From positions 1 through 61,289 of the forward strand of contig SKLV01000004.1 in NCBI GenBank assembly GCA_007121385.1: a stretch of DNA of 61,289 nt, given 5' to 3'. Origin of the DNA: Bdellovibrionales bacterium. GTDB taxonomy: Bacteria; Bdellovibrionota; Bdellovibrionia; Bdellovibrionales; UBA1609. The notes under the pieces were generated by a model, which searched no databases, was not told where the DNA came from, and saw only the letters and a list, made by a program, of their open reading frames with translations. Made by a program: the position numbers and the translations under genes. Below, piece by piece: positions 1-61,289 of this stretch. Every line of letters starts with the position of its first letter. Within the stretch, counting starts at the first letter, position 1.

Positions 1-7
1 GTGGACT

Positions 8-1147
8 ATGGCAGAGGTGAAGGTGTCCAAAACCCAGGCAGTGCCCGAGTCTTCTCTTTACGAGGTGGCCAAGCTCTATTGTGAGCGGGGCGATCTCTTG
101 TTGGCTCTGGAGAAGCTCAATGAAGCGGCTTCTCAGGCCAAAAAGCTGCGCCAGATGGATGAGTTCCTCAAATGTCAGAATATGCTTTTGCGGATCTATG
201 CCGAGCTGGAAGACCATAAGAATATCGATGCCACCAAAGAGTATTTGCAGGACTTAGTGATTAAGGATCAGTTGGCCCTCAACTCTAAAACTTACTACAG
301 CTTGGCCCTTTGTGCTTCTTATAAGCGCCAACAGAAAGTGGCCCAGGAGTATTTGGAAAAGGCTTTGGCCCTGGCTTTGGAAAAGGATAGCAAGGAGGAT
401 ATCTGCTATGCCATCCATGGTTTGGCCTTAGTTTACTATGCCCAGAAGCGCTATGAGGATGCTTTAAAAGAGATCTACAATCTTCAGGTCTTCTTCCAGG
501 TTTTGCCCATGCCGGAACTCAAGCTCTCAAGCCGAATTCTCAATGGGCTGATTTTACGAGACATGGGGCAGACCGAGCAGGCTCTGGATGTTTTTTGGCA
601 GTGCTATGATATCTTGAAAACTCAGAAAAACCTCTACAGTTACCTCCATCTTCTCTTCGCCATGGGGGCCACCTATCAAGATATGGGTCACCATGATTTG
701 GCCCGCATTTACTTGATGTTGGCCAAGCGCTCGGTGGACCCGGAGAATTTGCCCTATTTGAGTCGCCGGATTGAAGCTCGACTCGAGGCCATGGGAGAGA
801 GTGATCACTCCGAGTACGACATTGTCTTTGATCGCTCTTCCAACTCGGTGATTGAGCGCAAAAAGGGGAAAGTGGATTTTAAAAATCAGTTTGTCCTCCT
901 GGATTTGTTGCGGCTGTTTTTGCGGAGTCCGGGAGAGGTCCATTCTAAAGAGTCCTTAGTCAAAAAAGTTTGGCGTCAGGACTATGACCCCGCTGTTCAC
1001 GACAATAAGATCTATGTGACCATTAAAAGATTGCGCAAGATGATTGAACCCGACTACGACAAGCCCAGATATATCTTTCGGGCTAAGAATGGTTATTACT
1101 TGAGTAAGAACACCAAGGTGTTGTTTCAGGCTGAGGGGTCTCAATGA
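8..1147 (+). CDS. TPR-repeat protein with C-terminal OmpR/PhoB-type winged-helix DNA-binding domain
   Basis: N-terminal helical repeats resembling TPRs; C-terminal SPGEVHSKESLVKKVWRQDYDPAVHDNKIYVTIKRLRKMIE..YIFRAKNGYYL matches the Trans_reg_C pattern. True start could lie before the window. Confidence 0.75.
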   Translation: MAEVKVSKTQAVPESSLYEVAKLYCERGDLLLALEKLNEAASQAKKLRQMDEFLKCQNMLLRIYAELEDHKNIDATKEYLQDLVIKDQLALNSKTYYSLALCASYKRQQKVAQEYLEKALALALEKDSKEDICYAIHGLALVYYAQKRYEDALKEIYNLQVFFQVLPMPELKLSSRILNGLILRDMGQTEQALDVFWQCYDILKTQKNLYSYLHLLFAMGATYQDMGHHDLARIYLMLAKRSVDPENLPYLSRRIEARLEAMGESDHSEYDIVFDRSSNSVIERKKGKVDFKNQFVLLDLLRLFLRSPGEVHSKESLVKKVWRQDYDPAVHDNKIYVTIKRLRKMIEPDYDKPRYIFRAKNGYYLSKNTKVLFQAEGSQ

Positions 1148-1701
1148 ACCCATTGAAGAGATCACTTTTAGTTTTTAGCATTCTGATCGCTGTATGGTCT
1201 CCCTGGGCTCAGGCTCAGTTCGATGATCCTCTTCCTTGGCCTTGGGGTTCCGAGTGTCCCTTTCCCTGGGCTGAACTCGATGGGCTTTGGGAGATCAATG
1301 ACCCTGAAGTGGGAGGCTATTTCTATTTTGTTTTGGAAAACCAGTCTGAATGGGAAGAGAGGCCTCTGTTGAGGCTGTGGAAATATAGCCTAGACGGCCG
1401 CTTAGTGGCCTTTGGACAGGGTCATGTCCACTGGAGAGAGAAGTCCGTCCAGCTGACCCTAGCCCCCGCGGCGGGCTCGGTGATCAGTTACCAGATCATT
1501 TTACGCAGCTATCCCGATCATCGGCTCAAGGATGGGGCGAGCAGCTGCTTTGGGCCAGGTGGTCAGGTGATGCTCTTTACACTGCGCAAATTCTACAAAG
1601 AACGGGTTGTTGACCTTCACTACCACCTTAAAAAAGTGCGATTTGCTCCCCTTTTTGAAAGGGGTCGGCAAAAAGGTTCTAGACAGAAGCCGGATTTTTA
1701 A
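1144..1701 (+). CDS. hypothetical exported protein
   Basis: N-terminal signal peptide (MNPLKRSLLVFSILIAVWSPWAQAQ); ATGA overlap with the preceding CDS. Confidence 0.7.
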   Translation: MNPLKRSLLVFSILIAVWSPWAQAQFDDPLPWPWGSECPFPWAELDGLWEINDPEVGGYFYFVLENQSEWEERPLLRLWKYSLDGRLVAFGQGHVHWREKSVQLTLAPAAGSVISYQIILRSYPDHRLKDGASSCFGPGGQVMLFTLRKFYKERVVDLHYHLKKVRFAPLFERGRQKGSRQKPDF

Positions 1702-1732
1702 CTATTTTCGCCTCTCTTTTTAGAGAATCTCT

Positions 1733-1808
1733 AGGGCCTTAGCTCAGTTGGTAGAGCGCCACCCTTACAAGGTGGATGTCGTCGGTTCGACCCCGGCAGG
1801 CCCTACCA
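1733..1808 (+). tRNA. tRNA-Val (anticodon TAC)
   Basis: Full cloverleaf by eye: acceptor AGGGCCT/AGGCCCT, D-arm GCTC..GAGC, anticodon stem CCACC/GGTGG with loop CTTACAA, T-arm GTCGG-TTCGACC-CCGGC, encoded CCA. Confidence 0.95.
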
Positions 1809-1840
1809 ATTTTTCTGTTCCCCTTGCTCAGGAGTCCACC

Positions 1841-2353
1841 TTGCCAAAATCCAAGTCCAAAGGGACTCTGGGTCCTCTGGACCCCCGCCCTATGAGTCAA
1901 TCTTCAGTGACTATGACCGAGATGGTTTTACCAGTGCACACCAATTCACTGGGAACCATCTTTGGAGGTGTCATCATGTCCTGGATTGATATCGCTGCAG
2001 CCATTGCGGCCCAGAGGCATTCTGGTCGACCTGTAGTCACGGCAAGCATTGATGATCTTCATTTTATTGCACCTGCATACAATGGTTGGGTGGTGAATTT
2101 AAAGGCCAGTGTAAATTACGTATCAAAGACCTCCATGGAGGTCGGGGTTCGGGTGGATGCAGAAAACCCAGTGAAGGCTTGTAGTCACCACACAGCTTCT
2201 GCCTATTTAACCTTTGTGGCTTTGGATGAGGAGGGCAAACCCACTCAAGCTCCGCCGGTGGTGCCCGAGTCCAAAGAGGAAAAGCGTCGCTTTGCTGCCG
2301 CTGAGCTCAGGCGGAAATGGCGGCTGGAACGTCGTCAACTTCACGGCCGTTAA
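1841..2353 (+). CDS. acyl-CoA thioesterase (hotdog fold, YciA/ACOT-like)
   Basis: VTMTEMVLPVHTNSLGTIFGGVIMSWIDIAAAIAAQRHS motif. The listed ORF (1748) runs through the tRNA; TTG at 1841 has AGGAG at 1830-1834 upstream. Confidence 0.85.
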   Translation: MPKSKSKGTLGPLDPRPMSQSSVTMTEMVLPVHTNSLGTIFGGVIMSWIDIAAAIAAQRHSGRPVVTASIDDLHFIAPAYNGWVVNLKASVNYVSKTSMEVGVRVDAENPVKACSHHTASAYLTFVALDEEGKPTQAPPVVPESKEEKRRFAAAELRRKWRLERRQLHGR

Positions 2354-2373
2354 ATCAAATTCCAGCCCAGGTC

Positions 2374-3105
2374 CTAGCTCCACACCAGAATTTGTTCTCG
2401 TCGATAGCCTAGGAGAGAGAAAACTAAAAAGAGGCTGGTAAAGCCGATCACGATGATCAGACTTTCACTGGGGAAGCTACTGCTGGAAGAGGCCCAGACC
2501 AGTTCGCCATAGTGTCGGGTGGGAGTCCACTCGCTCACTCGGTGCAATTTCTCAGGGAGCATTTGGGGAGGGGTGAGGAGGCCGCCAATATAAGAGAGAG
2601 GCAGATAGACCAAGTTGGCTAAGGGCAGGGCTGTTTTTTCTTTCACCCAGTAGCCAAAGGCAATTCCCATGGGGGCAAAGGCCAGACTGCCCAGGGCCAA
2701 GGTGACGAGCAGCTGACTGGCCTCCGTCCAGCTCCATCGGGCCGGGGTGAGAGTGAGAGCGAGAGTCAACACAAGGCCTGCGCTGGTGAGGGCCACTAAA
2801 GTGGCAATGAGAGCTCGGGAGAGAAGGGGCAGCCAAGAGGGAGCAGGTAGGGTGCGAATATACAATGTCCATTTACTTGTACGATCTTGAGCTGTCCCTA
2901 TGCCAAACTGGAAAAAGACCACACCAAAGACAGCAAAGGCACAAAAAGAGCCGGCCATAAAGGCCGCCTGACTCTGCTCCTGGCTCTCGGGGACAGCAAA
3001 AATAAAGTAAAACAGGCTGGGAAAGGCGAGGGTGGGGATGGTGTAGCCTGGTTGGCGAAGTAAGTCCATCAGCTGAAAGTGGAGTGTTCGCAAAAGAAGT
3101 TTCAT
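2374..3105 (-). CDS. ABC-2 type transporter permease
   Basis: Multi-TM protein overlapping an ABC ATPase gene by 4 nt. Confidence 0.8.
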   Translation of the reverse strand: MKLLLRTLHFQLMDLLRQPGYTIPTLAFPSLFYFIFAVPESQEQSQAAFMAGSFCAFAVFGVVFFQFGIGTAQDRTSKWTLYIRTLPAPSWLPLLSRALIATLVALTSAGLVLTLALTLTPARWSWTEASQLLVTLALGSLAFAPMGIAFGYWVKEKTALPLANLVYLPLSYIGGLLTPPQMLPEKLHRVSEWTPTRHYGELVWASSSSSFPSESLIIVIGFTSLFLVFSLLGYRREQILVWS

Positions 3106-3983
3106 GGTGGTGGCTCCGACTGCACTTCGTTGGTGAGGTGAATAAAAGCCTCCTCGATAGAGGGAGAAGAGACTTCTAGGTGAGAGAATTCGACCTTTTG
3201 CTCAAAGAGGGCCTTAAGTCTCTCTTCCGGCTGGGAATCACAGCAGATATAAAAATGATTGCCCTCCAAAGCCCACCGGGCATCCAGGCTTCGCAGATCC
3301 ACTTGAGATCTAAGCCGCACCTGGCGAGACTGCAAGAGAGCCTTTAAGCCTTGGGGGGTGCTCTCCCGCAAAACTTGCCCCTTGTGCAGAATGATCAAGC
3401 GGTCCCCTAGGCGCTCAGCTTCATCCATCTGATGAGTGGAAAAAAGCAGAGTGATCTTTTCGCGGGCCACATAGTCGCTCACAAAGTCATAAAAGCGATG
3501 GCGGTTTTCCAGATCAACAGCAGTGGTGGGTTCATCCAGAAGAACCACTTTTGGTCGGCCAATAAAGGCCAAGGCGAGCCCTAAGCGACGCTTCTCACCC
3601 CCGCTGAGGCCCCCGGTTTGCCGACTCATCAAATGGGTCAAATCAAAGGATTGAGCTAGAAAACCCAAAGCGAGGGGTTGAGAGTAGTGAGAGGACACCC
3701 AGCCCATGATTTCGGCCACTCGGGAGTGAGAGGGAAAGTCGTTCTCCTGAAGGCAAAAGCCCACCTGAGACTTTAACTGCGGATGTCCCACGGGTAAGTC
3801 CAAAATATTAATATCACCTAAAGTGGGTCTTCGAAAGCCGCTGAGTAAAGACATGAGAGTGGATTTGCCAGCTCCGTTGGGGCCAAGAAGGGCCACTTTC
3901 TCCCCCTCTTGTAAGGTGAAAGAGACCTCCTTCAGAGCCTGGCGTCCAGCAAAAGCCTTAGTCAAATTTGTGATTTTGATCAC
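3102..3983 (-). CDS. ABC transporter ATP-binding protein
   Basis: Walker A GPNGAGKST, signature LSGGEKRR, Walker B VVLLDEPT. Confidence 0.95.
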   Translation of the reverse strand: MIKITNLTKAFAGRQALKEVSFTLQEGEKVALLGPNGAGKSTLMSLLSGFRRPTLGDINILDLPVGHPQLKSQVGFCLQENDFPSHSRVAEIMGWVSSHYSQPLALGFLAQSFDLTHLMSRQTGGLSGGEKRRLGLALAFIGRPKVVLLDEPTTAVDLENRHRFYDFVSDYVAREKITLLFSTHQMDEAERLGDRLIILHKGQVLRESTPQGLKALLQSRQVRLRSQVDLRSLDARWALEGNHFYICCDSQPEERLKALFEQKVEFSHLEVSSPSIEEAFIHLTNEVQSEPPP

Positions 3984-4101
3984 AAAAACTCCTCAGAAAA
4001 TAGAACTACTTATTGAATCTCTCGTGGCGATCTTTGTCATGAGAAAAAGTTGGACATTGTAGGTATTTTCGTTAGCCTATGAATCCAACCAGGGGTGGGG
4101 G

Positions 4102-5166
4102 ATGCCAGAGATTTCAGGTCTTTTAGAGACAGCTCGTGAGGGAACTTTAGAGCCCTCACATCTGTTAGCTCAAGTTGAAACACTGATGCAAGAAAGCTTT
4201 AACTCTTTGCGGCCAGAACCTTTGGCCCAATGGAGTCGAGAGCACCTGCAAGCCGGAGGTCGTCGTCTGCGCGCCAGGATGGCCTTAGAGGTGGGACAAA
4301 TTCTCAATGTGGAAACTCAATGGGCGACCAGCTGGGCGGCGGCCTGTGAGCTTCTTCACAACGCCACTTTAGTTCTTGATGATATTCAAGATCAGGATTG
4401 TCAGCGTCGGGGGCAGCCCACGCTCTGGCAACAACATGGTTTGGGGCCGGCCTTGAATGTGGGAGAGCTTTTGTTGATGTGGCCTCATCTGATGGTTCGC
4501 CAGATGCATATTCCAGCCGAACAGCAGGTTCATCTTCTTGGAAAAATCGCCGAAACCTCTGTGGCTTTGGTCTGTGGACAGACGGAGGAGCATCTGTTGC
4601 AAGAGCAATTGGGTCGGGAGGACTTATGGCAGCTTTATCTAGAGGCCATCAGCGGCAAGACTTCGCCGCTCTTTGAGCTGCCCGTATGGGGTTCGGTCTT
4701 TTTGGCCAAAGGAGATCCAGTTCTAGCCCAGCGCTGGGCTCAGCCTTTTAGACAGTTTGGGGTGGTCTTCCAGTTGGCAGACGATCTGGCGGATGCTTTG
4801 GGGAAAAAACAGGGGCGCTCTCGGGGGGCTGATTTGTGTGAGGGCAAAGTGTCGGCACTCATTCCTCTCTATCTCAAGGAGCGACCAGATCAGCTCTCTG
4901 CCATTAAGGAACTTTTGCGGTCAGAGCGAAGTGAAGTCAGCGCCCAAGTGGTGGAGTATTGGCTCCAAGAGCTTCAGGCAGAGGGTGTTTTTGATGAACT
5001 CAAAGCTCGAATTATATATTGGCTTCAGGCTTTTACGCAAAGTCCTTTAAGACAGGAAAATCCTGAGATATTTAATATGGGAGTAAAATACCTTAAGCTG
5101 GTTCTGTCTGGCCTGGGTTGGTCTCAAGAAGAACAAGGAGATTTTTATGCCGTCCTCTCAAAGTAA
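4102..5166 (+). CDS. crtE: polyprenyl diphosphate synthase (GGPP synthase-like)
   Basis: Asp-rich motifs LDDIQDQDCQRRGQPT and FQLADDLAD; first gene of the carotenoid operon. Confidence 0.85.
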   Translation: MPEISGLLETAREGTLEPSHLLAQVETLMQESFNSLRPEPLAQWSREHLQAGGRRLRARMALEVGQILNVETQWATSWAAACELLHNATLVLDDIQDQDCQRRGQPTLWQQHGLGPALNVGELLLMWPHLMVRQMHIPAEQQVHLLGKIAETSVALVCGQTEEHLLQEQLGREDLWQLYLEAISGKTSPLFELPVWGSVFLAKGDPVLAQRWAQPFRQFGVVFQLADDLADALGKKQGRSRGADLCEGKVSALIPLYLKERPDQLSAIKELLRSERSEVSAQVVEYWLQELQAEGVFDELKARIIYWLQAFTQSPLRQENPEIFNMGVKYLKLVLSGLGWSQEEQGDFYAVLSK

Positions 5167-6715
5167 CTCGAAGGCTGTAGTGATTGGGTCCGGTTTTGGT
5201 GGTCTGGCTGCCGCCATCCGCTTAAGAGCTAAAGGCTACCAAGTCACTGTGGTCGAGGGAATGGATCAACCGGGCGGAAGGGCTGCTGTCTTCAAGAGAG
5301 ATGGTTTTACTTTTGATGCCGGACCTACAGTGATCACAGCTCCTTATCTGCTGCAGGAGCTATTTGGGTTGTTGGGGGCGGACTGGAAAGATTACTTTGA
5401 GTTGACCCCTATTGATCCCTTTTACCGCATTGTCTTTGCCGATGGCAGTCACTTTGACTATGTGGGTGAGGAAGAGCGCATTCTTGAAAACATTCGCCAG
5501 TTGAGCCCCGGGGACGTGGATGGCTATCGCCGTCTCGCCGCCCATGCGCAGAGAATTTTTGATGTGGGTTACACGGGGCTGGCCGATCAGCCCTTTGAGA
5601 AGTTTACAGATATGTTAAGAGTGGCTCCAGACATGATTCGCCTCCAGAATTATCGCAGCGTTTATGGTTTGGTGAGTCGATATGTGAAGGACGAGAGGTT
5701 GCGTCAAGCTTTTAGTTTTGAGCCTCTTTTGGTGGGAGGCAATCCCTTTACCACGACAAGTATTTATCTTTTAATCCATTGGTTGGAGCGTAAATGGGGA
5801 GTTTGGTTTGTTAAAGGAGGAACCACAGCTCTGGTTGGGGCTCTGGTTCGTCTCCTAACTGAACAAGGTGTGGAGTTTCGCTATGGCTCCCCGGTGGCAA
5901 GAATTCAGGTGGACAAAGGCCAAGTGAAGGCCGTGGAAACGGAGAGGGGAGAAGTGATCGCCGCCGATGTGGTGGTGGCCAATGCGGACCCCATTAAGGT
6001 CTATGGCCAAATGGTGGATTCCCGCTGGCTTAAAAAGCACAGCCCTCAGAGTCTTAAGAGAAAAAAACAGTCTATGAGCCTCTTTGTGGCCTATTTTGGT
6101 GCCAAGAAAACCTATCCCGATCTGGCCCACCACACCATATTGATGGGACCTAGATATCGAGGACTCTTGAAGGATATTTTTTCAAAGAGAGTATTGGCCG
6201 AAGACTTTAGTCTCTACCTCCATGCTCCTACCCGCACCGACGCCTCTTTGGCTCCAGAGGGTCATGAATGTTTTTATGTGCTCTCGCCCGTGCCTAATAA
6301 CTTGAGTGGGATCAATTGGCAGGAGGAGGGAGAGAGGTATCAAGACAAGATTTTTTCCTGGCTGGACAAAAACTATTTGCCCGATCTAAAAGCCAACTTG
6401 ATCTCCACCAGCTTTATCACTCCGGATTATTTTGAACAGAATTTGCGAACTCATCAGGGGGCGGGTTTTGGACTCGAGCCTAACTTTCGTCAGTCCGCTT
6501 ACTTTCGCTTTCACAATCGCTCAGAGGACATTCAGGGACTGTACTTTGTGGGGGCCAGCACTCACCCCGGAGCTGGAGTGCCAGGAGTTTTGAATTCAGC
6601 CCGTCTCTTGGATAAAGTTCTGCCTGCTTCGGCTCAATCTTGGGTGGCTCCCAAGCTCAAAGAGAGTCGATCTTCCGCCCCACGACAAGAAGGAGAGCCA
6701 CTTGACGCCTTCTGA
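5147..6715 (+). CDS. crtI: phytoene desaturase
   Basis: GSGFGGLAAAIRLRAKGYQVTVVEGMDQPGGRA Rossmann motif; C-terminal GLYFVGASTHPGAGVPGVLNSARL. Confidence 0.93.
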   Translation: MPSSQSNSKAVVIGSGFGGLAAAIRLRAKGYQVTVVEGMDQPGGRAAVFKRDGFTFDAGPTVITAPYLLQELFGLLGADWKDYFELTPIDPFYRIVFADGSHFDYVGEEERILENIRQLSPGDVDGYRRLAAHAQRIFDVGYTGLADQPFEKFTDMLRVAPDMIRLQNYRSVYGLVSRYVKDERLRQAFSFEPLLVGGNPFTTTSIYLLIHWLERKWGVWFVKGGTTALVGALVRLLTEQGVEFRYGSPVARIQVDKGQVKAVETERGEVIAADVVVANADPIKVYGQMVDSRWLKKHSPQSLKRKKQSMSLFVAYFGAKKTYPDLAHHTILMGPRYRGLLKDIFSKRVLAEDFSLYLHAPTRTDASLAPEGHECFYVLSPVPNNLSGINWQEEGERYQDKIFSWLDKNYLPDLKANLISTSFITPDYFEQNLRTHQGAGFGLEPNFRQSAYFRFHNRSEDIQGLYFVGASTHPGAGVPGVLNSARLLDKVLPASAQSWVAPKLKESRSSAPRQEGEPLDAF

Positions 6716-7568
6716 GGTCATGGCCCATCATGCCAAGTCTTTTTATTGGGCCTCTCACTTTCTGTCACCCATCCGCTTTTCTCGAGTGGCGAGGCTCTAT
6801 GCTTTTTGTCGCCATGTGGATGATTCAGTGGATTTGACCACTCCTGAGGAGGGACGGCGCCAACTGGATCTGATTGGCCAGGAGATGCAGGGTCTGGCTC
6901 CAGCCCGGGCTGAGGTGGCCTTAATGCTGGAGCTGATGGAGGAGCTAGATATTCCCCTGGATTGGCCCATGCAACTTTGGCAGGGGGCCGATTTTGATCT
7001 GAGCGGGCAGAGCATTGAAACAGATGCCGATCTGCTCGTCTACTGTTACCGAGTGGCCGGGGTGGTGGGATTGCTGATGTGTCCCCTTTTAGGAGTGCAC
7101 AACCCCAAAGCTTGGCCCTTTGCCATTGATTTGGGAATGGCCATGCAGTTGACCAATATCTGTCGGGACGTGGGAGAGGATGCCGAGCGGGGACGAAACT
7201 ACATTCCCGCGCGGCGCTGGCGGCGGCCTGCGGGAGAACCGCCCCCCCAGGCGGGCGAATTGGTCTTGGAGCTCCTGGATCGAGCCGATAGCTATTACGA
7301 AAGTTCCAGGCGGGGTTACAGTTTTATTCCCTGGCGGGAGCGGCTAGCCATTTCAGTGGCCGCCCGAGTTTATCGGGGGATTGGAGTGAAGATTCGCAAG
7401 GACCCAGGGCAAGTAATGCATCGACGAGTTTATCTGTCGAAGGGTGAAAAACTCTACTGGACTCTTATCGGCTTAAAGGATTTTGTTTTCAGTTTTTCTA
7501 ATCACTTTGTCCCCCATCAACAGGAACAACATCAGGCTCTTCGGGGACTTCCGGGGGTGAGCTCATGA
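6702..7568 (+). CDS. crtB: phytoene synthase
   Basis: SFYWASHFL, RLYAFCRHVDDSVD, MQLTNICRDVGEDAERGRNYIP signatures. Confidence 0.93.
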   Translation: MTPSEVMAHHAKSFYWASHFLSPIRFSRVARLYAFCRHVDDSVDLTTPEEGRRQLDLIGQEMQGLAPARAEVALMLELMEELDIPLDWPMQLWQGADFDLSGQSIETDADLLVYCYRVAGVVGLLMCPLLGVHNPKAWPFAIDLGMAMQLTNICRDVGEDAERGRNYIPARRWRRPAGEPPPQAGELVLELLDRADSYYESSRRGYSFIPWRERLAISVAARVYRGIGVKIRKDPGQVMHRRVYLSKGEKLYWTLIGLKDFVFSFSNHFVPHQQEQHQALRGLPGVSS

Positions 7569-8356
7569 CCTATTCCCAATTCCATTTGATTTTTACTTTA
7601 CCTCTTCTTGCTCTTCTTATTTTTGTCTCACGCCGAACCTGGCTGGGACGAGAAAACCAGCTTTTTATGGGCCTGGGCTTTTTATGCCTTATTGCCTTTG
7701 TCTACACCACCCCTTGGGACAACTACCTCGTGTACAGGGGAGTTTGGGGCTACGAGCCCCATAGGGTCTTGGCCGTGATCGGCTATGTCCCCATAGAGGA
7801 GTATGCCTTTTTTATTCTGCAGACTTTAATCACAGGCTTCTTTTTGTGGAACCTGCGAGTTCGGTTTAATTGGAAAGGCTCACCCCGCCTTCCCTTAAGC
7901 CCCTTTTGGGTGAAGGCCTTAGGGGTTGGTTTCTATTTGGCCTTGGCTCTTTGGGGACTTTGGGTGTGGGGAGACCAGCCCTGGACCTATATGTCTTTAA
8001 TTTTGGTTTGGGCCTACCCGGTGTTGGCTTTTCAATGGGCCTATGGGGGGGACCAACTGCTGAAGGACTGGCCCTATTTTTTGGTAGGGGTTGCTGTGCC
8101 CACCCTATATTTTGGTGTGGCCGATGCCATTGCCATCTATCTGGGGGTTTGGGAGATTTCAGCCCTCTACACCACGGGTTGGATGATAGGGAATTTGCCC
8201 TTTGAGGAGGGTTTCTTTTTCCTCACCACTAATTTATTGGTTGTGCAGGGCCTATGGCTCTTTTGGTGGGTTTGGGATCAAGGCAAGATTCCAGGGCAAA
8301 ATCGACTGGTGCTCTGGGGCTCAGCTCCTCAGCAAGAAATGGAGATGAACAGATGA
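7565..8356 (+). CDS. crtYcd: lycopene cyclase, fused CrtYc/CrtYd type
   Basis: Two tandem PxEE membrane repeats: VPIEEYAFFILQTLITGFF and LPFEEGFFFLTTNLLVVQG. Confidence 0.85.
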   Translation: MTYSQFHLIFTLPLLALLIFVSRRTWLGRENQLFMGLGFLCLIAFVYTTPWDNYLVYRGVWGYEPHRVLAVIGYVPIEEYAFFILQTLITGFFLWNLRVRFNWKGSPRLPLSPFWVKALGVGFYLALALWGLWVWGDQPWTYMSLILVWAYPVLAFQWAYGGDQLLKDWPYFLVGVAVPTLYFGVADAIAIYLGVWEISALYTTGWMIGNLPFEEGFFFLTTNLLVVQGLWLFWWVWDQGKIPGQNRLVLWGSAPQQEMEMNR

Positions 8357-8871
8357 GAAGAGAAAAAAAATATAAAATTTTAGTTGTCTGCCTTGTAGCT
8401 TTGAAGGTTTCACTTTTAAGTCTTGCCGGCTGCAGCCATCGTGGGGTCCATCAAGAGTGGTGGCGGGGGAGCTCTCACCAAGAGAGTATGGCAACGCTGG
8501 CTCAGCATTTGGGTGGATTTGCTGTGGCCATGTGGGAGATCGGTTACCGTTATCGGGAGCTTTACTGGGCGGGGCAGGACCAAAACTGGGAGTACGCTGA
8601 ATATCAGTTGGAAGAGATGAGAGAAGCTCTGGAAAAAGGGGTGGAAAGGCGTCCTGCTCGCGCCAATTCAACGCAGATGATCCTTCCCCTGCTGGATCGA
8701 ATGGAGAAGTTGATTTCTGAAAAAGATCTAGAAGCCTTTAATGGAGGCTTTCAAAAGCTCACTCAATCTTGTAATGCCTGCCATACTGCCGAACGAGTGA
8801 GCTTTATTCGCATTGAAGTTCCTCGGGAGAGGTTTTCGACCTTCAGTTTGCCCATGGCCCCAGGGCCTTGA
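8353..8871 (+). CDS. putative c-type cytochrome lipoprotein (cytochrome c'-like)
   Basis: Lipobox LSLAGC; haem site CNACH near the C-terminus; ATG at 8353 gives an ATGA overlap with the cyclase stop. Confidence 0.75.
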   Translation: MRREKKYKILVVCLVALKVSLLSLAGCSHRGVHQEWWRGSSHQESMATLAQHLGGFAVAMWEIGYRYRELYWAGQDQNWEYAEYQLEEMREALEKGVERRPARANSTQMILPLLDRMEKLISEKDLEAFNGGFQKLTQSCNACHTAERVSFIRIEVPRERFSTFSLPMAPGP

Positions 8872-8914
8872 CAAGCGTGGGCGAGGGATTGGGTCCTGAA
8901 TGGATGCTCCTTAT

Positions 8915-9727
8915 TTAATGGAGTTGTTGAGGACACAATAGATCTACTGTGTCTTCCAGGGCTTGGCGGACTAGATCTCTTTGGGTGAACATCAATCGAT
9001 CGGTGGCATATTCCAGATTGGGGCCCAAGGGCGACCAATCTCCCATTTGGCGCAGGAGCTGCTCCACCTCCAGGGCTCTGACGTCGGAGTCGGGGACAAA
9101 GTCTTTAGGTAAATGATAAGAGCGAATCAGCTCCAAAACATGAAAGTAAAGAGCCACCCAAGCCACCCCTCGGACCACTGTGCCTCGAACTCTTCCCCCA
9201 CCGTAGATTTGTGGATAGTGGTGTAGGGCTTGAATTAAAATGACTGAGGCCATGGTTTTAAAAGTAGGGCCTAAGGACTGTAAAAGATGCTGATAGCTGC
9301 GGGAGCTCTCCCCAAGCTGCAATAGGTTTTCTAGCTCTAACTCAAGCAAAATTCCATAGTGTCCGTTTAAAGCGGGCAGATAATCAATAGGTAGCCAAAG
9401 CGGGCTCAGCCAGTGGCATTGATGTTCTTGATACTGGACCACCTGAGTGGCTCGGGGGGCTTCGTTAAAGCCTTCGCAGGTTTGATAGTTAAAGTGTCCC
9501 CCCCGTAGGGCAAGAATTACTGTGCGTCGGGTCCTCTGCAGGGAAGAGGTATTGTAGAACTGGGGATAGAATTCGGTGTGATCAATCTGGCTTTGCGACC
9601 AATCTTCCGGCTCCACACAGAGGCCGTCGTAAGCTGAGTCTGAACCAAGGGCTCCGGCAAACGCAGGAGGAGAGCTGAAAGGGACGAAAAGAGCCAAAAA
9701 AACGACAGCGATCTTGAGGCCAAGCAT
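8915..9727 (-). CDS. hypothetical exported protein
   Basis: Signal peptide MLGLKIAVVFLALFVPFSSPPAFAG. Confidence 0.65.
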   Translation of the reverse strand: MLGLKIAVVFLALFVPFSSPPAFAGALGSDSAYDGLCVEPEDWSQSQIDHTEFYPQFYNTSSLQRTRRTVILALRGGHFNYQTCEGFNEAPRATQVVQYQEHQCHWLSPLWLPIDYLPALNGHYGILLELELENLLQLGESSRSYQHLLQSLGPTFKTMASVILIQALHHYPQIYGGGRVRGTVVRGVAWVALYFHVLELIRSYHLPKDFVPDSDVRALEVEQLLRQMGDWSPLGPNLEYATDRLMFTQRDLVRQALEDTVDLLCPQQLH

Positions 9728-9885
9728 TGCGCAGCATGATGTGGGTCTTTATGAGGCCAGGCTAGAATTTTTTATATTTTTGTAGAAAGTACCAGGCTCT
9801 GAAGCACTGCAAGTAGAAAAGTCTATGCGTTGTCAGCCTCTCCTCGCTTACGTAAAAATCTTTTATCTTCATTAAGGGGGGGATT

Positions 9886-10986
9886 ATGTTTTCCAAAATA
9901 GCTATTGGTTCTGTTTTTGCTTTATCAGCGCTCTGGCTGAGTCCATCTCATGTCAAGGCCAACCCACTGACCTATGAAGGGGGAGTGGTGGAGTACTCAG
10001 AGCCCACCTATTTGATGTGCGAAGGGAATGTGGAGCTCACTCAGCACCTGGCTCGTGCGGCCATCACCTCTCTGCAGAATATATTGCTGGAGATTAACGA
10101 GCGCTTTCCTCTTCCTGATCAGGTGATTGACTATCAAACCATTGAGCAGATGGACCGCCACGAGGATGAGATTTTAAAGGCCTTGGGGCGCATCAATGAA
10201 TTTGTGGGCAAGCAGAGAGCGCGTCGGGGTGGAGAAGTGGGTTGGCACCAAACCTGTCCCAAGGCCATGGTGGTTGTTGGGGGACGTACTTTCAGCGCCA
10301 AGAGCTTTCTCGCCGCTCCCGGTGGTTCTGTAGCCGTGGGTGTGGTCATTATGCCCACTTTGCGCCACCGCTACGACAGCACCACAGGAGCTTATTTAGG
10401 GACCTACTTTTGGCCTGAGATGGCTTTGGTGGGTTGGCCCAATGCAGACATTGGCTTAGGGCTTGGGGATAAGACCTCCTCAGGACGAATTTTTGGTGGT
10501 CTGATCTGGGATATTGAAGATGTGATGTCTAAGGCAGAAGACTTTCACGGCTTTGCTGTGGGTGGCTCGGGGACAGCCATGGGCTTACCCAGTCGGTTGA
10601 CCTCCCTGCCTCTATTTGCTGGATTGAACGCCTTTTTGGGAGGCCGAGGCTTGAATGTGAAGATGGGAGGAGTCAAGCAGATTTCCCGGGCCTCCGAAGC
10701 TCAGGTGGAGTTTGCCTACGTTCTTTTTGGCTCCAGTTTTAGCCGGTTCAATGAATTGCCAAGAACTCGCTTTGAGTCCCATGTCAATCTGGCCTCGGTT
10801 TTATCTTTTGACAATTTGGCCAAGCTTCTGGGCAACGCCCTTGTGGACTCTGGTCGTCGACAGGAGCAGGCCATTCAGGAGAGTCTTCGTCGAGCTGTTG
10901 AGGAGTATTTAATTGACCCCGATATGCAGCAGCCCACTCCACCTAGAAGAGGGCCTGGAATCAATCCTCCTTCAGCTCCTCGATGA
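9886..10986 (+). CDS. hypothetical exported protein
   Basis: Signal peptide MFSKIAIGSVFALSALWLSPSHVKA; long ORF after AAGGGGGG ribosome-binding-like sequence. Confidence 0.75.
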   Translation: MFSKIAIGSVFALSALWLSPSHVKANPLTYEGGVVEYSEPTYLMCEGNVELTQHLARAAITSLQNILLEINERFPLPDQVIDYQTIEQMDRHEDEILKALGRINEFVGKQRARRGGEVGWHQTCPKAMVVVGGRTFSAKSFLAAPGGSVAVGVVIMPTLRHRYDSTTGAYLGTYFWPEMALVGWPNADIGLGLGDKTSSGRIFGGLIWDIEDVMSKAEDFHGFAVGGSGTAMGLPSRLTSLPLFAGLNAFLGGRGLNVKMGGVKQISRASEAQVEFAYVLFGSSFSRFNELPRTRFESHVNLASVLSFDNLAKLLGNALVDSGRRQEQAIQESLRRAVEEYLIDPDMQQPTPPRRGPGINPPSAPR

Positions 10987-11053
10987 TGATGCGGTGAGTT
11001 CATGACTCCCTTAGACTTCTCTGGTAGTTTCAGCTTTTAAGGAGGATGAATTT

Positions 11054-11740
11054 ATGGCTTCAAAGTGGATTTCTTTGCTGACAGTTTTTGGTTTTACAGT
11101 GGCCTGCACGGCGCAAATCGACGACGAGAAGATGAAGCAATGGGTGATGGACAACCCTGAGGTGATTATGGAGTCGGTGATGGCCTATCAGAGGACTGAG
11201 CAGGAGAGAAACCAGCCTCAGCCAGCCATGGTGAGCCAGTTCCGCAAAGAGCTCTTTGAATCCGGAGGCAGTCCCATGGCGGGAAATCCTAAGGGCAAGG
11301 TGGAGGTCGCTTACTTTTTTGACTTCAACTGTGGTCACTGTGCTCGCCAAAGCGACACCATCAATGCTGTATTGGCAGCTAATAATGATGTCAAAGTGGT
11401 TTACAAGAACTTTCCTGTTCTGGGTCCATCCTCAGAGTTGGCGGCTCGGGCGGCTTTGGCAGCTCATCAGCAGAACAAGTTTAAAGAGTTCTACTCTGAG
11501 GTCTACAAGACTCGAGAGCGCAGTGTTGAGGCCTTTAAAGGGATTGCCTCCCGCCTAGGCCTGGATGTGGATCAATGGGAAAAGGATTTGGAGTCAGAGA
11601 AGGTTCAGCAGGAGCTGGAAGCCACCCGCAATTTAGCCCAAAAGATGAAGATCGGTGGAACCCCTTTCTTGGCCATTGCCCCGGATAAGGTTTTCCCCGG
11701 TCGGGTGGATGAGCTTAAGGCTGTCATTGAGAGCCTCTAA
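11054..11740 (+). CDS. DsbA-family thiol oxidoreductase, putative lipoprotein
   Basis: CGHC active site in VAYFFDFNCGHCARQS; cis-Pro motif GGTPFLAI. Confidence 0.88.
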   Translation: MASKWISLLTVFGFTVACTAQIDDEKMKQWVMDNPEVIMESVMAYQRTEQERNQPQPAMVSQFRKELFESGGSPMAGNPKGKVEVAYFFDFNCGHCARQSDTINAVLAANNDVKVVYKNFPVLGPSSELAARAALAAHQQNKFKEFYSEVYKTRERSVEAFKGIASRLGLDVDQWEKDLESEKVQQELEATRNLAQKMKIGGTPFLAIAPDKVFPGRVDELKAVIESL

Positions 11741-11781
11741 GCCTTAAGAAGACTTTCTGATCATAAAGCCCGCATAAGTAG

Positions 11782-11823
11782 GCCCAACTGAGGATTAAGT
11801 CCTGAAAAGTTGGGTCTTTTTTT
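11782..11823 (+). terminator. Rho-independent terminator
   Basis: GCCCAACT ... AGTTGGGT stem followed by CTTTTTTT, downstream of the DsbA-like gene. Confidence 0.75.
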
Positions 11824-11907
11824 GTCCTTCAGTGCCCTTTTTGGGCTCTCTTCTAAGGGTTTTAGACCAAACTGAGCCCCTATGGGCTTCCTGAGGCTTT
11901 TTTGTCT

Positions 11908-11924
11908 CTGGCATGGGCTTTGCT
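11908..11924 (+). promoter_or_regulatory. sigma54-type -24/-12 promoter
   Basis: CTGGCATGGGCTTTGCT versus YTGGCACGRNNNTTGCW: one mismatch; about 40 nt upstream of the 11965 start. Confidence 0.6.
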
Positions 11925-11964
11925 CAAGTAGCTGGCTGTAAGAAAGCGAAATAGGAGCAAAAAT

Positions 11965-12609
11965 ATGCGTAAGGGAAAAATTAAAGCATGGGCACTCTCA
12001 CTGATTTTTATGATTGGGGCTTCTCAGGCCTTTTCCAGAAGTCTGGATAGCACCTTGGACTTGGACTTCGACCTCGAGGCTGAAGAGTTGCAAGTCTTTG
12101 ATGCTCAACAGTTAGAGGAGGCCGCTCGTCAAGAGGCTTTGGCCCTGGAGAGAGAGTCTCGGCGGCTGGAAAATGAGATCAAGAGGTCTGAGCGGCAGAG
12201 GGAGAGGCTCAAGACTCGTGTGGAGAGGTTGTCTCAGCGCTATGACAATAGCTTGGCAGTCTTTCAGCGAGTGGAAAAAAGAGCCCAAGCCGAGGAAAGA
12301 CGTTTACGTCAGGCTGAGGCTGAGGTGAATAAAGTAGAGGCCAGAGTGGATCAAGTGGAAAATCAGGCCATTGAGGCTCGAAATCGAAGGCTGGCTGCGG
12401 AAAAGCGTATTGGGCAAGCGGAAAAGAGAAGAAAGCAACTGACCCAAAGGTTGGAGCAACTGCGTCGTGACCTGCAGAAAGAGCAAAATTTATCTCGATC
12501 CTTACAGCAGAGGGAGCAAAGACTGGAAAGAGAGAATCAGCGCTTGGCTCGACTGGTGGAGCAAGAGCAGCACAAGTTGAATTTTTATGCGGACAGGGCT
12601 TTTGACTGA
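11965..12609 (+). CDS. exported coiled-coil protein
   Basis: Signal peptide MRKGKIKAWALSLIFMIGASQAFS then a long heptad-rich Glu/Arg/Gln region. Confidence 0.75.
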   Translation: MRKGKIKAWALSLIFMIGASQAFSRSLDSTLDLDFDLEAEELQVFDAQQLEEAARQEALALERESRRLENEIKRSERQRERLKTRVERLSQRYDNSLAVFQRVEKRAQAEERRLRQAEAEVNKVEARVDQVENQAIEARNRRLAAEKRIGQAEKRRKQLTQRLEQLRRDLQKEQNLSRSLQQREQRLERENQRLARLVEQEQHKLNFYADRAFD

Positions 12610-12616
12610 GCCGAGC

Positions 12617-13420
12617 TCAGATCTCGTCCTCTTCTACAGAACCACGATAACCCCAAGAGGCCAAAATGGCCTCTTCGTCTTTTGAGCTTTTGGCTTTTTT
12701 AAAACGGGCTCCCGAGCGGTTTTTTACCCTGGCCTCACATTGGGCCCAAGTCTTATGGCGAAGAACTCGTCCATCCACATAACTTAAATAGGAGTGGGGG
12801 TTTTTAGTCTTTCCCTCCGAAGAGGAGCTTTTGTTGGCGAGAGGGGGGAGTTCATCTTCTTGAGGGAGTTGGGTCAGGTCCACTCCGTAGTCCCTTAAGG
12901 GGCCATAATAGAGTTCAGGGAGTCGGCCTTGACTAAAGTCCACGGCAATTTGGTCGCAGCGCTCATTGCCCGGGTTGCCACTGTGACCTCGAACATAAAG
13001 CCACTTCAGGGAGAACCCCAGTTTTTTAATTTGGTGCACTTGTTGATCTAACTTTTCCCAAAGGTCTTGATTGAGAACCGCCTCTCCTTGACTGGAACGC
13101 CAGCCGCGCTTTTTCCAGTTAAAAATCCACTGGGTGATGCCGCGAATGACATAGGTGGAGTCAGTGTAAAGACAAATTTTGTCCTCCCCCAAAGGAGACT
13201 TCTTGGCAATAAGATTCAAGGCCTCAATAGTGGCCTGCATTTCCATGCGGTTATTGGTGGTTTGTGGCTGGCCCTGACCTAGCTCAAAAACTTTTTGGAG
13301 AGAGGGGATATAGACAATGGCTCCCCAACCTCCAGGGCCTGGGTTTCCCGAGCAGGCCCCATCGGTAAAAATTAAAACCGAAGACTTAGTCGCGACGATA
13401 GCCGCCGCCTCCGCCGCCAC
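12617..13420 (-). CDS. rnhA: ribonuclease HI with C-terminal viroplasmin/HBD-like domain
   Basis: FTDGACSGNPGPGGWG, NNRMEMQATIEAL, LYTDSTYVIRGITQW, RGHSGNPGNERCDQIA; C-terminal YLSYVDGRVLRHKTWAQCEARVKNRSGARFKKAKSSKDEEAILASWG. Start uncertain: GTG at 13420 is one candidate inside the RRM gene. Confidence 0.85.
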   Translation of the reverse strand: MAAEAAAIVATKSSVLIFTDGACSGNPGPGGWGAIVYIPSLQKVFELGQGQPQTTNNRMEMQATIEALNLIAKKSPLGEDKICLYTDSTYVIRGITQWIFNWKKRGWRSSQGEAVLNQDLWEKLDQQVHQIKKLGFSLKWLYVRGHSGNPGNERCDQIAVDFSQGRLPELYYGPLRDYGVDLTQLPQEDELPPLANKSSSSEGKTKNPHSYLSYVDGRVLRHKTWAQCEARVKNRSGARFKKAKSSKDEEAILASWGYRGSVEEDEI

Positions 13421-13748
13421 GACGGAAACCACCGCCTCCACCTTCACGGGGAGCCTGAGGCCGGGCTTCCGCCACAGTGATATTGCGGCCATCCATATCC
13501 TTGCCATTAAAGCGGGAGATTGCCTGCTGGGCCTCTTCGTCAGAGGACATTTCCACAAAGCCAAAGCCTTTTGATCGCCCACTGTCTCGGTCCGTGATCA
13601 CACGGGCGGACTCCACCTGGCCCACTTCAGAAAAGGCTTCTTTTAACGACATATCGTCGGTTGAGTAGGACAAGTTGCCTACATATAATTTTTTACCCAT
13701 TAGGTCTCTCCTTAGGAACTTAAAAGCACCATCCCTCCAAAGCCCCAC
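13386..13748 (-). CDS. RNA-binding protein, single RRM with Gly/Arg-rich tail
   Basis: KLYVGNLSYSTDD (RNP2), SKGFGFVEM (RNP1), GGGGGGYRRD tail. Confidence 0.9.
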   Translation of the reverse strand: MGLWRDGAFKFLRRDLMGKKLYVGNLSYSTDDMSLKEAFSEVGQVESARVITDRDSGRSKGFGFVEMSSDEEAQQAISRFNGKDMDGRNITVAEARPQAPREGGGGGFRRGGGGGGYRRD

Positions 13749-13829
13749 CTACAGGGCATAGGGCGGATGGCCAATGACTATGCAGGAGCTTATCATGTGA
13801 TTTTACCCCTTCGCCACAGAATTTTAGAG

Positions 13830-15707
13830 TTAACTGCGGCGGATAATGCTTCTCATATTGCCTTTGAGCACTTTTTTTCGCAGGCGAATGCTTTTGGGGG
13901 TCACCTCAATCCACTCGTCGTCATCGATCCATTCGATGCAGCGCTCAAGGGTCATCTCGCGCAGCCCCTTAAGGGTGACCAGGGCCTCTGATCCGGCCGC
14001 CCTTACATTGGTCAGCTTCTTTTCCCGGCAGGGGTTTACATTGAGGTCGTTTTCTTTATTGAATTCACCAATAATCATGCCCTCATAGACAGGGACTCCT
14101 GGGGGCGTGAAGAGCACCCCCCGGTCTTCCAAGTTGAGCAGGGCATACTCCATGGTCACCCCATCCCGGTCAGAGACCAGAGCCCCCCAGGACCGGTGGA
14201 GCATATCTCCCTTCCAAGGCACATACTCCACAAAGCGGGAACTGAAAATCCCCTCCCCCCGGGTGGCGGTGAGGAACTTAGTCCTCATTCCCAAAAGGCC
14301 GCGAGTGGGGATGTCAAACTCCAGACGGACCCGATTCTGTGTCCCCTCAGGGCCCGACTGAGTCCCACTGGGAACGTAGCTGATTAATATACCCTTTCTC
14401 TCTTGAAACATCCGCGTCACATCGCTGGCGTAGCTTTCAGGAACATCCAGAGTGGCCCTCTCGAGGGGTTCGGTCTTCTGCCCAGTTTCGTCTTTTAAGA
14501 AGAGGACCGCTGGACGACCCACCATAAACTCCAAGCCCTCTCGGCGCATCTGCTCAATCAAAATGGCAAACTGCAGTTCCCCCCGGCCTAAAATGCGGAA
14601 TTGGTCCGGCTGTTCAGTTTCTTCAAAGCGAATAGCCACATTTTGTAGGACCTCTTTTTGCAGGCGTTCCCTGAGTTTGCGGGACTGAACAGCTTCCCCC
14701 TCCCGTCCTGAAAAAGGTGAGGTGTTAACGGAAAAAATCATGGCCAAAGTGGGGGGATCAATTTCCAGTCGAGGAAGAGTGGGAATTTGATCTCCTTCAG
14801 CCAGAGTGTCGCCAATTTGAAAGTCCTCACTGCCAGCCACCACTGCAATGTCCCCGGCCTGAATCTCTGGGGCCTCCGTCTGCTTAAGGCCGCTGTAAGA
14901 AAAAAGCTTAGTGACAGAAAAACTCTCCTTGACCTCTTGTCCCTCTTCATTCAAACCCCGCCGCTGAATACGCAGACCCGGTCGGATGGATCCGGAGAGG
15001 ACTTTGCCGATGGCCAAGCGGCCCACAAAATCAGACCAGCCCAGATTGGTGGTCATCATCTGAAATCCCCCCGCATCCTGAATCTCGGGGGCGGCCAAGT
15101 GACGGACAATGGTCTCAAAAAGAGGTTCCAGGGAGCCCGCTTTGGCCCCACTGATCAACTGAGGAACTTCCTCAAAATCGGGGGTGCACCAGCCCTCTCT
15201 GGCACAGGCGTAGAGAATGGGAAAATCAGCCTGGGATTCGCTGGCCCCCAGATCAATAAAGAGATCAAAGGTCTGGTTGACCACTTCGGCCACCCTCACC
15301 CCATCCGAGCACTCGGGCCGATCGACCTTATTGATCACCAGAATGACCCGCTTTCCCTGGGAAAGGGCCTTTTGCAGTACAAAACGGGTTTGGGGCAGGG
15401 GGCCCTCGGCTCCATCAACAAGGAGGACAGCCCCATCCACCATTCCTAAAATTCGCTCCACCTCCCCGCCGAAGTCGGCGTGTCCGGGGGTGTCCACGAT
15501 GTTGATTCTGGTGTCCTTGTATTGAATGGCCGCATTTTTGGCCTGAATGGTAATGCCTCTTTCCCTCTCCAAATCCATGGAGTCCATCACTCTCTCTTCC
15601 ACCTGGTCTCGAGCTGAAAAGGTTCCTGCTTGCTTTAGCATATGGTCAACAAGGGTGGTTTTCCCGTGGTCCACATGGGCGATAATGCAAATATTCCTAA
15701 GATTCAT
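13830..15707 (-). CDS. typA: ribosome-associated translational GTPase TypA/BipA
   Basis: NICIIAHVDHGKTTLVDHMLKQ, VDTPGHADFGGEVER, NKVDRPE; BipA-like C-terminus. Start at MNLRN (15707) rather than the longer ORF. Confidence 0.93.
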   Translation of the reverse strand: MNLRNICIIAHVDHGKTTLVDHMLKQAGTFSARDQVEERVMDSMDLERERGITIQAKNAAIQYKDTRINIVDTPGHADFGGEVERILGMVDGAVLLVDGAEGPLPQTRFVLQKALSQGKRVILVINKVDRPECSDGVRVAEVVNQTFDLFIDLGASESQADFPILYACAREGWCTPDFEEVPQLISGAKAGSLEPLFETIVRHLAAPEIQDAGGFQMMTTNLGWSDFVGRLAIGKVLSGSIRPGLRIQRRGLNEEGQEVKESFSVTKLFSYSGLKQTEAPEIQAGDIAVVAGSEDFQIGDTLAEGDQIPTLPRLEIDPPTLAMIFSVNTSPFSGREGEAVQSRKLRERLQKEVLQNVAIRFEETEQPDQFRILGRGELQFAILIEQMRREGLEFMVGRPAVLFLKDETGQKTEPLERATLDVPESYASDVTRMFQERKGILISYVPSGTQSGPEGTQNRVRLEFDIPTRGLLGMRTKFLTATRGEGIFSSRFVEYVPWKGDMLHRSWGALVSDRDGVTMEYALLNLEDRGVLFTPPGVPVYEGMIIGEFNKENDLNVNPCREKKLTNVRAAGSEALVTLKGLREMTLERCIEWIDDDEWIEVTPKSIRLRKKVLKGNMRSIIRRS

Positions 15708-16725
15708 AGATCTGTCCATTTCTCTTGGGCAGTTGAACTTTGAAGCAGGCTCCACCCAGAGGAGACGGCTCCACCATAATACGGCCCTCATGGGCCTCCA
15801 CACACATTTTCACTGACAAAAGTCCCAATCCTCGTCCCAGCCCTTTGGAGCTGGTGAAGGGAGAAAACAGCTGCTCCCTCTCTTCTGCAGGAATCCCAGG
15901 GCCGTTGTCATGGACCTCCAAAAAGAGGTCTGAGTCGTCCTCCTGGATATGGACCTCAATCTGTCCACCACCTTCACTCACGGCTTCTGAGGCGTTGAGA
16001 ACTAAGTTAATGAGAATTTGGTGAACGAGTAGAGGGTAAGCTTCCAGGTTTGAGCGATCAGAGGCCAGGGAGGATTGGAGCTGGAGACTGATCCCACGGT
16101 TTTTGAGTTGGGGCTGTAAAAGGTCTAGGTCCTCTCTGACAGCCTTTACCAAGTCCAACTGAGTTCTTTCCCCAAAGGCATTGGCTTCCCCCACCTGTCG
16201 CATTTTTTGACCCAGTTGGTTAAGAGTGTCCATCCCCTTGAGAAGCCTTTTGAGATCAAGGGTCAGAGGCTCTTCTGCTCTCATCTCCTCTAAACCAGAA
16301 CTCTGTACTGACCTTATATTGGCACCGCTTTTCTCCAAATAAGCCCTTAGGCGCTCGGAGGCGAAGGTCATGGATTGGAGAACATTATTGTAGTCGTGGG
16401 CCACTGAGGCCATTAAAAGGCCGGTCATGGCCTGCCGCTGTGAGTTCAGAAGCATTTCCTGGCCCTCTTGGACTTTTTGGCCAGCCTTTTCAATAGAGCG
16501 TAAAAAGTAATAGAGGAGTGAAAATAACAGCAGGGCCCCAAAGCCCACAAATGTAATTCCCTTCTGCACTTCAAATCTTTGAAATTCCTCAACAGTTTCA
16601 AAATGTTTTAAACCCCATTGACCTGTTAAATGGATGTACAGAGCGGATAGGGAAAAAAAGATCAGGGAGGCTAGGAGAGCCGAGCGCAAAGCCTGGGATT
16701 GGGGAGTGAAGAGTTTTTTTTGCAC
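15697..16725 (-). CDS. sensor histidine kinase
   Basis: Two N-terminal TM segments; H-box VAHDYNNVLQ; N-box ILINLVLNASEAV; G-boxes DNGPGIP and GLGRGLGLLSVK. Overlaps typA. Confidence 0.88.
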   Translation of the reverse strand: MQKKLFTPQSQALRSALLASLIFFSLSALYIHLTGQWGLKHFETVEEFQRFEVQKGITFVGFGALLLFSLLYYFLRSIEKAGQKVQEGQEMLLNSQRQAMTGLLMASVAHDYNNVLQSMTFASERLRAYLEKSGANIRSVQSSGLEEMRAEEPLTLDLKRLLKGMDTLNQLGQKMRQVGEANAFGERTQLDLVKAVREDLDLLQPQLKNRGISLQLQSSLASDRSNLEAYPLLVHQILINLVLNASEAVSEGGGQIEVHIQEDDSDLFLEVHDNGPGIPAEEREQLFSPFTSSKGLGRGLGLLSVKMCVEAHEGRIMVEPSPLGGACFKVQLPKRNGQIYES

Positions 16726-16862
16726 GGAATTTTTCAGCTCTTGTAATCTTGTCCAATGGCCTTGCGAAACAAGTGATTTTCGGGTTTAAGGAGTATTTTA
16801 ACCTGCACGTCACAGGATGTTAATGACTGCCCGGATTTGGGTCAATGTCTTAGGGAGGTTTT

Positions 16863-17996
16863 ATGAAAAGTATTCCGCGCCAAAGCTTTAAGGAGCTGGT
16901 TGAGCACAATCAGTCGCCCAGTGTGACCATTTACTCCCCCATGGTGGTGGCGGGTTCCGAAGTGCAGCAGAACCCCATTCGGTTTAAAAACCTACTGAAT
17001 GAGGCGCGCAAGGTCTTAAGCGAGGAGCAGCAGGGGATGCTCGAGCCGGCGGAAAAGCTGCTTCAGGACCCCATGTTTTGGCAATATCAGGGGCCCGGTT
17101 TGGCTGTTTTTATCGCTCCGGGGGTATTTAAGTATTATCACCTGCCTTTGGATGTGGAGCCTCTGGTTCAGGTGAGTCAGCACTTCCACATTAGTCCTCT
17201 GATTCGGGTCTTCAATGAGGATGGTCAATTTCATATTCTGACCTTCAGCATGGGCTCAGCCCGCCTGTATCAAGCCAGCCACTTTGACCTGGAAGAAGTG
17301 GAACTGGGTCCTGGAGTGCCAAAGAGTTTGGATGAAGCCTTAGAAGGCCTGCAAAAGGAAAAAGCCCTCAACTATCATTCTCAAAATACTGGTGGAGGAG
17401 CTGAGGCCGTCTATCATGGCCACGACGACCCCAATGCTCATCGTCAAGATCTTCTGCGTTGGTTTAGACCCCTGGCCCAAGAAGTCTCTCGTCTTCTGAA
17501 TCACAACGGCGGGGGGCCTTTGGTTCTTGCCGGAGTGGAGTATCTCCATCCGATTTTTAAAGAAGCTTTGAGTTACCCAGGCCTGGTGGAAAAGGGAGTG
17601 ACTGGCTCTCCAGAGGAGTGGAGTGAGAAAGAGCTCCTTGAGAAGGCCTGGCCCTGTGTGGAAGAGGTGGTTAAGGCCAAAGAGGTGGCCACTCTCGAGA
17701 GGCTCAACAACCTCAGTGGTTCGGGAAAGACCTCTGAACAGTTGGAGGAGGTGGTTAAAGAGTCCTTGCAGGGCCGGGTGGACACCCTCTTTTTGAGGCG
17801 AGGACACCAGGTTTGGGGAGAGTGGATGGAAAAGGAGGGGGCTGATTTTGAGGTGAAAAAGGCCACCCCACCTTTGGCTGAGGAACTCGCCAACTTGGCC
17901 GCCATTTACACCATTCGCAAAGGGGGAAAAGTCCATGTGATCAACCCTGAGACCATGCCCCGAGAGGCCAATTTAGCCGCCCTTTTTCGCTACTGA
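16863..17996 (+). CDS. baeRF3-family (bacterial archaeo-eukaryotic release factor-like) protein
   Basis: PSVTIYSPMVVAGSEVQQNPIRFKNLLNEA and FWQYQGPGLAVFIAPGVFKYYHLPL resemble the baeRF3 family. Confidence 0.75.
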   Translation: MKSIPRQSFKELVEHNQSPSVTIYSPMVVAGSEVQQNPIRFKNLLNEARKVLSEEQQGMLEPAEKLLQDPMFWQYQGPGLAVFIAPGVFKYYHLPLDVEPLVQVSQHFHISPLIRVFNEDGQFHILTFSMGSARLYQASHFDLEEVELGPGVPKSLDEALEGLQKEKALNYHSQNTGGGAEAVYHGHDDPNAHRQDLLRWFRPLAQEVSRLLNHNGGGPLVLAGVEYLHPIFKEALSYPGLVEKGVTGSPEEWSEKELLEKAWPCVEEVVKAKEVATLERLNNLSGSGKTSEQLEEVVKESLQGRVDTLFLRRGHQVWGEWMEKEGADFEVKKATPPLAEELANLAAIYTIRKGGKVHVINPETMPREANLAALFRY

Positions 17997-19138
17997 GCAG
18001 GAGGAGTGAGGGTCTCTTCCATGGAGGAGGGGCCCTTGTGGTCCGCCGAGCCTGTCCCCGGGGCACTGACATGATTGACATAAACTGTCCGAGTGGGATA
18101 GGCAAAGCCGATTCCTCTCTCAGCAAAGGCCTTAAATAATTCCAAGTTAATCGCTTGCTGAGCATCCATATAAGTTAAATAGATCCTATCTTTCACATAG
18201 TAGACCACTTCAAAGTCCAGGGAGAAGTCTCCGTACTTCTGAAAGTGAGCGCGATCAAAGCGGGCCATGGGCCGCCTTTCCACAATCTCTTTGACGATTT
18301 CAGGGATCTGGACCAACTGCTCATAGGGTGTTTCGTAGAGAACTCCAAAGTGAAACACCGCTCGCCTTTCGTTCATGCTCTGAAAATTGCGAATGCGGCT
18401 CTGAAGAAGATCTGAGTTGGAAAAGATCAAGAGTTCACCGCTGAGACTGCGAACCCGGGTGGTCTTTAAGCCCACTCTTTCTACGGCCCCCGAAAAATCA
18501 CCGATAACCAAAAAATCCCCCACGGCAAAGGGCTTGTCGAGCACGATAGTTAAAGAGGAAAAGAGGTCAGAGAGGATGTTTTGTAAAGCTAGAGCAATGG
18601 CCACACCGCCAATACCTAGGCCAGCGATCAGAGCCGTTATATTGACTCCCATCTGATCCAGGGCCAAGAGAACCAGTAGGCTGAGAAGGGCGGCTTTGGC
18701 CACAAAGGTGGCCAGGCCCAAGGCTGTGCCAATGGTGCGGTCATCGGGGGGACGATTCTCGCTGTAGACCTTGGCGTAGTGGTCAATCAGGCTATTGGCC
18801 CAAATGATCAGCTGAACAAAAATGGCCAAGGTGACCGCTATGGCAATGACCTGTTCGGCTTTGGCGGGGAGCTGCAAAAAGTAGAGGGCACTGTAGAGAG
18901 CCAGGGCCAGTAAAAATAAGAAGTAGGTTTTGCGGGTGGCTGGGCGCAAAACTTTAAAAAGGGGATTGTTCTGGCGAAGGGATCCAGGAGCACCATCTTG
19001 CTGCAGCCAATAGCGCAGATATTTTAGGCCATAGAAGCTGACAAAAAAGACAACTCCGGCCACCAGCCAGGCTCGTAAGCTGTTATTCCAAAGGACAAAG
19101 TCACTCATCCACTGGTTTAAACTGATTAGTTGGTCCAT
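17990..19138 (-). CDS. mechanosensitive ion channel (MscS family)
   Basis: TM segments plus GLGIGGVAIALALQNILSDLFSSLTIVLDKPFAVGDFLVIGDFSGAVERVGLKTTRVRSLSGE. Confidence 0.92.
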   Translation of the reverse strand: MDQLISLNQWMSDFVLWNNSLRAWLVAGVVFFVSFYGLKYLRYWLQQDGAPGSLRQNNPLFKVLRPATRKTYFLFLLALALYSALYFLQLPAKAEQVIAIAVTLAIFVQLIIWANSLIDHYAKVYSENRPPDDRTIGTALGLATFVAKAALLSLLVLLALDQMGVNITALIAGLGIGGVAIALALQNILSDLFSSLTIVLDKPFAVGDFLVIGDFSGAVERVGLKTTRVRSLSGELLIFSNSDLLQSRIRNFQSMNERRAVFHFGVLYETPYEQLVQIPEIVKEIVERRPMARFDRAHFQKYGDFSLDFEVVYYVKDRIYLTYMDAQQAINLELFKAFAERGIGFAYPTRTVYVNHVSAPGTGSADHKGPSSMEETLTPPAQ

Positions 19139-19155
19139 TTGTTTACCTCATTCAT

Positions 19156-20058
19156 TTAAAGCAAAAATCGTTTTAAGGTTTTTTGGGTTTCCACGGGCTG
19201 GAAGCGGCCATCCATCTGTTGCAGGCCGGAGGCCGCATAGAGATCATCGTGGGTGTAAAAGACCAGCCATTTTTCCTTCAGAGCCCGCTGGTAAATCTGG
19301 GCCTTCTCATCAATCAGCTGTTCGGGAAAGCGATCATAGCCCATGGTGATGGGGAGATGAACCCAGTGGGTGCCGGGGATTAAGTCTCCCGCATAAAAGA
19401 CGGACCTCTCAGTGCCGTGAAAAAGGCTGTGCATCTGTCCCGGTGTGTGACCCTGGCTGTAAATAAACTCCAGGCGCTCATGAAGCTCGGTAGGCAAGAG
19501 TCCCTGAGGGGCCCGGCCGCCCTGAATCAAACTCAGGCGACCACTCTCTTTCAACTTATCCCTCAGGCCCGGGATAAAGGAGGCCCTGTCTCTGGAGTGG
19601 GGGTGAGTGGCTCTCTCCCAGGCCTCCTGACCCACTAGGTATTGGGCTTTGGGAAAGAGGAGGCGATCTTTCCCCTGCTGGATTTCCTGGTAGGTGGGTA
19701 ACAGCCCGCCAGCGTGGTCAAAATGAAGGTGGGATAAAATGACATAGTCAATGTCCTCTTCTCCAAGACCCAAGGCGTCCAAGTTTTCCAACAGCTTATG
19801 GCTTTGAGGATCTTCGACTCCAAAGCGCTCGGCCAGTTTGGGTTCAAAAAAAGCCCCGATGCCGGTTTCGCAGAGTAAAGTTTTCCCATAGGCCTCAATT
19901 AAAAGTGCTCGGCAGGCCAGCAAGATTCGACCCTGTTGATCTGGCGAAGTCCACCTTTCCCAAAGAGCCCTGGGGGCATTGCCAAACATGGCTCCTCCAT
20001 CCAGGCGCTGCCGGTTGCCTTCCACGGAGCTAATAAGGACATCAGAATTCTTGTGCAT
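19156..20058 (-). CDS. MBL-fold metallo-hydrolase
   Basis: HLHFDHAGG, SQGHTPGQMHS, FYAGDLIP motifs. Confidence 0.88.
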   Translation of the reverse strand: MHKNSDVLISSVEGNRQRLDGGAMFGNAPRALWERWTSPDQQGRILLACRALLIEAYGKTLLCETGIGAFFEPKLAERFGVEDPQSHKLLENLDALGLGEEDIDYVILSHLHFDHAGGLLPTYQEIQQGKDRLLFPKAQYLVGQEAWERATHPHSRDRASFIPGLRDKLKESGRLSLIQGGRAPQGLLPTELHERLEFIYSQGHTPGQMHSLFHGTERSVFYAGDLIPGTHWVHLPITMGYDRFPEQLIDEKAQIYQRALKEKWLVFYTHDDLYAASGLQQMDGRFQPVETQKTLKRFLL

Positions 20059-20172
20059 GGCAAATTTTTACCACCTAAAAGCGCAAAGTAAACCGTTAAA
20101 AGATCTCAACACTTTAGGCCTTGCCCCTCTTTGAATGATGCGCCATATTGACCTTTAAACGGAAGGAGTTTT

Positions 20173-20643
20173 ATGCAGCCCAATATTGGAATCAAGGAAT
20201 CAGATCGTAAGTCTATTGTTGAAGGCCTGAGCCGGGTCCTGGCCGATAGCTACACTTTGTATTTAAAAACACATAATTTTCACTGGAATGTCACCGGGCC
20301 CATGTTTCAAACTCTGCATGCCATGTTTGAGGAGCAGTACACTGAGTTGGCTACGGCTGTGGATGATATAGCTGAGAGAATTCGAGCTCTTGGCGAGTTT
20401 GCCCCCGGCTCCTACAAGGACTTTGCCCTGCTGAGCTCGGTGAAAGAGGCCGAGGGAGTTCCTCCAGCTCGCAAGATGATTGAAGAGCTTTTAGAGGCCC
20501 ATGAAACCGTGATTCGCACTTCTCGAGATGTGCTTCCCCATGCGGACCAAGCCAATGACGAGGCCACTTTGGATCTGCTCACTCAGCGCATCCAGCTTCA
20601 TGAAAAGACGGCCTGGATGCTCCGCAGCCTTCTTGAGGACTAA
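20173..20643 (+). CDS. dps: Dps family ferritin-like DNA-protection protein
   Basis: [45 protein letters not shown]. Confidence 0.92.
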
Positions 20644-21680
20644 AAGGGACCGGGGGCCTTGAGAGGTAGAGGTTGCAGTGCGACTAGGCTGCGACCAGTG
20701 GACTGCCGCTGTAACATTCTCTCTGCGGCCTCAGGAATTTGCTCTAAGGAGAGGGTTTGGGAAACCAGGCCCTCTAAGTTTTTAGGTTTCCACTCCGAAG
20801 CTAGGAGTTCCCAAATTTTAAGCCGCAGAGGTCGAGGGGTGTTGTTGGAGCTAATACCTAAAAAACTGACTCCCCTTAAGATCATCGGCATGACAGAACA
20901 GTGGAGTTCTGATCCACCGGCCAAGCCCACACAGGCAATATTACCCCACAGATCAACATGGCGACTGAGGCCAGCCAAGAGCTCTCCGCCCACATTATCG
21001 ATGGCTCCCGCATAGCGAGCCCTTTCCAGGGGGCGAGAGCCCAAGTGGAGCTCTCCTGGAGAGAGGACCTTGGTCGCTCCCAGTTCCATAAGAAAATTGG
21101 ACATATCTGCCTTTCCAGACACCGCAATCACTTCATAGCCCCTTTGGGCCAAAAGGCCAGTGGCCAAGCTGCCCACACCTCCGCTGGCTCCTGTCACCAC
21201 CACGGGGCCTTGTTCAGGTCTCTGCCCATTTTGCTCCATTCGGTAGAGGCTGAGTGCCGCAGTGAATCCGGCGGTCCCTAGAATCATGGCTAGGCGAGTA
21301 TCTAAGCCCTGGGGAATGGGCACCACCGAAGTGGCCGGCACTCTCACTATTTCCGCATAGCCCCCATCTTGATCCTCTCCCAGTCCACAGCCTGTGACCA
21401 AAACCTTTTGCCCTGGTGAGTATTCAGCAGACTGGGACTCCACCACCTCTCCAGACACATCAATTCCCGGAACCAAGGGCAGTTTTTTTAGTATGGGTGC
21501 TCGACCTGTGACGGCCAGAGCATCCTTGTAGTTGAGGCTGGAGAATTCGGTACGGATAAGAACCTCTCCCCGGCCCAAATGTTCAATGTCTATATTTTCC
21601 AAACTGACCTGCTGAGCTTGAGAGGCCTTAGATTTTTTCGGTTCTATCGAGTTAACTCGGAGAGCACGGATCTGTTTCAT
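20640..21680 (-). CDS. YhdH/AcuI-family quinone oxidoreductase (acryloyl-CoA reductase-like)
   Basis: MDR fold; [36 protein letters not shown]. Confidence 0.88.
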
Positions 21681-21742
21681 GCTTCGGAGAATGTCTTGGC
21701 CTCGGGGCCTGTGTCAATCCCAGTTACCCAGATCAAAACAGC

Positions 21743-22801
21743 TTAATGTGAAACAAAAAAGTTTTTTTCTAGATAAACAGATCCACCCACCAGAACCTCT
21801 ACCTGATAGTGGCCGGGCATACGGCGTACCTGGGGTTGGGACTCCCGAGATTGGAGTTGGTGGCCTGTGGGGAGGGTAATGCTCCATTCGTAAAGTAATT
21901 CCCCACCATCCTCTTGGGGGACCTTAGCCTCTAGAGTGAGCTCTCTTGCCGATTGGCTCAAGGGAATATGAAGTTGGAGCTGGGAGGCCTGAGTGACTTG
22001 GTGGATCACAGATTCAAAGGCCTGGCTGGCTTGAGAAGGGGAGAGGGGCAATCTCGGGGCCTCGTCTTCATCAAGGGGAAAAAAACTGGAGTCAAGGGGA
22101 TGGGATCTCCAATCACAGTGGACATGGGAACGATAGAGCTGAAAAAAACTGGCCCCCCAAGCCAGACAGAGCTGAGCCAGTTCTCTCAGTTCAACTCCAG
22201 GAGAATAAAAGTCCAAAGCATCTCCATAGGTGTGCCGTGACCAGCGCGCCCCACCAATGCGAAAATTATGACCGGGGTTTCTGTAGGCACTGGTGACGAT
22301 CATGGGATTTCCCAAAGATTCCCGAATAAGCTCAATTCGATCTAAGGCGGGAGCTGAGTACAGACCAAAGCGTCCTCGATGAGGCCAAATCAGTTCGGAG
22401 ATTTTAAAGTGGGGGGAGAGCTGCAAATAGTGGGGCCAACGGGAAGCATCTAGAACTCTTGATGGAGGACGATACTGTTGGGGATCAAAGCTTGGGGGAA
22501 AGTCTTCATCCATGAGGGGATCTAAGTAAAGGTAGTCTTGAGGGTTTTCAGGCAACTCGTCCAGTTCCAGAACCTCAAGACAAAGTCCTTCTCCAGACGA
22601 ACCGGGATAGCAGGCGTAGTGAATGGGGAGTGTAGGGGTCTTAGGGTGTTTGGCATCAGGGACTCGCACCTCCTCTTGCTCACCCTGTAGGCCAGAGATC
22701 TGTTCTTTTGGGATAAGAGGTCCACAGTGAATTAAAAGCCCACCCAGGAGGATGAGCACAGAGCCTTTGACAATGGTCATAAAAAAATTATTGTTCTCCA
22801 T
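21743..22801 (-). CDS. lipoprotein with peptidase M15-like (D-Ala-D-Ala carboxypeptidase type) domain
   Basis: Lipobox LLIHCG; VTSAYRNPGHNFRIGGARWSRHTYGDALDFY..HVHCDWR with H..D..H zinc-ligand pattern. Confidence 0.75.
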   Translation of the reverse strand: MENNNFFMTIVKGSVLILLGGLLIHCGPLIPKEQISGLQGEQEEVRVPDAKHPKTPTLPIHYACYPGSSGEGLCLEVLELDELPENPQDYLYLDPLMDEDFPPSFDPQQYRPPSRVLDASRWPHYLQLSPHFKISELIWPHRGRFGLYSAPALDRIELIRESLGNPMIVTSAYRNPGHNFRIGGARWSRHTYGDALDFYSPGVELRELAQLCLAWGASFFQLYRSHVHCDWRSHPLDSSFFPLDEDEAPRLPLSPSQASQAFESVIHQVTQASQLQLHIPLSQSARELTLEAKVPQEDGGELLYEWSITLPTGHQLQSRESQPQVRRMPGHYQVEVLVGGSVYLEKNFFVSH

Positions 22802-22859
22802 AATGAGAGGGACAAGTTGGAGGGCTTTTTAGGTCCCTCCTGTCCTAAGAATATGGACC

Positions 22860-23465
22860 ATGGTCCTGAAAGAGGTCTTTATGAAGGGGTTAGAAGAAGC
22901 TCAGTTTGACGGCAAAGCTCTAGCGCAATTGATGCGATCTCGGCGAACTGTTCACAGTTATCGTAAAGCGGAGCCGGATCGCTCCCTCATTGAGCGGGCT
23001 CTGGAGTTGGCCCTCTGGTCTCCCAATCATCGCTCTACGGCCCCTTGGCGTTTCGTCTGGGTGGGGAGCCAGACTCGGGAAAAGTTAGCGCACTTAGCTG
23101 TGGAGCTAAAAGAAAAAGAGGGCAATTTGAGTGAGGCCAAAAAAAAGGCAGTCTATCAGAAAATTTTGGAGCCTGCGGCCCTAGTGGTTCTTGGCTGCCT
23201 TCGTGATCCCGACCCTTTGGTGGAGAGAGAAAATTACGCCTCTGTGGCCTGTGGAGTGCAAAATGCCAGTCTTTATCTGTGGTCTCAAGGCTTGGGGACC
23301 AAGTGGGGCACGGGGGCTCTCACTCGCCACCCCCAAGTCTATAAGTGGATGAATCTAGACCCTCAAAAAGTGGAGATGGTGGGCTTTTTTTGGATAGGAC
23401 CCTTTGACTCCTCGCCTAAGCCCCCGCCCCGGCCTCCTCTCAGCCAGCTTTTGTCAGAGGTCTGA
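22860..23465 (+). CDS. nitroreductase family protein
   Basis: RRTVHSYRKAEPDRSLIERALELALWSPNHRSTAPWRFVWV. Confidence 0.88.
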   Translation: MVLKEVFMKGLEEAQFDGKALAQLMRSRRTVHSYRKAEPDRSLIERALELALWSPNHRSTAPWRFVWVGSQTREKLAHLAVELKEKEGNLSEAKKKAVYQKILEPAALVVLGCLRDPDPLVERENYASVACGVQNASLYLWSQGLGTKWGTGALTRHPQVYKWMNLDPQKVEMVGFFWIGPFDSSPKPPPRPPLSQLLSEV

Positions 23466-23828
23466 GCGTCTCAGTCTCTGCATTGCTTGAAGAGGGGAGG
23501 GTATCTCATTCAGCTGGCTCTGAGTTTGAGTCCAAAAATTCTCTAGAGAGAGAGGCTTTTTTTTGAGACCCCAAAGGATTTCTAAGGTTGGAGAGGTTTT
23601 CCAGCTTAACTGGCGACGGCCCATCTTCAACTCAAAGGCGGACCTGGGAAGGGCACTGAGGCGGACTCCTTCGGGTGAAGGGGCTTCATCTAGACCTAAG
23701 GCCAAGCCCTTTTGGTCTAAGGTGGCACAAATGAGAAAGCCCGCCCAATCCACTCCCACTCCCAGCTGGGGCCAACTTCGTTCAGAGTTAGGTTTGGCTT
23801 CGCGGTTGATCTCCACTTGCATGGGCAT
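23454..23828 (-). CDS. hypothetical protein
   Basis: ORF in same orientation as neighbouring 23886 gene; no recognised motif. Confidence 0.5.
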   Translation of the reverse strand: MPMQVEINREAKPNSERSWPQLGVGVDWAGFLICATLDQKGLALGLDEAPSPEGVRLSALPRSAFELKMGRRQLSWKTSPTLEILWGLKKKPLSLENFWTQTQSQLNEIPSPLQAMQRLRRSDL

Positions 23829-23885
23829 TCTCTTTCTCCTAAAAAGTGAACATTTTCCTTAGCATAGTCCCTGTCAAAGAGTGGA

Positions 23886-25025
23886 TCAATGAACTTCTGT
23901 TCGCCAGTAGCGTCGAATAGTCGTATCTGACTCAGGGTCGTCATCTCTATAAAGAGGGCTGCGGAGGATACGAAAGCCAATGCGGCCAATTTCTCTTTGA
24001 TCTGGGGTCAAAACTCTCACTCGCCAGCGACCCATTTGGTAGTTACTCTTAAAACCAAAGCCTCGAAAGCCCTCCTCTCGACCTCCTAAGATTTGAATGG
24101 GAATTCGATCTGTGGTGTGCCAAACTCCATCTTCGCCCAGGAACTCCCAGTTCATATGGACATTCCCTCTAAAGCCAGAAGGGGAAAACAGGCGAAAGAA
24201 CACATGAACTCGATCTCCTGGAAGGGCGTAAAATCGTTGATCACCTCGGTGCCAAAATCTCCACCATGGCCGTTGGTGATAAAGAACATACTGGTCTTCT
24301 TGGCGTTCGACCTGGTGAAAGACTCCCATGTACTGAATGGAGAGGGGGACAGGGGGAATCCAACGCATTAAGTACAGCCCCAGAAAAAGTACGAACACCG
24401 CAAAAACGGGTCCCAGGACCTGGACAAGGACCTCTCGGGTTGTTCGTCGCCAGTAGAGAATGAGGGCTAAGAAGCTCAATGGGATTAGGCCTACAAAAAG
24501 AGAAAGGAGAAAGACCCAAAAGCCGATGCTTCCAAGAGCAATAGGGACCATATAGGTGGCATAGGAAAACCAACAGAGGCTGAGAAGGGACATCTTTATC
24601 TTCAGTCCCAAGGCACGAAACTGGCTGAGCTCATTGGCCAAGAGCAGTAAAAATATAATCAGTAAAAAACCAAAGGACACCACGAGAGAGGCACTTTTAA
24701 AGTAAAATATCGTATAGGCACTCAACAGGCTTCCAAAGCAAAAGTGCAAGGCCAGTGGACGAGCTGACCAAACCTTGTGGACCATCCATCTTGAGGGTTC
24801 GGGGGTGGGCCAGATCTCCATAAAGCTGAGCATTAAGAGTGTGGCTAGAGACAGGTAACCAAGCTGTGAAAAAATGGCAAAGGGACTGTCTATGCGATCT
24901 AAAGTGATGAGATCGAAGATCACCCCACCAATAAAAAATAAAACAGGAAAAATCCTATTCCAGTCAATTCGTCGCCAAAAGGAAGGCGGTGGGTTTTGAT
25001 CAACTATTTCCGGAATTTGATCCAT
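23886..25025 (-). CDS. membrane protein with C-terminal DUF2914-like domain
   Basis: Many TM helices, then WEFLGEDGVWHTTDRIPIQILGGREEGFRGFGFKSNYQMGRWRVRVLTPDQREIGRIGFRI. Confidence 0.7.
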   Translation of the reverse strand: MDQIPEIVDQNPPPSFWRRIDWNRIFPVLFFIGGVIFDLITLDRIDSPFAIFSQLGYLSLATLLMLSFMEIWPTPEPSRWMVHKVWSARPLALHFCFGSLLSAYTIFYFKSASLVVSFGFLLIIFLLLLANELSQFRALGLKIKMSLLSLCWFSYATYMVPIALGSIGFWVFLLSLFVGLIPLSFLALILYWRRTTREVLVQVLGPVFAVFVLFLGLYLMRWIPPVPLSIQYMGVFHQVERQEDQYVLYHQRPWWRFWHRGDQRFYALPGDRVHVFFRLFSPSGFRGNVHMNWEFLGEDGVWHTTDRIPIQILGGREEGFRGFGFKSNYQMGRWRVRVLTPDQREIGRIGFRILRSPLYRDDDPESDTTIRRYWRTEVH

Positions 25026-25145
25026 AGGAAGTTGAGTTTACATTTGAAGCGCTGATCTTGCAGCCAGTCTAGAGTCTTGATTTTGTCTGGTCCATAAAGG
25101 ACTGGTCTTCAGTAGGAAAGGAATTTCTGAGAAGGTAGAGAGGTA

Positions 25146-25859
25146 ATGCGTAAAGCCGATAAAGAGATGGGGGTATCAATGCGTCAGTGGAAAAAACTTA
25201 TTTTCTTAGGGATTGTGTTTTTGATCACTCCATCCACCTGGGCCCAGATGGCTCCCCGGCCCAATATGCAGATGCGGGGGGTGGCAGGAAGTTTAGGGGG
25301 AGGTTACACGGACTTTTATGTTTCCTCACCCTCAGCCAATTTTAAGATGGATAGGGGTGTATTTCTGGCCGGTGCTGGGGAGAGGGCCTTTGACTTTTTG
25401 AACCTGTATATGACTTTCACGCTTAGCATGATGATCGCAGAGGGCATGACCAATTATGATTATACGACTTTAAGTGGGCAAAATTACACTGAGACCGATG
25501 TGCAATTTCGCAGCAATATGCTAGAAGCCAATTTAGGGTTAAAATTCAAGCTCATTGACAATTACTGGGTCCGTCCCTATGCAGAAGCTGGTGGTATCGG
25601 AGGCTATCACGAGGTGAGCTACACCAGTAAGCTGAGCCAACTGGCCGCCCAGGGCCCTGATTTTAAGAGAAAAGATGCAATTATGGGAGCTGGCTGGTAT
25701 CAAGAGTTTGGACTAGAAGTGGATTTTAGTGAGGCTTTTGGGATCAAGGTGGCCGCACGATTCTCAGAGGTCGAGACGAAAAAGCTGGAAACTCTGGCCA
25801 ACCAGCCGATTCGTTTCAAGGCGGAGACTTACTATCTCTCCGCTCTGCGAAGCTTTTAG
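25146..25859 (+). CDS. putative outer-membrane beta-barrel protein
   Basis: Signal peptide ending STWAQ; alternating aromatic/polar strands; terminal TYYLSALRSF ends in aromatic. Confidence 0.6.
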   Translation: MRKADKEMGVSMRQWKKLIFLGIVFLITPSTWAQMAPRPNMQMRGVAGSLGGGYTDFYVSSPSANFKMDRGVFLAGAGERAFDFLNLYMTFTLSMMIAEGMTNYDYTTLSGQNYTETDVQFRSNMLEANLGLKFKLIDNYWVRPYAEAGGIGGYHEVSYTSKLSQLAAQGPDFKRKDAIMGAGWYQEFGLEVDFSEAFGIKVAARFSEVETKKLETLANQPIRFKAETYYLSALRSF

Positions 25860-26038
25860 CGAGCAGAGCGTTTTCGGGCATAGCGATAATCGTATCTCAT
25901 ATAGAGAATCACCACGCCAGCGAGGGTTAGAGCCAAGACACTCAGTTTAAGTATGGCGCTTTCAGGTACAGAAGTACTTACCAGCCAGGCGCCAGCCAGC
26001 AGAGCAAAGGGCTTGAGTTCATAAAAAAGAGTAGGCAT
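25856..26038 (-). CDS. small membrane protein (60 aa)
   Basis: MPTLFYELKPFALLAGAWLVSTSVPESAILKLSVLALTLAGVVILYMRYDYRYARKRSAR; TCCTCC (complement of SD) just upstream of ATG at 26038. Confidence 0.65.
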   Translation of the reverse strand: MPTLFYELKPFALLAGAWLVSTSVPESAILKLSVLALTLAGVVILYMRYDYRYARKRSAR

Positions 26039-26098
26039 CTTTATATCCTCCTTTTGAAACAGTTTATAATGAGTCAGAAAAAATTGAAAAAAAATCTG

Positions 26099-26127
26099 TT
26101 TACATATCTCAAATTGAGACATTATCT
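26099..26127 (+). promoter_or_regulatory. predicted promoter with a 17-bp palindromic operator filling the spacer
   Basis: TTTACA (26099-26104), TATCTCA-AAT-TGAGACA (26105-26121), TTATCT (26122-26127). Confidence 0.5.
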
Positions 26128-26175
26128 GAAAAAAGATTAGACAGAAGCTTCGGTTTTTAGCCTTTGAGGAAAACA

Positions 26176-26889
26176 ATGTTTTTAGAGAAACCAGTTTGTT
26201 TAGGTCCCCTTGAGGTTTTGCAAAGTGGACCTTTAAAAAAAGAATCTGGGGGTGCCCAGCCCCTGAATTTAGTGTTGTTTCATGGCTATGGAGCCAATTG
26301 CCATGACCTGTACCCTCTTCATCGGGAAGTGAGACTTCGGGGAGAGGTCCAGTGGACTTTCCCCAATGGTCCATTGGAGATAGAAATTGCTCCGGGTTTT
26401 TCAGGCCGGGCTTGGTTTCCCATCGATGTGCAGGAGCATGAAAGAGCCCAGCGCTTGGGGCAGCAGGTGGACTATTCTCAAAAGAGTTCAGCTCGCATGC
26501 ATTCAGCGCGAGACAAGGCTTTGAGTATGCTTAAGGAGTTAAACTGTCCTTTGGATCGACTGGTTTTGGGGGGATTTAGTCAGGGAGCTATGCTCGCTAT
26601 GGAGCTGACGCTCAGCCTCCCTCAGCCGCCCCTGGGGGTGGTATTGCTTTCGGGGACCTTGGTGGATCAACCCAATTGGTCGGGTAAGGCTAAACATTTT
26701 CCTGGCCTGCGATTCTTTCAGAGCCATGGAAAACGAGATCCCATTTTGCCCCATGAGGGAGCCCAAAAGCTGGAGGGGGTTTTAAAGGCCTCTGGCTGGG
26801 AGGGGGAATTGGTTTCCTTTAATGGGGGCCATGAGATCCCCTTTACAGTGCTTCAGTCGCTCTCAGACTTTTTGCAATCTCTCAGTTGA
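26176..26889 (+). CDS. phospholipase/carboxylesterase family alpha/beta hydrolase
   Basis: LFHGYGANCHDL; GGFSQGAMLAMEL nucleophile elbow; NGGHEIP. ATG at 26176. Confidence 0.85.
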   Translation: MFLEKPVCLGPLEVLQSGPLKKESGGAQPLNLVLFHGYGANCHDLYPLHREVRLRGEVQWTFPNGPLEIEIAPGFSGRAWFPIDVQEHERAQRLGQQVDYSQKSSARMHSARDKALSMLKELNCPLDRLVLGGFSQGAMLAMELTLSLPQPPLGVVLLSGTLVDQPNWSGKAKHFPGLRFFQSHGKRDPILPHEGAQKLEGVLKASGWEGELVSFNGGHEIPFTVLQSLSDFLQSLS

Positions 26890-26906
26890 GACTACCGGAT
26901 GAAACA

Positions 26907-28079
26907 CTAGAGATTGTCGTAGTCCACCTGAACTCTTCGTGAAAGAGGGCGGGCTTGGCAGGTAAGAGCCTCGCAAGCGGAGATATTTTCTTCTGTGAGA
27001 ATGCCGGGATCATCTTGGACCACACGGCCTTCAATCACCTTGGCCATACAGGCCATGCAGGCTCCCTCCATACAGGAGTAGGGAGGGTTGAAGCCCGCAT
27101 TGATCAAGGTTTCCAAGATAGACTCATCCGGGTTGGCAGTCACTTCACAGGTCTCCCCATTGAGGAGGGCCACAATGACTTGGGGCTGCTCACCAGGAAC
27201 CTTGGGCTGGCCAATGTAGGTGAGATCCTCATCCTCTACTTCATCCTCAACCTGGGAGCTTGGAGTTGCCGAGGCGGATGCGGGCGGCATGGGCAATCCA
27301 AAGCTTTCTATATGGATCAGCTCCGGCTTCACCTTATGAATTTGAGTCAGTTGCTCACGAATGAGCTCCATAAAGGAGGTGGGACCGCAGAGGTAGTGTT
27401 CCTCGGGCAGTTGGCCTGACGGCCCGGAGAGGTTTTTCCCCCTGGCCTCTGAGATGAGCTGGGTTAGGATTCTCTCGTCTACCCGTCCTTGAGCCCCTGC
27501 CCAGGCCGATGAGGGCTGGCTGAGTTGATGAACCAAGGTGAAGCGGTCTCCATGTTTGCTTTTCCAGTCTTCCAGCTCCTGACGATAGATAATGTTGTCT
27601 TCACCACGGTTGCAGTACAGAAGGGTAACCTGATTTTGCGGGTTCATGGAAATCACTGTTTTGAGAATTGAAAAAATAGGAGTGATACCACTGCCGCCGG
27701 CGTAGAGAAAATAATGGCGGGGCTGCAAATCAGCAGGCATTTTAAAAAACTGACCTTGAGGAGGTGTTGTCTTTAAGGTCTCTCCTTCTTTTATTCGATC
27801 AACTAAAAAAGTCGACCCCTTGCCCTTGGGGACTCTTTTTATGGTGACTTTAAACTCTGAGTCCACAAGAGGTGTGGTGCTCAAAGAGTAACTGCGTTTA
27901 ATCTCTTCACCGTCAATGTCCATAAAAAAAGTAACAAATTGTCCCGGCTTATAATTGAATTCAGAGCGATTCTCTGGAGGTATCTCTAGCACTAGGGTGC
28001 AGGCCTCGGGAGTCTCCATAATTTTTTGGGCGACTTTGAGGGGGCGAGTGAGTTTTTCAGTGAGAGAGGAGGAAGACAT
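26907..28079 (-). CDS. PaaE/KshB-like flavodoxin-type reductase with C-terminal plant-type 2Fe-2S ferredoxin domain
   Basis: RSYSLSTTP, YAGGSGITPIFSIL, CMEGACMACMAKVIEGRV...LTCQARP. Confidence 0.88.
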   Translation of the reverse strand: MSSSSLTEKLTRPLKVAQKIMETPEACTLVLEIPPENRSEFNYKPGQFVTFFMDIDGEEIKRSYSLSTTPLVDSEFKVTIKRVPKGKGSTFLVDRIKEGETLKTTPPQGQFFKMPADLQPRHYFLYAGGSGITPIFSILKTVISMNPQNQVTLLYCNRGEDNIIYRQELEDWKSKHGDRFTLVHQLSQPSSAWAGAQGRVDERILTQLISEARGKNLSGPSGQLPEEHYLCGPTSFMELIREQLTQIHKVKPELIHIESFGLPMPPASASATPSSQVEDEVEDEDLTYIGQPKVPGEQPQVIVALLNGETCEVTANPDESILETLINAGFNPPYSCMEGACMACMAKVIEGRVVQDDPGILTEENISACEALTCQARPLSRRVQVDYDNL

Positions 28080-28103
28080 AAAACAATCTCCTTATCGCAG
28101 TTT

Positions 28104-28937
28104 TTAGGGTTTGAGAGGGTAAATTTCCGCAATGTAATGAGCCGGACCATATAAAATGGGTTGGGGGCCCTGGAAGCTCACAGTGACTTGCCCCCCAGGG
28201 AGCTGAACTTGAATGGGTTGGGGGCCTGGATGTTGTTGGCGGTGGGCCCAGGCCGCCGCAACGGCTCCTGTACCGCAGGCCAGGGTGAAATCCTCAACCC
28301 CTCGCTCAAAGCTGACAGAGTGAACAGCTTCCGGAGAGGTTTCACGGACAAAGGTCACATTGGCCCCTTCTTCACCAAAATGCGGGTGATTGCGAAGGTA
28401 TTCAGCCACGGGCTTCATTTTTTGAAAGTCAAAAGTTCCCTCGGTCTGCAAAACAATATGGGGCACTCCCGAGTCCACATAAGAGTAATTGATAGTTTGG
28501 CCGTGGCTCTCCATTTGTCCTTGAGCCTCGTGGACCTTGAGAGGGGACATCTCCACACTGACAAAGCCCCTAGGGTGGACCTGAGCCCGAATCAGTCCGG
28601 CCTGGGTTTGAAAGCAGAGGGGGTGTTGGTCCTCTGTGAGGGGGCCACTTTGTTCAGCAAACCAGCGGCTAACGCATCGGGCCGCATTGCCGCACATCTC
28701 GGCCGAGGATCCATCAGAGTTATAAAAATCCCAAATAAAATCAATATCTTGACATCCAGGCTTGACCAGAATCAAACCGTCAGAGCCAATGCCAAACTGA
28801 CGATGGCAGAGCTGGGCGGCCACTTGGGAAGGGGGGAGGTCTTGCGCCAACTCTTGCCAGGCCCTCTGACCTTCAGGGGATCTGAGGTCAGCAATCAGAA
28901 AATCATTTCCCGTGCCAGACATCTTAATGAGTTTCAT
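28104..28937 (-). CDS. dapF: diaminopimelate epimerase
   Basis: MSGTGNDFLIAD, GSSAEMCGNAARC, FTLACGTGAVAAAWA. Confidence 0.95.
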   Translation of the reverse strand: MKLIKMSGTGNDFLIADLRSPEGQRAWQELAQDLPPSQVAAQLCHRQFGIGSDGLILVKPGCQDIDFIWDFYNSDGSSAEMCGNAARCVSRWFAEQSGPLTEDQHPLCFQTQAGLIRAQVHPRGFVSVEMSPLKVHEAQGQMESHGQTINYSYVDSGVPHIVLQTEGTFDFQKMKPVAEYLRNHPHFGEEGANVTFVRETSPEAVHSVSFERGVEDFTLACGTGAVAAAWAHRQQHPGPQPIQVQLPGGQVTVSFQGPQPILYGPAHYIAEIYPLKP

Positions 28938-29029
28938 GGGGGCAATTTAGAGTTGGCGTCTCTGAGATGCAATCAATTTTGCCCTGGTATGGATTTTGAT
29001 ACTTGAGAGGGTGAGAAAGGTGGTCCCTG

Positions 29030-29194
29030 ATGATCAAAGCCAATTTAATGAAAAAACAGAGCCAAATTGCAGTGGATTTGACCCAAGAGAGCCAAAATTC
29101 GGCTCTGGAAGTGTCCAAAATTGAGCTGCCTCTCACAGCCGCCCTGACATTTATCTTCCTATTGATAGTTTCCCAGCCCTTTTTCTCGGCTTAA
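29030..29194 (+). CDS. putative 54-aa tail-anchored membrane protein (not in the supplied ORF track)
   Basis: ATG at 29030 with AAGGTGG upstream: MIKANLMKKQSQIAVDLTQESQNSALEVSKIELPLTAALTFIFLLIVSQPFFSA*. Overlaps the 3' end of dnaE2 antisense. Confidence 0.4.
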   Translation: MIKANLMKKQSQIAVDLTQESQNSALEVSKIELPLTAALTFIFLLIVSQPFFSA

Positions 29195-32100
29195 AAGAGA
29201 AAGAGCCTCCGGGTCTTTTGAGCTGAATCCCCTAGGGGCTCTTAGGGGCCTTAGAGCTTCAGCCCGGATTTGAGCCCGGCCCAGGTGGTTTTCCACTCGG
29301 CCAGTGATCTCCAAGAGGGGTTGCTGTTGCAGGACCTGCCGCTGGGCCAGGTAGATTTGCGGACTCAAAATCACATTAAAAAGTCCCCACTCATCCTCAA
29401 GAGTTAAGAAAGCAAACCCCTTAGCCGTTGGGGGTTTTTGAAAAGTGCTCAGAAGCCCCACCAGAGTGACCCTTTGACCGGAACGCAGTTTTTTCAAGGA
29501 GGCACTGGTCCAGGGACTGATTTTCTCTTCCCGAATAAAACTGCGCAAAACTCTTAGAGGGTGGAGAGTAAGACTGTATCCTTGATGACTATACTCCCTT
29601 TGCATCTGTTGCCAGGGCGCTTCTGGCGGCAGTGGCGGGCGATCTACATCTTTTAGGGGAGCTTGGCTAAAGAAAAAGCTTTTGCGGTCGAGATTGAGAG
29701 ATTGAATTTTCCAAATGGCCCTGCGAGGGCTTTTTTCAAAGCTGGACAGGGCTCCGGCTGCAGCCAGGAGTATGAGTGCAGATCGAGGCAGCTCGGTGCG
29801 ACGGACAAAGTCTTCTAGGCTGCTAAAGCCCCCCCTTTCTCTTCTTTCCAAAAGAAGTTGATCCGTCCATTTGCGATGGAGGCCAAAAAGGGCGCGAAAG
29901 CCGACACGGACAGAGAGAAGGGGCCCCTTTGAGGGCTCTAAAGCGTAGTCATAATCAGAGTGTTGGACATCTAAAGGCAAAAAGGGCACTTGCTGCCTTT
30001 GCGCCTCTGCAATCAAAGTTCGAGGGGCATAAAACCCCATGGGTTGACTGTTGAGGAGAGAGCAAACAAAAACATCGGGATGATGAGCCTTTAAATAAGA
30101 ACTGGCATAGGTGATGAGAGCAAAGCTGGCGGCATGGCTCTCTGGGAAGCCATAGGAGGAAAAGCCCACAATCATCTGATAAATTTGTTCGGCAAAGCGG
30201 GGTTCAATATCATGGTTGAGCATGCCGTTGATCAGTCGCTGACGAAGCCCTTGCATGACTTGTGGTTTTTTCCAGGAAGAGGACATAAGTCGGCGCAGCT
30301 CATCAGCCTCTCCCGGTGTGAAACCACAGACGGCGGAAGCCATCTGCATGATCTGTTCTTGGAAGATAGGAACACCATAAGTTTTAGACAAAATGGGGAT
30401 CAGAGCCGGATGGGGATAGTGTTCTCTCTCCAGTCCATGGCGCCGTTTTAAGTAGGGGTGAACCATCCCCCCTTGAATGGGGCCAGGGCGCACAATGGCC
30501 ACCTGAACCACGAGGTCGTAAAAGCATTTGGGCCTGAGTCGAGGTAAAAGGGACATCTGGGCTCGAGACTCGATTTGAAAGACCCCGATAGTTTCGGCCC
30601 TTTGAATCATTTGATAGGTCTTAGGGTCTCCAGAGGGAATTTTTGCCAGACTGAGATCAAGACCTTTTTTGCTTTTGAGCAGAGCGAAGCTGTGTTTGAG
30701 CGCCGTCAGCATTCCCAATCCCAATAGGTCAATCTTCATCATTTTCAAGGCTTCCAAGTCGTCCTTATTCCATTGCACCACAAAGCGGTCAGCCATAGTG
30801 GACTGTTCCACGGGAACACATTCGGTGATGGGTCTTTGGGTGATAACAAAGCCCCCAGTGTGAATCCCAATATGTCGTGGAAAACCATAGAGTTGAGAGG
30901 TGAGCTCGATCAAAAGGCGAAATCGGCTCTCACTGAGTCCCCAGAGTCTCTGGGGCAGAGAGGGCTCCTGCTGAAAGCTTTGCCACAGTCCTTTAAGGCC
31001 CTCCTTGCCCATGCTTCGTACAATGGAGCTGAGAGTCTCTGAAGGCACCTCTAAAGCCTTGGCCACTTCTCGTAAAGCCATTTTGGATCGATAGCAGATG
31101 ACGGTACAGACCATGGCGGCGTGTTGGACTCCATAGCGCCGATAGACATACTGGAGGACCTCCTCCCGGCGGTCACTCTCAAAGTCCACATCAATATCGG
31201 GAGGCTCTCCTCGCTCTTTGGAAATAAACCTCTCAAAGAGAAGGTCTATTTTTTCCGGGTCCACAGAGGTCAGACCCAAAAGATAGCAGACGACGGAGTT
31301 GGCTGCAGAACCTCGGCCCTGGTAGAGAATATTGTTCTTCCTTGCAAATTCACAGATGTCCCACAAAGTAAGAAAGTAGTCCTGGTACTGAAGTTCCTCA
31401 ATCAGAGCCAACTCCTTTCTTAATAGGCTCAGCACTTTATCAGAAGGACCTTGGGGAAACCTCCATTTTAAGCCCTCCTCAGCCAAGTGCTGGAGATAGG
31501 TCTGTGAAGTGTGGCTCTTTGGCACAGCGGCCTTTGGGTACTGGTATTTGAGTTCATCGAAAGAAAATGAAATACGCTGAGCAATTTTCACACTTTGCTT
31601 CAGAAGGTCTGGTCGATCTCGCCAAATCTGGGCGAGATCCAAAGGGCTTTTGAGGTATCGCTCCTGGTTACTCAGCAGTCGAGTTTTGGCCTGGGAGAGA
31701 GAAACTCCGTGGAGAGAGCAGGTCAACACATCAAAGAGGGCCTTGCGCTCAGGCAGGTGCATGACCGGCCGTTGGGTGGCCACCAGCTGGAGGCCCCATT
31801 GGGTCTCCAATTGAAAGGCCTGTCTTTCAAGAAGGTGGCTTTCCCAAGTCATGTCTCGCCAAATGGGGAGATACATTCGATCGCCAAGAAGCTCATGCAA
31901 AAACTGGAGATCTTCAAGAGACCATGGGGGCAGAGCAAGCACAATCAGATCGTCAGAGTGGTCTTTGAGTATTTTCAGGTCAAATTGACTGAAGGTCTTT
32001 GGGGCCGGACGCTTGGCTGTGGTGATTAACCTACAGAGCTGAGTGTAGCCCTCTTTATTCATAGGCAGAAGAGCCAGAGAGCTTTTATTTTTTAACCGAA

Positions 32101-32377
32101 GTTCAGCTCCACAGATGAATTGAAAAGACTCTCCAAGAGGGTTTCCTGTTGCGGAGAAGAGGGGGTCAAAAGAGGAAACCTGGTAGGCCTGACGATGAGC
32201 TCGAACCACTCCATAAAGTCCATCCAAATCACAGAGGGCCAAACCCTGGTAACCCAGCTCCTGAGCCCGGCTCACCATCTCTTCGGGGGAAGAGGCTCCC
32301 TGTAGGAAGGAGAAGTAACTCCTTCCTAAAAGTTCAACATAGGGTGGAGGGCAGAGGCTGACTTCAGTAGTAACCAT
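29159..32377 (-). CDS. dnaE2: error-prone DNA polymerase III alpha subunit (DnaE2/ImuC)
   Basis: PHP-like N-terminus SYFSFLQGASSPEEMV; YQGRGSAANSVVCYLLGLT; PPDIDVDFESDRREEVLQYVYRRYG; downstream of imuA-imuB. Confidence 0.95.
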   Translation of the reverse strand: MVTTEVSLCPPPYVELLGRSYFSFLQGASSPEEMVSRAQELGYQGLALCDLDGLYGVVRAHRQAYQVSSFDPLFSATGNPLGESFQFICGAELRLKNKSSLALLPMNKEGYTQLCRLITTAKRPAPKTFSQFDLKILKDHSDDLIVLALPPWSLEDLQFLHELLGDRMYLPIWRDMTWESHLLERQAFQLETQWGLQLVATQRPVMHLPERKALFDVLTCSLHGVSLSQAKTRLLSNQERYLKSPLDLAQIWRDRPDLLKQSVKIAQRISFSFDELKYQYPKAAVPKSHTSQTYLQHLAEEGLKWRFPQGPSDKVLSLLRKELALIEELQYQDYFLTLWDICEFARKNNILYQGRGSAANSVVCYLLGLTSVDPEKIDLLFERFISKERGEPPDIDVDFESDRREEVLQYVYRRYGVQHAAMVCTVICYRSKMALREVAKALEVPSETLSSIVRSMGKEGLKGLWQSFQQEPSLPQRLWGLSESRFRLLIELTSQLYGFPRHIGIHTGGFVITQRPITECVPVEQSTMADRFVVQWNKDDLEALKMMKIDLLGLGMLTALKHSFALLKSKKGLDLSLAKIPSGDPKTYQMIQRAETIGVFQIESRAQMSLLPRLRPKCFYDLVVQVAIVRPGPIQGGMVHPYLKRRHGLEREHYPHPALIPILSKTYGVPIFQEQIMQMASAVCGFTPGEADELRRLMSSSWKKPQVMQGLRQRLINGMLNHDIEPRFAEQIYQMIVGFSSYGFPESHAASFALITYASSYLKAHHPDVFVCSLLNSQPMGFYAPRTLIAEAQRQQVPFLPLDVQHSDYDYALEPSKGPLLSVRVGFRALFGLHRKWTDQLLLERRERGGFSSLEDFVRRTELPRSALILLAAAGALSSFEKSPRRAIWKIQSLNLDRKSFFFSQAPLKDVDRPPLPPEAPWQQMQREYSHQGYSLTLHPLRVLRSFIREEKISPWTSASLKKLRSGQRVTLVGLLSTFQKPPTAKGFAFLTLEDEWGLFNVILSPQIYLAQRQVLQQQPLLEITGRVENHLGRAQIRAEALRPLRAPRGFSSKDPEALSLLSREKGLGNYQ

Positions 32378-33671
32378 GGAGGTAGTATTGGTCTTCGACT
32401 CGATCGTGATAAACCCAAAGACACTCCCCCTTAGGGCTTAAGGCCACATAGTAGTCACGGCCCCTTGTGCTCTCCCACCAACTTTCTTCCAGTCTTTCCA
32501 CAGGGTAAGAGCTCAGAAACTCCAGCTTTCGGAGCTCTTTTCCTGAAATTCTTTGAGGGCTTGAGAAGAGAAGGGAAGGGCGAGGAGCGGAGCGCAAACT
32601 GGAGCTGTGAGCTGGTTTAATTTGAAAGCTTTTGCCGTCCACGTGAACTTGGTCCTCTATAGGTTCATAGTCCATAAACTCAAAGTTCAATTGCCAACTC
32701 TTTTCCGGTAAAATTTCGTCTTTGAGTTGAAAAAAACCTGAGTGGACTTCGGCTTGTCTGAGAAGTCCTGATAGGGCATGAACTTTATCTTGGTCTTTTA
32801 CTCGGGGCTGCCAAAAATCCAATTGCTCAATCCTTTCGGGAACAGGAAGAGCTTCGATCTCAATATGCTGAATGGGATTGTCGAGTTCAATAGACTCCAG
32901 TTTGTGTTCGATCAGCTTCATTAAAATATCTAAGTCTCGACAGGCTTGGAGCGGCTGAATTTCAAGGAGATGTATTTGTCCTGAAAATTCACAGTGCAAA
33001 TGGAGGCGAATTCGCTGGGCAAACTCTCCTCGCCCCTGAAGTCGGGCTAAAAGCCTCTGCAGCTGCTTCTCAATACAGTGAAGCAAAAAAGACATCAGGG
33101 AGACGGAAAAATCCAAGTGAATAAATTCAATAAGAGCTTCTTTTGGAATATAAGGAGATAAGGCCTGTTGCTCGCGCCCATGAATCTTTTGCCACAGGCG
33201 CTCTCCAGTTTTGCCCCACTGTTGTCTTAAAGAGTCTCTTGAAATCTGCTGAATATCAGAAATTTGATTTAAACCGACAAGTTTGAAAAAGCTAATAATT
33301 TGTTCAATTTGATCTTCAGGCTGCCAACAGATAAGGCCTTCTAGATGATTGAGGGCAGCCAGAGGGAGGGGGCCTAAGGCCGATGAGTCTTCATTGGGGC
33401 GACTCATGGATGAGGGCTGATACAGACTGAGACCTTGGGCTGTGCTGGGCTGATCCGCAATGGCTGCTGAGAGAGGTAAATGAAGAGATTGGCTCAGTTG
33501 GAGGACTTCACGCAGCAGTTGGGATTCTCCACCAAACAAATGAGCTGTTGAGGAGATATCCAGAAATAGAAGTCCTGGTTTGCGGTACTGAAGCTGGGGA
33601 GAAAATTGCAAAAAAACTTCAGCTAGCGATGGCTTTTCGTTTTTTTGAAAGTTGAGGCATAAGGTCCGCAT
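32364..33671 (-). CDS. imuB: Y-family DNA polymerase-like protein ImuB
   Basis: MRTLCLNFQKNEKPSL..PGLLFLDISSTAHLFGGESQLLREV; between imuA and dnaE2. ATG at 33671. Confidence 0.85.
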   Translation of the reverse strand: MRTLCLNFQKNEKPSLAEVFLQFSPQLQYRKPGLLFLDISSTAHLFGGESQLLREVLQLSQSLHLPLSAAIADQPSTAQGLSLYQPSSMSRPNEDSSALGPLPLAALNHLEGLICWQPEDQIEQIISFFKLVGLNQISDIQQISRDSLRQQWGKTGERLWQKIHGREQQALSPYIPKEALIEFIHLDFSVSLMSFLLHCIEKQLQRLLARLQGRGEFAQRIRLHLHCEFSGQIHLLEIQPLQACRDLDILMKLIEHKLESIELDNPIQHIEIEALPVPERIEQLDFWQPRVKDQDKVHALSGLLRQAEVHSGFFQLKDEILPEKSWQLNFEFMDYEPIEDQVHVDGKSFQIKPAHSSSLRSAPRPSLLFSSPQRISGKELRKLEFLSSYPVERLEESWWESTRGRDYYVALSPKGECLWVYHDRVEDQYYLHGYY

Positions 33672-34293
33672 AGAGAACTCTCCTTTGAAAAGACTTGGGG
33701 GTCGGACGATGTAAGGCGCGCTCAATTTCCACAAGCGGTCCCTGAGTCCGAAGGATAGTGGCATAAAAGGGAGACTTGAGGGGTTGTTGTTGCTGACTTA
33801 AAATCACAATGGAACACTGATAGCGTTGAGCTAATTTTCTGAGTTTTTGAATCTGTGAATGCGGAGGGCTGAGGTGATCCCAATGACAGCCAATGATTTC
33901 AAAAAGAGATGTTGATAGGAGTTCTCCCATAATCCACAGCCACTGCTTAGGATTATGTCTATGGCCTTCGACAACAAAAATTTTGGAAAGGTCACAATCC
34001 TTTTGAAAAAGTCCCCAAGGGCAAAGTTTTAAATGTTGAGGACTGACCCAGGCCGCCCACAGCTGCCTTTGGGTGAGAGGTGGGAGAGCCTTGAGCCAAA
34101 GAGCAGTAGGTCCTAAGCCTTCAGATCCGTAAATCAGGCTCACTTCACCCTTAGGCCAGCCAGACCATAAAAAAAATTGATCTAAAGGAGGGCAGCCCGT
34201 AGGCACTGCGGAGGCTGTGCGAATTTGGTCACAGCTCACAAGATGTCTGGCCAACTGACAGCGCAATTGGGAAAGGTGTTTTGTCTTAGACAT
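33619..34293 (-). CDS. imuA: ImuA (RecA/SulA-like) protein
   Basis: PTGCPPLDQFFLWSGWPKGEVSLIYGSEGLGPTALWLKALPP; cassette position between lexA and imuB. Confidence 0.8.
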   Translation of the reverse strand: MSKTKHLSQLRCQLARHLVSCDQIRTASAVPTGCPPLDQFFLWSGWPKGEVSLIYGSEGLGPTALWLKALPPLTQRQLWAAWVSPQHLKLCPWGLFQKDCDLSKIFVVEGHRHNPKQWLWIMGELLSTSLFEIIGCHWDHLSPPHSQIQKLRKLAQRYQCSIVILSQQQQPLKSPFYATILRTQGPLVEIERALHRPTPKSFQRRVLYADLMPQLSKKRKAIAS

Positions 34294-34304
34294 TTTTTAC
34301 TCTC

Positions 34305-35024
34305 TTAAAGTGAAAACCGTCTGAGCAGTCCAGTAACAATTCCCTGTATTTCCACCTGATGTGGTTCAAACCACATGGAAACCATTTGCTGGTTTGCAGG
34401 TCGTAATTCTACAAGAGCGGGAGCCTGAGCTAAATGTGGAGGAATCTGTGGATATCTGTGGATAAGTTTTGTTGTATTTTCGTGCAAATAGAACTTTTTT
34501 ACTGTGGCCTCATTGTCCACAATGGCGACAACAGTCTCTCCATTGCGGGCTATGGACTGTTTTTGAATAAAAATAGTATCACCATCAAAAATACCATCTT
34601 CAATCATAGACTGGCCTTGCACCTTTAAAGCAAAGCTCTTTTCTGGGTGGGAGATGTAGTCTTTGGGAACTTCAACAAATTCATTGTGTGCGAGAGCCTC
34701 TATGGGGCGACCGGCGGCCACTTTTCCCAGCAGGGGGAGGCAGAGGGCCTCAGTGGTCAGGGACTCTGAAAGTCCTATGGGCTGGGAAGAGGGAGGAGGT
34801 TGGAGGAGGCGGAGGGCCCGCTTCTGATTGCCTCCAGGAAGATCAATATAGCCTTTTCTATGCAACTGTTTGAGGTAGCGCTGCACAGAATTGAGAGAGG
34901 CAAAGCCAAAGTGCTCGCGAATTTCTTGAAAAGAGGGGGCCGTGGCTTCCCGAACAAAGAAATCATGTAAAAAATCCATGACCTTTCTTTCTTTGGCGGT
35001 GAGAGGGCGTAGAGGGCTTGTCAT
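34305..35024 (-). CDS. lexA: LexA repressor
   Basis: wHTH APSFQEIREHFGFASLNSVQRYLKQL; cleavage region GKVAAGRPIEA; Ser GQSMIEDGIFDGD; Lys ETVVAIVDNEATVKKFYL. Confidence 0.95.
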   Translation of the reverse strand: MTSPLRPLTAKERKVMDFLHDFFVREATAPSFQEIREHFGFASLNSVQRYLKQLHRKGYIDLPGGNQKRALRLLQPPPSSQPIGLSESLTTEALCLPLLGKVAAGRPIEALAHNEFVEVPKDYISHPEKSFALKVQGQSMIEDGIFDGDTIFIQKQSIARNGETVVAIVDNEATVKKFYLHENTTKLIHRYPQIPPHLAQAPALVELRPANQQMVSMWFEPHQVEIQGIVTGLLRRFSL

Positions 35025-35056
35025 AATTAAAACCTCACTTTTTGATCTCAGTTCAA

Positions 35057-35102
35057 AAAATAAGTGTAAATAAAGTGTAAGTCAAGTGTAAGTAAAGTGG
35101 AA
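35057..35102 (-). promoter_or_regulatory. predicted lexA promoter overlapping four 11-bp-period direct repeats
   Basis: AAGTGTAA at 35062, 35073, 35084 and AAGTGGAA at 35095 (plus strand). Minus-strand -35 TTGACT (35085-35080), 17-nt spacer, -10 TATTTT (35062-35057). Confidence 0.65.
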
Positions 35103-35288
35103 GTATGGTGGTTTTTGGTCTAAAGTCCTGGTCGTAGTGACCTTGTATTTATACCCCTAATGGCAGCCATAAGGCTTTCTCTCTGCATCTAAAAGAGCCT
35201 CGAATCCCTAACATTTTTTCAATAACCATGTTTTTTTTGCATGATTTAAAGGCCTCAGTTTTACTGGCCTCACAAAAAAGGGGGTGCC

Positions 35289-37172
35289 ATGAAGCTTTTA
35301 AGGGGGGCTTTATTGGGTCTGATCATCATGGGGGGGCCATGGGTTGCTCAGGCGCAAATCGATTTTGGGGAAGAGTTCTTTCAGGAGAATTTTGGGGCTA
35401 ATCTGGTTCAACCACAAATTATTGGTGGCGATCCTATTCCAGCCAATCGCTACCTGGCCACCTTAGTGACAGCAGAAGGAGATCCTTTTTGCGGAGGCAC
35501 TTTTATTGCCGAGCGAGTGATCCTCACGGCAGCTCATTGCGTAAATGGGCGATCCCAGAGGCCTGACTTTGCCGTGGTGGTGGGAGCGCAAAGCCTGTCT
35601 GAACTCTATGGCGCAAGGCGGCTGGCTGTCAGGGCTATTCGAGTTCACTCCGGGGTGGCTTCTCCCAGCTATAATCAAGCTCATCAGGATGATATTGCCC
35701 TGCTTTTTTTAGCTGATTATTCGGCTCGGCCTCTGGCTGAGCCGGTGCAACCCCTCTCTCTTTACAGAGGGACCTATGGGAACTTGGAGAGAGAAAAAGT
35801 CAGGGCTATGGGCTGGGGCAATATGTCTAATTTAGGAAGAGTTCTTGCCCGCAATCTCATGGCCGTAGAGATTGAGGTGGTCAGTCCTGAGGAGTGCCGT
35901 CAACTCAATGTGCCTCTGCAGTCGGCCTCAGAGCGCAGTATTGCAGAAAAATACGCTCATATCTCCAGTGTTCATCAGCTCTGTGCTGCCCATCCGCAGG
36001 GCGGTCGGGACACCTGCCAAGGGGACTCAGGAGGGCCCTTGATCTGGACATCTCCCTCTGGAGAGCAGTTCTTAGTAGGGGTCACTAGCTGGGGATTCAG
36101 CTGCGGACAGAGAGGTTTCCCAGGAGTCTATGCTCGGGTGGCCAGCTATGGGGACTGGATTGATGAAGAGATAGAGGCCTACTGGCGGTTTGAAGAGGAG
36201 GGTGGTATCGAGAACCCCACTCGGCTTGCTGAAACTTTTGTGGGACCAGATCTGTCGATTGTCACCGAGGATCGAGACCCCTCGGGAGCCCGAAGGGTCA
36301 ATATGAAACGCTTTACTCAGCCTTCTCTTGAAGATTGGGCTAGAAGTTACTCTCCCTTGGCCTCAGGGACTCAATCCCTGTTCTCTCACCAGTGGAAGGA
36401 TATTAGAGGAAGAAATTTTGACTATCGCATTTATCCCTCAACCTCCTCTCCTCATGAGTTTACGGCCCATCTGACCACTCCCATTGGCCGTTTTCAGGCT
36501 CCTTCACCTTGGCAGAGTTCAGCTCTCGTGGTGTCTTGTCCTTTGCCTAAAGATTTTGAACTCGGATCAAGAGTGGCTCTGCTTCAGGATTTTGATCGTG
36601 GCACAGCCCAGATCACTTTAAATGGAAAATTCTGGCGGGCTCAAGAGCGCTCAGACTTCTCCCAACTCGTCCAGGAGAAAAGCGAAGTGATTTTTTGCGA
36701 GGTGGGAGACTCAAGGCTGAGTCTGGGGCTATGGCAAGATCTCTCCGGGCAAAGAGATCTCTTTGTCCAATTGCAGGACCCACTTTTTGGTTCACAAATT
36801 TTTACCATTGAGACGGCCGTTGAGGAAACCAACCCTGGAGCCGCGTTGAGGTTTGAATTGCGTTTGAGGGGTCAGGAGGTGGCTCTCTTTAACCCTCATG
36901 ATGTGGACCTTTACTATTGGGAGCTGGATTGCAATGAGGCCATGTCCATTCAAGTGGCTCACGCAGGCTTTTCCTCGGGACAAAAATTGGCGAGAGAAGA
37001 GGGAGTTACAGAGAGCCTGGGATATCGCTGGACTGTGGATCATCGGGTCGGAGATTTTTGGAAGATCCCGGCAGGCACAGAGGTGTCCTTCCAGTTGGAA
37101 AGTCCCGTCAGTGTCTCTGGCCTTAAATGCACTTTAAATGGCCAAAGCATCAATGTGACCGAAGTTCTGTAG
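35289..37172 (+). CDS. exported trypsin-like (S1) serine protease with C-terminal extension
   Basis: Signal peptide; LTAAHCV, DDIALLFL, CQGDSGGPL catalytic triad; about 300 aa beyond the protease domain. Confidence 0.93.
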   Translation: MKLLRGALLGLIIMGGPWVAQAQIDFGEEFFQENFGANLVQPQIIGGDPIPANRYLATLVTAEGDPFCGGTFIAERVILTAAHCVNGRSQRPDFAVVVGAQSLSELYGARRLAVRAIRVHSGVASPSYNQAHQDDIALLFLADYSARPLAEPVQPLSLYRGTYGNLEREKVRAMGWGNMSNLGRVLARNLMAVEIEVVSPEECRQLNVPLQSASERSIAEKYAHISSVHQLCAAHPQGGRDTCQGDSGGPLIWTSPSGEQFLVGVTSWGFSCGQRGFPGVYARVASYGDWIDEEIEAYWRFEEEGGIENPTRLAETFVGPDLSIVTEDRDPSGARRVNMKRFTQPSLEDWARSYSPLASGTQSLFSHQWKDIRGRNFDYRIYPSTSSPHEFTAHLTTPIGRFQAPSPWQSSALVVSCPLPKDFELGSRVALLQDFDRGTAQITLNGKFWRAQERSDFSQLVQEKSEVIFCEVGDSRLSLGLWQDLSGQRDLFVQLQDPLFGSQIFTIETAVEETNPGAALRFELRLRGQEVALFNPHDVDLYYWELDCNEAMSIQVAHAGFSSGQKLAREEGVTESLGYRWTVDHRVGDFWKIPAGTEVSFQLESPVSVSGLKCTLNGQSINVTEVL

Positions 37173-37299
37173 TCTGGGCTCAGTGTGCAGACTCAGTGGA
37201 TCTCTAATCCTTGAGCAAGAAGTTGAGCTTGAAGTTTTCGCTCAAGGTCAGAGGTCTATCAAGAGGGAGGGTTGTTAAAGGGCTGACTTTGGTTTAGTT

Positions 37300-37791
37300 T
37301 TATGGGTCTTGGCCTTCGTACTTAAGACTTAAGGCAATAGCCAGAGACAGCCATATACCCTCGGCCTGCTTTTGGCTGATCTGCTGACTCTTTTGCATTT
37401 TCCTTAAGAGGTCCCTGATGCGATTCTGCTGGGGCTCAAGGTAGTTCATATTCTCAGCCGCAATATCATGAATCTGATCGTATTCCACCACCAGAGCCCA
37501 GTTACTCAGAGCTAAAGATAAAACGATGTCGGAGATCTCCGGGCTGGACTTGAAACAACCGGTCAACAGGGCAGAGGTCTCGTAAACCAAATCAGTGATT
37601 TTGGCATCACTCTGCCGAGGACTTGGAATACTGTGGGCTTGCTCGAGGCGCAAAGGGAGTTGGGCTCGCTGTGCCTTCAAGCGCTCGCATTCGCTGGTGA
37701 GAGAGACCTGTGAGACCGATGGGGTGGAGCTGCAGGCCACCATCCACAGGGCGCTCAGACTCAAAATCAGTTTAAAAAATAGCATGTCCAT
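37300..37791 (-). CDS. hypothetical lipoprotein
   Basis: Lipobox SALWMVACSS. Confidence 0.65.
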   Translation of the reverse strand: MDMLFFKLILSLSALWMVACSSTPSVSQVSLTSECERLKAQRAQLPLRLEQAHSIPSPRQSDAKITDLVYETSALLTGCFKSSPEISDIVLSLALSNWALVVEYDQIHDIAAENMNYLEPQQNRIRDLLRKMQKSQQISQKQAEGIWLSLAIALSLKYEGQDP

Positions 37792-37808
37792 CTCCTCTTT
37801 AGATTCTT

Positions 37809-38621
37809 TTAGGGTTTAGGGTAGTAAATGGCAACGAGCTGTCGACCTCGCACTGGATTTCTTGAGCAGAAATCACTGCAAAATTGAGCTTGTTCACCCG
37901 TGTTCACTTTGACCTCTATATGTCCATACCCATCCGGTCCCCCACTGTAAACGAGAATGGCGCCCGGGGGGGCCTGTTCAATGGCCTGAGCGGGCTGGCT
38001 ACGAACTTGGCTCTCGAGAATCTGATCAAACTTTCCAGTTCTCCTGAGATAGCCTTTACTGTGGGCTTCAATGGCATAGGTCCCAGGAAGTCGGGTGGAG
38101 GTAATTCCCGCAGCAAGCAGAGCATCTTTGACCCCGGCATAGCAAAGACCTTTAGAACGGTTCCGACCACAAATTCGAGATTTTCCCGTGTTCTTCTGCA
38201 CCCTCTGTGTGGGGGTGCGGCAGGCATCAGCAGCCTTCACCACCTCGGTCATCAGTTTTCGGGCCTTGGCCTGTTGGCTGGGCGTCGTGGGATAAGTGCT
38301 TGAGACCTGCACTGGAATTGGAGTCACAACTTGGCCCACGGCTGTGGATTGAGCTAATTGAGCTACCGGAAGACTGCGCTGAACCTGGGCCAAATCACTC
38401 AAGTTGCGTCGCTGCGAGGAAACTGGAGACTGGCTGGAGCCTCGGCGGCCGCAGCTGGCACTCGAACAATAGCTGGCCTCTGTGCGATAGCGGGACTCAT
38501 AGGCCTCTGAGTCCAGAGGACCTAAATGGCTCGGGCTCATTAGAAAGGGAAAGAGAGCCGGCCAGGGCATCAGCCAGTGGGGCAGAAACAAGGGAGAATA
38601 GGAAAAGGGCAAAAAGTTCAT
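37809..38621 (-). CDS. hypothetical exported CHAP/NlpC-like protein
   Basis: GLCYAGVKDALLAAG ... PPGAILVYSGGPDGYGHIEVKV resembles Cys..His amidase/peptidase arrangement. Confidence 0.55.
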   Translation of the reverse strand: MNFLPFSYSPLFLPHWLMPWPALFPFLMSPSHLGPLDSEAYESRYRTEASYCSSASCGRRGSSQSPVSSQRRNLSDLAQVQRSLPVAQLAQSTAVGQVVTPIPVQVSSTYPTTPSQQAKARKLMTEVVKAADACRTPTQRVQKNTGKSRICGRNRSKGLCYAGVKDALLAAGITSTRLPGTYAIEAHSKGYLRRTGKFDQILESQVRSQPAQAIEQAPPGAILVYSGGPDGYGHIEVKVNTGEQAQFCSDFCSRNPVRGRQLVAIYYPKP

Positions 38622-38811
38622 ACACAGTTTAAGGGAGCAAGTCTTGGACCTGTTTACTTTTTGTCCAGAGGCCTCGGCTAAAGTATTAAAATTAATAAGG
38701 TTTTATCTGCCTCCTTAAGCTCATGGCCACTGTCAAAAAGCTAGACTGAGACAAAAAATGTCCCTAAATTGACCCTTTCATTCAGTCAAAAGGAGAGAAA
38801 TCTAAGAGGAG

Positions 38812-39537
38812 ATGGAATTGGAGCAGAATCTGGAAGAGCCGAAGGAGGTGGTTGTCTTTGGGAGACCCCAGCTGGTGGAGAGCTGGAGACAGGCCCTGAA
38901 AAAAGAGTTTGAGAAGGAATATATGATCCAACTCAGGAACTTTTTAGCGCAAGAGAAGACAGCACAAAAAACAATTTTTCCCAAGGGCTCGGAGTACTTT
39001 GCTGCTCTCAACGAGACCCCTTTGGAAAAAGTCAAAGTGGTGATTTTAGGTCAAGACCCCTATCACGGGCCCGGTCAGGCCCATGGTCTCTGTTTTTCAG
39101 TTCGTCCGGGAGTGAAGCCGCCTCCTTCCTTACAGAATATTTTTCGTGAACTGCAATCCGATTTAGGCATAGAGCCACCGCTGCATGGCTGTTTGAAGTC
39201 TTGGGCGGAACAGGGAGTCTTGCTTCTCAATGCGACATTAACCGTGGAGGCTGGGCGAGCGGGCTCTCATCAAGGTAGGGGTTGGGAAACTTTCACAGAT
39301 CAAATCATCGCCCTTCTCAACGAGAGGAGAGAGGGCTTAGTCTTTATGCTCTGGGGGAGTTACGCGCAAAAAAAGGGTCAATTTATCGACCGTAAAAGAC
39401 ATTTGGTCCTTGAGGCTCCTCATCCCTCTCCTCTCTCGGCCCATCGAGGTTTTTTGGGTTGTCGCCACTTTTCCAAAGCCAACACCTATCTTCAATCCCA
39501 GGGCCAAGAGCCCATCAACTTTTCCTTGATCCCCTAA
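38812..39537 (+). CDS. ung: uracil-DNA glycosylase
   Basis: [55 protein letters not shown]. Confidence 0.96.
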
Positions 39538-39598
39538 AAGGGACCAAGTACCTTTTTAACGGCGGCGGGGCGTCGAAATTGCTGAAGGGGAGAAGTGT

Positions 39599-41215
39599 AT
39601 GGGAAATGTATTACTAGCTGGGACAGTATTAAAGTGGTTGGCCTTGGTTTTAATTTTGACGTTGAGTGCCTGCACATCGCAAAAGAGAGAAAAAACTCTA
39701 GTCTATTGCTCCGAGGGCAGTCCGAGCACCTTTAATCCTCAGTTGGCCACTGATGGCCCCAGTTTCAATGCGAGCTCCCGAGTCATCTACAATCGTTTGG
39801 TGGACTTCTCTCCCGGGGGCACTGATCTGATCCCCTCCTTGGCAGAATCCTGGGAGATCTCCAAAGAGGGTCGACACTACACCTTTAAGTTAAGGCCCGG
39901 AGTTCAGTTTCACTCTCGAGGTGACTTTACTCCAACGCGAAATTTTAATGCGGAAGATGTTCTTTTTAGCTTCAATCGGCAAAGGGACAAAGAACACCCC
40001 TATCACAGCGTGAACAATGCGGGTTATGAGTATTTTAACTCCATGGCTATGGGTGAGCTCATTCAGAATATTGTGGCTGTGGATGAGAGGACAGTTCGCT
40101 TTGAACTCTCTCGCCCTGAGGCCCCCTTCTTGGCCAACTTGGCTATGGATTTTGCCAGTATTCTGTCCGCAGAGTATGCAGAACACTTAGCTCAGAGAGA
40201 GGCCAAGGAGAAAATAGATTGGGAGCCGATTGGCACCGGGCCCTATGTCTTTAGAAGCTATGTCAAAGACAACTTGATTCGTTACCAGGCCCATCCTGAG
40301 TACTTTGAGGGGCCAGCCAAAGTCAGTCGGTTGGTTTTCAGCATCACCCCTGAGCCCAGTGTTCGCTACCAGAAGCTCAGGGCGGGAGAGTGCCATTTGG
40401 TGGCTGAGCCCTCGCCCTCAGATTTGGTGTCCATGCGCACAGATTCGCGAGTGCAAGTGCTGTCTCAGCCAGGCTTGAATGTCGGCTATGTGGCCATGAA
40501 TGTGGAAAAGCCCCCCTTTGATCAGCTTAAGGTCCGTCAAGCCATCCACCATGCCCTCAATCGAGCCTCCTATATTGAGGCGATTTATATGGGTCAGGCC
40601 CAAGTGGCTAAAAACCCGATCCCCCCTACGCTTTGGTCCTACAATGACCAAGTGAAGGACTATGACTACAATCCAGAAAGAGCTCGTGAACTCCTCAGGG
40701 AAGCTGGATTTCCCGATGGCTTTCAAGCCGAGATGTGGACTCTCCCGGTGTCTCGACCTTACAACCCGGATGGTCGAAAAATGGGAGAGTTAATTCAAGC
40801 CGACTTAGCTCAAGTGGGCATTCGCTTGAGGTTGGTGACTTTTGATTGGCCCACCTACTTGGCAAAAGCTCGCCAGGGAGAACACCAACTCCTGCAGTTG
40901 GGTTGGACGGGAGACAATGGGGATCCTGATAATTTTCTCAATGTTTTGCTGGGTTGTCGCGGAGTGGTCGCGGGCAGCAATGTGGCTCGCTGGTGTCATC
41001 AGGAGTTTGAAGACTTGATCTCTCGAGCTCGCACCCTCAGTGATCAGGGGGAGAGAGAGAAGCTCTATCGCCAGGCCCAGAAAATTTTTAAACGAGAGGC
41101 TCCTTGGGTCACATTGGCTCACTCGGTTGTTTTTCGCGCTCTATCGCCAGAAATTGAAGGTTATCAAATATCTCCATTTGGTACAGAGTCCTTTCATCGA
41201 ATTGGGTTCAAGTAA
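39599..41215 (+). CDS. peptide/dipeptide ABC transporter substrate-binding lipoprotein (DppA-like)
   Basis: Lipobox LTLSAC; SBP_bac_5 features (YNRLVDFSPGGTDLIPSLAESWEIS, VRFELSRPEAPFL). Confidence 0.92.
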   Translation: MGNVLLAGTVLKWLALVLILTLSACTSQKREKTLVYCSEGSPSTFNPQLATDGPSFNASSRVIYNRLVDFSPGGTDLIPSLAESWEISKEGRHYTFKLRPGVQFHSRGDFTPTRNFNAEDVLFSFNRQRDKEHPYHSVNNAGYEYFNSMAMGELIQNIVAVDERTVRFELSRPEAPFLANLAMDFASILSAEYAEHLAQREAKEKIDWEPIGTGPYVFRSYVKDNLIRYQAHPEYFEGPAKVSRLVFSITPEPSVRYQKLRAGECHLVAEPSPSDLVSMRTDSRVQVLSQPGLNVGYVAMNVEKPPFDQLKVRQAIHHALNRASYIEAIYMGQAQVAKNPIPPTLWSYNDQVKDYDYNPERARELLREAGFPDGFQAEMWTLPVSRPYNPDGRKMGELIQADLAQVGIRLRLVTFDWPTYLAKARQGEHQLLQLGWTGDNGDPDNFLNVLLGCRGVVAGSNVARWCHQEFEDLISRARTLSDQGEREKLYRQAQKIFKREAPWVTLAHSVVFRALSPEIEGYQISPFGTESFHRIGFK

Positions 41216-41218
41216 CTC

Positions 41219-42232
41219 ATGTTAAGCTTGATCGGACGCCGTCTGCTCAGCTCTATACCCACTTTACTAGGCGTGTCCCTGGTGGCTTTTTTTCTCATTC
41301 GCTGGGTCCCAGGAGACCCGGTGATGTTGATGCTGGGAGAAAGGGGAGGCAGTCCTGAACTCTACCAGCAGATGCAGGCTCAACTGGGCTTGGACCGTTC
41401 TTTAGGAGAACAGTACCTTAAGTTTTTAGGTCATATACTACAGGGAGATTTTGGAACTTCCGTGGTCTCTCGGCGACCTGTCTTAGAAGAATTTTTGGCC
41501 CGGTTTCCTGCCACTGTGGAGCTCTCTCTTCTGGCTCTCTTTTGGGCTGTAGTATTAGGAGTGCCCTTGGGGGTTCTGGCTGCCATTAAGAGATCTAGCT
41601 TTTGGGATTACAGTTTGATGAGTGGAGCCCTGGTGGGCTATTCCATGCCCATATTCTGGTGGGGCATGATCCTCATTTTATTTTTTTCTGTGGGCTTGGG
41701 TTGGACCCCTGTTTCGGGGAGAATCAGTGTATGGCATGAGGTGGAAGTGGTCACCGGCTTTATGTTGATAGACACATGGTTGAGTGGGGGAGGGGTTGAG
41801 GTCTTTGCAGATGCATTAAGGCATATGATTTTGCCTGCCATCGCCTTGGGAACTTTGCCCTTGGCGGCTATTGCCCGCATGACAAGATCCAGCGTTTTGG
41901 AGGTCCTGCGTGAGGACTATATTCGGACGGCCAAAGCGAAAGGTCTCAAGCATCGGCAGGTGGTGATGAACCACGCTTTGCGCAATGCACTCATCCCTGT
42001 CGTGACGGTAATAGGTTTGATGGGAGGCACTCTTTTAACGGGAGCGATTTTAACAGAGACTATTTTTTCCTGGCCAGGAATTGGGCGCTGGCTGGTCAAT
42101 TCGGTGGCCGCCCGGGATTATCCCGTGATTCAAGGGGGAATCCTTTTAATCTCTTTCGTCATCATTACGGTGAATCTTCTGGTCGACTTAGTTTATCTTT
42201 GGGTCAACCCTCTATTGCGGGATCAAATATGA
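41219..42232 (+). CDS. peptide ABC transporter permease (DppB-like)
   Basis: LIGRRLLSSIPTLLGVSLVAFFLIRWVPGDPV; EDYIRTAKAKGL EAA motif. Confidence 0.92.
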   Translation: MLSLIGRRLLSSIPTLLGVSLVAFFLIRWVPGDPVMLMLGERGGSPELYQQMQAQLGLDRSLGEQYLKFLGHILQGDFGTSVVSRRPVLEEFLARFPATVELSLLALFWAVVLGVPLGVLAAIKRSSFWDYSLMSGALVGYSMPIFWWGMILILFFSVGLGWTPVSGRISVWHEVEVVTGFMLIDTWLSGGGVEVFADALRHMILPAIALGTLPLAAIARMTRSSVLEVLREDYIRTAKAKGLKHRQVVMNHALRNALIPVVTVIGLMGGTLLTGAILTETIFSWPGIGRWLVNSVAARDYPVIQGGILLISFVIITVNLLVDLVYLWVNPLLRDQI

Positions 42233-43101
42233 GCTCGTGGCAGGTCATTATGTCCCCTCTTTGGGTGGCCATAAAGAAAAATCGAGGAGCTCATCTTAGC
42301 TTTTGGTTTTTGATGACTCTGGTGATTTTAGCTGTTTTCGCTCCCTGGGTGAGTCCTCACAGCCCGACTCAAGTTTATCCAGAACATTTTCGTCAGCCGC
42401 CCATTTGGCTCGCCGGTGGAGGTTGGCCTTTTATATTGGGCACCGATGACCTAGGGCGGGATCTTTTAAGTCGTCTGATTTATGGAGCTCGGGTGTCTTT
42501 GATGGTGGGCTTTATGGTGGTCAGTCTTTCTCTGTCCGTAGGGCTGATTTTAGGTGTCCTTGCTGGCTATTTTGGTGGGCGAGTGGATGCCTTAATTATG
42601 CGCTTTGTGGACGTTCTTATGTCTCTCCCCAGTATCCTTTTGGCCATCGTGATTGTCGCCGTTTTGGGCCCCAGTCTGACTAATTCTGTGATTGCGGTCA
42701 GTGTCGTTTCCTTGCCCAATTTTATTCGTATTATTCGCGGGGCTGTATTGGCCGAAAAGGTCAAATCCTATGTGGATGCCTCCCACGGTTTTGGCTCCAC
42801 TCACTTTCGTGTGGCTGTACTCAATATTTTACCCAACTGTGTCGCACCCATAATTGTCCAATCCACCCTTGGGTTCAGTGATGGAATTTTGAATGTGGCC
42901 GCTTTGGGGTTTTTGGGACTAGGAGCTCAGCCGCCGACTCCCGAGTGGGGGGCTATGCTTTCGGACTCCAAGGCCTATATTGAGTCGGCCTGGTGGTTGG
43001 TCACTTTACCAGGGCTCTGCATATTGTTCGTTGTTCTCTGTTTTAATATATTAGGTGATGGCTTGCGTGACGCCCTAGACCCCAAACTGAAGGGGCGTTA
43101 A
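42229..43101 (+). CDS. peptide ABC transporter permease (DppC-like)
   Basis: LGTDDLGRDLLSRLIYGARVSL; YVDASHGFGSTHFRVAVLNILPNCVAPIIV. ATGA overlap with dppB-like gene. Confidence 0.92.
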   Translation: MSSWQVIMSPLWVAIKKNRGAHLSFWFLMTLVILAVFAPWVSPHSPTQVYPEHFRQPPIWLAGGGWPFILGTDDLGRDLLSRLIYGARVSLMVGFMVVSLSLSVGLILGVLAGYFGGRVDALIMRFVDVLMSLPSILLAIVIVAVLGPSLTNSVIAVSVVSLPNFIRIIRGAVLAEKVKSYVDASHGFGSTHFRVAVLNILPNCVAPIIVQSTLGFSDGILNVAALGFLGLGAQPPTPEWGAMLSDSKAYIESAWWLVTLPGLCILFVVLCFNILGDGLRDALDPKLKGR

Positions 43102-43119
43102 TTTCAGATTGAGGAGTTT

Positions 43120-44205
43120 ATGAAAACATCTAAATTTCCTTCTCTTCGCAGCCAGGTGTTGTTTCTTGAGGACCTACCCGGAATAAAAAAAATATCTTTG
43201 GTGTTGGGCTTTGAGCCAGAGCAGATTGTTGTTATCTATGACAAAAAACTTTATGCTCATCCCAATGTAAAAGCTTGGTTGAAGAAGTTTCCCCTCAGCT
43301 ACGGAGTGCGTGCTGGGGAGAAGCTTAAAGATATAGATTATTTTCCCCTTCATTTAAAAAAGATCATGAAAGTGATGGGGCCTTCCGCACCCCAAAATAT
43401 GTGTTTTGTGAGCCTAGGAGGAGGCAGCCTTGGTGATTTTGTTGGCTTTTTGGCCAGCATTTTTAAGAGAGGAGTTCCTCTGATTCATATCCCCACTACT
43501 TTTTTGGCTGCGATGGACTCTGCTCACGGGGGAAAAACAGCTTTAAATGTGGGTACAGTCAAGAATCAGGTAGGGTCCTTCTATCCAGCAACCGCTGTCC
43601 TTATTATTCAATCTCTTTTGCAGACTTTGTCAAAAAAACAGCTTCAATCAGCAGCTGGAGAGTTGATGAAAATGGGGCTCATTAAAGGGGGAGAGTTGGG
43701 CTCTGCTCTCCAAGGCCAGAGTAAAGAAGAGCTGAAGTGGCTGTGGGACTTTTTGCCTCAGGCTATTGAGGCCAAGTATGAGGTGGTGGAGAGAGATCCC
43801 TTCGAGACTCAAGGGGAGAGGCAGTGGCTCAACCTTGGTCACTCACTGGGACATATTTTGGAAGCTCACTACGGTCTTGCCCATGGAACTGCGGTGGCCC
43901 ACGGACTTGTTTTTTCAATTCAGTGGAGCTTTCACCGTGGTTATTTAAAGGCGCAAGACACTGAAGACATGCTGCATCTAGTGAGAGAGGGAACTGGGAT
44001 TTCAAGCCCAGAGGAGTTTTTTCGGCAGAATAAAAAAATGTCCTTGAAGCAAATGTCCAAGTATTTGAATCAGGATAAAAAGCGAATCGACAGGAGCCAT
44101 CTAAGCTTTGTGTTTCTGAGCGGCTGGGGGCGGCCCATGCGCCGAAAGGTCACCCAGGAGTCCTTTTTTACCGAGGCTCGGAGGCAGGGCTGGATCAGTT
44201 TTTGA
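43120..44205 (+). CDS. aroB: 3-dehydroquinate synthase
   Basis: SLGGGSLGDFVGFLASIFKRGVPLIHIPTTFLAAMDSAHGGKTALNV; LGHSLGHILEAHYGLAHGTAVAHGL. Confidence 0.93.
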   Translation: MKTSKFPSLRSQVLFLEDLPGIKKISLVLGFEPEQIVVIYDKKLYAHPNVKAWLKKFPLSYGVRAGEKLKDIDYFPLHLKKIMKVMGPSAPQNMCFVSLGGGSLGDFVGFLASIFKRGVPLIHIPTTFLAAMDSAHGGKTALNVGTVKNQVGSFYPATAVLIIQSLLQTLSKKQLQSAAGELMKMGLIKGGELGSALQGQSKEELKWLWDFLPQAIEAKYEVVERDPFETQGERQWLNLGHSLGHILEAHYGLAHGTAVAHGLVFSIQWSFHRGYLKAQDTEDMLHLVREGTGISSPEEFFRQNKKMSLKQMSKYLNQDKKRIDRSHLSFVFLSGWGRPMRRKVTQESFFTEARRQGWISF

Positions 44206-44242
44206 GCAGACCTTTTGGAGTTCAATGGCTGAATTTGGCCCT

Positions 44243-44259
44243 TGTCTCAAGATGAGACA
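44243..44259. promoter_or_regulatory. 17-bp perfect-arm palindrome, same motif as at 26105-26121
   Basis: TGTCTCA-AGA-TGAGACA; arms extend one base further (TTGTCTCA/TGAGACAA). Confidence 0.45.
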
Positions 44260-44291
44260 ATAAAAATTCAATTTTTTTAGGGGTTTCCACT

Positions 44292-44318
44292 TAAGCCCAG
44301 ACTTTAGTCTGCCGATAG
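44292..44318 (+). promoter_or_regulatory. sigma28/FliA-type promoter
   Basis: TAAG-N15-GCCGATAG versus TAAA-N15-GCCGATAA; 21 nt upstream of the ATG at 44340. Confidence 0.6.
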
Positions 44319-44339
44319 ATTCTTGGTTGAGGAGAACTT

Positions 44340-45005
44340 ATGAATCTAGGCTCCGTGAGGATTTTACTAATCAGTGATCAGCTGATCAATCAGCAGTGGG
44401 TTGAGAGCTTATTGACCCGCATGGGACATGCCTTTGTCACGGCTGACAACTTGGATTTGGCTGGCTACTGGTTGGAGCATAAGGTTTTTGATTGTCTTCT
44501 TTTGGATTCAAACAGTCATTCAAATCTGGCTCTAGATGTGGCCCAGGTTTTGAGATCAGGACAGTTTTTTAGACAAAAAAATACTCCGATGATATTGCTC
44601 AGCTCCAGTTTTGACTCCAAAGCGATGAAGGAGTTCTTGTCTTTGGGAATCGATGATTTCTTAATAAAGCCTTTAAAAGTCAACTCCTTGGCGGATAAGA
44701 TAAATCAAGTTTTGGCTTTAAAGAATCTTAAAAGCCTGTCTCTCGATGAGCAAAAACACTGGATTCAAGCCCTAGTGGTCAATATTCGAGAACATTTGCA
44801 AAAGGGAGAAGAGATTTGGGTTCCGACCAAGGGAGCCAGTTTAATGCAGCTTTTAGATCAAACAGCTGCGGGTCAGCAGGGCTTGGAGCGAATTACTGAA
44901 CAGGCTAGAGACCTCATCCAGCCGGTGTCGGAGGTCTCCTTAGTGCATCTCAATAAAAGTCTTGGTAAAATTGAGGAGTTTATCCTTCACCAGTGGGCGG
45001 CTTAA
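44340..45005 (+). CDS. response-regulator receiver-like protein
   Basis: ILLISDQLINQQWVESLLTRMGHAFVTADN..CLLLDSNSH..MILLSSS..GIDDFLIKPLK. Confidence 0.75.
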   Translation: MNLGSVRILLISDQLINQQWVESLLTRMGHAFVTADNLDLAGYWLEHKVFDCLLLDSNSHSNLALDVAQVLRSGQFFRQKNTPMILLSSSFDSKAMKEFLSLGIDDFLIKPLKVNSLADKINQVLALKNLKSLSLDEQKHWIQALVVNIREHLQKGEEIWVPTKGASLMQLLDQTAAGQQGLERITEQARDLIQPVSEVSLVHLNKSLGKIEEFILHQWAA

Positions 45006-45759
45006 GAGGGGCTCTTTTTCTGGCTCGATATATAAAGCTGGCCCCACCCATAAGACGTATGAATTCCACTTGATCAAAGGCCTCAGTTTTTTCCATGAGA
45101 TGGACAAAAGCTTCAGCTGCAGGAAACTGATTGGAAGAGCGGTTGAGGTATTCGTAGGCAGAGCGATGGCCTGTGACTAAGCCCCCAAGACGAGGGACAA
45201 CATGCTGAAAATAGAAGCGGTAGAGGTTTTTAAACAGGGGCCACTGGGAATCCCCGGTTTCTAAGACCATAACATATCCGCCACTACGAGTGACTCGGGC
45301 CATCTCCTTCAGTGCACGCAAAGGGTCACCGACATTGCGGATGCCATAGGCAATACTCGTAATATCAAAGTGCTCACTTGGGTACTTCAAGTTTAAGACA
45401 TCAGCCCACTCAAACTGCACGTCTAAGCCCTTTTCTTTTGCTTTGAGGGGTGCCCACTTAAGCATATCCTCACAAAAGTCAGTTCCAATCACTTGGCCTT
45501 CTGGTCCCACATGAGCTTTGAAGTCGAGGGCTAAATCACCCGTCCCCGTGGCACAATCCAAAACCTTAGCTCCTTTTTTTGCCTGACTCCAACGCACCAG
45601 TTTTTTTCGCCAGCGTCGGGCAAGACCAAAGGTGATCACATCATTGGCCTTATCATAGTCTGAAGAAATGGAGCTAAACAGTGACCGGATAAAGTCCGGA
45701 TTGGGGCGGGTGCTGCTTTGAGGCTCTAAAGAGGGGGTGGGGCTCTGAAGGTCTGTCAT
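44980..45759 (-). CDS. menG: demethylmenaquinone methyltransferase UbiE/MenG
   Basis: SISSDYDKANDVITFGLARRWRKKLV; VLDCATGTGDLAL; SIAYGIRNVGDPLRALKEMARV. Confidence 0.93.
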   Translation of the reverse strand: MTDLQSPTPSLEPQSSTRPNPDFIRSLFSSISSDYDKANDVITFGLARRWRKKLVRWSQAKKGAKVLDCATGTGDLALDFKAHVGPEGQVIGTDFCEDMLKWAPLKAKEKGLDVQFEWADVLNLKYPSEHFDITSIAYGIRNVGDPLRALKEMARVTRSGGYVMVLETGDSQWPLFKNLYRFYFQHVVPRLGGLVTGHRSAYEYLNRSSNQFPAAEAFVHLMEKTEAFDQVEFIRLMGGASFIYRARKRAPLKPPTGEG

Positions 45760-46601
45760 TGAGGCTTCGCCAATCTCCGGCCAAACACCGGGAGGAGTTG
45801 ATCCAGTTGATCCACCAGTCGGCTGAACTGAGGTAGATCCAAGGCTTGAAAGCCATCTGAGAGAGCTTTTTCAGGCTCTGGGTGAACCTCCACCATAACC
45901 CCATCACAACCCGCTGCCGCTGCTGCACAGGCCACTGAGGCCACTAAATCTTTATTGCCCGTTCCGTGGGAAGGGTCGGCTATGATGGGAAAAGAAGTGT
46001 AGCGCTTGATGTAGGCTATGGCATTGATATCAAAAGTGTTGCGAGTGGCTGTTTCAAAGCTGCGAATTCCTCGCTCGCAGAGTATGACTTGTTCGTTCCC
46101 ACCCTGAGTGATGTATTCAGCAGCGAGAAGCCACTCTTTGATAAGAGCCGATAGGCCTCTCTTTAACAAAATAGGTTTATTCAGTGTGCCTAGCTCTTTA
46201 AGGAGAGGGTAATTGTACATATTTCGAGAGCCCACCTGGAAGACATCCACCACATCCATCATATCGCCAATTTGCCGGGGGTCAGTGATCTCAGAAACAA
46301 AAGGCAGACCCACCTGCTCTTTGACCTGACGAGCAATGGAGTAGGCCTCGGTGCCTAAACCTTGGAAGCTGTTGGGGTGGGTGCGCAGTTTAAAAAGTCC
46401 TCCTCGGAGAAAGCTGGCTCCTCTCTGGCGAACCTCTTGGGCCACATTTAAAAAATGACTTTGGGACTCTAGGGAGCAGGGGCCGGCGATCAGGGTGAAC
46501 TCGTCTCCTCCTATAGAGAGAGACCCAACATTAACGCGCATAGTCTTTGGTGGGAAATTTGATTTTTCCAACAACTTCTCCAAATGCCCTTTGACTATCA
46601 C
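45756..46601 (-). CDS. aroF: 3-deoxy-7-phosphoheptulonate synthase (AroA-beta/KDOPS-like class)
   Basis: [54 protein letters not shown]. Confidence 0.92.
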
Positions 46602-46676
46602 AATCTCCCGCGAATTTTGAGCGGATTGTTGAAATAACTCAGTGACCTTTTACAAGATGCGAAATAGGACAAGGTC

Positions 46677-47795
46677 ATGCTTGCTCTGGACTCTCAATTT
46701 CTGGTGGAAGGGGCCCTCTTGACCGAGCCAGGAGGGGGTCTTCGCTTGGGACTGGGGCCTTTGGGGCGTTTTGCCTCTTTGGAGGAGGCTTTGAGCAAAG
46801 GCAGTCAGGCTGTCTTTTACGCTCCCGATTTTTTTCAAAGTGATCCTCTACCCTGGCTAGCCTTTACTGAAAGTCATCATTTGACCTTGAAGGAGTTGGA
46901 AGAGCAGCTTCTCCATTGGAGTGAAAGGGATTCTCTTCCCTCTGCGCAGGAGGAGTCTTGGCAGGAGCCTGATCTGGAGGTCTTTAAGGAGGATTTCTTT
47001 CAGGCTCAGGAGCTGTTTCGCCGGGGTTTGGCCAAAAAAGTAGTTCCCCTGGTCTTTGCCCAGCGCCCAGGCTCTGTGAGCCGCGATCAGAGAAAAAGGG
47101 CTCTCCTTCAGGCTCTGAGGTCCCTAAAGTATTTGAACTCCTCCAAAGGTTGGGGTCCATCCTCTTGGCTCTATGGATATTGGTCTGAATCGGAGGGCGA
47201 AGGCCTTTTGGGTCTGAGTCCTGAACTTTTATTCTGTCTTACAAAGCCGGGCGAGTTGCGCTCTCTGGCTTTGGCTGGAACAGGATCTCTCGATGGTCCA
47301 CCGCTTCTCTCAGACCCCAAACAGTTGGCTGAGCACAATTGGGTGGTGCAGGGACTTTGTGATCGCCTCGGAGGTCTGGGAGAGGTTAAAGTAGGGCCCA
47401 CTTTTGAGTGGGCTCTCTCTCATCTCAAGCATCTGCGCACGGATATGGAGGTGGGACTTTCCAAAGCGCCGGACTTTCTGGATCTGGTCAATAGGCTACA
47501 CCCCACAGCCGCCTTGGGAAGTTATCCTCTAGAGGCTTTACCCCTTTGGATTGAGAGAGCCTCCGACTCCAATCGAAGCCGTGGTCGCTTTGGCGCACCC
47601 TTTGGCTTTTATCAGAAGCCTGAGGTGGGGCCATCTTGGGCCGTGGTGGCCATTCGCAATCTTCAATGGTCACAGGGCCAGACCCTTTTAGGTAGCGGCT
47701 GTGGCCTAGTGGCACAAAGCCAATTGCTGGATGAATGGAATGAGTTGAACTTAAAGCGTTCGGCGGTGAGAAAAATATTTTTTGGGAGGAGCTGA
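46677..47795 (+). CDS. menF: isochorismate synthase
   Basis: LFCLTKPGELRSLALAGT; HPTAALGSYPLEALPLWIE; RGRFGAPFGFY; chorismate-binding enzyme adjacent to menD. Confidence 0.88.
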   Translation: MLALDSQFLVEGALLTEPGGGLRLGLGPLGRFASLEEALSKGSQAVFYAPDFFQSDPLPWLAFTESHHLTLKELEEQLLHWSERDSLPSAQEESWQEPDLEVFKEDFFQAQELFRRGLAKKVVPLVFAQRPGSVSRDQRKRALLQALRSLKYLNSSKGWGPSSWLYGYWSESEGEGLLGLSPELLFCLTKPGELRSLALAGTGSLDGPPLLSDPKQLAEHNWVVQGLCDRLGGLGEVKVGPTFEWALSHLKHLRTDMEVGLSKAPDFLDLVNRLHPTAALGSYPLEALPLWIERASDSNRSRGRFGAPFGFYQKPEVGPSWAVVAIRNLQWSQGQTLLGSGCGLVAQSQLLDEWNELNLKRSAVRKIFFGRS

Positions 47796-47801
47796 GCAGA
47801 G

Positions 47802-49457
47802 GTGGGCAATATTGAAGGAAGTCTTTGGCTTTTGCAGGCTCTTGCCAAAATGGGAGTGCGGGAGTTTTGCCTCTGTCCTGGGTCACGAAATGCCCCTTTA
47901 GTCGAGCTACTCTCTCGCTCCCAAGGTCTTAAGGTCTGGACTTTTTTTGAAGAGAGATCGGCCGGATTCTTTGCCTTGGGACGAGCCCAAGTGCGAGGCG
48001 GGCCTGTGGCTGTTGTCACCACCTCAGGGACGGCTGCGGCCGAATTGCTCCCGGCCTGCATAGAGGCTCACTATCTTGGAGTTCCCCTTCTGTGGGTGAC
48101 CGCAGACCGTCCTAAGAGCTATCGCCTTCAAGGGGCTCCCCAGAGCATTGAACAAGTGGGGCTGTTCTCTGCCTATGTGCAGTCCTGTTTGGACATCAGC
48201 TTTGCTGATGGGGAAGAGGTCTGCAAAAATGAGATTCGCAAACTCAGTCTCTGGGATCAAAAGGGCCCAGCGCAATTGAATTTATGTTTTGATGAGCCTT
48301 TGGTGAATGCTCCTATTCCAGAGTCCCAAGTCCTTGACTTCTCACCAGACCAGGAGGCTGCCTTCGGAGGCCGACCAAGGGGGCTAAAGAGCTTGGATTT
48401 GCCTTCGGTAAACTTTGTGGAGCAATTTGCCCGACAGAGCCGACAGCCTTTGGTGATTGTGGGGGGCTTGCCCCTCTGGGCCCGATCCCCAGTGGCCGAG
48501 CTCTTGAGCGCCCTCGGCGCCCCCTGCATCACGGAGGCCCCCTCGGGTCTGCGCCAAGGGCCTCAATCCTTGGCGGGTTTGCGTTGGTTGAGTGATGATT
48601 TTGTTTTGCGTGAGGCCATAAGGTCGCAAGAAGTAGATGGAATTTTGCGCCTCGGTGGGGTCCCCTCCCTGCGTCTGTGGCGCGACTTGGAATACGAGTT
48701 GAGAGATCTTCCTGTCCTGTCTCTGGCTTGGCCCCCCTTTTCTGGTCTCAGTGAGGGGCGTGCCAAGACGTTGGATTTAGAGTCTATTCTCGCTGAGCCC
48801 AGTCAGATCTTAAAATTTCTGACTCCTTGGTCCATCAGCGCAATAGAGAGGCTTAGGGAAAGAGATCAGCGGCGTCGCCAGCAGATGGACTCAATGCTCG
48901 CCACCGAGCCTCTCTCCGAGTGGGCTTGGGTTCGCCATTTTTCAGGGGTCATTGGGGATCACTCTCAGGTCTTTTTGGGCAACAGTTTGCCCATTCGGGA
49001 ATGGGACCTCTGGGCGGTGCAGGAGGAAAAGAACTGGCGGATTCATGCCAACCGAGGGGCCAATGGAATCGATGGACTCGTCTCCACCTTTTTAGGTCTA
49101 GTGAGGGGGGGCGAGGAGCAGAACTGGGCCCTTTTAGGGGACCTCAGCGCTCTCTATGACTTGGCCGGATTGTGGCCCCTTGCCCAAGTGGAGAAAGAGT
49201 GGGGCGTCCCGGTTCAGCTCGTGGTGGTCAACAATGGTGGGGGGCAAATTTTTCGCTCCCTCTATCAAAACCCCATCTATCAAAATAGCCATCAGCTGGA
49301 TTTTAGCCATTGGGCCAAGATGTGGGGTCTTGGCTACCGCCGGGTGCAGAAGCCGGAGGACCTAAAGCCCCTTGACTCTGGGTCCATGATCTTTGAAGTT
49401 TGTCCTGACAATCAGGCGACTCAGCGCCTGGAACAGGCTTTAAAGAGAGGACTATGA
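47802..49457 (+). CDS. menD: SEPHCHC synthase
   Basis: CPGSRNAPLVELL; ERSAGFFALGRAQ; NRGANGIDGLVSTFLGL; VVVNNGGGQIF. Confidence 0.93.
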   Translation: MGNIEGSLWLLQALAKMGVREFCLCPGSRNAPLVELLSRSQGLKVWTFFEERSAGFFALGRAQVRGGPVAVVTTSGTAAAELLPACIEAHYLGVPLLWVTADRPKSYRLQGAPQSIEQVGLFSAYVQSCLDISFADGEEVCKNEIRKLSLWDQKGPAQLNLCFDEPLVNAPIPESQVLDFSPDQEAAFGGRPRGLKSLDLPSVNFVEQFARQSRQPLVIVGGLPLWARSPVAELLSALGAPCITEAPSGLRQGPQSLAGLRWLSDDFVLREAIRSQEVDGILRLGGVPSLRLWRDLEYELRDLPVLSLAWPPFSGLSEGRAKTLDLESILAEPSQILKFLTPWSISAIERLRERDQRRRQQMDSMLATEPLSEWAWVRHFSGVIGDHSQVFLGNSLPIREWDLWAVQEEKNWRIHANRGANGIDGLVSTFLGLVRGGEEQNWALLGDLSALYDLAGLWPLAQVEKEWGVPVQLVVVNNGGGQIFRSLYQNPIYQNSHQLDFSHWAKMWGLGYRRVQKPEDLKPLDSGSMIFEVCPDNQATQRLEQALKRGL

Positions 49458-50215
49458 TTCAGCTTATTGCCCTGCATGGATTTCTCAACCGCGGAGATCT
49501 TTTTGATCAAACTCTGGGCCACTGGGCCGCGGACCATCCAGAATTGGAGTTCAGCGCCTGGGCGCCCGATCTCTTTTCCCCAGACAGCCCTCTGTCTGCA
49601 GACTTGACCATGTCTGAATGGGCCGAGCGCTTTTGCGAGCTGGTGGAAGTGCACACTCATCCCGAGGAGCCCCGGGTGATCATGGGCTACTCAATGGGGG
49701 GGCGTTTGGCCATGCAGGTGCTCTTGGCTTACCCTCAGCTCTGGTCAGCAGGAGTACTCATTTCCGCCCATCCTGGGGAAGAGGACAATGCTCAACGCCA
49801 GGAATGGCGTGAGTCATGGATGGATCGATTTTCTTCCGAGGAGAACTTTTCCCAAGTTGTGAATGAGTGGCAAAGTCAGGAGCTTCTCGCTTCTTCTCCG
49901 GGAAAAAAGTATAAGGTGAGGGAGGAGGACTTTGATCGGGAGGCCTTGGCTTTGGCCCTGGCAAGGTGGGACCGAACCCAACATCTCTTTTCCCTTGAGG
50001 AGGTGGAGGACATAGGCCGTCCTCTGCTGTGGTGTTGGGGCCAACAAGATGGTGTTTACTCTCAACTCTACCGTCAGCTCAAGGAGCAGGGAATCCCAGG
50101 GCAGTGGACGGAGGTTCCAGGGGCGGGGCACCGGGTGCCCGTGGATGCCCCACGGGAACTGGCTTCGGCTATGGTCAAATTTTTACAGTCCATAGGACTG
50201 GGAGGTCAAAAGTGA
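49454..50215 (+). CDS. menH: SHCHC synthase-like alpha/beta hydrolase
   Basis: LHGFLNRGDLFDQ; MGYSMGGRLAMQVLL; GAGHRVPVDAP; ATGA overlap with menD. Confidence 0.85.
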   Translation: MIQLIALHGFLNRGDLFDQTLGHWAADHPELEFSAWAPDLFSPDSPLSADLTMSEWAERFCELVEVHTHPEEPRVIMGYSMGGRLAMQVLLAYPQLWSAGVLISAHPGEEDNAQRQEWRESWMDRFSSEENFSQVVNEWQSQELLASSPGKKYKVREEDFDREALALALARWDRTQHLFSLEEVEDIGRPLLWCWGQQDGVYSQLYRQLKEQGIPGQWTEVPGAGHRVPVDAPRELASAMVKFLQSIGLGGQK

Positions 50216-50427
50216 GTGAAGTGAAGCTTTCAGATGGTGGACAATTTATGGAGCTTAAAACGACTGACAATCAATTGGTTCAGATTCGGCGTTCGGCTGT
50301 AGGAGCTGTGGAAGAAGTTCCGGGCACCAGTCGGTCTGGGGGCCATTTGCGAGTCTATGTGGGAGGCTATCGCTTCTCCATAGAGGCCAAGGTTGAAGAT
50401 GTGATGGAAAAGTTAAAGGAGAGTTAA
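50212..50427 (+). CDS. conserved-looking 71-aa hypothetical protein inside the men operon
   Basis: GTG at 50212 overlapping the menH stop (GTGA): MSEVKLSDGGQFMELKTTDNQLVQIRRSAVGAVEEVPGTSRSGGHLRVYVGGYRFSIEAKVEDVMEKLKES. Confidence 0.7.
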   Translation: MSEVKLSDGGQFMELKTTDNQLVQIRRSAVGAVEEVPGTSRSGGHLRVYVGGYRFSIEAKVEDVMEKLKES

Positions 50428-50430
50428 AAT

Positions 50431-51297
50431 ATGCAATTAGACAAAGAAAGAGAGGGTGGACCGAAGGGGACCTCTGATCCCGTGGTTTGGATGCCGGTCA
50501 AAAAGTTTCAAGACATACGGCTCGAGCGCTCTCAGGACGGAATTGCAAAGATCACTATCAATCGCCCTGAGGTCCGCAATGCTTTTCGCCCGCAAACCGT
50601 TCTTGAACTGCAGGAGGCTTTTTATTGGGTCCGGGAGGAACCGGAGATTGGCGTGGTGATTCTCACTGGAGAGGGCAAAGAGGCCTTTTGCGCCGGAGGT
50701 GATCAGAAAGTCCGTGGTCATGCGGGTTATGTTGGAAAAGATGGAGTGCCGCGATTAAATATTTTGGATGTGCAAAAGCAGATTCGCTCCCTTCCCAAGC
50801 CTGTCGTAGCCATGGTGGCTGGTTATGCCATTGGCGGCGGTCATGTTCTCCATGTGGTCTGTGATTTGACCATCGCAGCCGACAATGCCCGCTTTGGACA
50901 AACAGGTCCAAAAGTGGGCTCTTTTGATGGAGGCCTCGGATCTAGCTACCTGGCCCGGATTGTGGGGCAAAAGAAAGCTCGGGAAATTTGGTATCTTTGC
51001 CGGCAGTACTCCGCCGCAGAAGCTTTAGAGATGGGCTTGGTGAATAAAGTGGTCCCCTATGAGCAGCTGGAAAAAGAGACTGTGGCTTGGTGTCGAGAGA
51101 TCCTGGGGCATTCACCCTTGGCTCTTCGCTGCCTTAAAGCGGCTCTCAATGCCGACTGTGATGGTCAGATGGGTTTGCTGGACTTAGCGGGTAACGCCAC
51201 TCTGCTCTACTATATGTCTGAGGAAGCCAAGGAAGGTAAAAACGCTTTTGTCGAGAAGCGAGAGCCGGATTTTAGCCAGTTTCCACGCCTACCCTGA
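50431..51297 (+). CDS. menB: 1,4-dihydroxy-2-naphthoyl-CoA synthase
   Basis: Crotonase fold; [56 protein letters not shown]. Confidence 0.95.
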
Positions 51298-51310
51298 GGA
51301 GAGATATCGA

Positions 51311-52201
51311 ATGACTCATTGGTGGACCGCCTTTCGTCCCAAAACCTTGTCTGCAGCAGTGGTTCCCGTGGTGGTGGGGACGGCCCTGGTGCCCACTTTT
51401 GGAGGTGAGATCCTCTGGTGGGTCACTGGTCTGGCTTTATTCGCCGCCCTGATGATTCAGCTGGCCACCAACCTCTTCAATGATGTCATAGACTTCAAAA
51501 AAGGAGCTGATACAGAGGCGAGGCTGGGACCCACTCGGGTCACTCAGAGTGGGATGATTTCTGAGAAGGGAGTTTTTTGGGCCGCCATAGGTTTTTTACT
51601 TTTAGCCTTTCTCGCTGGAATCCCCCTAGTTCTACACGGGGGATGGCCTATTGTCGCAATAGGTTTGGTGTCCCTGTTTTTAGCTTATGCCTACACAGGA
51701 GGGCCATTCCCCTTGGCCTACCTTGGTTTGGGCGAGATCTTTGTGGTGCTTTTTTTCGGTCTTATTGCTGTGGGTGGAGTTTTTTACCTGCATACGCTCA
51801 GCTTTCATCCTGCGGCGGCAGTGGCCGGATTGCAGGTGGGCTTCTTGGCCACCGCTCTTTTGGTGATTAACAATATTCGTGATCGGGAACAGGACCTAAA
51901 AGCCCACAAAAAAACCTTGGCTGTTCGCTTTGGTCTGCGGTTTTCTCGTGTGGAGTTGCTGTTAATCTATCTGCTGAGCTTTGGTTTAGGAGCCTATTGG
52001 TTTATGCAGGGGCTTTGGCTTATGGCTTTTTTGCCCTTGGTGGTTTGGCCTCTGGTGCGCCAAGTGATCCACCAAGTTTTTTTCACTCAGCCGGGGGCTC
52101 ATTACAATGAGTTACTGGGAAAAGCAGCAGCCATTCATGTTCTGTTTGGAGTCCAGCTGGTTTTTGCCTTGGTGGTCAGCGGATTTTTACAGTGGCCTTA
52201 G
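51311..52201 (+). CDS. menA: 1,4-dihydroxy-2-naphthoate polyprenyltransferase
   Basis: AFRPKTLSAAVVPVVVGTALV; NLFNDVIDFKKGADTEARLGPTR; NNIRDREQDLKAHKKTLAVRFG. ATG at 51311. Confidence 0.93.
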   Translation: MTHWWTAFRPKTLSAAVVPVVVGTALVPTFGGEILWWVTGLALFAALMIQLATNLFNDVIDFKKGADTEARLGPTRVTQSGMISEKGVFWAAIGFLLLAFLAGIPLVLHGGWPIVAIGLVSLFLAYAYTGGPFPLAYLGLGEIFVVLFFGLIAVGGVFYLHTLSFHPAAAVAGLQVGFLATALLVINNIRDREQDLKAHKKTLAVRFGLRFSRVELLLIYLLSFGLGAYWFMQGLWLMAFLPLVVWPLVRQVIHQVFFTQPGAHYNELLGKAAAIHVLFGVQLVFALVVSGFLQWP

Positions 52202-53184
52202 TGAGGTTAAAAGGAGTCGGCCTGAGCCCCTATGAACTGAAGCGGGTGGATCAGAGAGGGGTGGTGTCGGGAACTCTGCTTCGCTGCGAGTTTTCCTCTG
52301 AAGACCAAAAAGCATCCTCCTTGGTGGGCTACTCCTGTTTGCAAACTTGGCCTTCGCTGGGAGAGCCTCGCTGGGAGGGCCTGATTCCTCTATTGAAATT
52401 AGGTGAGGAGGCCCACCGCCAGTCCCTCTTGCTTCAGCGGTGTTTGGAGATGGCCGCTGAGGACGCTCAAGCCAGAGGCCAGGGGCGAGCTCTTTTGGGC
52501 GAGACAGTGGAGTTGCCCTCAAGTCACGCGTTGATCTGGTGGCCGGAACCGGGAGAAAAGAGCTCCCAGCTCTCGGCCGACTGGCTTAGGCAAAAAGTCA
52601 CTTATGATTTTTTTAAGCTTAAGATATCGGCCCAGCAGGTGCAGACAGAGCCAGGAGCTCTCAAGAATTTTGTGGAGTCCCTGGGGCCAGAGCATAGGCT
52701 TCGCTTGGACTTTAATTCCAGTTTTAGATCCTCTGGGGAGTTTTTGACCTGGTGGAGGGGAGTGGAAGATTGGCTAAGGCCCTTTGTGGACTTTATGGAG
52801 GACCCTGTGGACAGTGGGAGCCTTCAGGAGTGGCAAGAGCTAGAGCAAGCGGCTCCGGTGGCCGCTGATCGGCAGTCAGAGCCAGAGGTTTTGCAAGCTG
52901 CCAGCATCAGGATTTGGAAGCCTCTGGTTCATCGTGAGCCCCAGTCTCCGCGAGTGGTCACTACCACCAATTTAGATCACCCCTTGGGGCAGGCCTATGC
53001 CGCTTTTAAATCCATAAAGAGACCTCCGGAGACTTGTGGCCTTCAGACGGCCCATGTCTACGAGCGAGACGCCTTCTCCGAGAGTATAAGCTACGATGGG
53101 CCTCGTATGAGGTTTTGCTCTGAAGGCTTAGGTTTTGGATTTACTCCTCAGTTGGAGTCTTTAGATTGGATCAGTCTGGATTAA
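52192..53184 (+). CDS. menC: o-succinylbenzoate synthase
   Basis: Enolase-superfamily pattern (FFKLKIS, RLRLDFNSSF, FMEDPVD, VAADRQ) between menA and menE. GTG start at 52192 or 52201. Confidence 0.8.
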   Translation: MALVRLKGVGLSPYELKRVDQRGVVSGTLLRCEFSSEDQKASSLVGYSCLQTWPSLGEPRWEGLIPLLKLGEEAHRQSLLLQRCLEMAAEDAQARGQGRALLGETVELPSSHALIWWPEPGEKSSQLSADWLRQKVTYDFFKLKISAQQVQTEPGALKNFVESLGPEHRLRLDFNSSFRSSGEFLTWWRGVEDWLRPFVDFMEDPVDSGSLQEWQELEQAAPVAADRQSEPEVLQAASIRIWKPLVHREPQSPRVVTTTNLDHPLGQAYAAFKSIKRPPETCGLQTAHVYERDAFSESISYDGPRMRFCSEGLGFGFTPQLESLDWISLD

Positions 53185-54371
53185 TGATGAGCTTTTTAGG
53201 ATCAACCACTGAGGCTCTTAATATTGATTGGGATCAAGAGAGGGCCAGTCATCTTTTGTTGAATGATCGTTGGCCTCAGTCTGTGCGAGAGGGCTTAACG
53301 AAGTGGACCCAACAGGTCAGGCAGGAGTGGCCGGGGCTCATATGGTTGGCCACCTCGGGGACAACTGGCCGAAGTGGATATCGATTGGTGGGCTTGTCCC
53401 GCCAAGCTCTTTTGAGCTCAGCGCTGGCAGTGAATCGACATTTGCAGGTTCTCCAATCGGATCACTGGTTTTGTCCTCTTCCTCTTTTTCATGTAGGTGG
53501 TTTGGCCATTTTGGCCCGGTCTTTTCAAGCTGGACTGGCAGCTCCAGCCATCTGGAACGAAGCCTGGGACCCACAAGAATTTTGTTTGGCCCTTGGCGAC
53601 AGTCGGGCCACTTTAGCCTCTCTGGTTCCCACTCAAGTCTATGACTTAGTATCAAAGGGGCTTAAAGCGCCTTCTGTACTCAGGGCTCTTGTGGTGGGGG
53701 GAGGAGCCCTAAGTCCATTCCTGTACCAGAGAGCTAGGGAACTCAACTGGCCTCTTTTGCCCAGCTACGGGATGACGGAGTGCTCGTCGCAAGTGGCAAC
53801 AGCCTTATTGAGCTCCTTGGATCGGCCTGCTCAAGATTTTGCGGAGGATTTGCCTGAGCTGAGAAGGCTGGAGCACATTCAGTGGGCCACTGATGTAGGC
53901 TCTCAAGTATTACGAATTAAGAGCCCATCTCTTCTTACAGCCGTGATTGAGGTGGATTTACGGAATCCGGGAGCTTTTGCCTATGACCCTAAGCAAGAGG
54001 GATGGTTTCAAACTGAAGATATTGTGAGCTTAGAAGGCGAGAACTCCCTGCGCTTTATAGGTCGGGTGGGGGAGACTCTTAAAGTGAGCGGAGAGTTGGT
54101 CAATTTGCATTTCCTCAATTCTCGACTCCAAGAAATGATTATGGAGAGGGACCCTTCTCGGATTCAGAGTCTAGTGGTGGTGGCCAGAGCCTGCCCCCGT
54201 CGTGGTCATAATATGATCTTACTTGCTGAGAAAGATGTGCCTCTCCAGTGGGTGGAAGATCTTCGGCAGACTTACGATCAGTCTGTTTTCCCCTACGAGA
54301 GGATGACTGCTGTGGAGTGGGTGGATAAAATCCCTCGCAACTCCATGGGTAAAGTCCAATGGGGCCGGTAA
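53184..54371 (+). CDS. menE: o-succinylbenzoate-CoA ligase
   Basis: IWLATSGTTGRSGYRLVGLS; LPSYGMTECSSQVA; GWFQTEDIVS; IPRNSMGKVQ. TAATG overlap with menC. Confidence 0.9.
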   Translation: MMSFLGSTTEALNIDWDQERASHLLLNDRWPQSVREGLTKWTQQVRQEWPGLIWLATSGTTGRSGYRLVGLSRQALLSSALAVNRHLQVLQSDHWFCPLPLFHVGGLAILARSFQAGLAAPAIWNEAWDPQEFCLALGDSRATLASLVPTQVYDLVSKGLKAPSVLRALVVGGGALSPFLYQRARELNWPLLPSYGMTECSSQVATALLSSLDRPAQDFAEDLPELRRLEHIQWATDVGSQVLRIKSPSLLTAVIEVDLRNPGAFAYDPKQEGWFQTEDIVSLEGENSLRFIGRVGETLKVSGELVNLHFLNSRLQEMIMERDPSRIQSLVVVARACPRRGHNMILLAEKDVPLQWVEDLRQTYDQSVFPYERMTAVEWVDKIPRNSMGKVQWGR

Positions 54372-54387
54372 TTCTAGTCGAGTTAAA

Positions 54388-56130
54388 TTAATGCCCAGAG
54401 TTGATTTGAGTTAAGTTTTTAAAGCTTGATCTTTCTAACATCTCGTAAAAATCTCGCCGTTGACCAACTGCCAGGATTTCAATTTCCCTCATATCTCTTT
54501 TAATATGATAGGCGATTCTCAATCGCAGTCCCTCTAGGTTCACTTTGTGACGACGGACCCGATGCTTTCTAAAAACATTATGGGCCAGTACACCATTGGT
54601 ATAGGGGCTTTGGGCAATCTGGGGGAAAATCTCATGGACCAATCGGTCAGCCACGGAGGCGTTGCCCAGGCTAGCTAAATTTTTTTGTACCTTCAAGGAA
54701 AGAGGAGCGAGAGAGTGGGGTCGGGAATAATTTGGAGTCGATGGGAGCGATGATTTCGGGGGAGAGTCTGGATGGGGGCTTTGAGTCTTTCTCTTGTTGG
54801 GGTTGGGTGCTGCCGGAGAACTGGATTTCTTAAGCCAGGCTTCTTCACCAGAGAGCCAAAGAGCCTTAGTGCGAGCGACTGGGGGTGAAGCCTTTTGAGC
54901 GGGCCTGACTATGGGAGATCGCAGTGACTGTATTTGTCTTCTCAATTCTGCAAGCTCCGACTTCATGGCTTTACGGAGGGAGTACTCCAGTTGACCACTT
55001 TGGAATTTATGCAGGACAAGACCTACTGAAACATAGTCAAAGAGTTCAAGGAGAATTGAGGAGACCCCTGATTTATAACCCATATTCTTTATACTTTTTT
55101 GAGCTAGGTCACGATCATAATCGAGAAAGCTAAGGGGCTCTGGGTGCATGCTGCTGAAGACAGCTTTTTCTACAAGAGGCAAAATTTCAATCAGCTGATA
55201 AAACAACATTTCTTTGATTGAGGCCACTTCAAAAGATTCAAATTTGTGTCTTAAAGAGATTAATTTTTTACTCGCTGAAGCATCGATTCCTCTAACGAGT
55301 TTGTCCAGCTCCGTGGGCTCCTGTTGGGCTTTGAAGTCCATGTAAACTTGCCGATACTCCAGTTGACTAGGGCCTCTTTCCAGGACAAAGAGGAGAAAGT
55401 CATTGATGGCTTTATCTCGCCGGGGCCAAAGGTACTCATCGATATACATTTTAAGATTAGTTATAAGAAATTGATCAAAGTCTTCATCTACATCCAGTCC
55501 ACTGTTAAGAAACTGGTGCTTGAAACGATCCTGGTGGTGCTGGGGGTGCATAGAAACAAGGGTTCTAGTCACAAATTCAGTAAAAAGGGGCCCATGTGGA
55601 AGGTTCGCAAATTCTTCCCGCTGGCTGAGTTGCCAGATCAGGGATCTGTACAGCTCTTGGGCCAGTTTCTTGGCCAGACGGGGAGGGGCTGAGCCCGATC
55701 CAAAAAGGGCAAGGGGATCCTCTGAGTCGGCCCCCGACCAATGGGAGAGTATGCTTCGAATTTCCTCAAAGTTGGCATCTGTAGGAGAGAGCAGAGAGAG
55801 ATTAAGCTGGCGGGTGAGCTGCTCAAACCAAAAGCGGCGAAGCTGAGTCTGTGTGGGGGAGGTCTTTTCTAGAAAGAGGGCCACCTCGCTGAGTTGATCG
55901 AAGGCCTCTACAAGGTCTTTAGCCTCTTCCAACTTGAGCAGCTCAGGCCGCGAAATCCCAAAAATTTCCTGAGCTCGAGCGGAAGAAAGGGAAAAAATCG
56001 GTTCCCCCTTCTCTAAGAGCGAGGAGCAGAGTTGGGGGAGTTGAGAAGGGGCCCCGGAGCCGGCAGCCACTCGCTCTGGAAAAGCTCCCAGGAAGACAAA
56101 TGGGAAGGTCAATAGCCAAAAATTTTTCAT
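54388..56130 (-). CDS. exported protein with Pro/Ser-rich linker and C-terminal RelE/ParE-like domain
   Basis: Signal peptide MKNFWLLTFPFVFLGAFPERVAAG; C-terminus SLKVQKNLASLGNASVADRLVHEIFPQIAQSPY..HKVNLEGLRLRIAYHIKRDMREIEILAVGQRRDFYEML. Listed ORF start (56538) is too far upstream; ATG 56130 preferred. Confidence 0.7.
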   Translation of the reverse strand: MKNFWLLTFPFVFLGAFPERVAAGSGAPSQLPQLCSSLLEKGEPIFSLSSARAQEIFGISRPELLKLEEAKDLVEAFDQLSEVALFLEKTSPTQTQLRRFWFEQLTRQLNLSLLSPTDANFEEIRSILSHWSGADSEDPLALFGSGSAPPRLAKKLAQELYRSLIWQLSQREEFANLPHGPLFTEFVTRTLVSMHPQHHQDRFKHQFLNSGLDVDEDFDQFLITNLKMYIDEYLWPRRDKAINDFLLFVLERGPSQLEYRQVYMDFKAQQEPTELDKLVRGIDASASKKLISLRHKFESFEVASIKEMLFYQLIEILPLVEKAVFSSMHPEPLSFLDYDRDLAQKSIKNMGYKSGVSSILLELFDYVSVGLVLHKFQSGQLEYSLRKAMKSELAELRRQIQSLRSPIVRPAQKASPPVARTKALWLSGEEAWLKKSSSPAAPNPNKRKTQSPHPDSPPKSSLPSTPNYSRPHSLAPLSLKVQKNLASLGNASVADRLVHEIFPQIAQSPYTNGVLAHNVFRKHRVRRHKVNLEGLRLRIAYHIKRDMREIEILAVGQRRDFYEMLERSSFKNLTQINSGH

Positions 56131-56226
56131 GGGAAAAAGAGGTCTAACGAGAAATACTGCGCAGCGCAATAAAGTTCTCCTAGGCGGGTAAAATTTTTGC
56201 TGATCCGGCTCATAGAATGGGCAAAA

Positions 56227-57354
56227 ATGAAGCCTATGAAAGCAAAACCAAGAGTTCAGGGGCTCCTTATTCGATTTTTTTTGGCTGTGGCCTGGATGGC
56301 GGCCTTGGGACTGAGGCCGAGTTCTCTGCAGGCCCACTCCTGGGTTGGGGTCTATAAGGACCAAGTGGACTCCGTGGTCGTCGTTCTCGGCCAGGGCGTT
56401 TGTGCAGGCTCCCTGGTGAGTGAAGACTTGGTCCTCACGGCATGGCATTGTGTCCCTTATCTGAGAACGGTTTTTGTCGTTTTGAGAAATCCAGAGGTTC
56501 GCCTGAGGGCGCAAGTGATTGATCGGGATCGTCGTCACGACTTAGCCCTTTTGCGTTTAGAGAAACCTGTGGAAGGAAGAAAGGTTTTGCGTCTGGCAGG
56601 AAGGAGTTCAGACTCTCAGGAGTCCTCGCTGCAGGAGGGCGACCCTGTGGCCACCATTGGCCACCCCCTGGCCATTTCTACCCGATGGCTAAGTGGTGTT
56701 CTTCTTGATGATCGAGCCTACCTGATCTCTGCGGGAATTGTTTCTAAGATCAATGAGAAGAATATTATCAGCGATCTATCGTTAAGCCCTGGAAACTCAG
56801 GGGGACCACTCTTGAATCAAAAAGGGGAGATGGTGGGAGTGGCCTCAGCTAAATTGGTTGGCCTAGCAGCTGGACAAATTGGCTATTTTACCCCAGTGGA
56901 GAAAGCGACTCCCTTAATGGAGAATTCGGAGAAGAAAGGTCCCTTGCCTTGGTGGTGGGCAGATAATAGTCAGAGGCTCTTTTTGACCCTGGTTTTAGAC
57001 CCCGTTCTTGATGAGTTGGGCCGGGACCTGAGTCATTGGGGTTTGGAATGGAGTCTTGCACTTCGAGATCGATGGCGCTGGTCCCTCGGGAGGACTCGTT
57101 GGGGGTCAAGTGAAAACATGTTGTATTGGCGAACTGGATATCTTCATCGTTTTTCTCGGCAGGGGATCGGGACCACAAGCTTAGATGTGAGTGTGGGTGA
57201 AAACTACTATCGGTTCTCTGCAGGACAAACTGGTCATGCCACTGCTTTGGCTTTGGGGCTTCAGTTGAGAACACTTAGGTTTGAGTGGGCTCGACTCTTT
57301 CACCCTGAAGTGGAGGGGAGCTCTTTCACTGTGGGCTTTGGAGTCGGGCGCTGA
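56227..57354 (+). CDS. exported trypsin-like serine protease with beta-strand-rich C-terminus
   Basis: LTAWHCV, RHDLALLRL, LSPGNSGGPLL triad; C-terminus with alternating aromatic/polar strands ending FTVGFGVGR. Confidence 0.85.
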   Translation: MKPMKAKPRVQGLLIRFFLAVAWMAALGLRPSSLQAHSWVGVYKDQVDSVVVVLGQGVCAGSLVSEDLVLTAWHCVPYLRTVFVVLRNPEVRLRAQVIDRDRRHDLALLRLEKPVEGRKVLRLAGRSSDSQESSLQEGDPVATIGHPLAISTRWLSGVLLDDRAYLISAGIVSKINEKNIISDLSLSPGNSGGPLLNQKGEMVGVASAKLVGLAAGQIGYFTPVEKATPLMENSEKKGPLPWWWADNSQRLFLTLVLDPVLDELGRDLSHWGLEWSLALRDRWRWSLGRTRWGSSENMLYWRTGYLHRFSRQGIGTTSLDVSVGENYYRFSAGQTGHATALALGLQLRTLRFEWARLFHPEVEGSSFTVGFGVGR

Positions 57355-57357
57355 AGA

Positions 57358-57765
57358 CTAATTTTTTCGGTCGATAGTGATGGCAAAGCGTTTAACACCG
57401 CCAATTTTTACAGCATCAATGATCTCGACCACCTGACCATGAGAAGCCTCTCTATCTGCGGAAATAATTGCTTGAACTTCCGGGTTGGCCTGGCTGAGTT
57501 CCTGGGACTTAGTAGTGATGGAGGCAATGTCTGCATCTTGTCCGTTGACGAGGATACGACCATCGGCCGCCAAGGTGACATTGAATTCGGAGGGGCCACT
57601 GTCTTCACCACTAGCCGCTTGGGGTAGCTGAATTTTGATATGGCTTTGCATAATAAATGGTGTGGTGATCATAAAAATAATTAAGACCACCAGAATAATA
57701 TCTACAAAGGGTACGATATTGATTTCTGATATAGGCTCATCGTCTCCAGAAATTTTTCCCGCCAT
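57358..57765 (-). CDS. ExbD/TolR family biopolymer transport protein
   Basis: EINIVPFVDIILVVLIIFMITTPF; coupled to the TolQ-like gene. Confidence 0.92.
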   Translation of the reverse strand: MAGKISGDDEPISEINIVPFVDIILVVLIIFMITTPFIMQSHIKIQLPQAASGEDSGPSEFNVTLAADGRILVNGQDADIASITTKSQELSQANPEVQAIISADREASHGQVVEIIDAVKIGGVKRFAITIDRKN

Positions 57766-58430
57766 TAGGCCTTTTCCCCTGAGATGTTATTTTTAGCGTA
57801 GGCGAGGCATACATCACGTACGCTTTCTAAGCTCATAAGAATTGATTTTACCTGTCTTTGAAAATAGTTGTACGAAATAACGGCTGGGATAGCGACCATT
57901 AAGCCCACAGCGGTGGCAATAAGGGCTTTGGAGATTCCTATCATCACTGCAGCTGGATCGCCCTGAGTGACGGCTAGAGCTCTAAAGGCATCCATAATTC
58001 CAAATACAGTTCCTAAGAGACCAATAAAGGGGGCATTAGAGCCCACCGTCGCCAGAAAACTCAGGTATTTTTCCAAATAGGGTCGCTCCATGTTGGCATA
58101 GGAATTAAATATTTCCTCAAGTCCAACAGAACCATGTTCGCGGGCATGTCTCAGCCCATAGCTGAGGGCTCGTCCCTCTAGGCTGTCGCGGTCTCGCCCA
58201 ATGTCTTCGATCTCCTTGAGGCTATTGGCCTGGAGGGACTCCCTCAGTCGGGCGCTGACCTTAAGGCTGTTTCTTTTAACTGCCCTCAAGACCAGCCATC
58301 GTTCCAAAATAAAGGCAATACTAAATATACTAAGGGCAATGAGAATCCACAGGGTTATATCGTGCCCCAGGTCTGCAATCAGGTATAGGCGCTCTGTGAG
58401 CATAAAGATCTCCTCTGTATTTTTTTCCAC
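57765..58430 (-). CDS. MotA/TolQ/ExbB family proton channel protein
   Basis: YLSFLATVGSNAPFIGLLGTVFGIMDAFRAL; ISKALIATAVGLMVAIPAVISYNYFQRQV. Confidence 0.93.
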   Translation of the reverse strand: MEKNTEEIFMLTERLYLIADLGHDITLWILIALSIFSIAFILERWLVLRAVKRNSLKVSARLRESLQANSLKEIEDIGRDRDSLEGRALSYGLRHAREHGSVGLEEIFNSYANMERPYLEKYLSFLATVGSNAPFIGLLGTVFGIMDAFRALAVTQGDPAAVMIGISKALIATAVGLMVAIPAVISYNYFQRQVKSILMSLESVRDVCLAYAKNNISGEKA

Positions 58431-58486
58431 AAGCCTGTTAAATTATGGCTGCTCCCAAATCTAGGGGTCAAGGTGGTATTGAGTTT

Positions 58487-60322
58487 ATGAAGGTGTTTAG
58501 GCTGATTTTTGTGCTTTCCCTCCTCCTTGGGCTCACTCACTGTACTTTCAAGTCGAGTCAGCAGCCCTCTATTTTGTTGATTGCTGTTGAGGGCTTGGGC
58601 TTTGATTTAGTGGCGTGTGGATCTGAACAGATGTTATCCCCGGAAATGTCGGGCTTTAATATCTTTTGCGATGAGGCCGTGCGCTTTACCCACTCCTTCA
58701 CTCCATCAACCATGAGTCAATCCGCCTTGGCTTCGTTATTGTCAGCGCGTTATCCCCATGAGCATCAAGTCTGGCATAACGGGCCGCAATTCCTTTCTGC
58801 ACAAATTAAGACAGTCACTGAAGAGGCAGTGGAAATAGGTCATCGCACCGCCTTCTTCTCTGGCGGAGCCCCAATCTGGAGAAAGTCCGGTCTCAGTCAG
58901 GGGTTTGAAGTCTTTGAAGACAACCTAAAAATAAGTTTTGAAAGACTTTATCGACCTGCTTCACAAAATATCAACCTTTTCCTCTCATGGATAGATCGAG
59001 AAGTTCAATCCAGCCCCTTTTTTTCTGTGGTCTATCTTGCAGACTTGCAGTTCTCTGAGATCTCAACCGTCTCTTCTACGGGTCAGGCCCGTGAGCGAAG
59101 TCTTTTAGGGCAGTTGACGGAAGTGAGTGAATCTTTGGTCCAATTGAAGATGGAGATGGAGAGACGTCGAATTTGGGATAAAACAACAATTTTATTAGTT
59201 GGCCTTAATGGAATTAGCACAATAACTCGTCCTCAGGAGCTCAGGGCCATCAATTTGCATTCAGAGGCGACTAAGGTGGCCACGTTTATTAAACCCTCCC
59301 AAAAAAGAAGAGATTTAGGTTTAGAGTGGAAAATAGATCGAAATATCAGTCTGGTGGATGTGGGAGCGACGCTTTACGATCTTCTGGATGCCGTTGTTCC
59401 AAAACCTCGAGAGAGGATTCTAGAAGTAGTGAGCTTGACGCCCACTCTGAATAAGCCTCAAGTGAGCTGGGATCCTGATCGGACTATATTGATTGAAAGT
59501 GGTTGGGCTCAGTGGAGAGGAGTGGGCCCCACAAAGTTTGCTTTAAGAACCGGCCAATTTCTTATCTTTTATGAGCAACCTTTGCGTATTTATAACACTC
59601 TGATCGATCGAATGGAGCTCAGTCCCCTTCCTGAAGATGATGGTCTTTACTCAAATCTGGAAAAAAAAGCTCTAGAATTGTTCCTCAATAAGGAATTTGC
59701 TCCCTGGGATCAGCCAGATTTAAGTTTAATTGAAAAAATTCAGTTGGGAAAAAGGCTGTGGAGCCTCAGTCAGATTAAGGATGAGGCTGTTTTTGTGGAA
59801 CTTGAAGATCTATTGGAAGAGCGCCCTTGGGATAGCCAGCTTTTGGAGTGGAGGTGGCAATGGGCATTCAATAAAAAAGATTGGGATTATTTTTTGAATT
59901 TGGGAGATCAGTCCAGCCTAGCCTTGAAGACCGCTGCAAAAAAAAATAGCGGTCAGTCCATCAGCGGTCTTGACCTCAGGGGTTGTGAGGTTTGGTTAGA
60001 TCGCACCAAGGCTCCTGAGAGACGCCCAACAGCTCAGGAGTGTGGGGAAGATGGTTTTGTTCTTTTGGTGGACTGGGTTTTGGAAACGGATTCCCAGCGA
60101 AAGCTAGTCCTTCAGGAAGCTTACCTGCGCCACTATTTTAATCGTGAACTGAGGAATCAAGTTGCCAAAATGAACTTTTTGGCCTCTCTCAGTTGGGATG
60201 TAGATATCAACTTGCCAAAGGGGCCTACTCTCGAAGAGGTCTATCTTTCTCTTCCGGAGAACCGGCGCTATGCAACCATTGTGCGAAACCGGGCTTTAAG
60301 TCGAGGGGACCTTTATTATTAA
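58487..60322 (+). CDS. sulfatase/alkaline-phosphatase-superfamily-like lipoprotein, motifs degenerate
   Basis: Lipobox LGLTHC; TPSTMSQSALASLLSARYPHEHQV sulfatase-like segment; usual Asp/His motifs changed. ATG 58487. Confidence 0.65.
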   Translation: MKVFRLIFVLSLLLGLTHCTFKSSQQPSILLIAVEGLGFDLVACGSEQMLSPEMSGFNIFCDEAVRFTHSFTPSTMSQSALASLLSARYPHEHQVWHNGPQFLSAQIKTVTEEAVEIGHRTAFFSGGAPIWRKSGLSQGFEVFEDNLKISFERLYRPASQNINLFLSWIDREVQSSPFFSVVYLADLQFSEISTVSSTGQARERSLLGQLTEVSESLVQLKMEMERRRIWDKTTILLVGLNGISTITRPQELRAINLHSEATKVATFIKPSQKRRDLGLEWKIDRNISLVDVGATLYDLLDAVVPKPRERILEVVSLTPTLNKPQVSWDPDRTILIESGWAQWRGVGPTKFALRTGQFLIFYEQPLRIYNTLIDRMELSPLPEDDGLYSNLEKKALELFLNKEFAPWDQPDLSLIEKIQLGKRLWSLSQIKDEAVFVELEDLLEERPWDSQLLEWRWQWAFNKKDWDYFLNLGDQSSLALKTAAKKNSGQSISGLDLRGCEVWLDRTKAPERRPTAQECGEDGFVLLVDWVLETDSQRKLVLQEAYLRHYFNRELRNQVAKMNFLASLSWDVDINLPKGPTLEEVYLSLPENRRYATIVRNRALSRGDLYY

Positions 60323-61008
60323 AAATTCTCCAAAGTAATTTGCCCGATCCAAAAAGGCATATCTTTATCTGTTTGAGACAGAATCTGAGTCAGGCTATCC
60401 GATGATCGGAGCTCTTCTTTATCCCTATAGAACTCAGGGGGAGTCAGTGTTCTTGAAAGGAGAAGAAGCTCATCTTTGGGTTGAAGGCGGAATGAAAATG
60501 AGTGAATGTTGAGGCTCGGTTCAAGGCCTAACAAATATTGAGGCAATGGGTTTAGAAAATGATGGCTCGCACTGAGTTCCAAAGTGGCGTCAATGGGGGC
60601 ACTCAGTGGAGTGAGGGGTAGTCCTCGACGATTAAGATAGACGATGGGTTGTCCCACCTGGGCGCAGATCAGCTGAGGTCCTAGCCGGCAAGCTGCGAAT
60701 ACCTCCACACCGGCAGTGTACTCATCCCGATTGTCTTCTCGGTAAACACCTTGATTGGCCAAGTAAAGGGCTGTTCTCAGATTGTTTTCCGCGGGAGAGA
60801 GACAGCTCAAAGTGGGAAATGGGGTGGTGGCCTCCAAGTCATTGAGGCTTGAAAGAAAGAAATCTTGGATAATTTCCACAGTTCTCTTGGCGGCAGACCT
60901 TGGTCCCCAAGGTGTGACTACGAGGTAAAGTTGATCGTTTGGTTCCTGTAATATTTCGGGGCGGGGACGAAAAAATTTACCGCTATAAGATCGCTCATGA
61001 ATGGGCAT
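60319..61008 (-). CDS. PP2C-like phosphatase-fold protein, metal-site motifs degenerate
   Basis: AGVEVFAACRLGPQLICAQVGQPIVYLNRRG and LQPKDELLLLSRTLTP align with PP2C GDSR and SDGL regions. ATG at 61008. Confidence 0.5.
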   Translation of the reverse strand: MPIHERSYSGKFFRPRPEILQEPNDQLYLVVTPWGPRSAAKRTVEIIQDFFLSSLNDLEATTPFPTLSCLSPAENNLRTALYLANQGVYREDNRDEYTAGVEVFAACRLGPQLICAQVGQPIVYLNRRGLPLTPLSAPIDATLELSASHHFLNPLPQYLLGLEPSLNIHSFSFRLQPKDELLLLSRTLTPPEFYRDKEELRSSDSLTQILSQTDKDMPFWIGQITLENF

Positions 61009-61024
61009 TTTTATCTCCCAAGCT

Positions 61025-61289
61025 CTATTCAAAAACTAACCGATAAGCTCTTAGCTTTTGAGTTGCTCTATTGTAATAATCTTCACCAGGAAGGCTTTCA
61101 GCCCGAATCTGCTGCCACATCTCTTTTGCGGCCTCCACATTGCCAATGTCTTCTTCTATAATGCTTCTTTGATAGATGGGTTGCATTTTCTGGCGGAGGG
61201 CATTCATGCTGTCGTTGATTAGGCGTTGCGCTTGGCTGTTCTCAGGAGTGAGTTCAATCACTTGGCGACAGGTCAAAATGGCATTGCGA
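61025..61289 (-). CDS. TPR-like protein, 5' end outside the window
   Basis: Helical repeat-like sequence; frame open to the window edge (AILTCRQVIELTPENSQA...). Confidence 0.55.
   Translation of the reverse strand, partial: RNAILTCRQVIELTPENSQAQRLINDSMNALRQKMQPIYQRSIIEEDIGNVEAAKEMWQQIRAESLPGEDYYNRATQKLRAYRLVFE

What the first reader, a model, noticed from the sequence alone, without database searches (positions are those of the whole stretch)
54388..56130. Exported protein carrying a RelE/ParE-like toxin fold at its C-terminus, with no adjacent antitoxin
The protein has an N-terminal signal peptide, about 400 aa of helical sequence, and a Pro/Ser-rich linker (PAAPNPNKRKTQSPHPDSPPKSSLPSTPNYSRPHSLAP). 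It ends in about 95 aa laid out like a RelE/ParE-family toxin: helices (VQKNLASLG..VADRLVHEIFPQIAQSPY), then LRLRIAYHIKRDMREIEILAVGQRRDFYEML. RelE/ParE toxins are normally about 90-aa cytoplasmic proteins paired with an antitoxin. A signal peptide, polymorphic-toxin-like layout and no antitoxin ORF next door suggest a secreted effector, for example against prey. Export and toxicity are inference.
Basis: partly seen in the sequence, partly recalled or inferred. Interest (0 to 1): 0.78.

Follow-up and report, generated by a model that had tools for sequence, protein, structure and literature searches.

The report
Exported protein ending in RelE-like nuclease
A Bdellovibrionales bacterium encodes a protein with an export signal whose tail is folded like RelE, an RNA-cutting toxin that normally stays inside the cell with an antidote, so it may be used on other cells or on foreign RNA; this is predicted, not shown.

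Summary
Window 54388-56130 (-) encodes 580 aa: a Sec-type signal sequence (inferred from sequence; SignalP was not available), about 390 aa of helical sequence, a Pro/Ser-rich linker and a C-terminal domain of about 95 aa. That domain matches Pfam ParE-like_toxin PF15781 (E=6e-5, below the curated cut-off). It folds confidently as RelE (pLDDT 89), with RelE toxins as the best PDB matches. Two homologues in other Bdellovibrionales MAGs share the whole layout, including an invariant linker motif NPNKRK[NT]Q. All three keep the residues aligned with RelE's essential R61, R81 and Y87; PF15781 toxins have lost two of these. No antitoxin or immunity gene fits beside any of the three, whereas 72 of 74 sampled stand-alone PF15781 toxins have one immediately upstream. 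Secreted RelE domains (Tox-RelE) are already described, so this is a new variant of a known kind. The toxin domain is the most conserved part (49% against 24% for the N-terminal region), the reverse of a polymorphic toxin. The family is rare: 3 of 374 phylum genomes. Best reading: an exported RelE-type RNase acting on foreign cells or RNA. Export, nuclease activity, target and delivery are unproven.

The parts
54388..56130 (-). 580-aa protein: signal sequence, helical region, Pro/Ser-rich linker, RelE-like C-terminal domain
   Evidence: homologues L024 (30% identity) and L025
56062..56130 (-). signal sequence (residues 1-23), MKNFWLLTFPFVFLGAFPERVAA, likely cleaved after VAA
   Evidence: most hydrophobic 12-residue stretch of the protein lies here, in all three homologues; SignalP not available
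54901..56061 (-). helical region, residues 24-410, no known family; the protein's only Cys (C35) lies just after the signal sequence, as in both homologues
   Evidence: 24% and 18% identity to homologues
54712..54900 (-). Pro/Ser-rich linker, residues 411-473
54781..54804 (-). NPNKRKTQ motif in the linker (residues 443-450), invariant as NPNKRK[NT]Q in three homologues
   Evidence: only 3 of 142 order genomes carry the DNA pattern, always in this gene
54421..54711 (-). RelE-like domain, residues 474-570
54523..54525 (-). R536, aligned with RelE R61
   Evidence: invariant
54457..54459 (-). R558, aligned with RelE R81 (general acid)
   Evidence: invariant
54445..54447 (-). Y562, aligned with RelE Y87
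   Evidence: invariant
56197..57354 (+). divergently transcribed exported trypsin-like serine protease with a conserved C-terminal extension; same divergent pair in the sister species

Best explanation
The gene encodes a Sec-exported protein whose C-terminal domain is a RelE-type metal-independent endoribonuclease. The signal sequence takes it out of the producer's cytoplasm, which would explain why no antitoxin is needed. The helical N-terminal region probably anchors, oligomerises or delivers it, and the flexible dibasic linker (NPNKRK) separates or releases the RNase domain. The likely target is RNA outside the producer: the ribosome or mRNA of a neighbouring or prey cell if the domain gets into that cytoplasm. 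Shown by computation: domain fold, conserved layout, RelE-type active-site residues, lack of antitoxin. Inferred: export, nuclease activity, target, delivery, role in antagonism.
For: PF15781 match to all three homologues. RelE-fold model at pLDDT 88.7 with M. tuberculosis RelE1/RelE2, E. coli RelE and T. thermophilus RelE among the best PDB matches. R536, R558 and Y562 align with RelE R61, R81 and Y87 and are the same in all three species, with basic residues also at the K52 and K54 positions. R61, R81 and Y87 are the residues whose loss impairs RelE cleavage (PMC2807027; PMC12620021). PF15781 toxins in the same alignment have L/Q/K and H at the first two positions. The RelE-like domain is the most conserved part (49% against 24%), implying constraint. 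Signal sequence in all three. No antitoxin beside any of the three, but 72 of 74 sampled stand-alone relatives have one immediately upstream and the other two lie at contig ends.
Against: No activity data. RelE acts on the ribosome, so an exported copy needs a route into another cytoplasm and none is identified. The N-terminal region matches no known delivery module. Only three genomes carry it, so it is not a general predation tool of the phylum. The structure model used an alignment in which 30 of 33 rows are PF15781 toxins, so it is not independent of that homology; without an alignment the protein did not fold (pLDDT 37).
Confidence: 0.5

Rival explanations
1. Exported digestive RNase: the domain degrades RNA from lysed or invaded cells in the periplasm or outside, for nutrients, without entering an intact cytoplasm.
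For: Signal sequence; housekeeping neighbourhood without immunity gene; exported hydrolases next door: trypsin-like protease in two genomes and an alpha/beta hydrolase in L024.
Against: The active site is of the E. coli RelE type (all basic plus Tyr), which in RelE depends on the ribosome (PMC2807027, PMC7180214). Digestive RNases usually carry His/Glu catalysts.
Confidence: 0.2
2. Retired toxin: a RelE-fold domain reused as a binding or structural module of a periplasmic envelope protein, with no catalysis.
For: Toxin domains are readily recruited; the long helical region and the single conserved Cys fit an envelope protein; no delivery system seen.
Against: All three positions essential in RelE are kept across 29-49% identity, which a purely structural role would not require.
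Confidence: 0.18
3. Polymorphic toxin (Tox-RelE type) used against kin, with immunity encoded elsewhere.
For: Layout signal - long region - linker - nuclease; Tox-RelE with general-secretory (T2SS) export is described in PMC3482391.
Against: No immunity gene beside any of the three copies, no RHS/HINT modules, and the C-terminal domain is conserved while the N-terminal region diverges.
Confidence: 0.06
4. Cytoplasmic orphan toxin: the N-terminal hydrophobic stretch is not a working signal and the protein acts in its own cell.
For: No SignalP result available; no Shine-Dalgarno-like sequence is evident before the ATG.
Against: Signal-like N-terminus kept in all three homologues although its sequence diverged; an active RelE without antitoxin would harm the producer.
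Confidence: 0.06

Closest known systems
Tox-RelE domain of polymorphic toxins (Zhang et al. 2012, PMC3482391)
   Same: RelE/BECR-fold domain at the C-terminus of an exported protein; active-site residues corresponding to RelE R61 and R81
   Different: Tox-RelE is listed with an immunity protein (Imm54), HINT peptidase and RHS repeats; none is seen here, and here the toxin domain is the conserved part. The paper's taxon list for Tox-RelE names no delta-proteobacteria, and the word Bdellovibrio does not occur in the held text
RelE family toxins (E. coli RelE, M. tuberculosis RelE1)
   Same: Fold (PDB matches with prob 1.00) and aligned R61, R81, Y87; basic residues at K52 and K54
   Different: RelE is a stand-alone ~95-aa cytoplasmic protein with a RelB antitoxin; here it is the tail of an exported 580-aa protein without antitoxin
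PF15781 ParE-like_toxin with PF11903 ParD_like antitoxin
   Same: Closest family by sequence, especially the C-terminal G-x-[RH]-x-x-FY-x-x-[LM]-x-[RK] segment
   Different: Below the Pfam cut-off; the PF15781 toxins compared have H at the R81 position, no R at the R61 position, and an adjacent antitoxin

Membership tests
RelE superfamily (fold) | beta-alpha-alpha-beta-beta-beta fold with C-terminal helix | tested here: met
   (model alignment rich in PF15781 sequences)
RelE superfamily (fold) | active-site R61, R81, Y87 (E. coli numbering) | tested here: met
   in all three homologues; by sequence alignment, not by 3D superposition
RelE superfamily (fold) | ribosome-dependent mRNA cleavage | not testable with these tools
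   needs biochemistry
PF15781 ParE-like_toxin | score above the curated cut-off (28 bits) | tested here: not met
   23.3 bits for the C-terminal 110 aa, 19.9 for the whole protein
Type II toxin-antitoxin system | adjacent antitoxin gene | tested here: not met
   none in the window, L024 or L025 by a ParD-like model; no room in the intergenic gaps; L025 contig ends 70 bp upstream of the gene
Polymorphic toxin / Tox-RelE | C-terminal RelE domain on an exported protein | tested here: met
   (export from sequence only)
Polymorphic toxin / Tox-RelE | variable C-terminal toxin behind a conserved N-terminal region | tested here: not met
   C-terminal domain 49% and helical region 24% identical between sister species
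Polymorphic toxin / Tox-RelE | downstream immunity gene | tested here: not met
   convergent genes 15-16 bp downstream in the window and L025; an exported alpha/beta hydrolase downstream in L024

The most novel reading that the evidence does not exclude
A RelE-type ribosome-directed RNase has become a fixed, antitoxin-free exported effector in Bdellovibrionales, aimed at the RNA or ribosomes of other bacteria and possibly released at the NPNKRK linker by the divergently encoded trypsin-like protease.
Probability: 0.3. Interest if true: 0.75.

Novelty: new variant of a known kind. Interest (0 to 1): 0.5.

Why it matters
RelE-family toxins are known mainly as intracellular, antitoxin-controlled RNases. 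A conserved exported version with an intact RelE active site and no partner would show how such a domain can be turned outward without an immunity gene, and would be a testable candidate effector in a lineage related to predatory bacteria.

Tried and rejected
Single-sequence structure prediction of the whole protein was useless (pLDDT 37). Sequence searches of PDB with the domain or its profile found no true relative. NCBIfam gave nothing and PADLOC only a weak Csm2 hit in the helical region, taken as coiled-coil noise. The weak second G007 match (L003, ScpB-like protein) was a helical coincidence. Weak full-length profile matches in other order genomes (E 0.02-0.35) cover only short parts of the profile and were not counted. 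No relatives in viral contigs, plasmids or phages. A functional link with the trypsin-like protease is only suggestive: G005 has a full-length relative of it without this gene beside it in the stretch read, and the upstream side of the G007 copy is lost at a contig end. Lipoprotein status was considered and rejected: the conserved Cys has no consistent lipobox.

Full report
What is there. The ORF at 54388-56130 on the minus strand encodes 580 aa. Residues 1-23 look like a Sec signal sequence. The genes around it in the contig look like housekeeping genes, with a menaquinone cluster on one side and TolQ/ExbD-like genes on the other (assigned by eye); the contig is not visibly a mobile element.

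Is the domain real? Pfam finds one family, PF15781 ParE-like_toxin, at E=6.4e-5 for the last 110 aa. That is below the curated cut-off and covers only the C-terminal half of the profile. The same family matches both homologues, and PHROG RelE-like toxin appears weakly for two of the three. A profile of the three domains against four stand-alone PF15781 toxins gives hhalign E=4e-5, probability 70%. An AF2 model of the window's domain, built with its two homologues and 30 stand-alone toxins from viral contigs, reaches mean pLDDT 88.7 with the RelE order of elements. The PDB hits are led by M. tuberculosis RelE1 (E=7e-5), PfiT and HigB2, followed by E. coli RelE on the ribosome (TM 0.65/0.69) and T. 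thermophilus RelE (TM 0.67/0.75). The alignment was dominated by PF15781, so the model confirms compatibility rather than proving the fold independently.

Relatives. Only two homologues were found: L024 (MAG Bdellovibrionales CSSed162cmB_279, same genus, 30% identity) and L025 (MAG Bdellovibrionales HKST-UBA10, same family, another genus). The domain profile finds the exported form in 3 of 47 family genomes, 3 of 142 order genomes and 3 of 374 phylum genomes; a fourth phylum hit is an ordinary stand-alone RelE-like toxin with a small ORF just upstream that looks like its antitoxin. All three proteins share signal sequence, a single Cys soon after it, helical region, linker with NPNKRK[NT]Q, and the RelE-like domain. 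The motif's DNA pattern occurs nowhere else in the 142 order genomes.

Active site. In an alignment with E. coli RelE, family RelE proteins and PF15781 toxins, the residues at RelE R61, R81 and Y87 are R, R and Y in all three exported proteins (R536, R558, Y562 in the window); K52 and K54 are replaced by basic residues. Mutation of R61, R81 or Y87 to alanine impairs RelE cleavage, with R81 the proposed general acid, R61 the transition-state stabiliser and Y87 the base; K52A and K54A had little effect (PMC2807027; also PMC12620021). The PF15781 toxins compared have L, L, Q or K at the R61 position and H at the R81 position. So the exported domain is nearest PF15781 by sequence but has the RelE type of active site. 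ParE toxins lack these residues (PMC7180214), so a gyrase-poison reading is less likely.

No antitoxin. Stand-alone PF15781 relatives in viral contigs have a ParD-like antitoxin immediately upstream in 72 of 74 cases; the other two lie at contig ends. The same model finds none in the window, L024 or L025, and there is no room for another gene. The window's genome has no PF05016 match and only a sub-threshold ParD-like one.

Pattern of conservation. Between the two sister species the RelE-like domain is 49% identical and the helical region 24%. Polymorphic toxins show the opposite. A fixed domain with an intact active site fits a fixed target such as RNA or the ribosome, and does not suggest coevolution with immunity proteins.

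Interpretation. Secreted RelE domains are not new: Tox-RelE, with [KR] and R at the R61 and R81 positions, is listed among polymorphic toxins exported by the general/T2SS route (PMC3482391). This family differs in lineage, in lacking immunity and processing modules, and in its conservation pattern. I therefore call it a new variant of a known kind. The most likely mechanism is an exported RelE-type RNase acting on other cells or on foreign RNA. The delivery route is unknown. The divergent trypsin-like protease is adjacent in two genomes whose other flanks differ, which makes a releasing role at the dibasic linker worth testing, but its near relative in G005 does not have this gene beside it.

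Noticed in passing
window 56197-57354 (+); L024 3831-5006 (-): Exported trypsin-like protease with a ~130-aa C-terminal extension that may be beta-rich, divergent from the RelE-like gene in two species whose other flanks differ; a 35% identical full-length relative is in G005 (L115).
   Followed up: partly
L024 6772-7632 (+): Exported alpha/beta hydrolase starting 4 bp after the RelE-like gene, possibly the same operon; not present at this place in the window.
   Followed up: partly
window 54781-54804 (-): Invariant NPNKRK[NT]Q motif inside an otherwise divergent linker; function unknown.
   Followed up: partly
P0001 C35; L024 protein C33; L025 protein C30: Each of the three proteins has exactly one Cys, just after the signal sequence; possibly an interchain disulfide.
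   Followed up: no
window 46677-54371 (+): Apparent menaquinone biosynthesis cluster (men genes) directly convergent with the RelE-like gene; assigned by eye.
   Followed up: no
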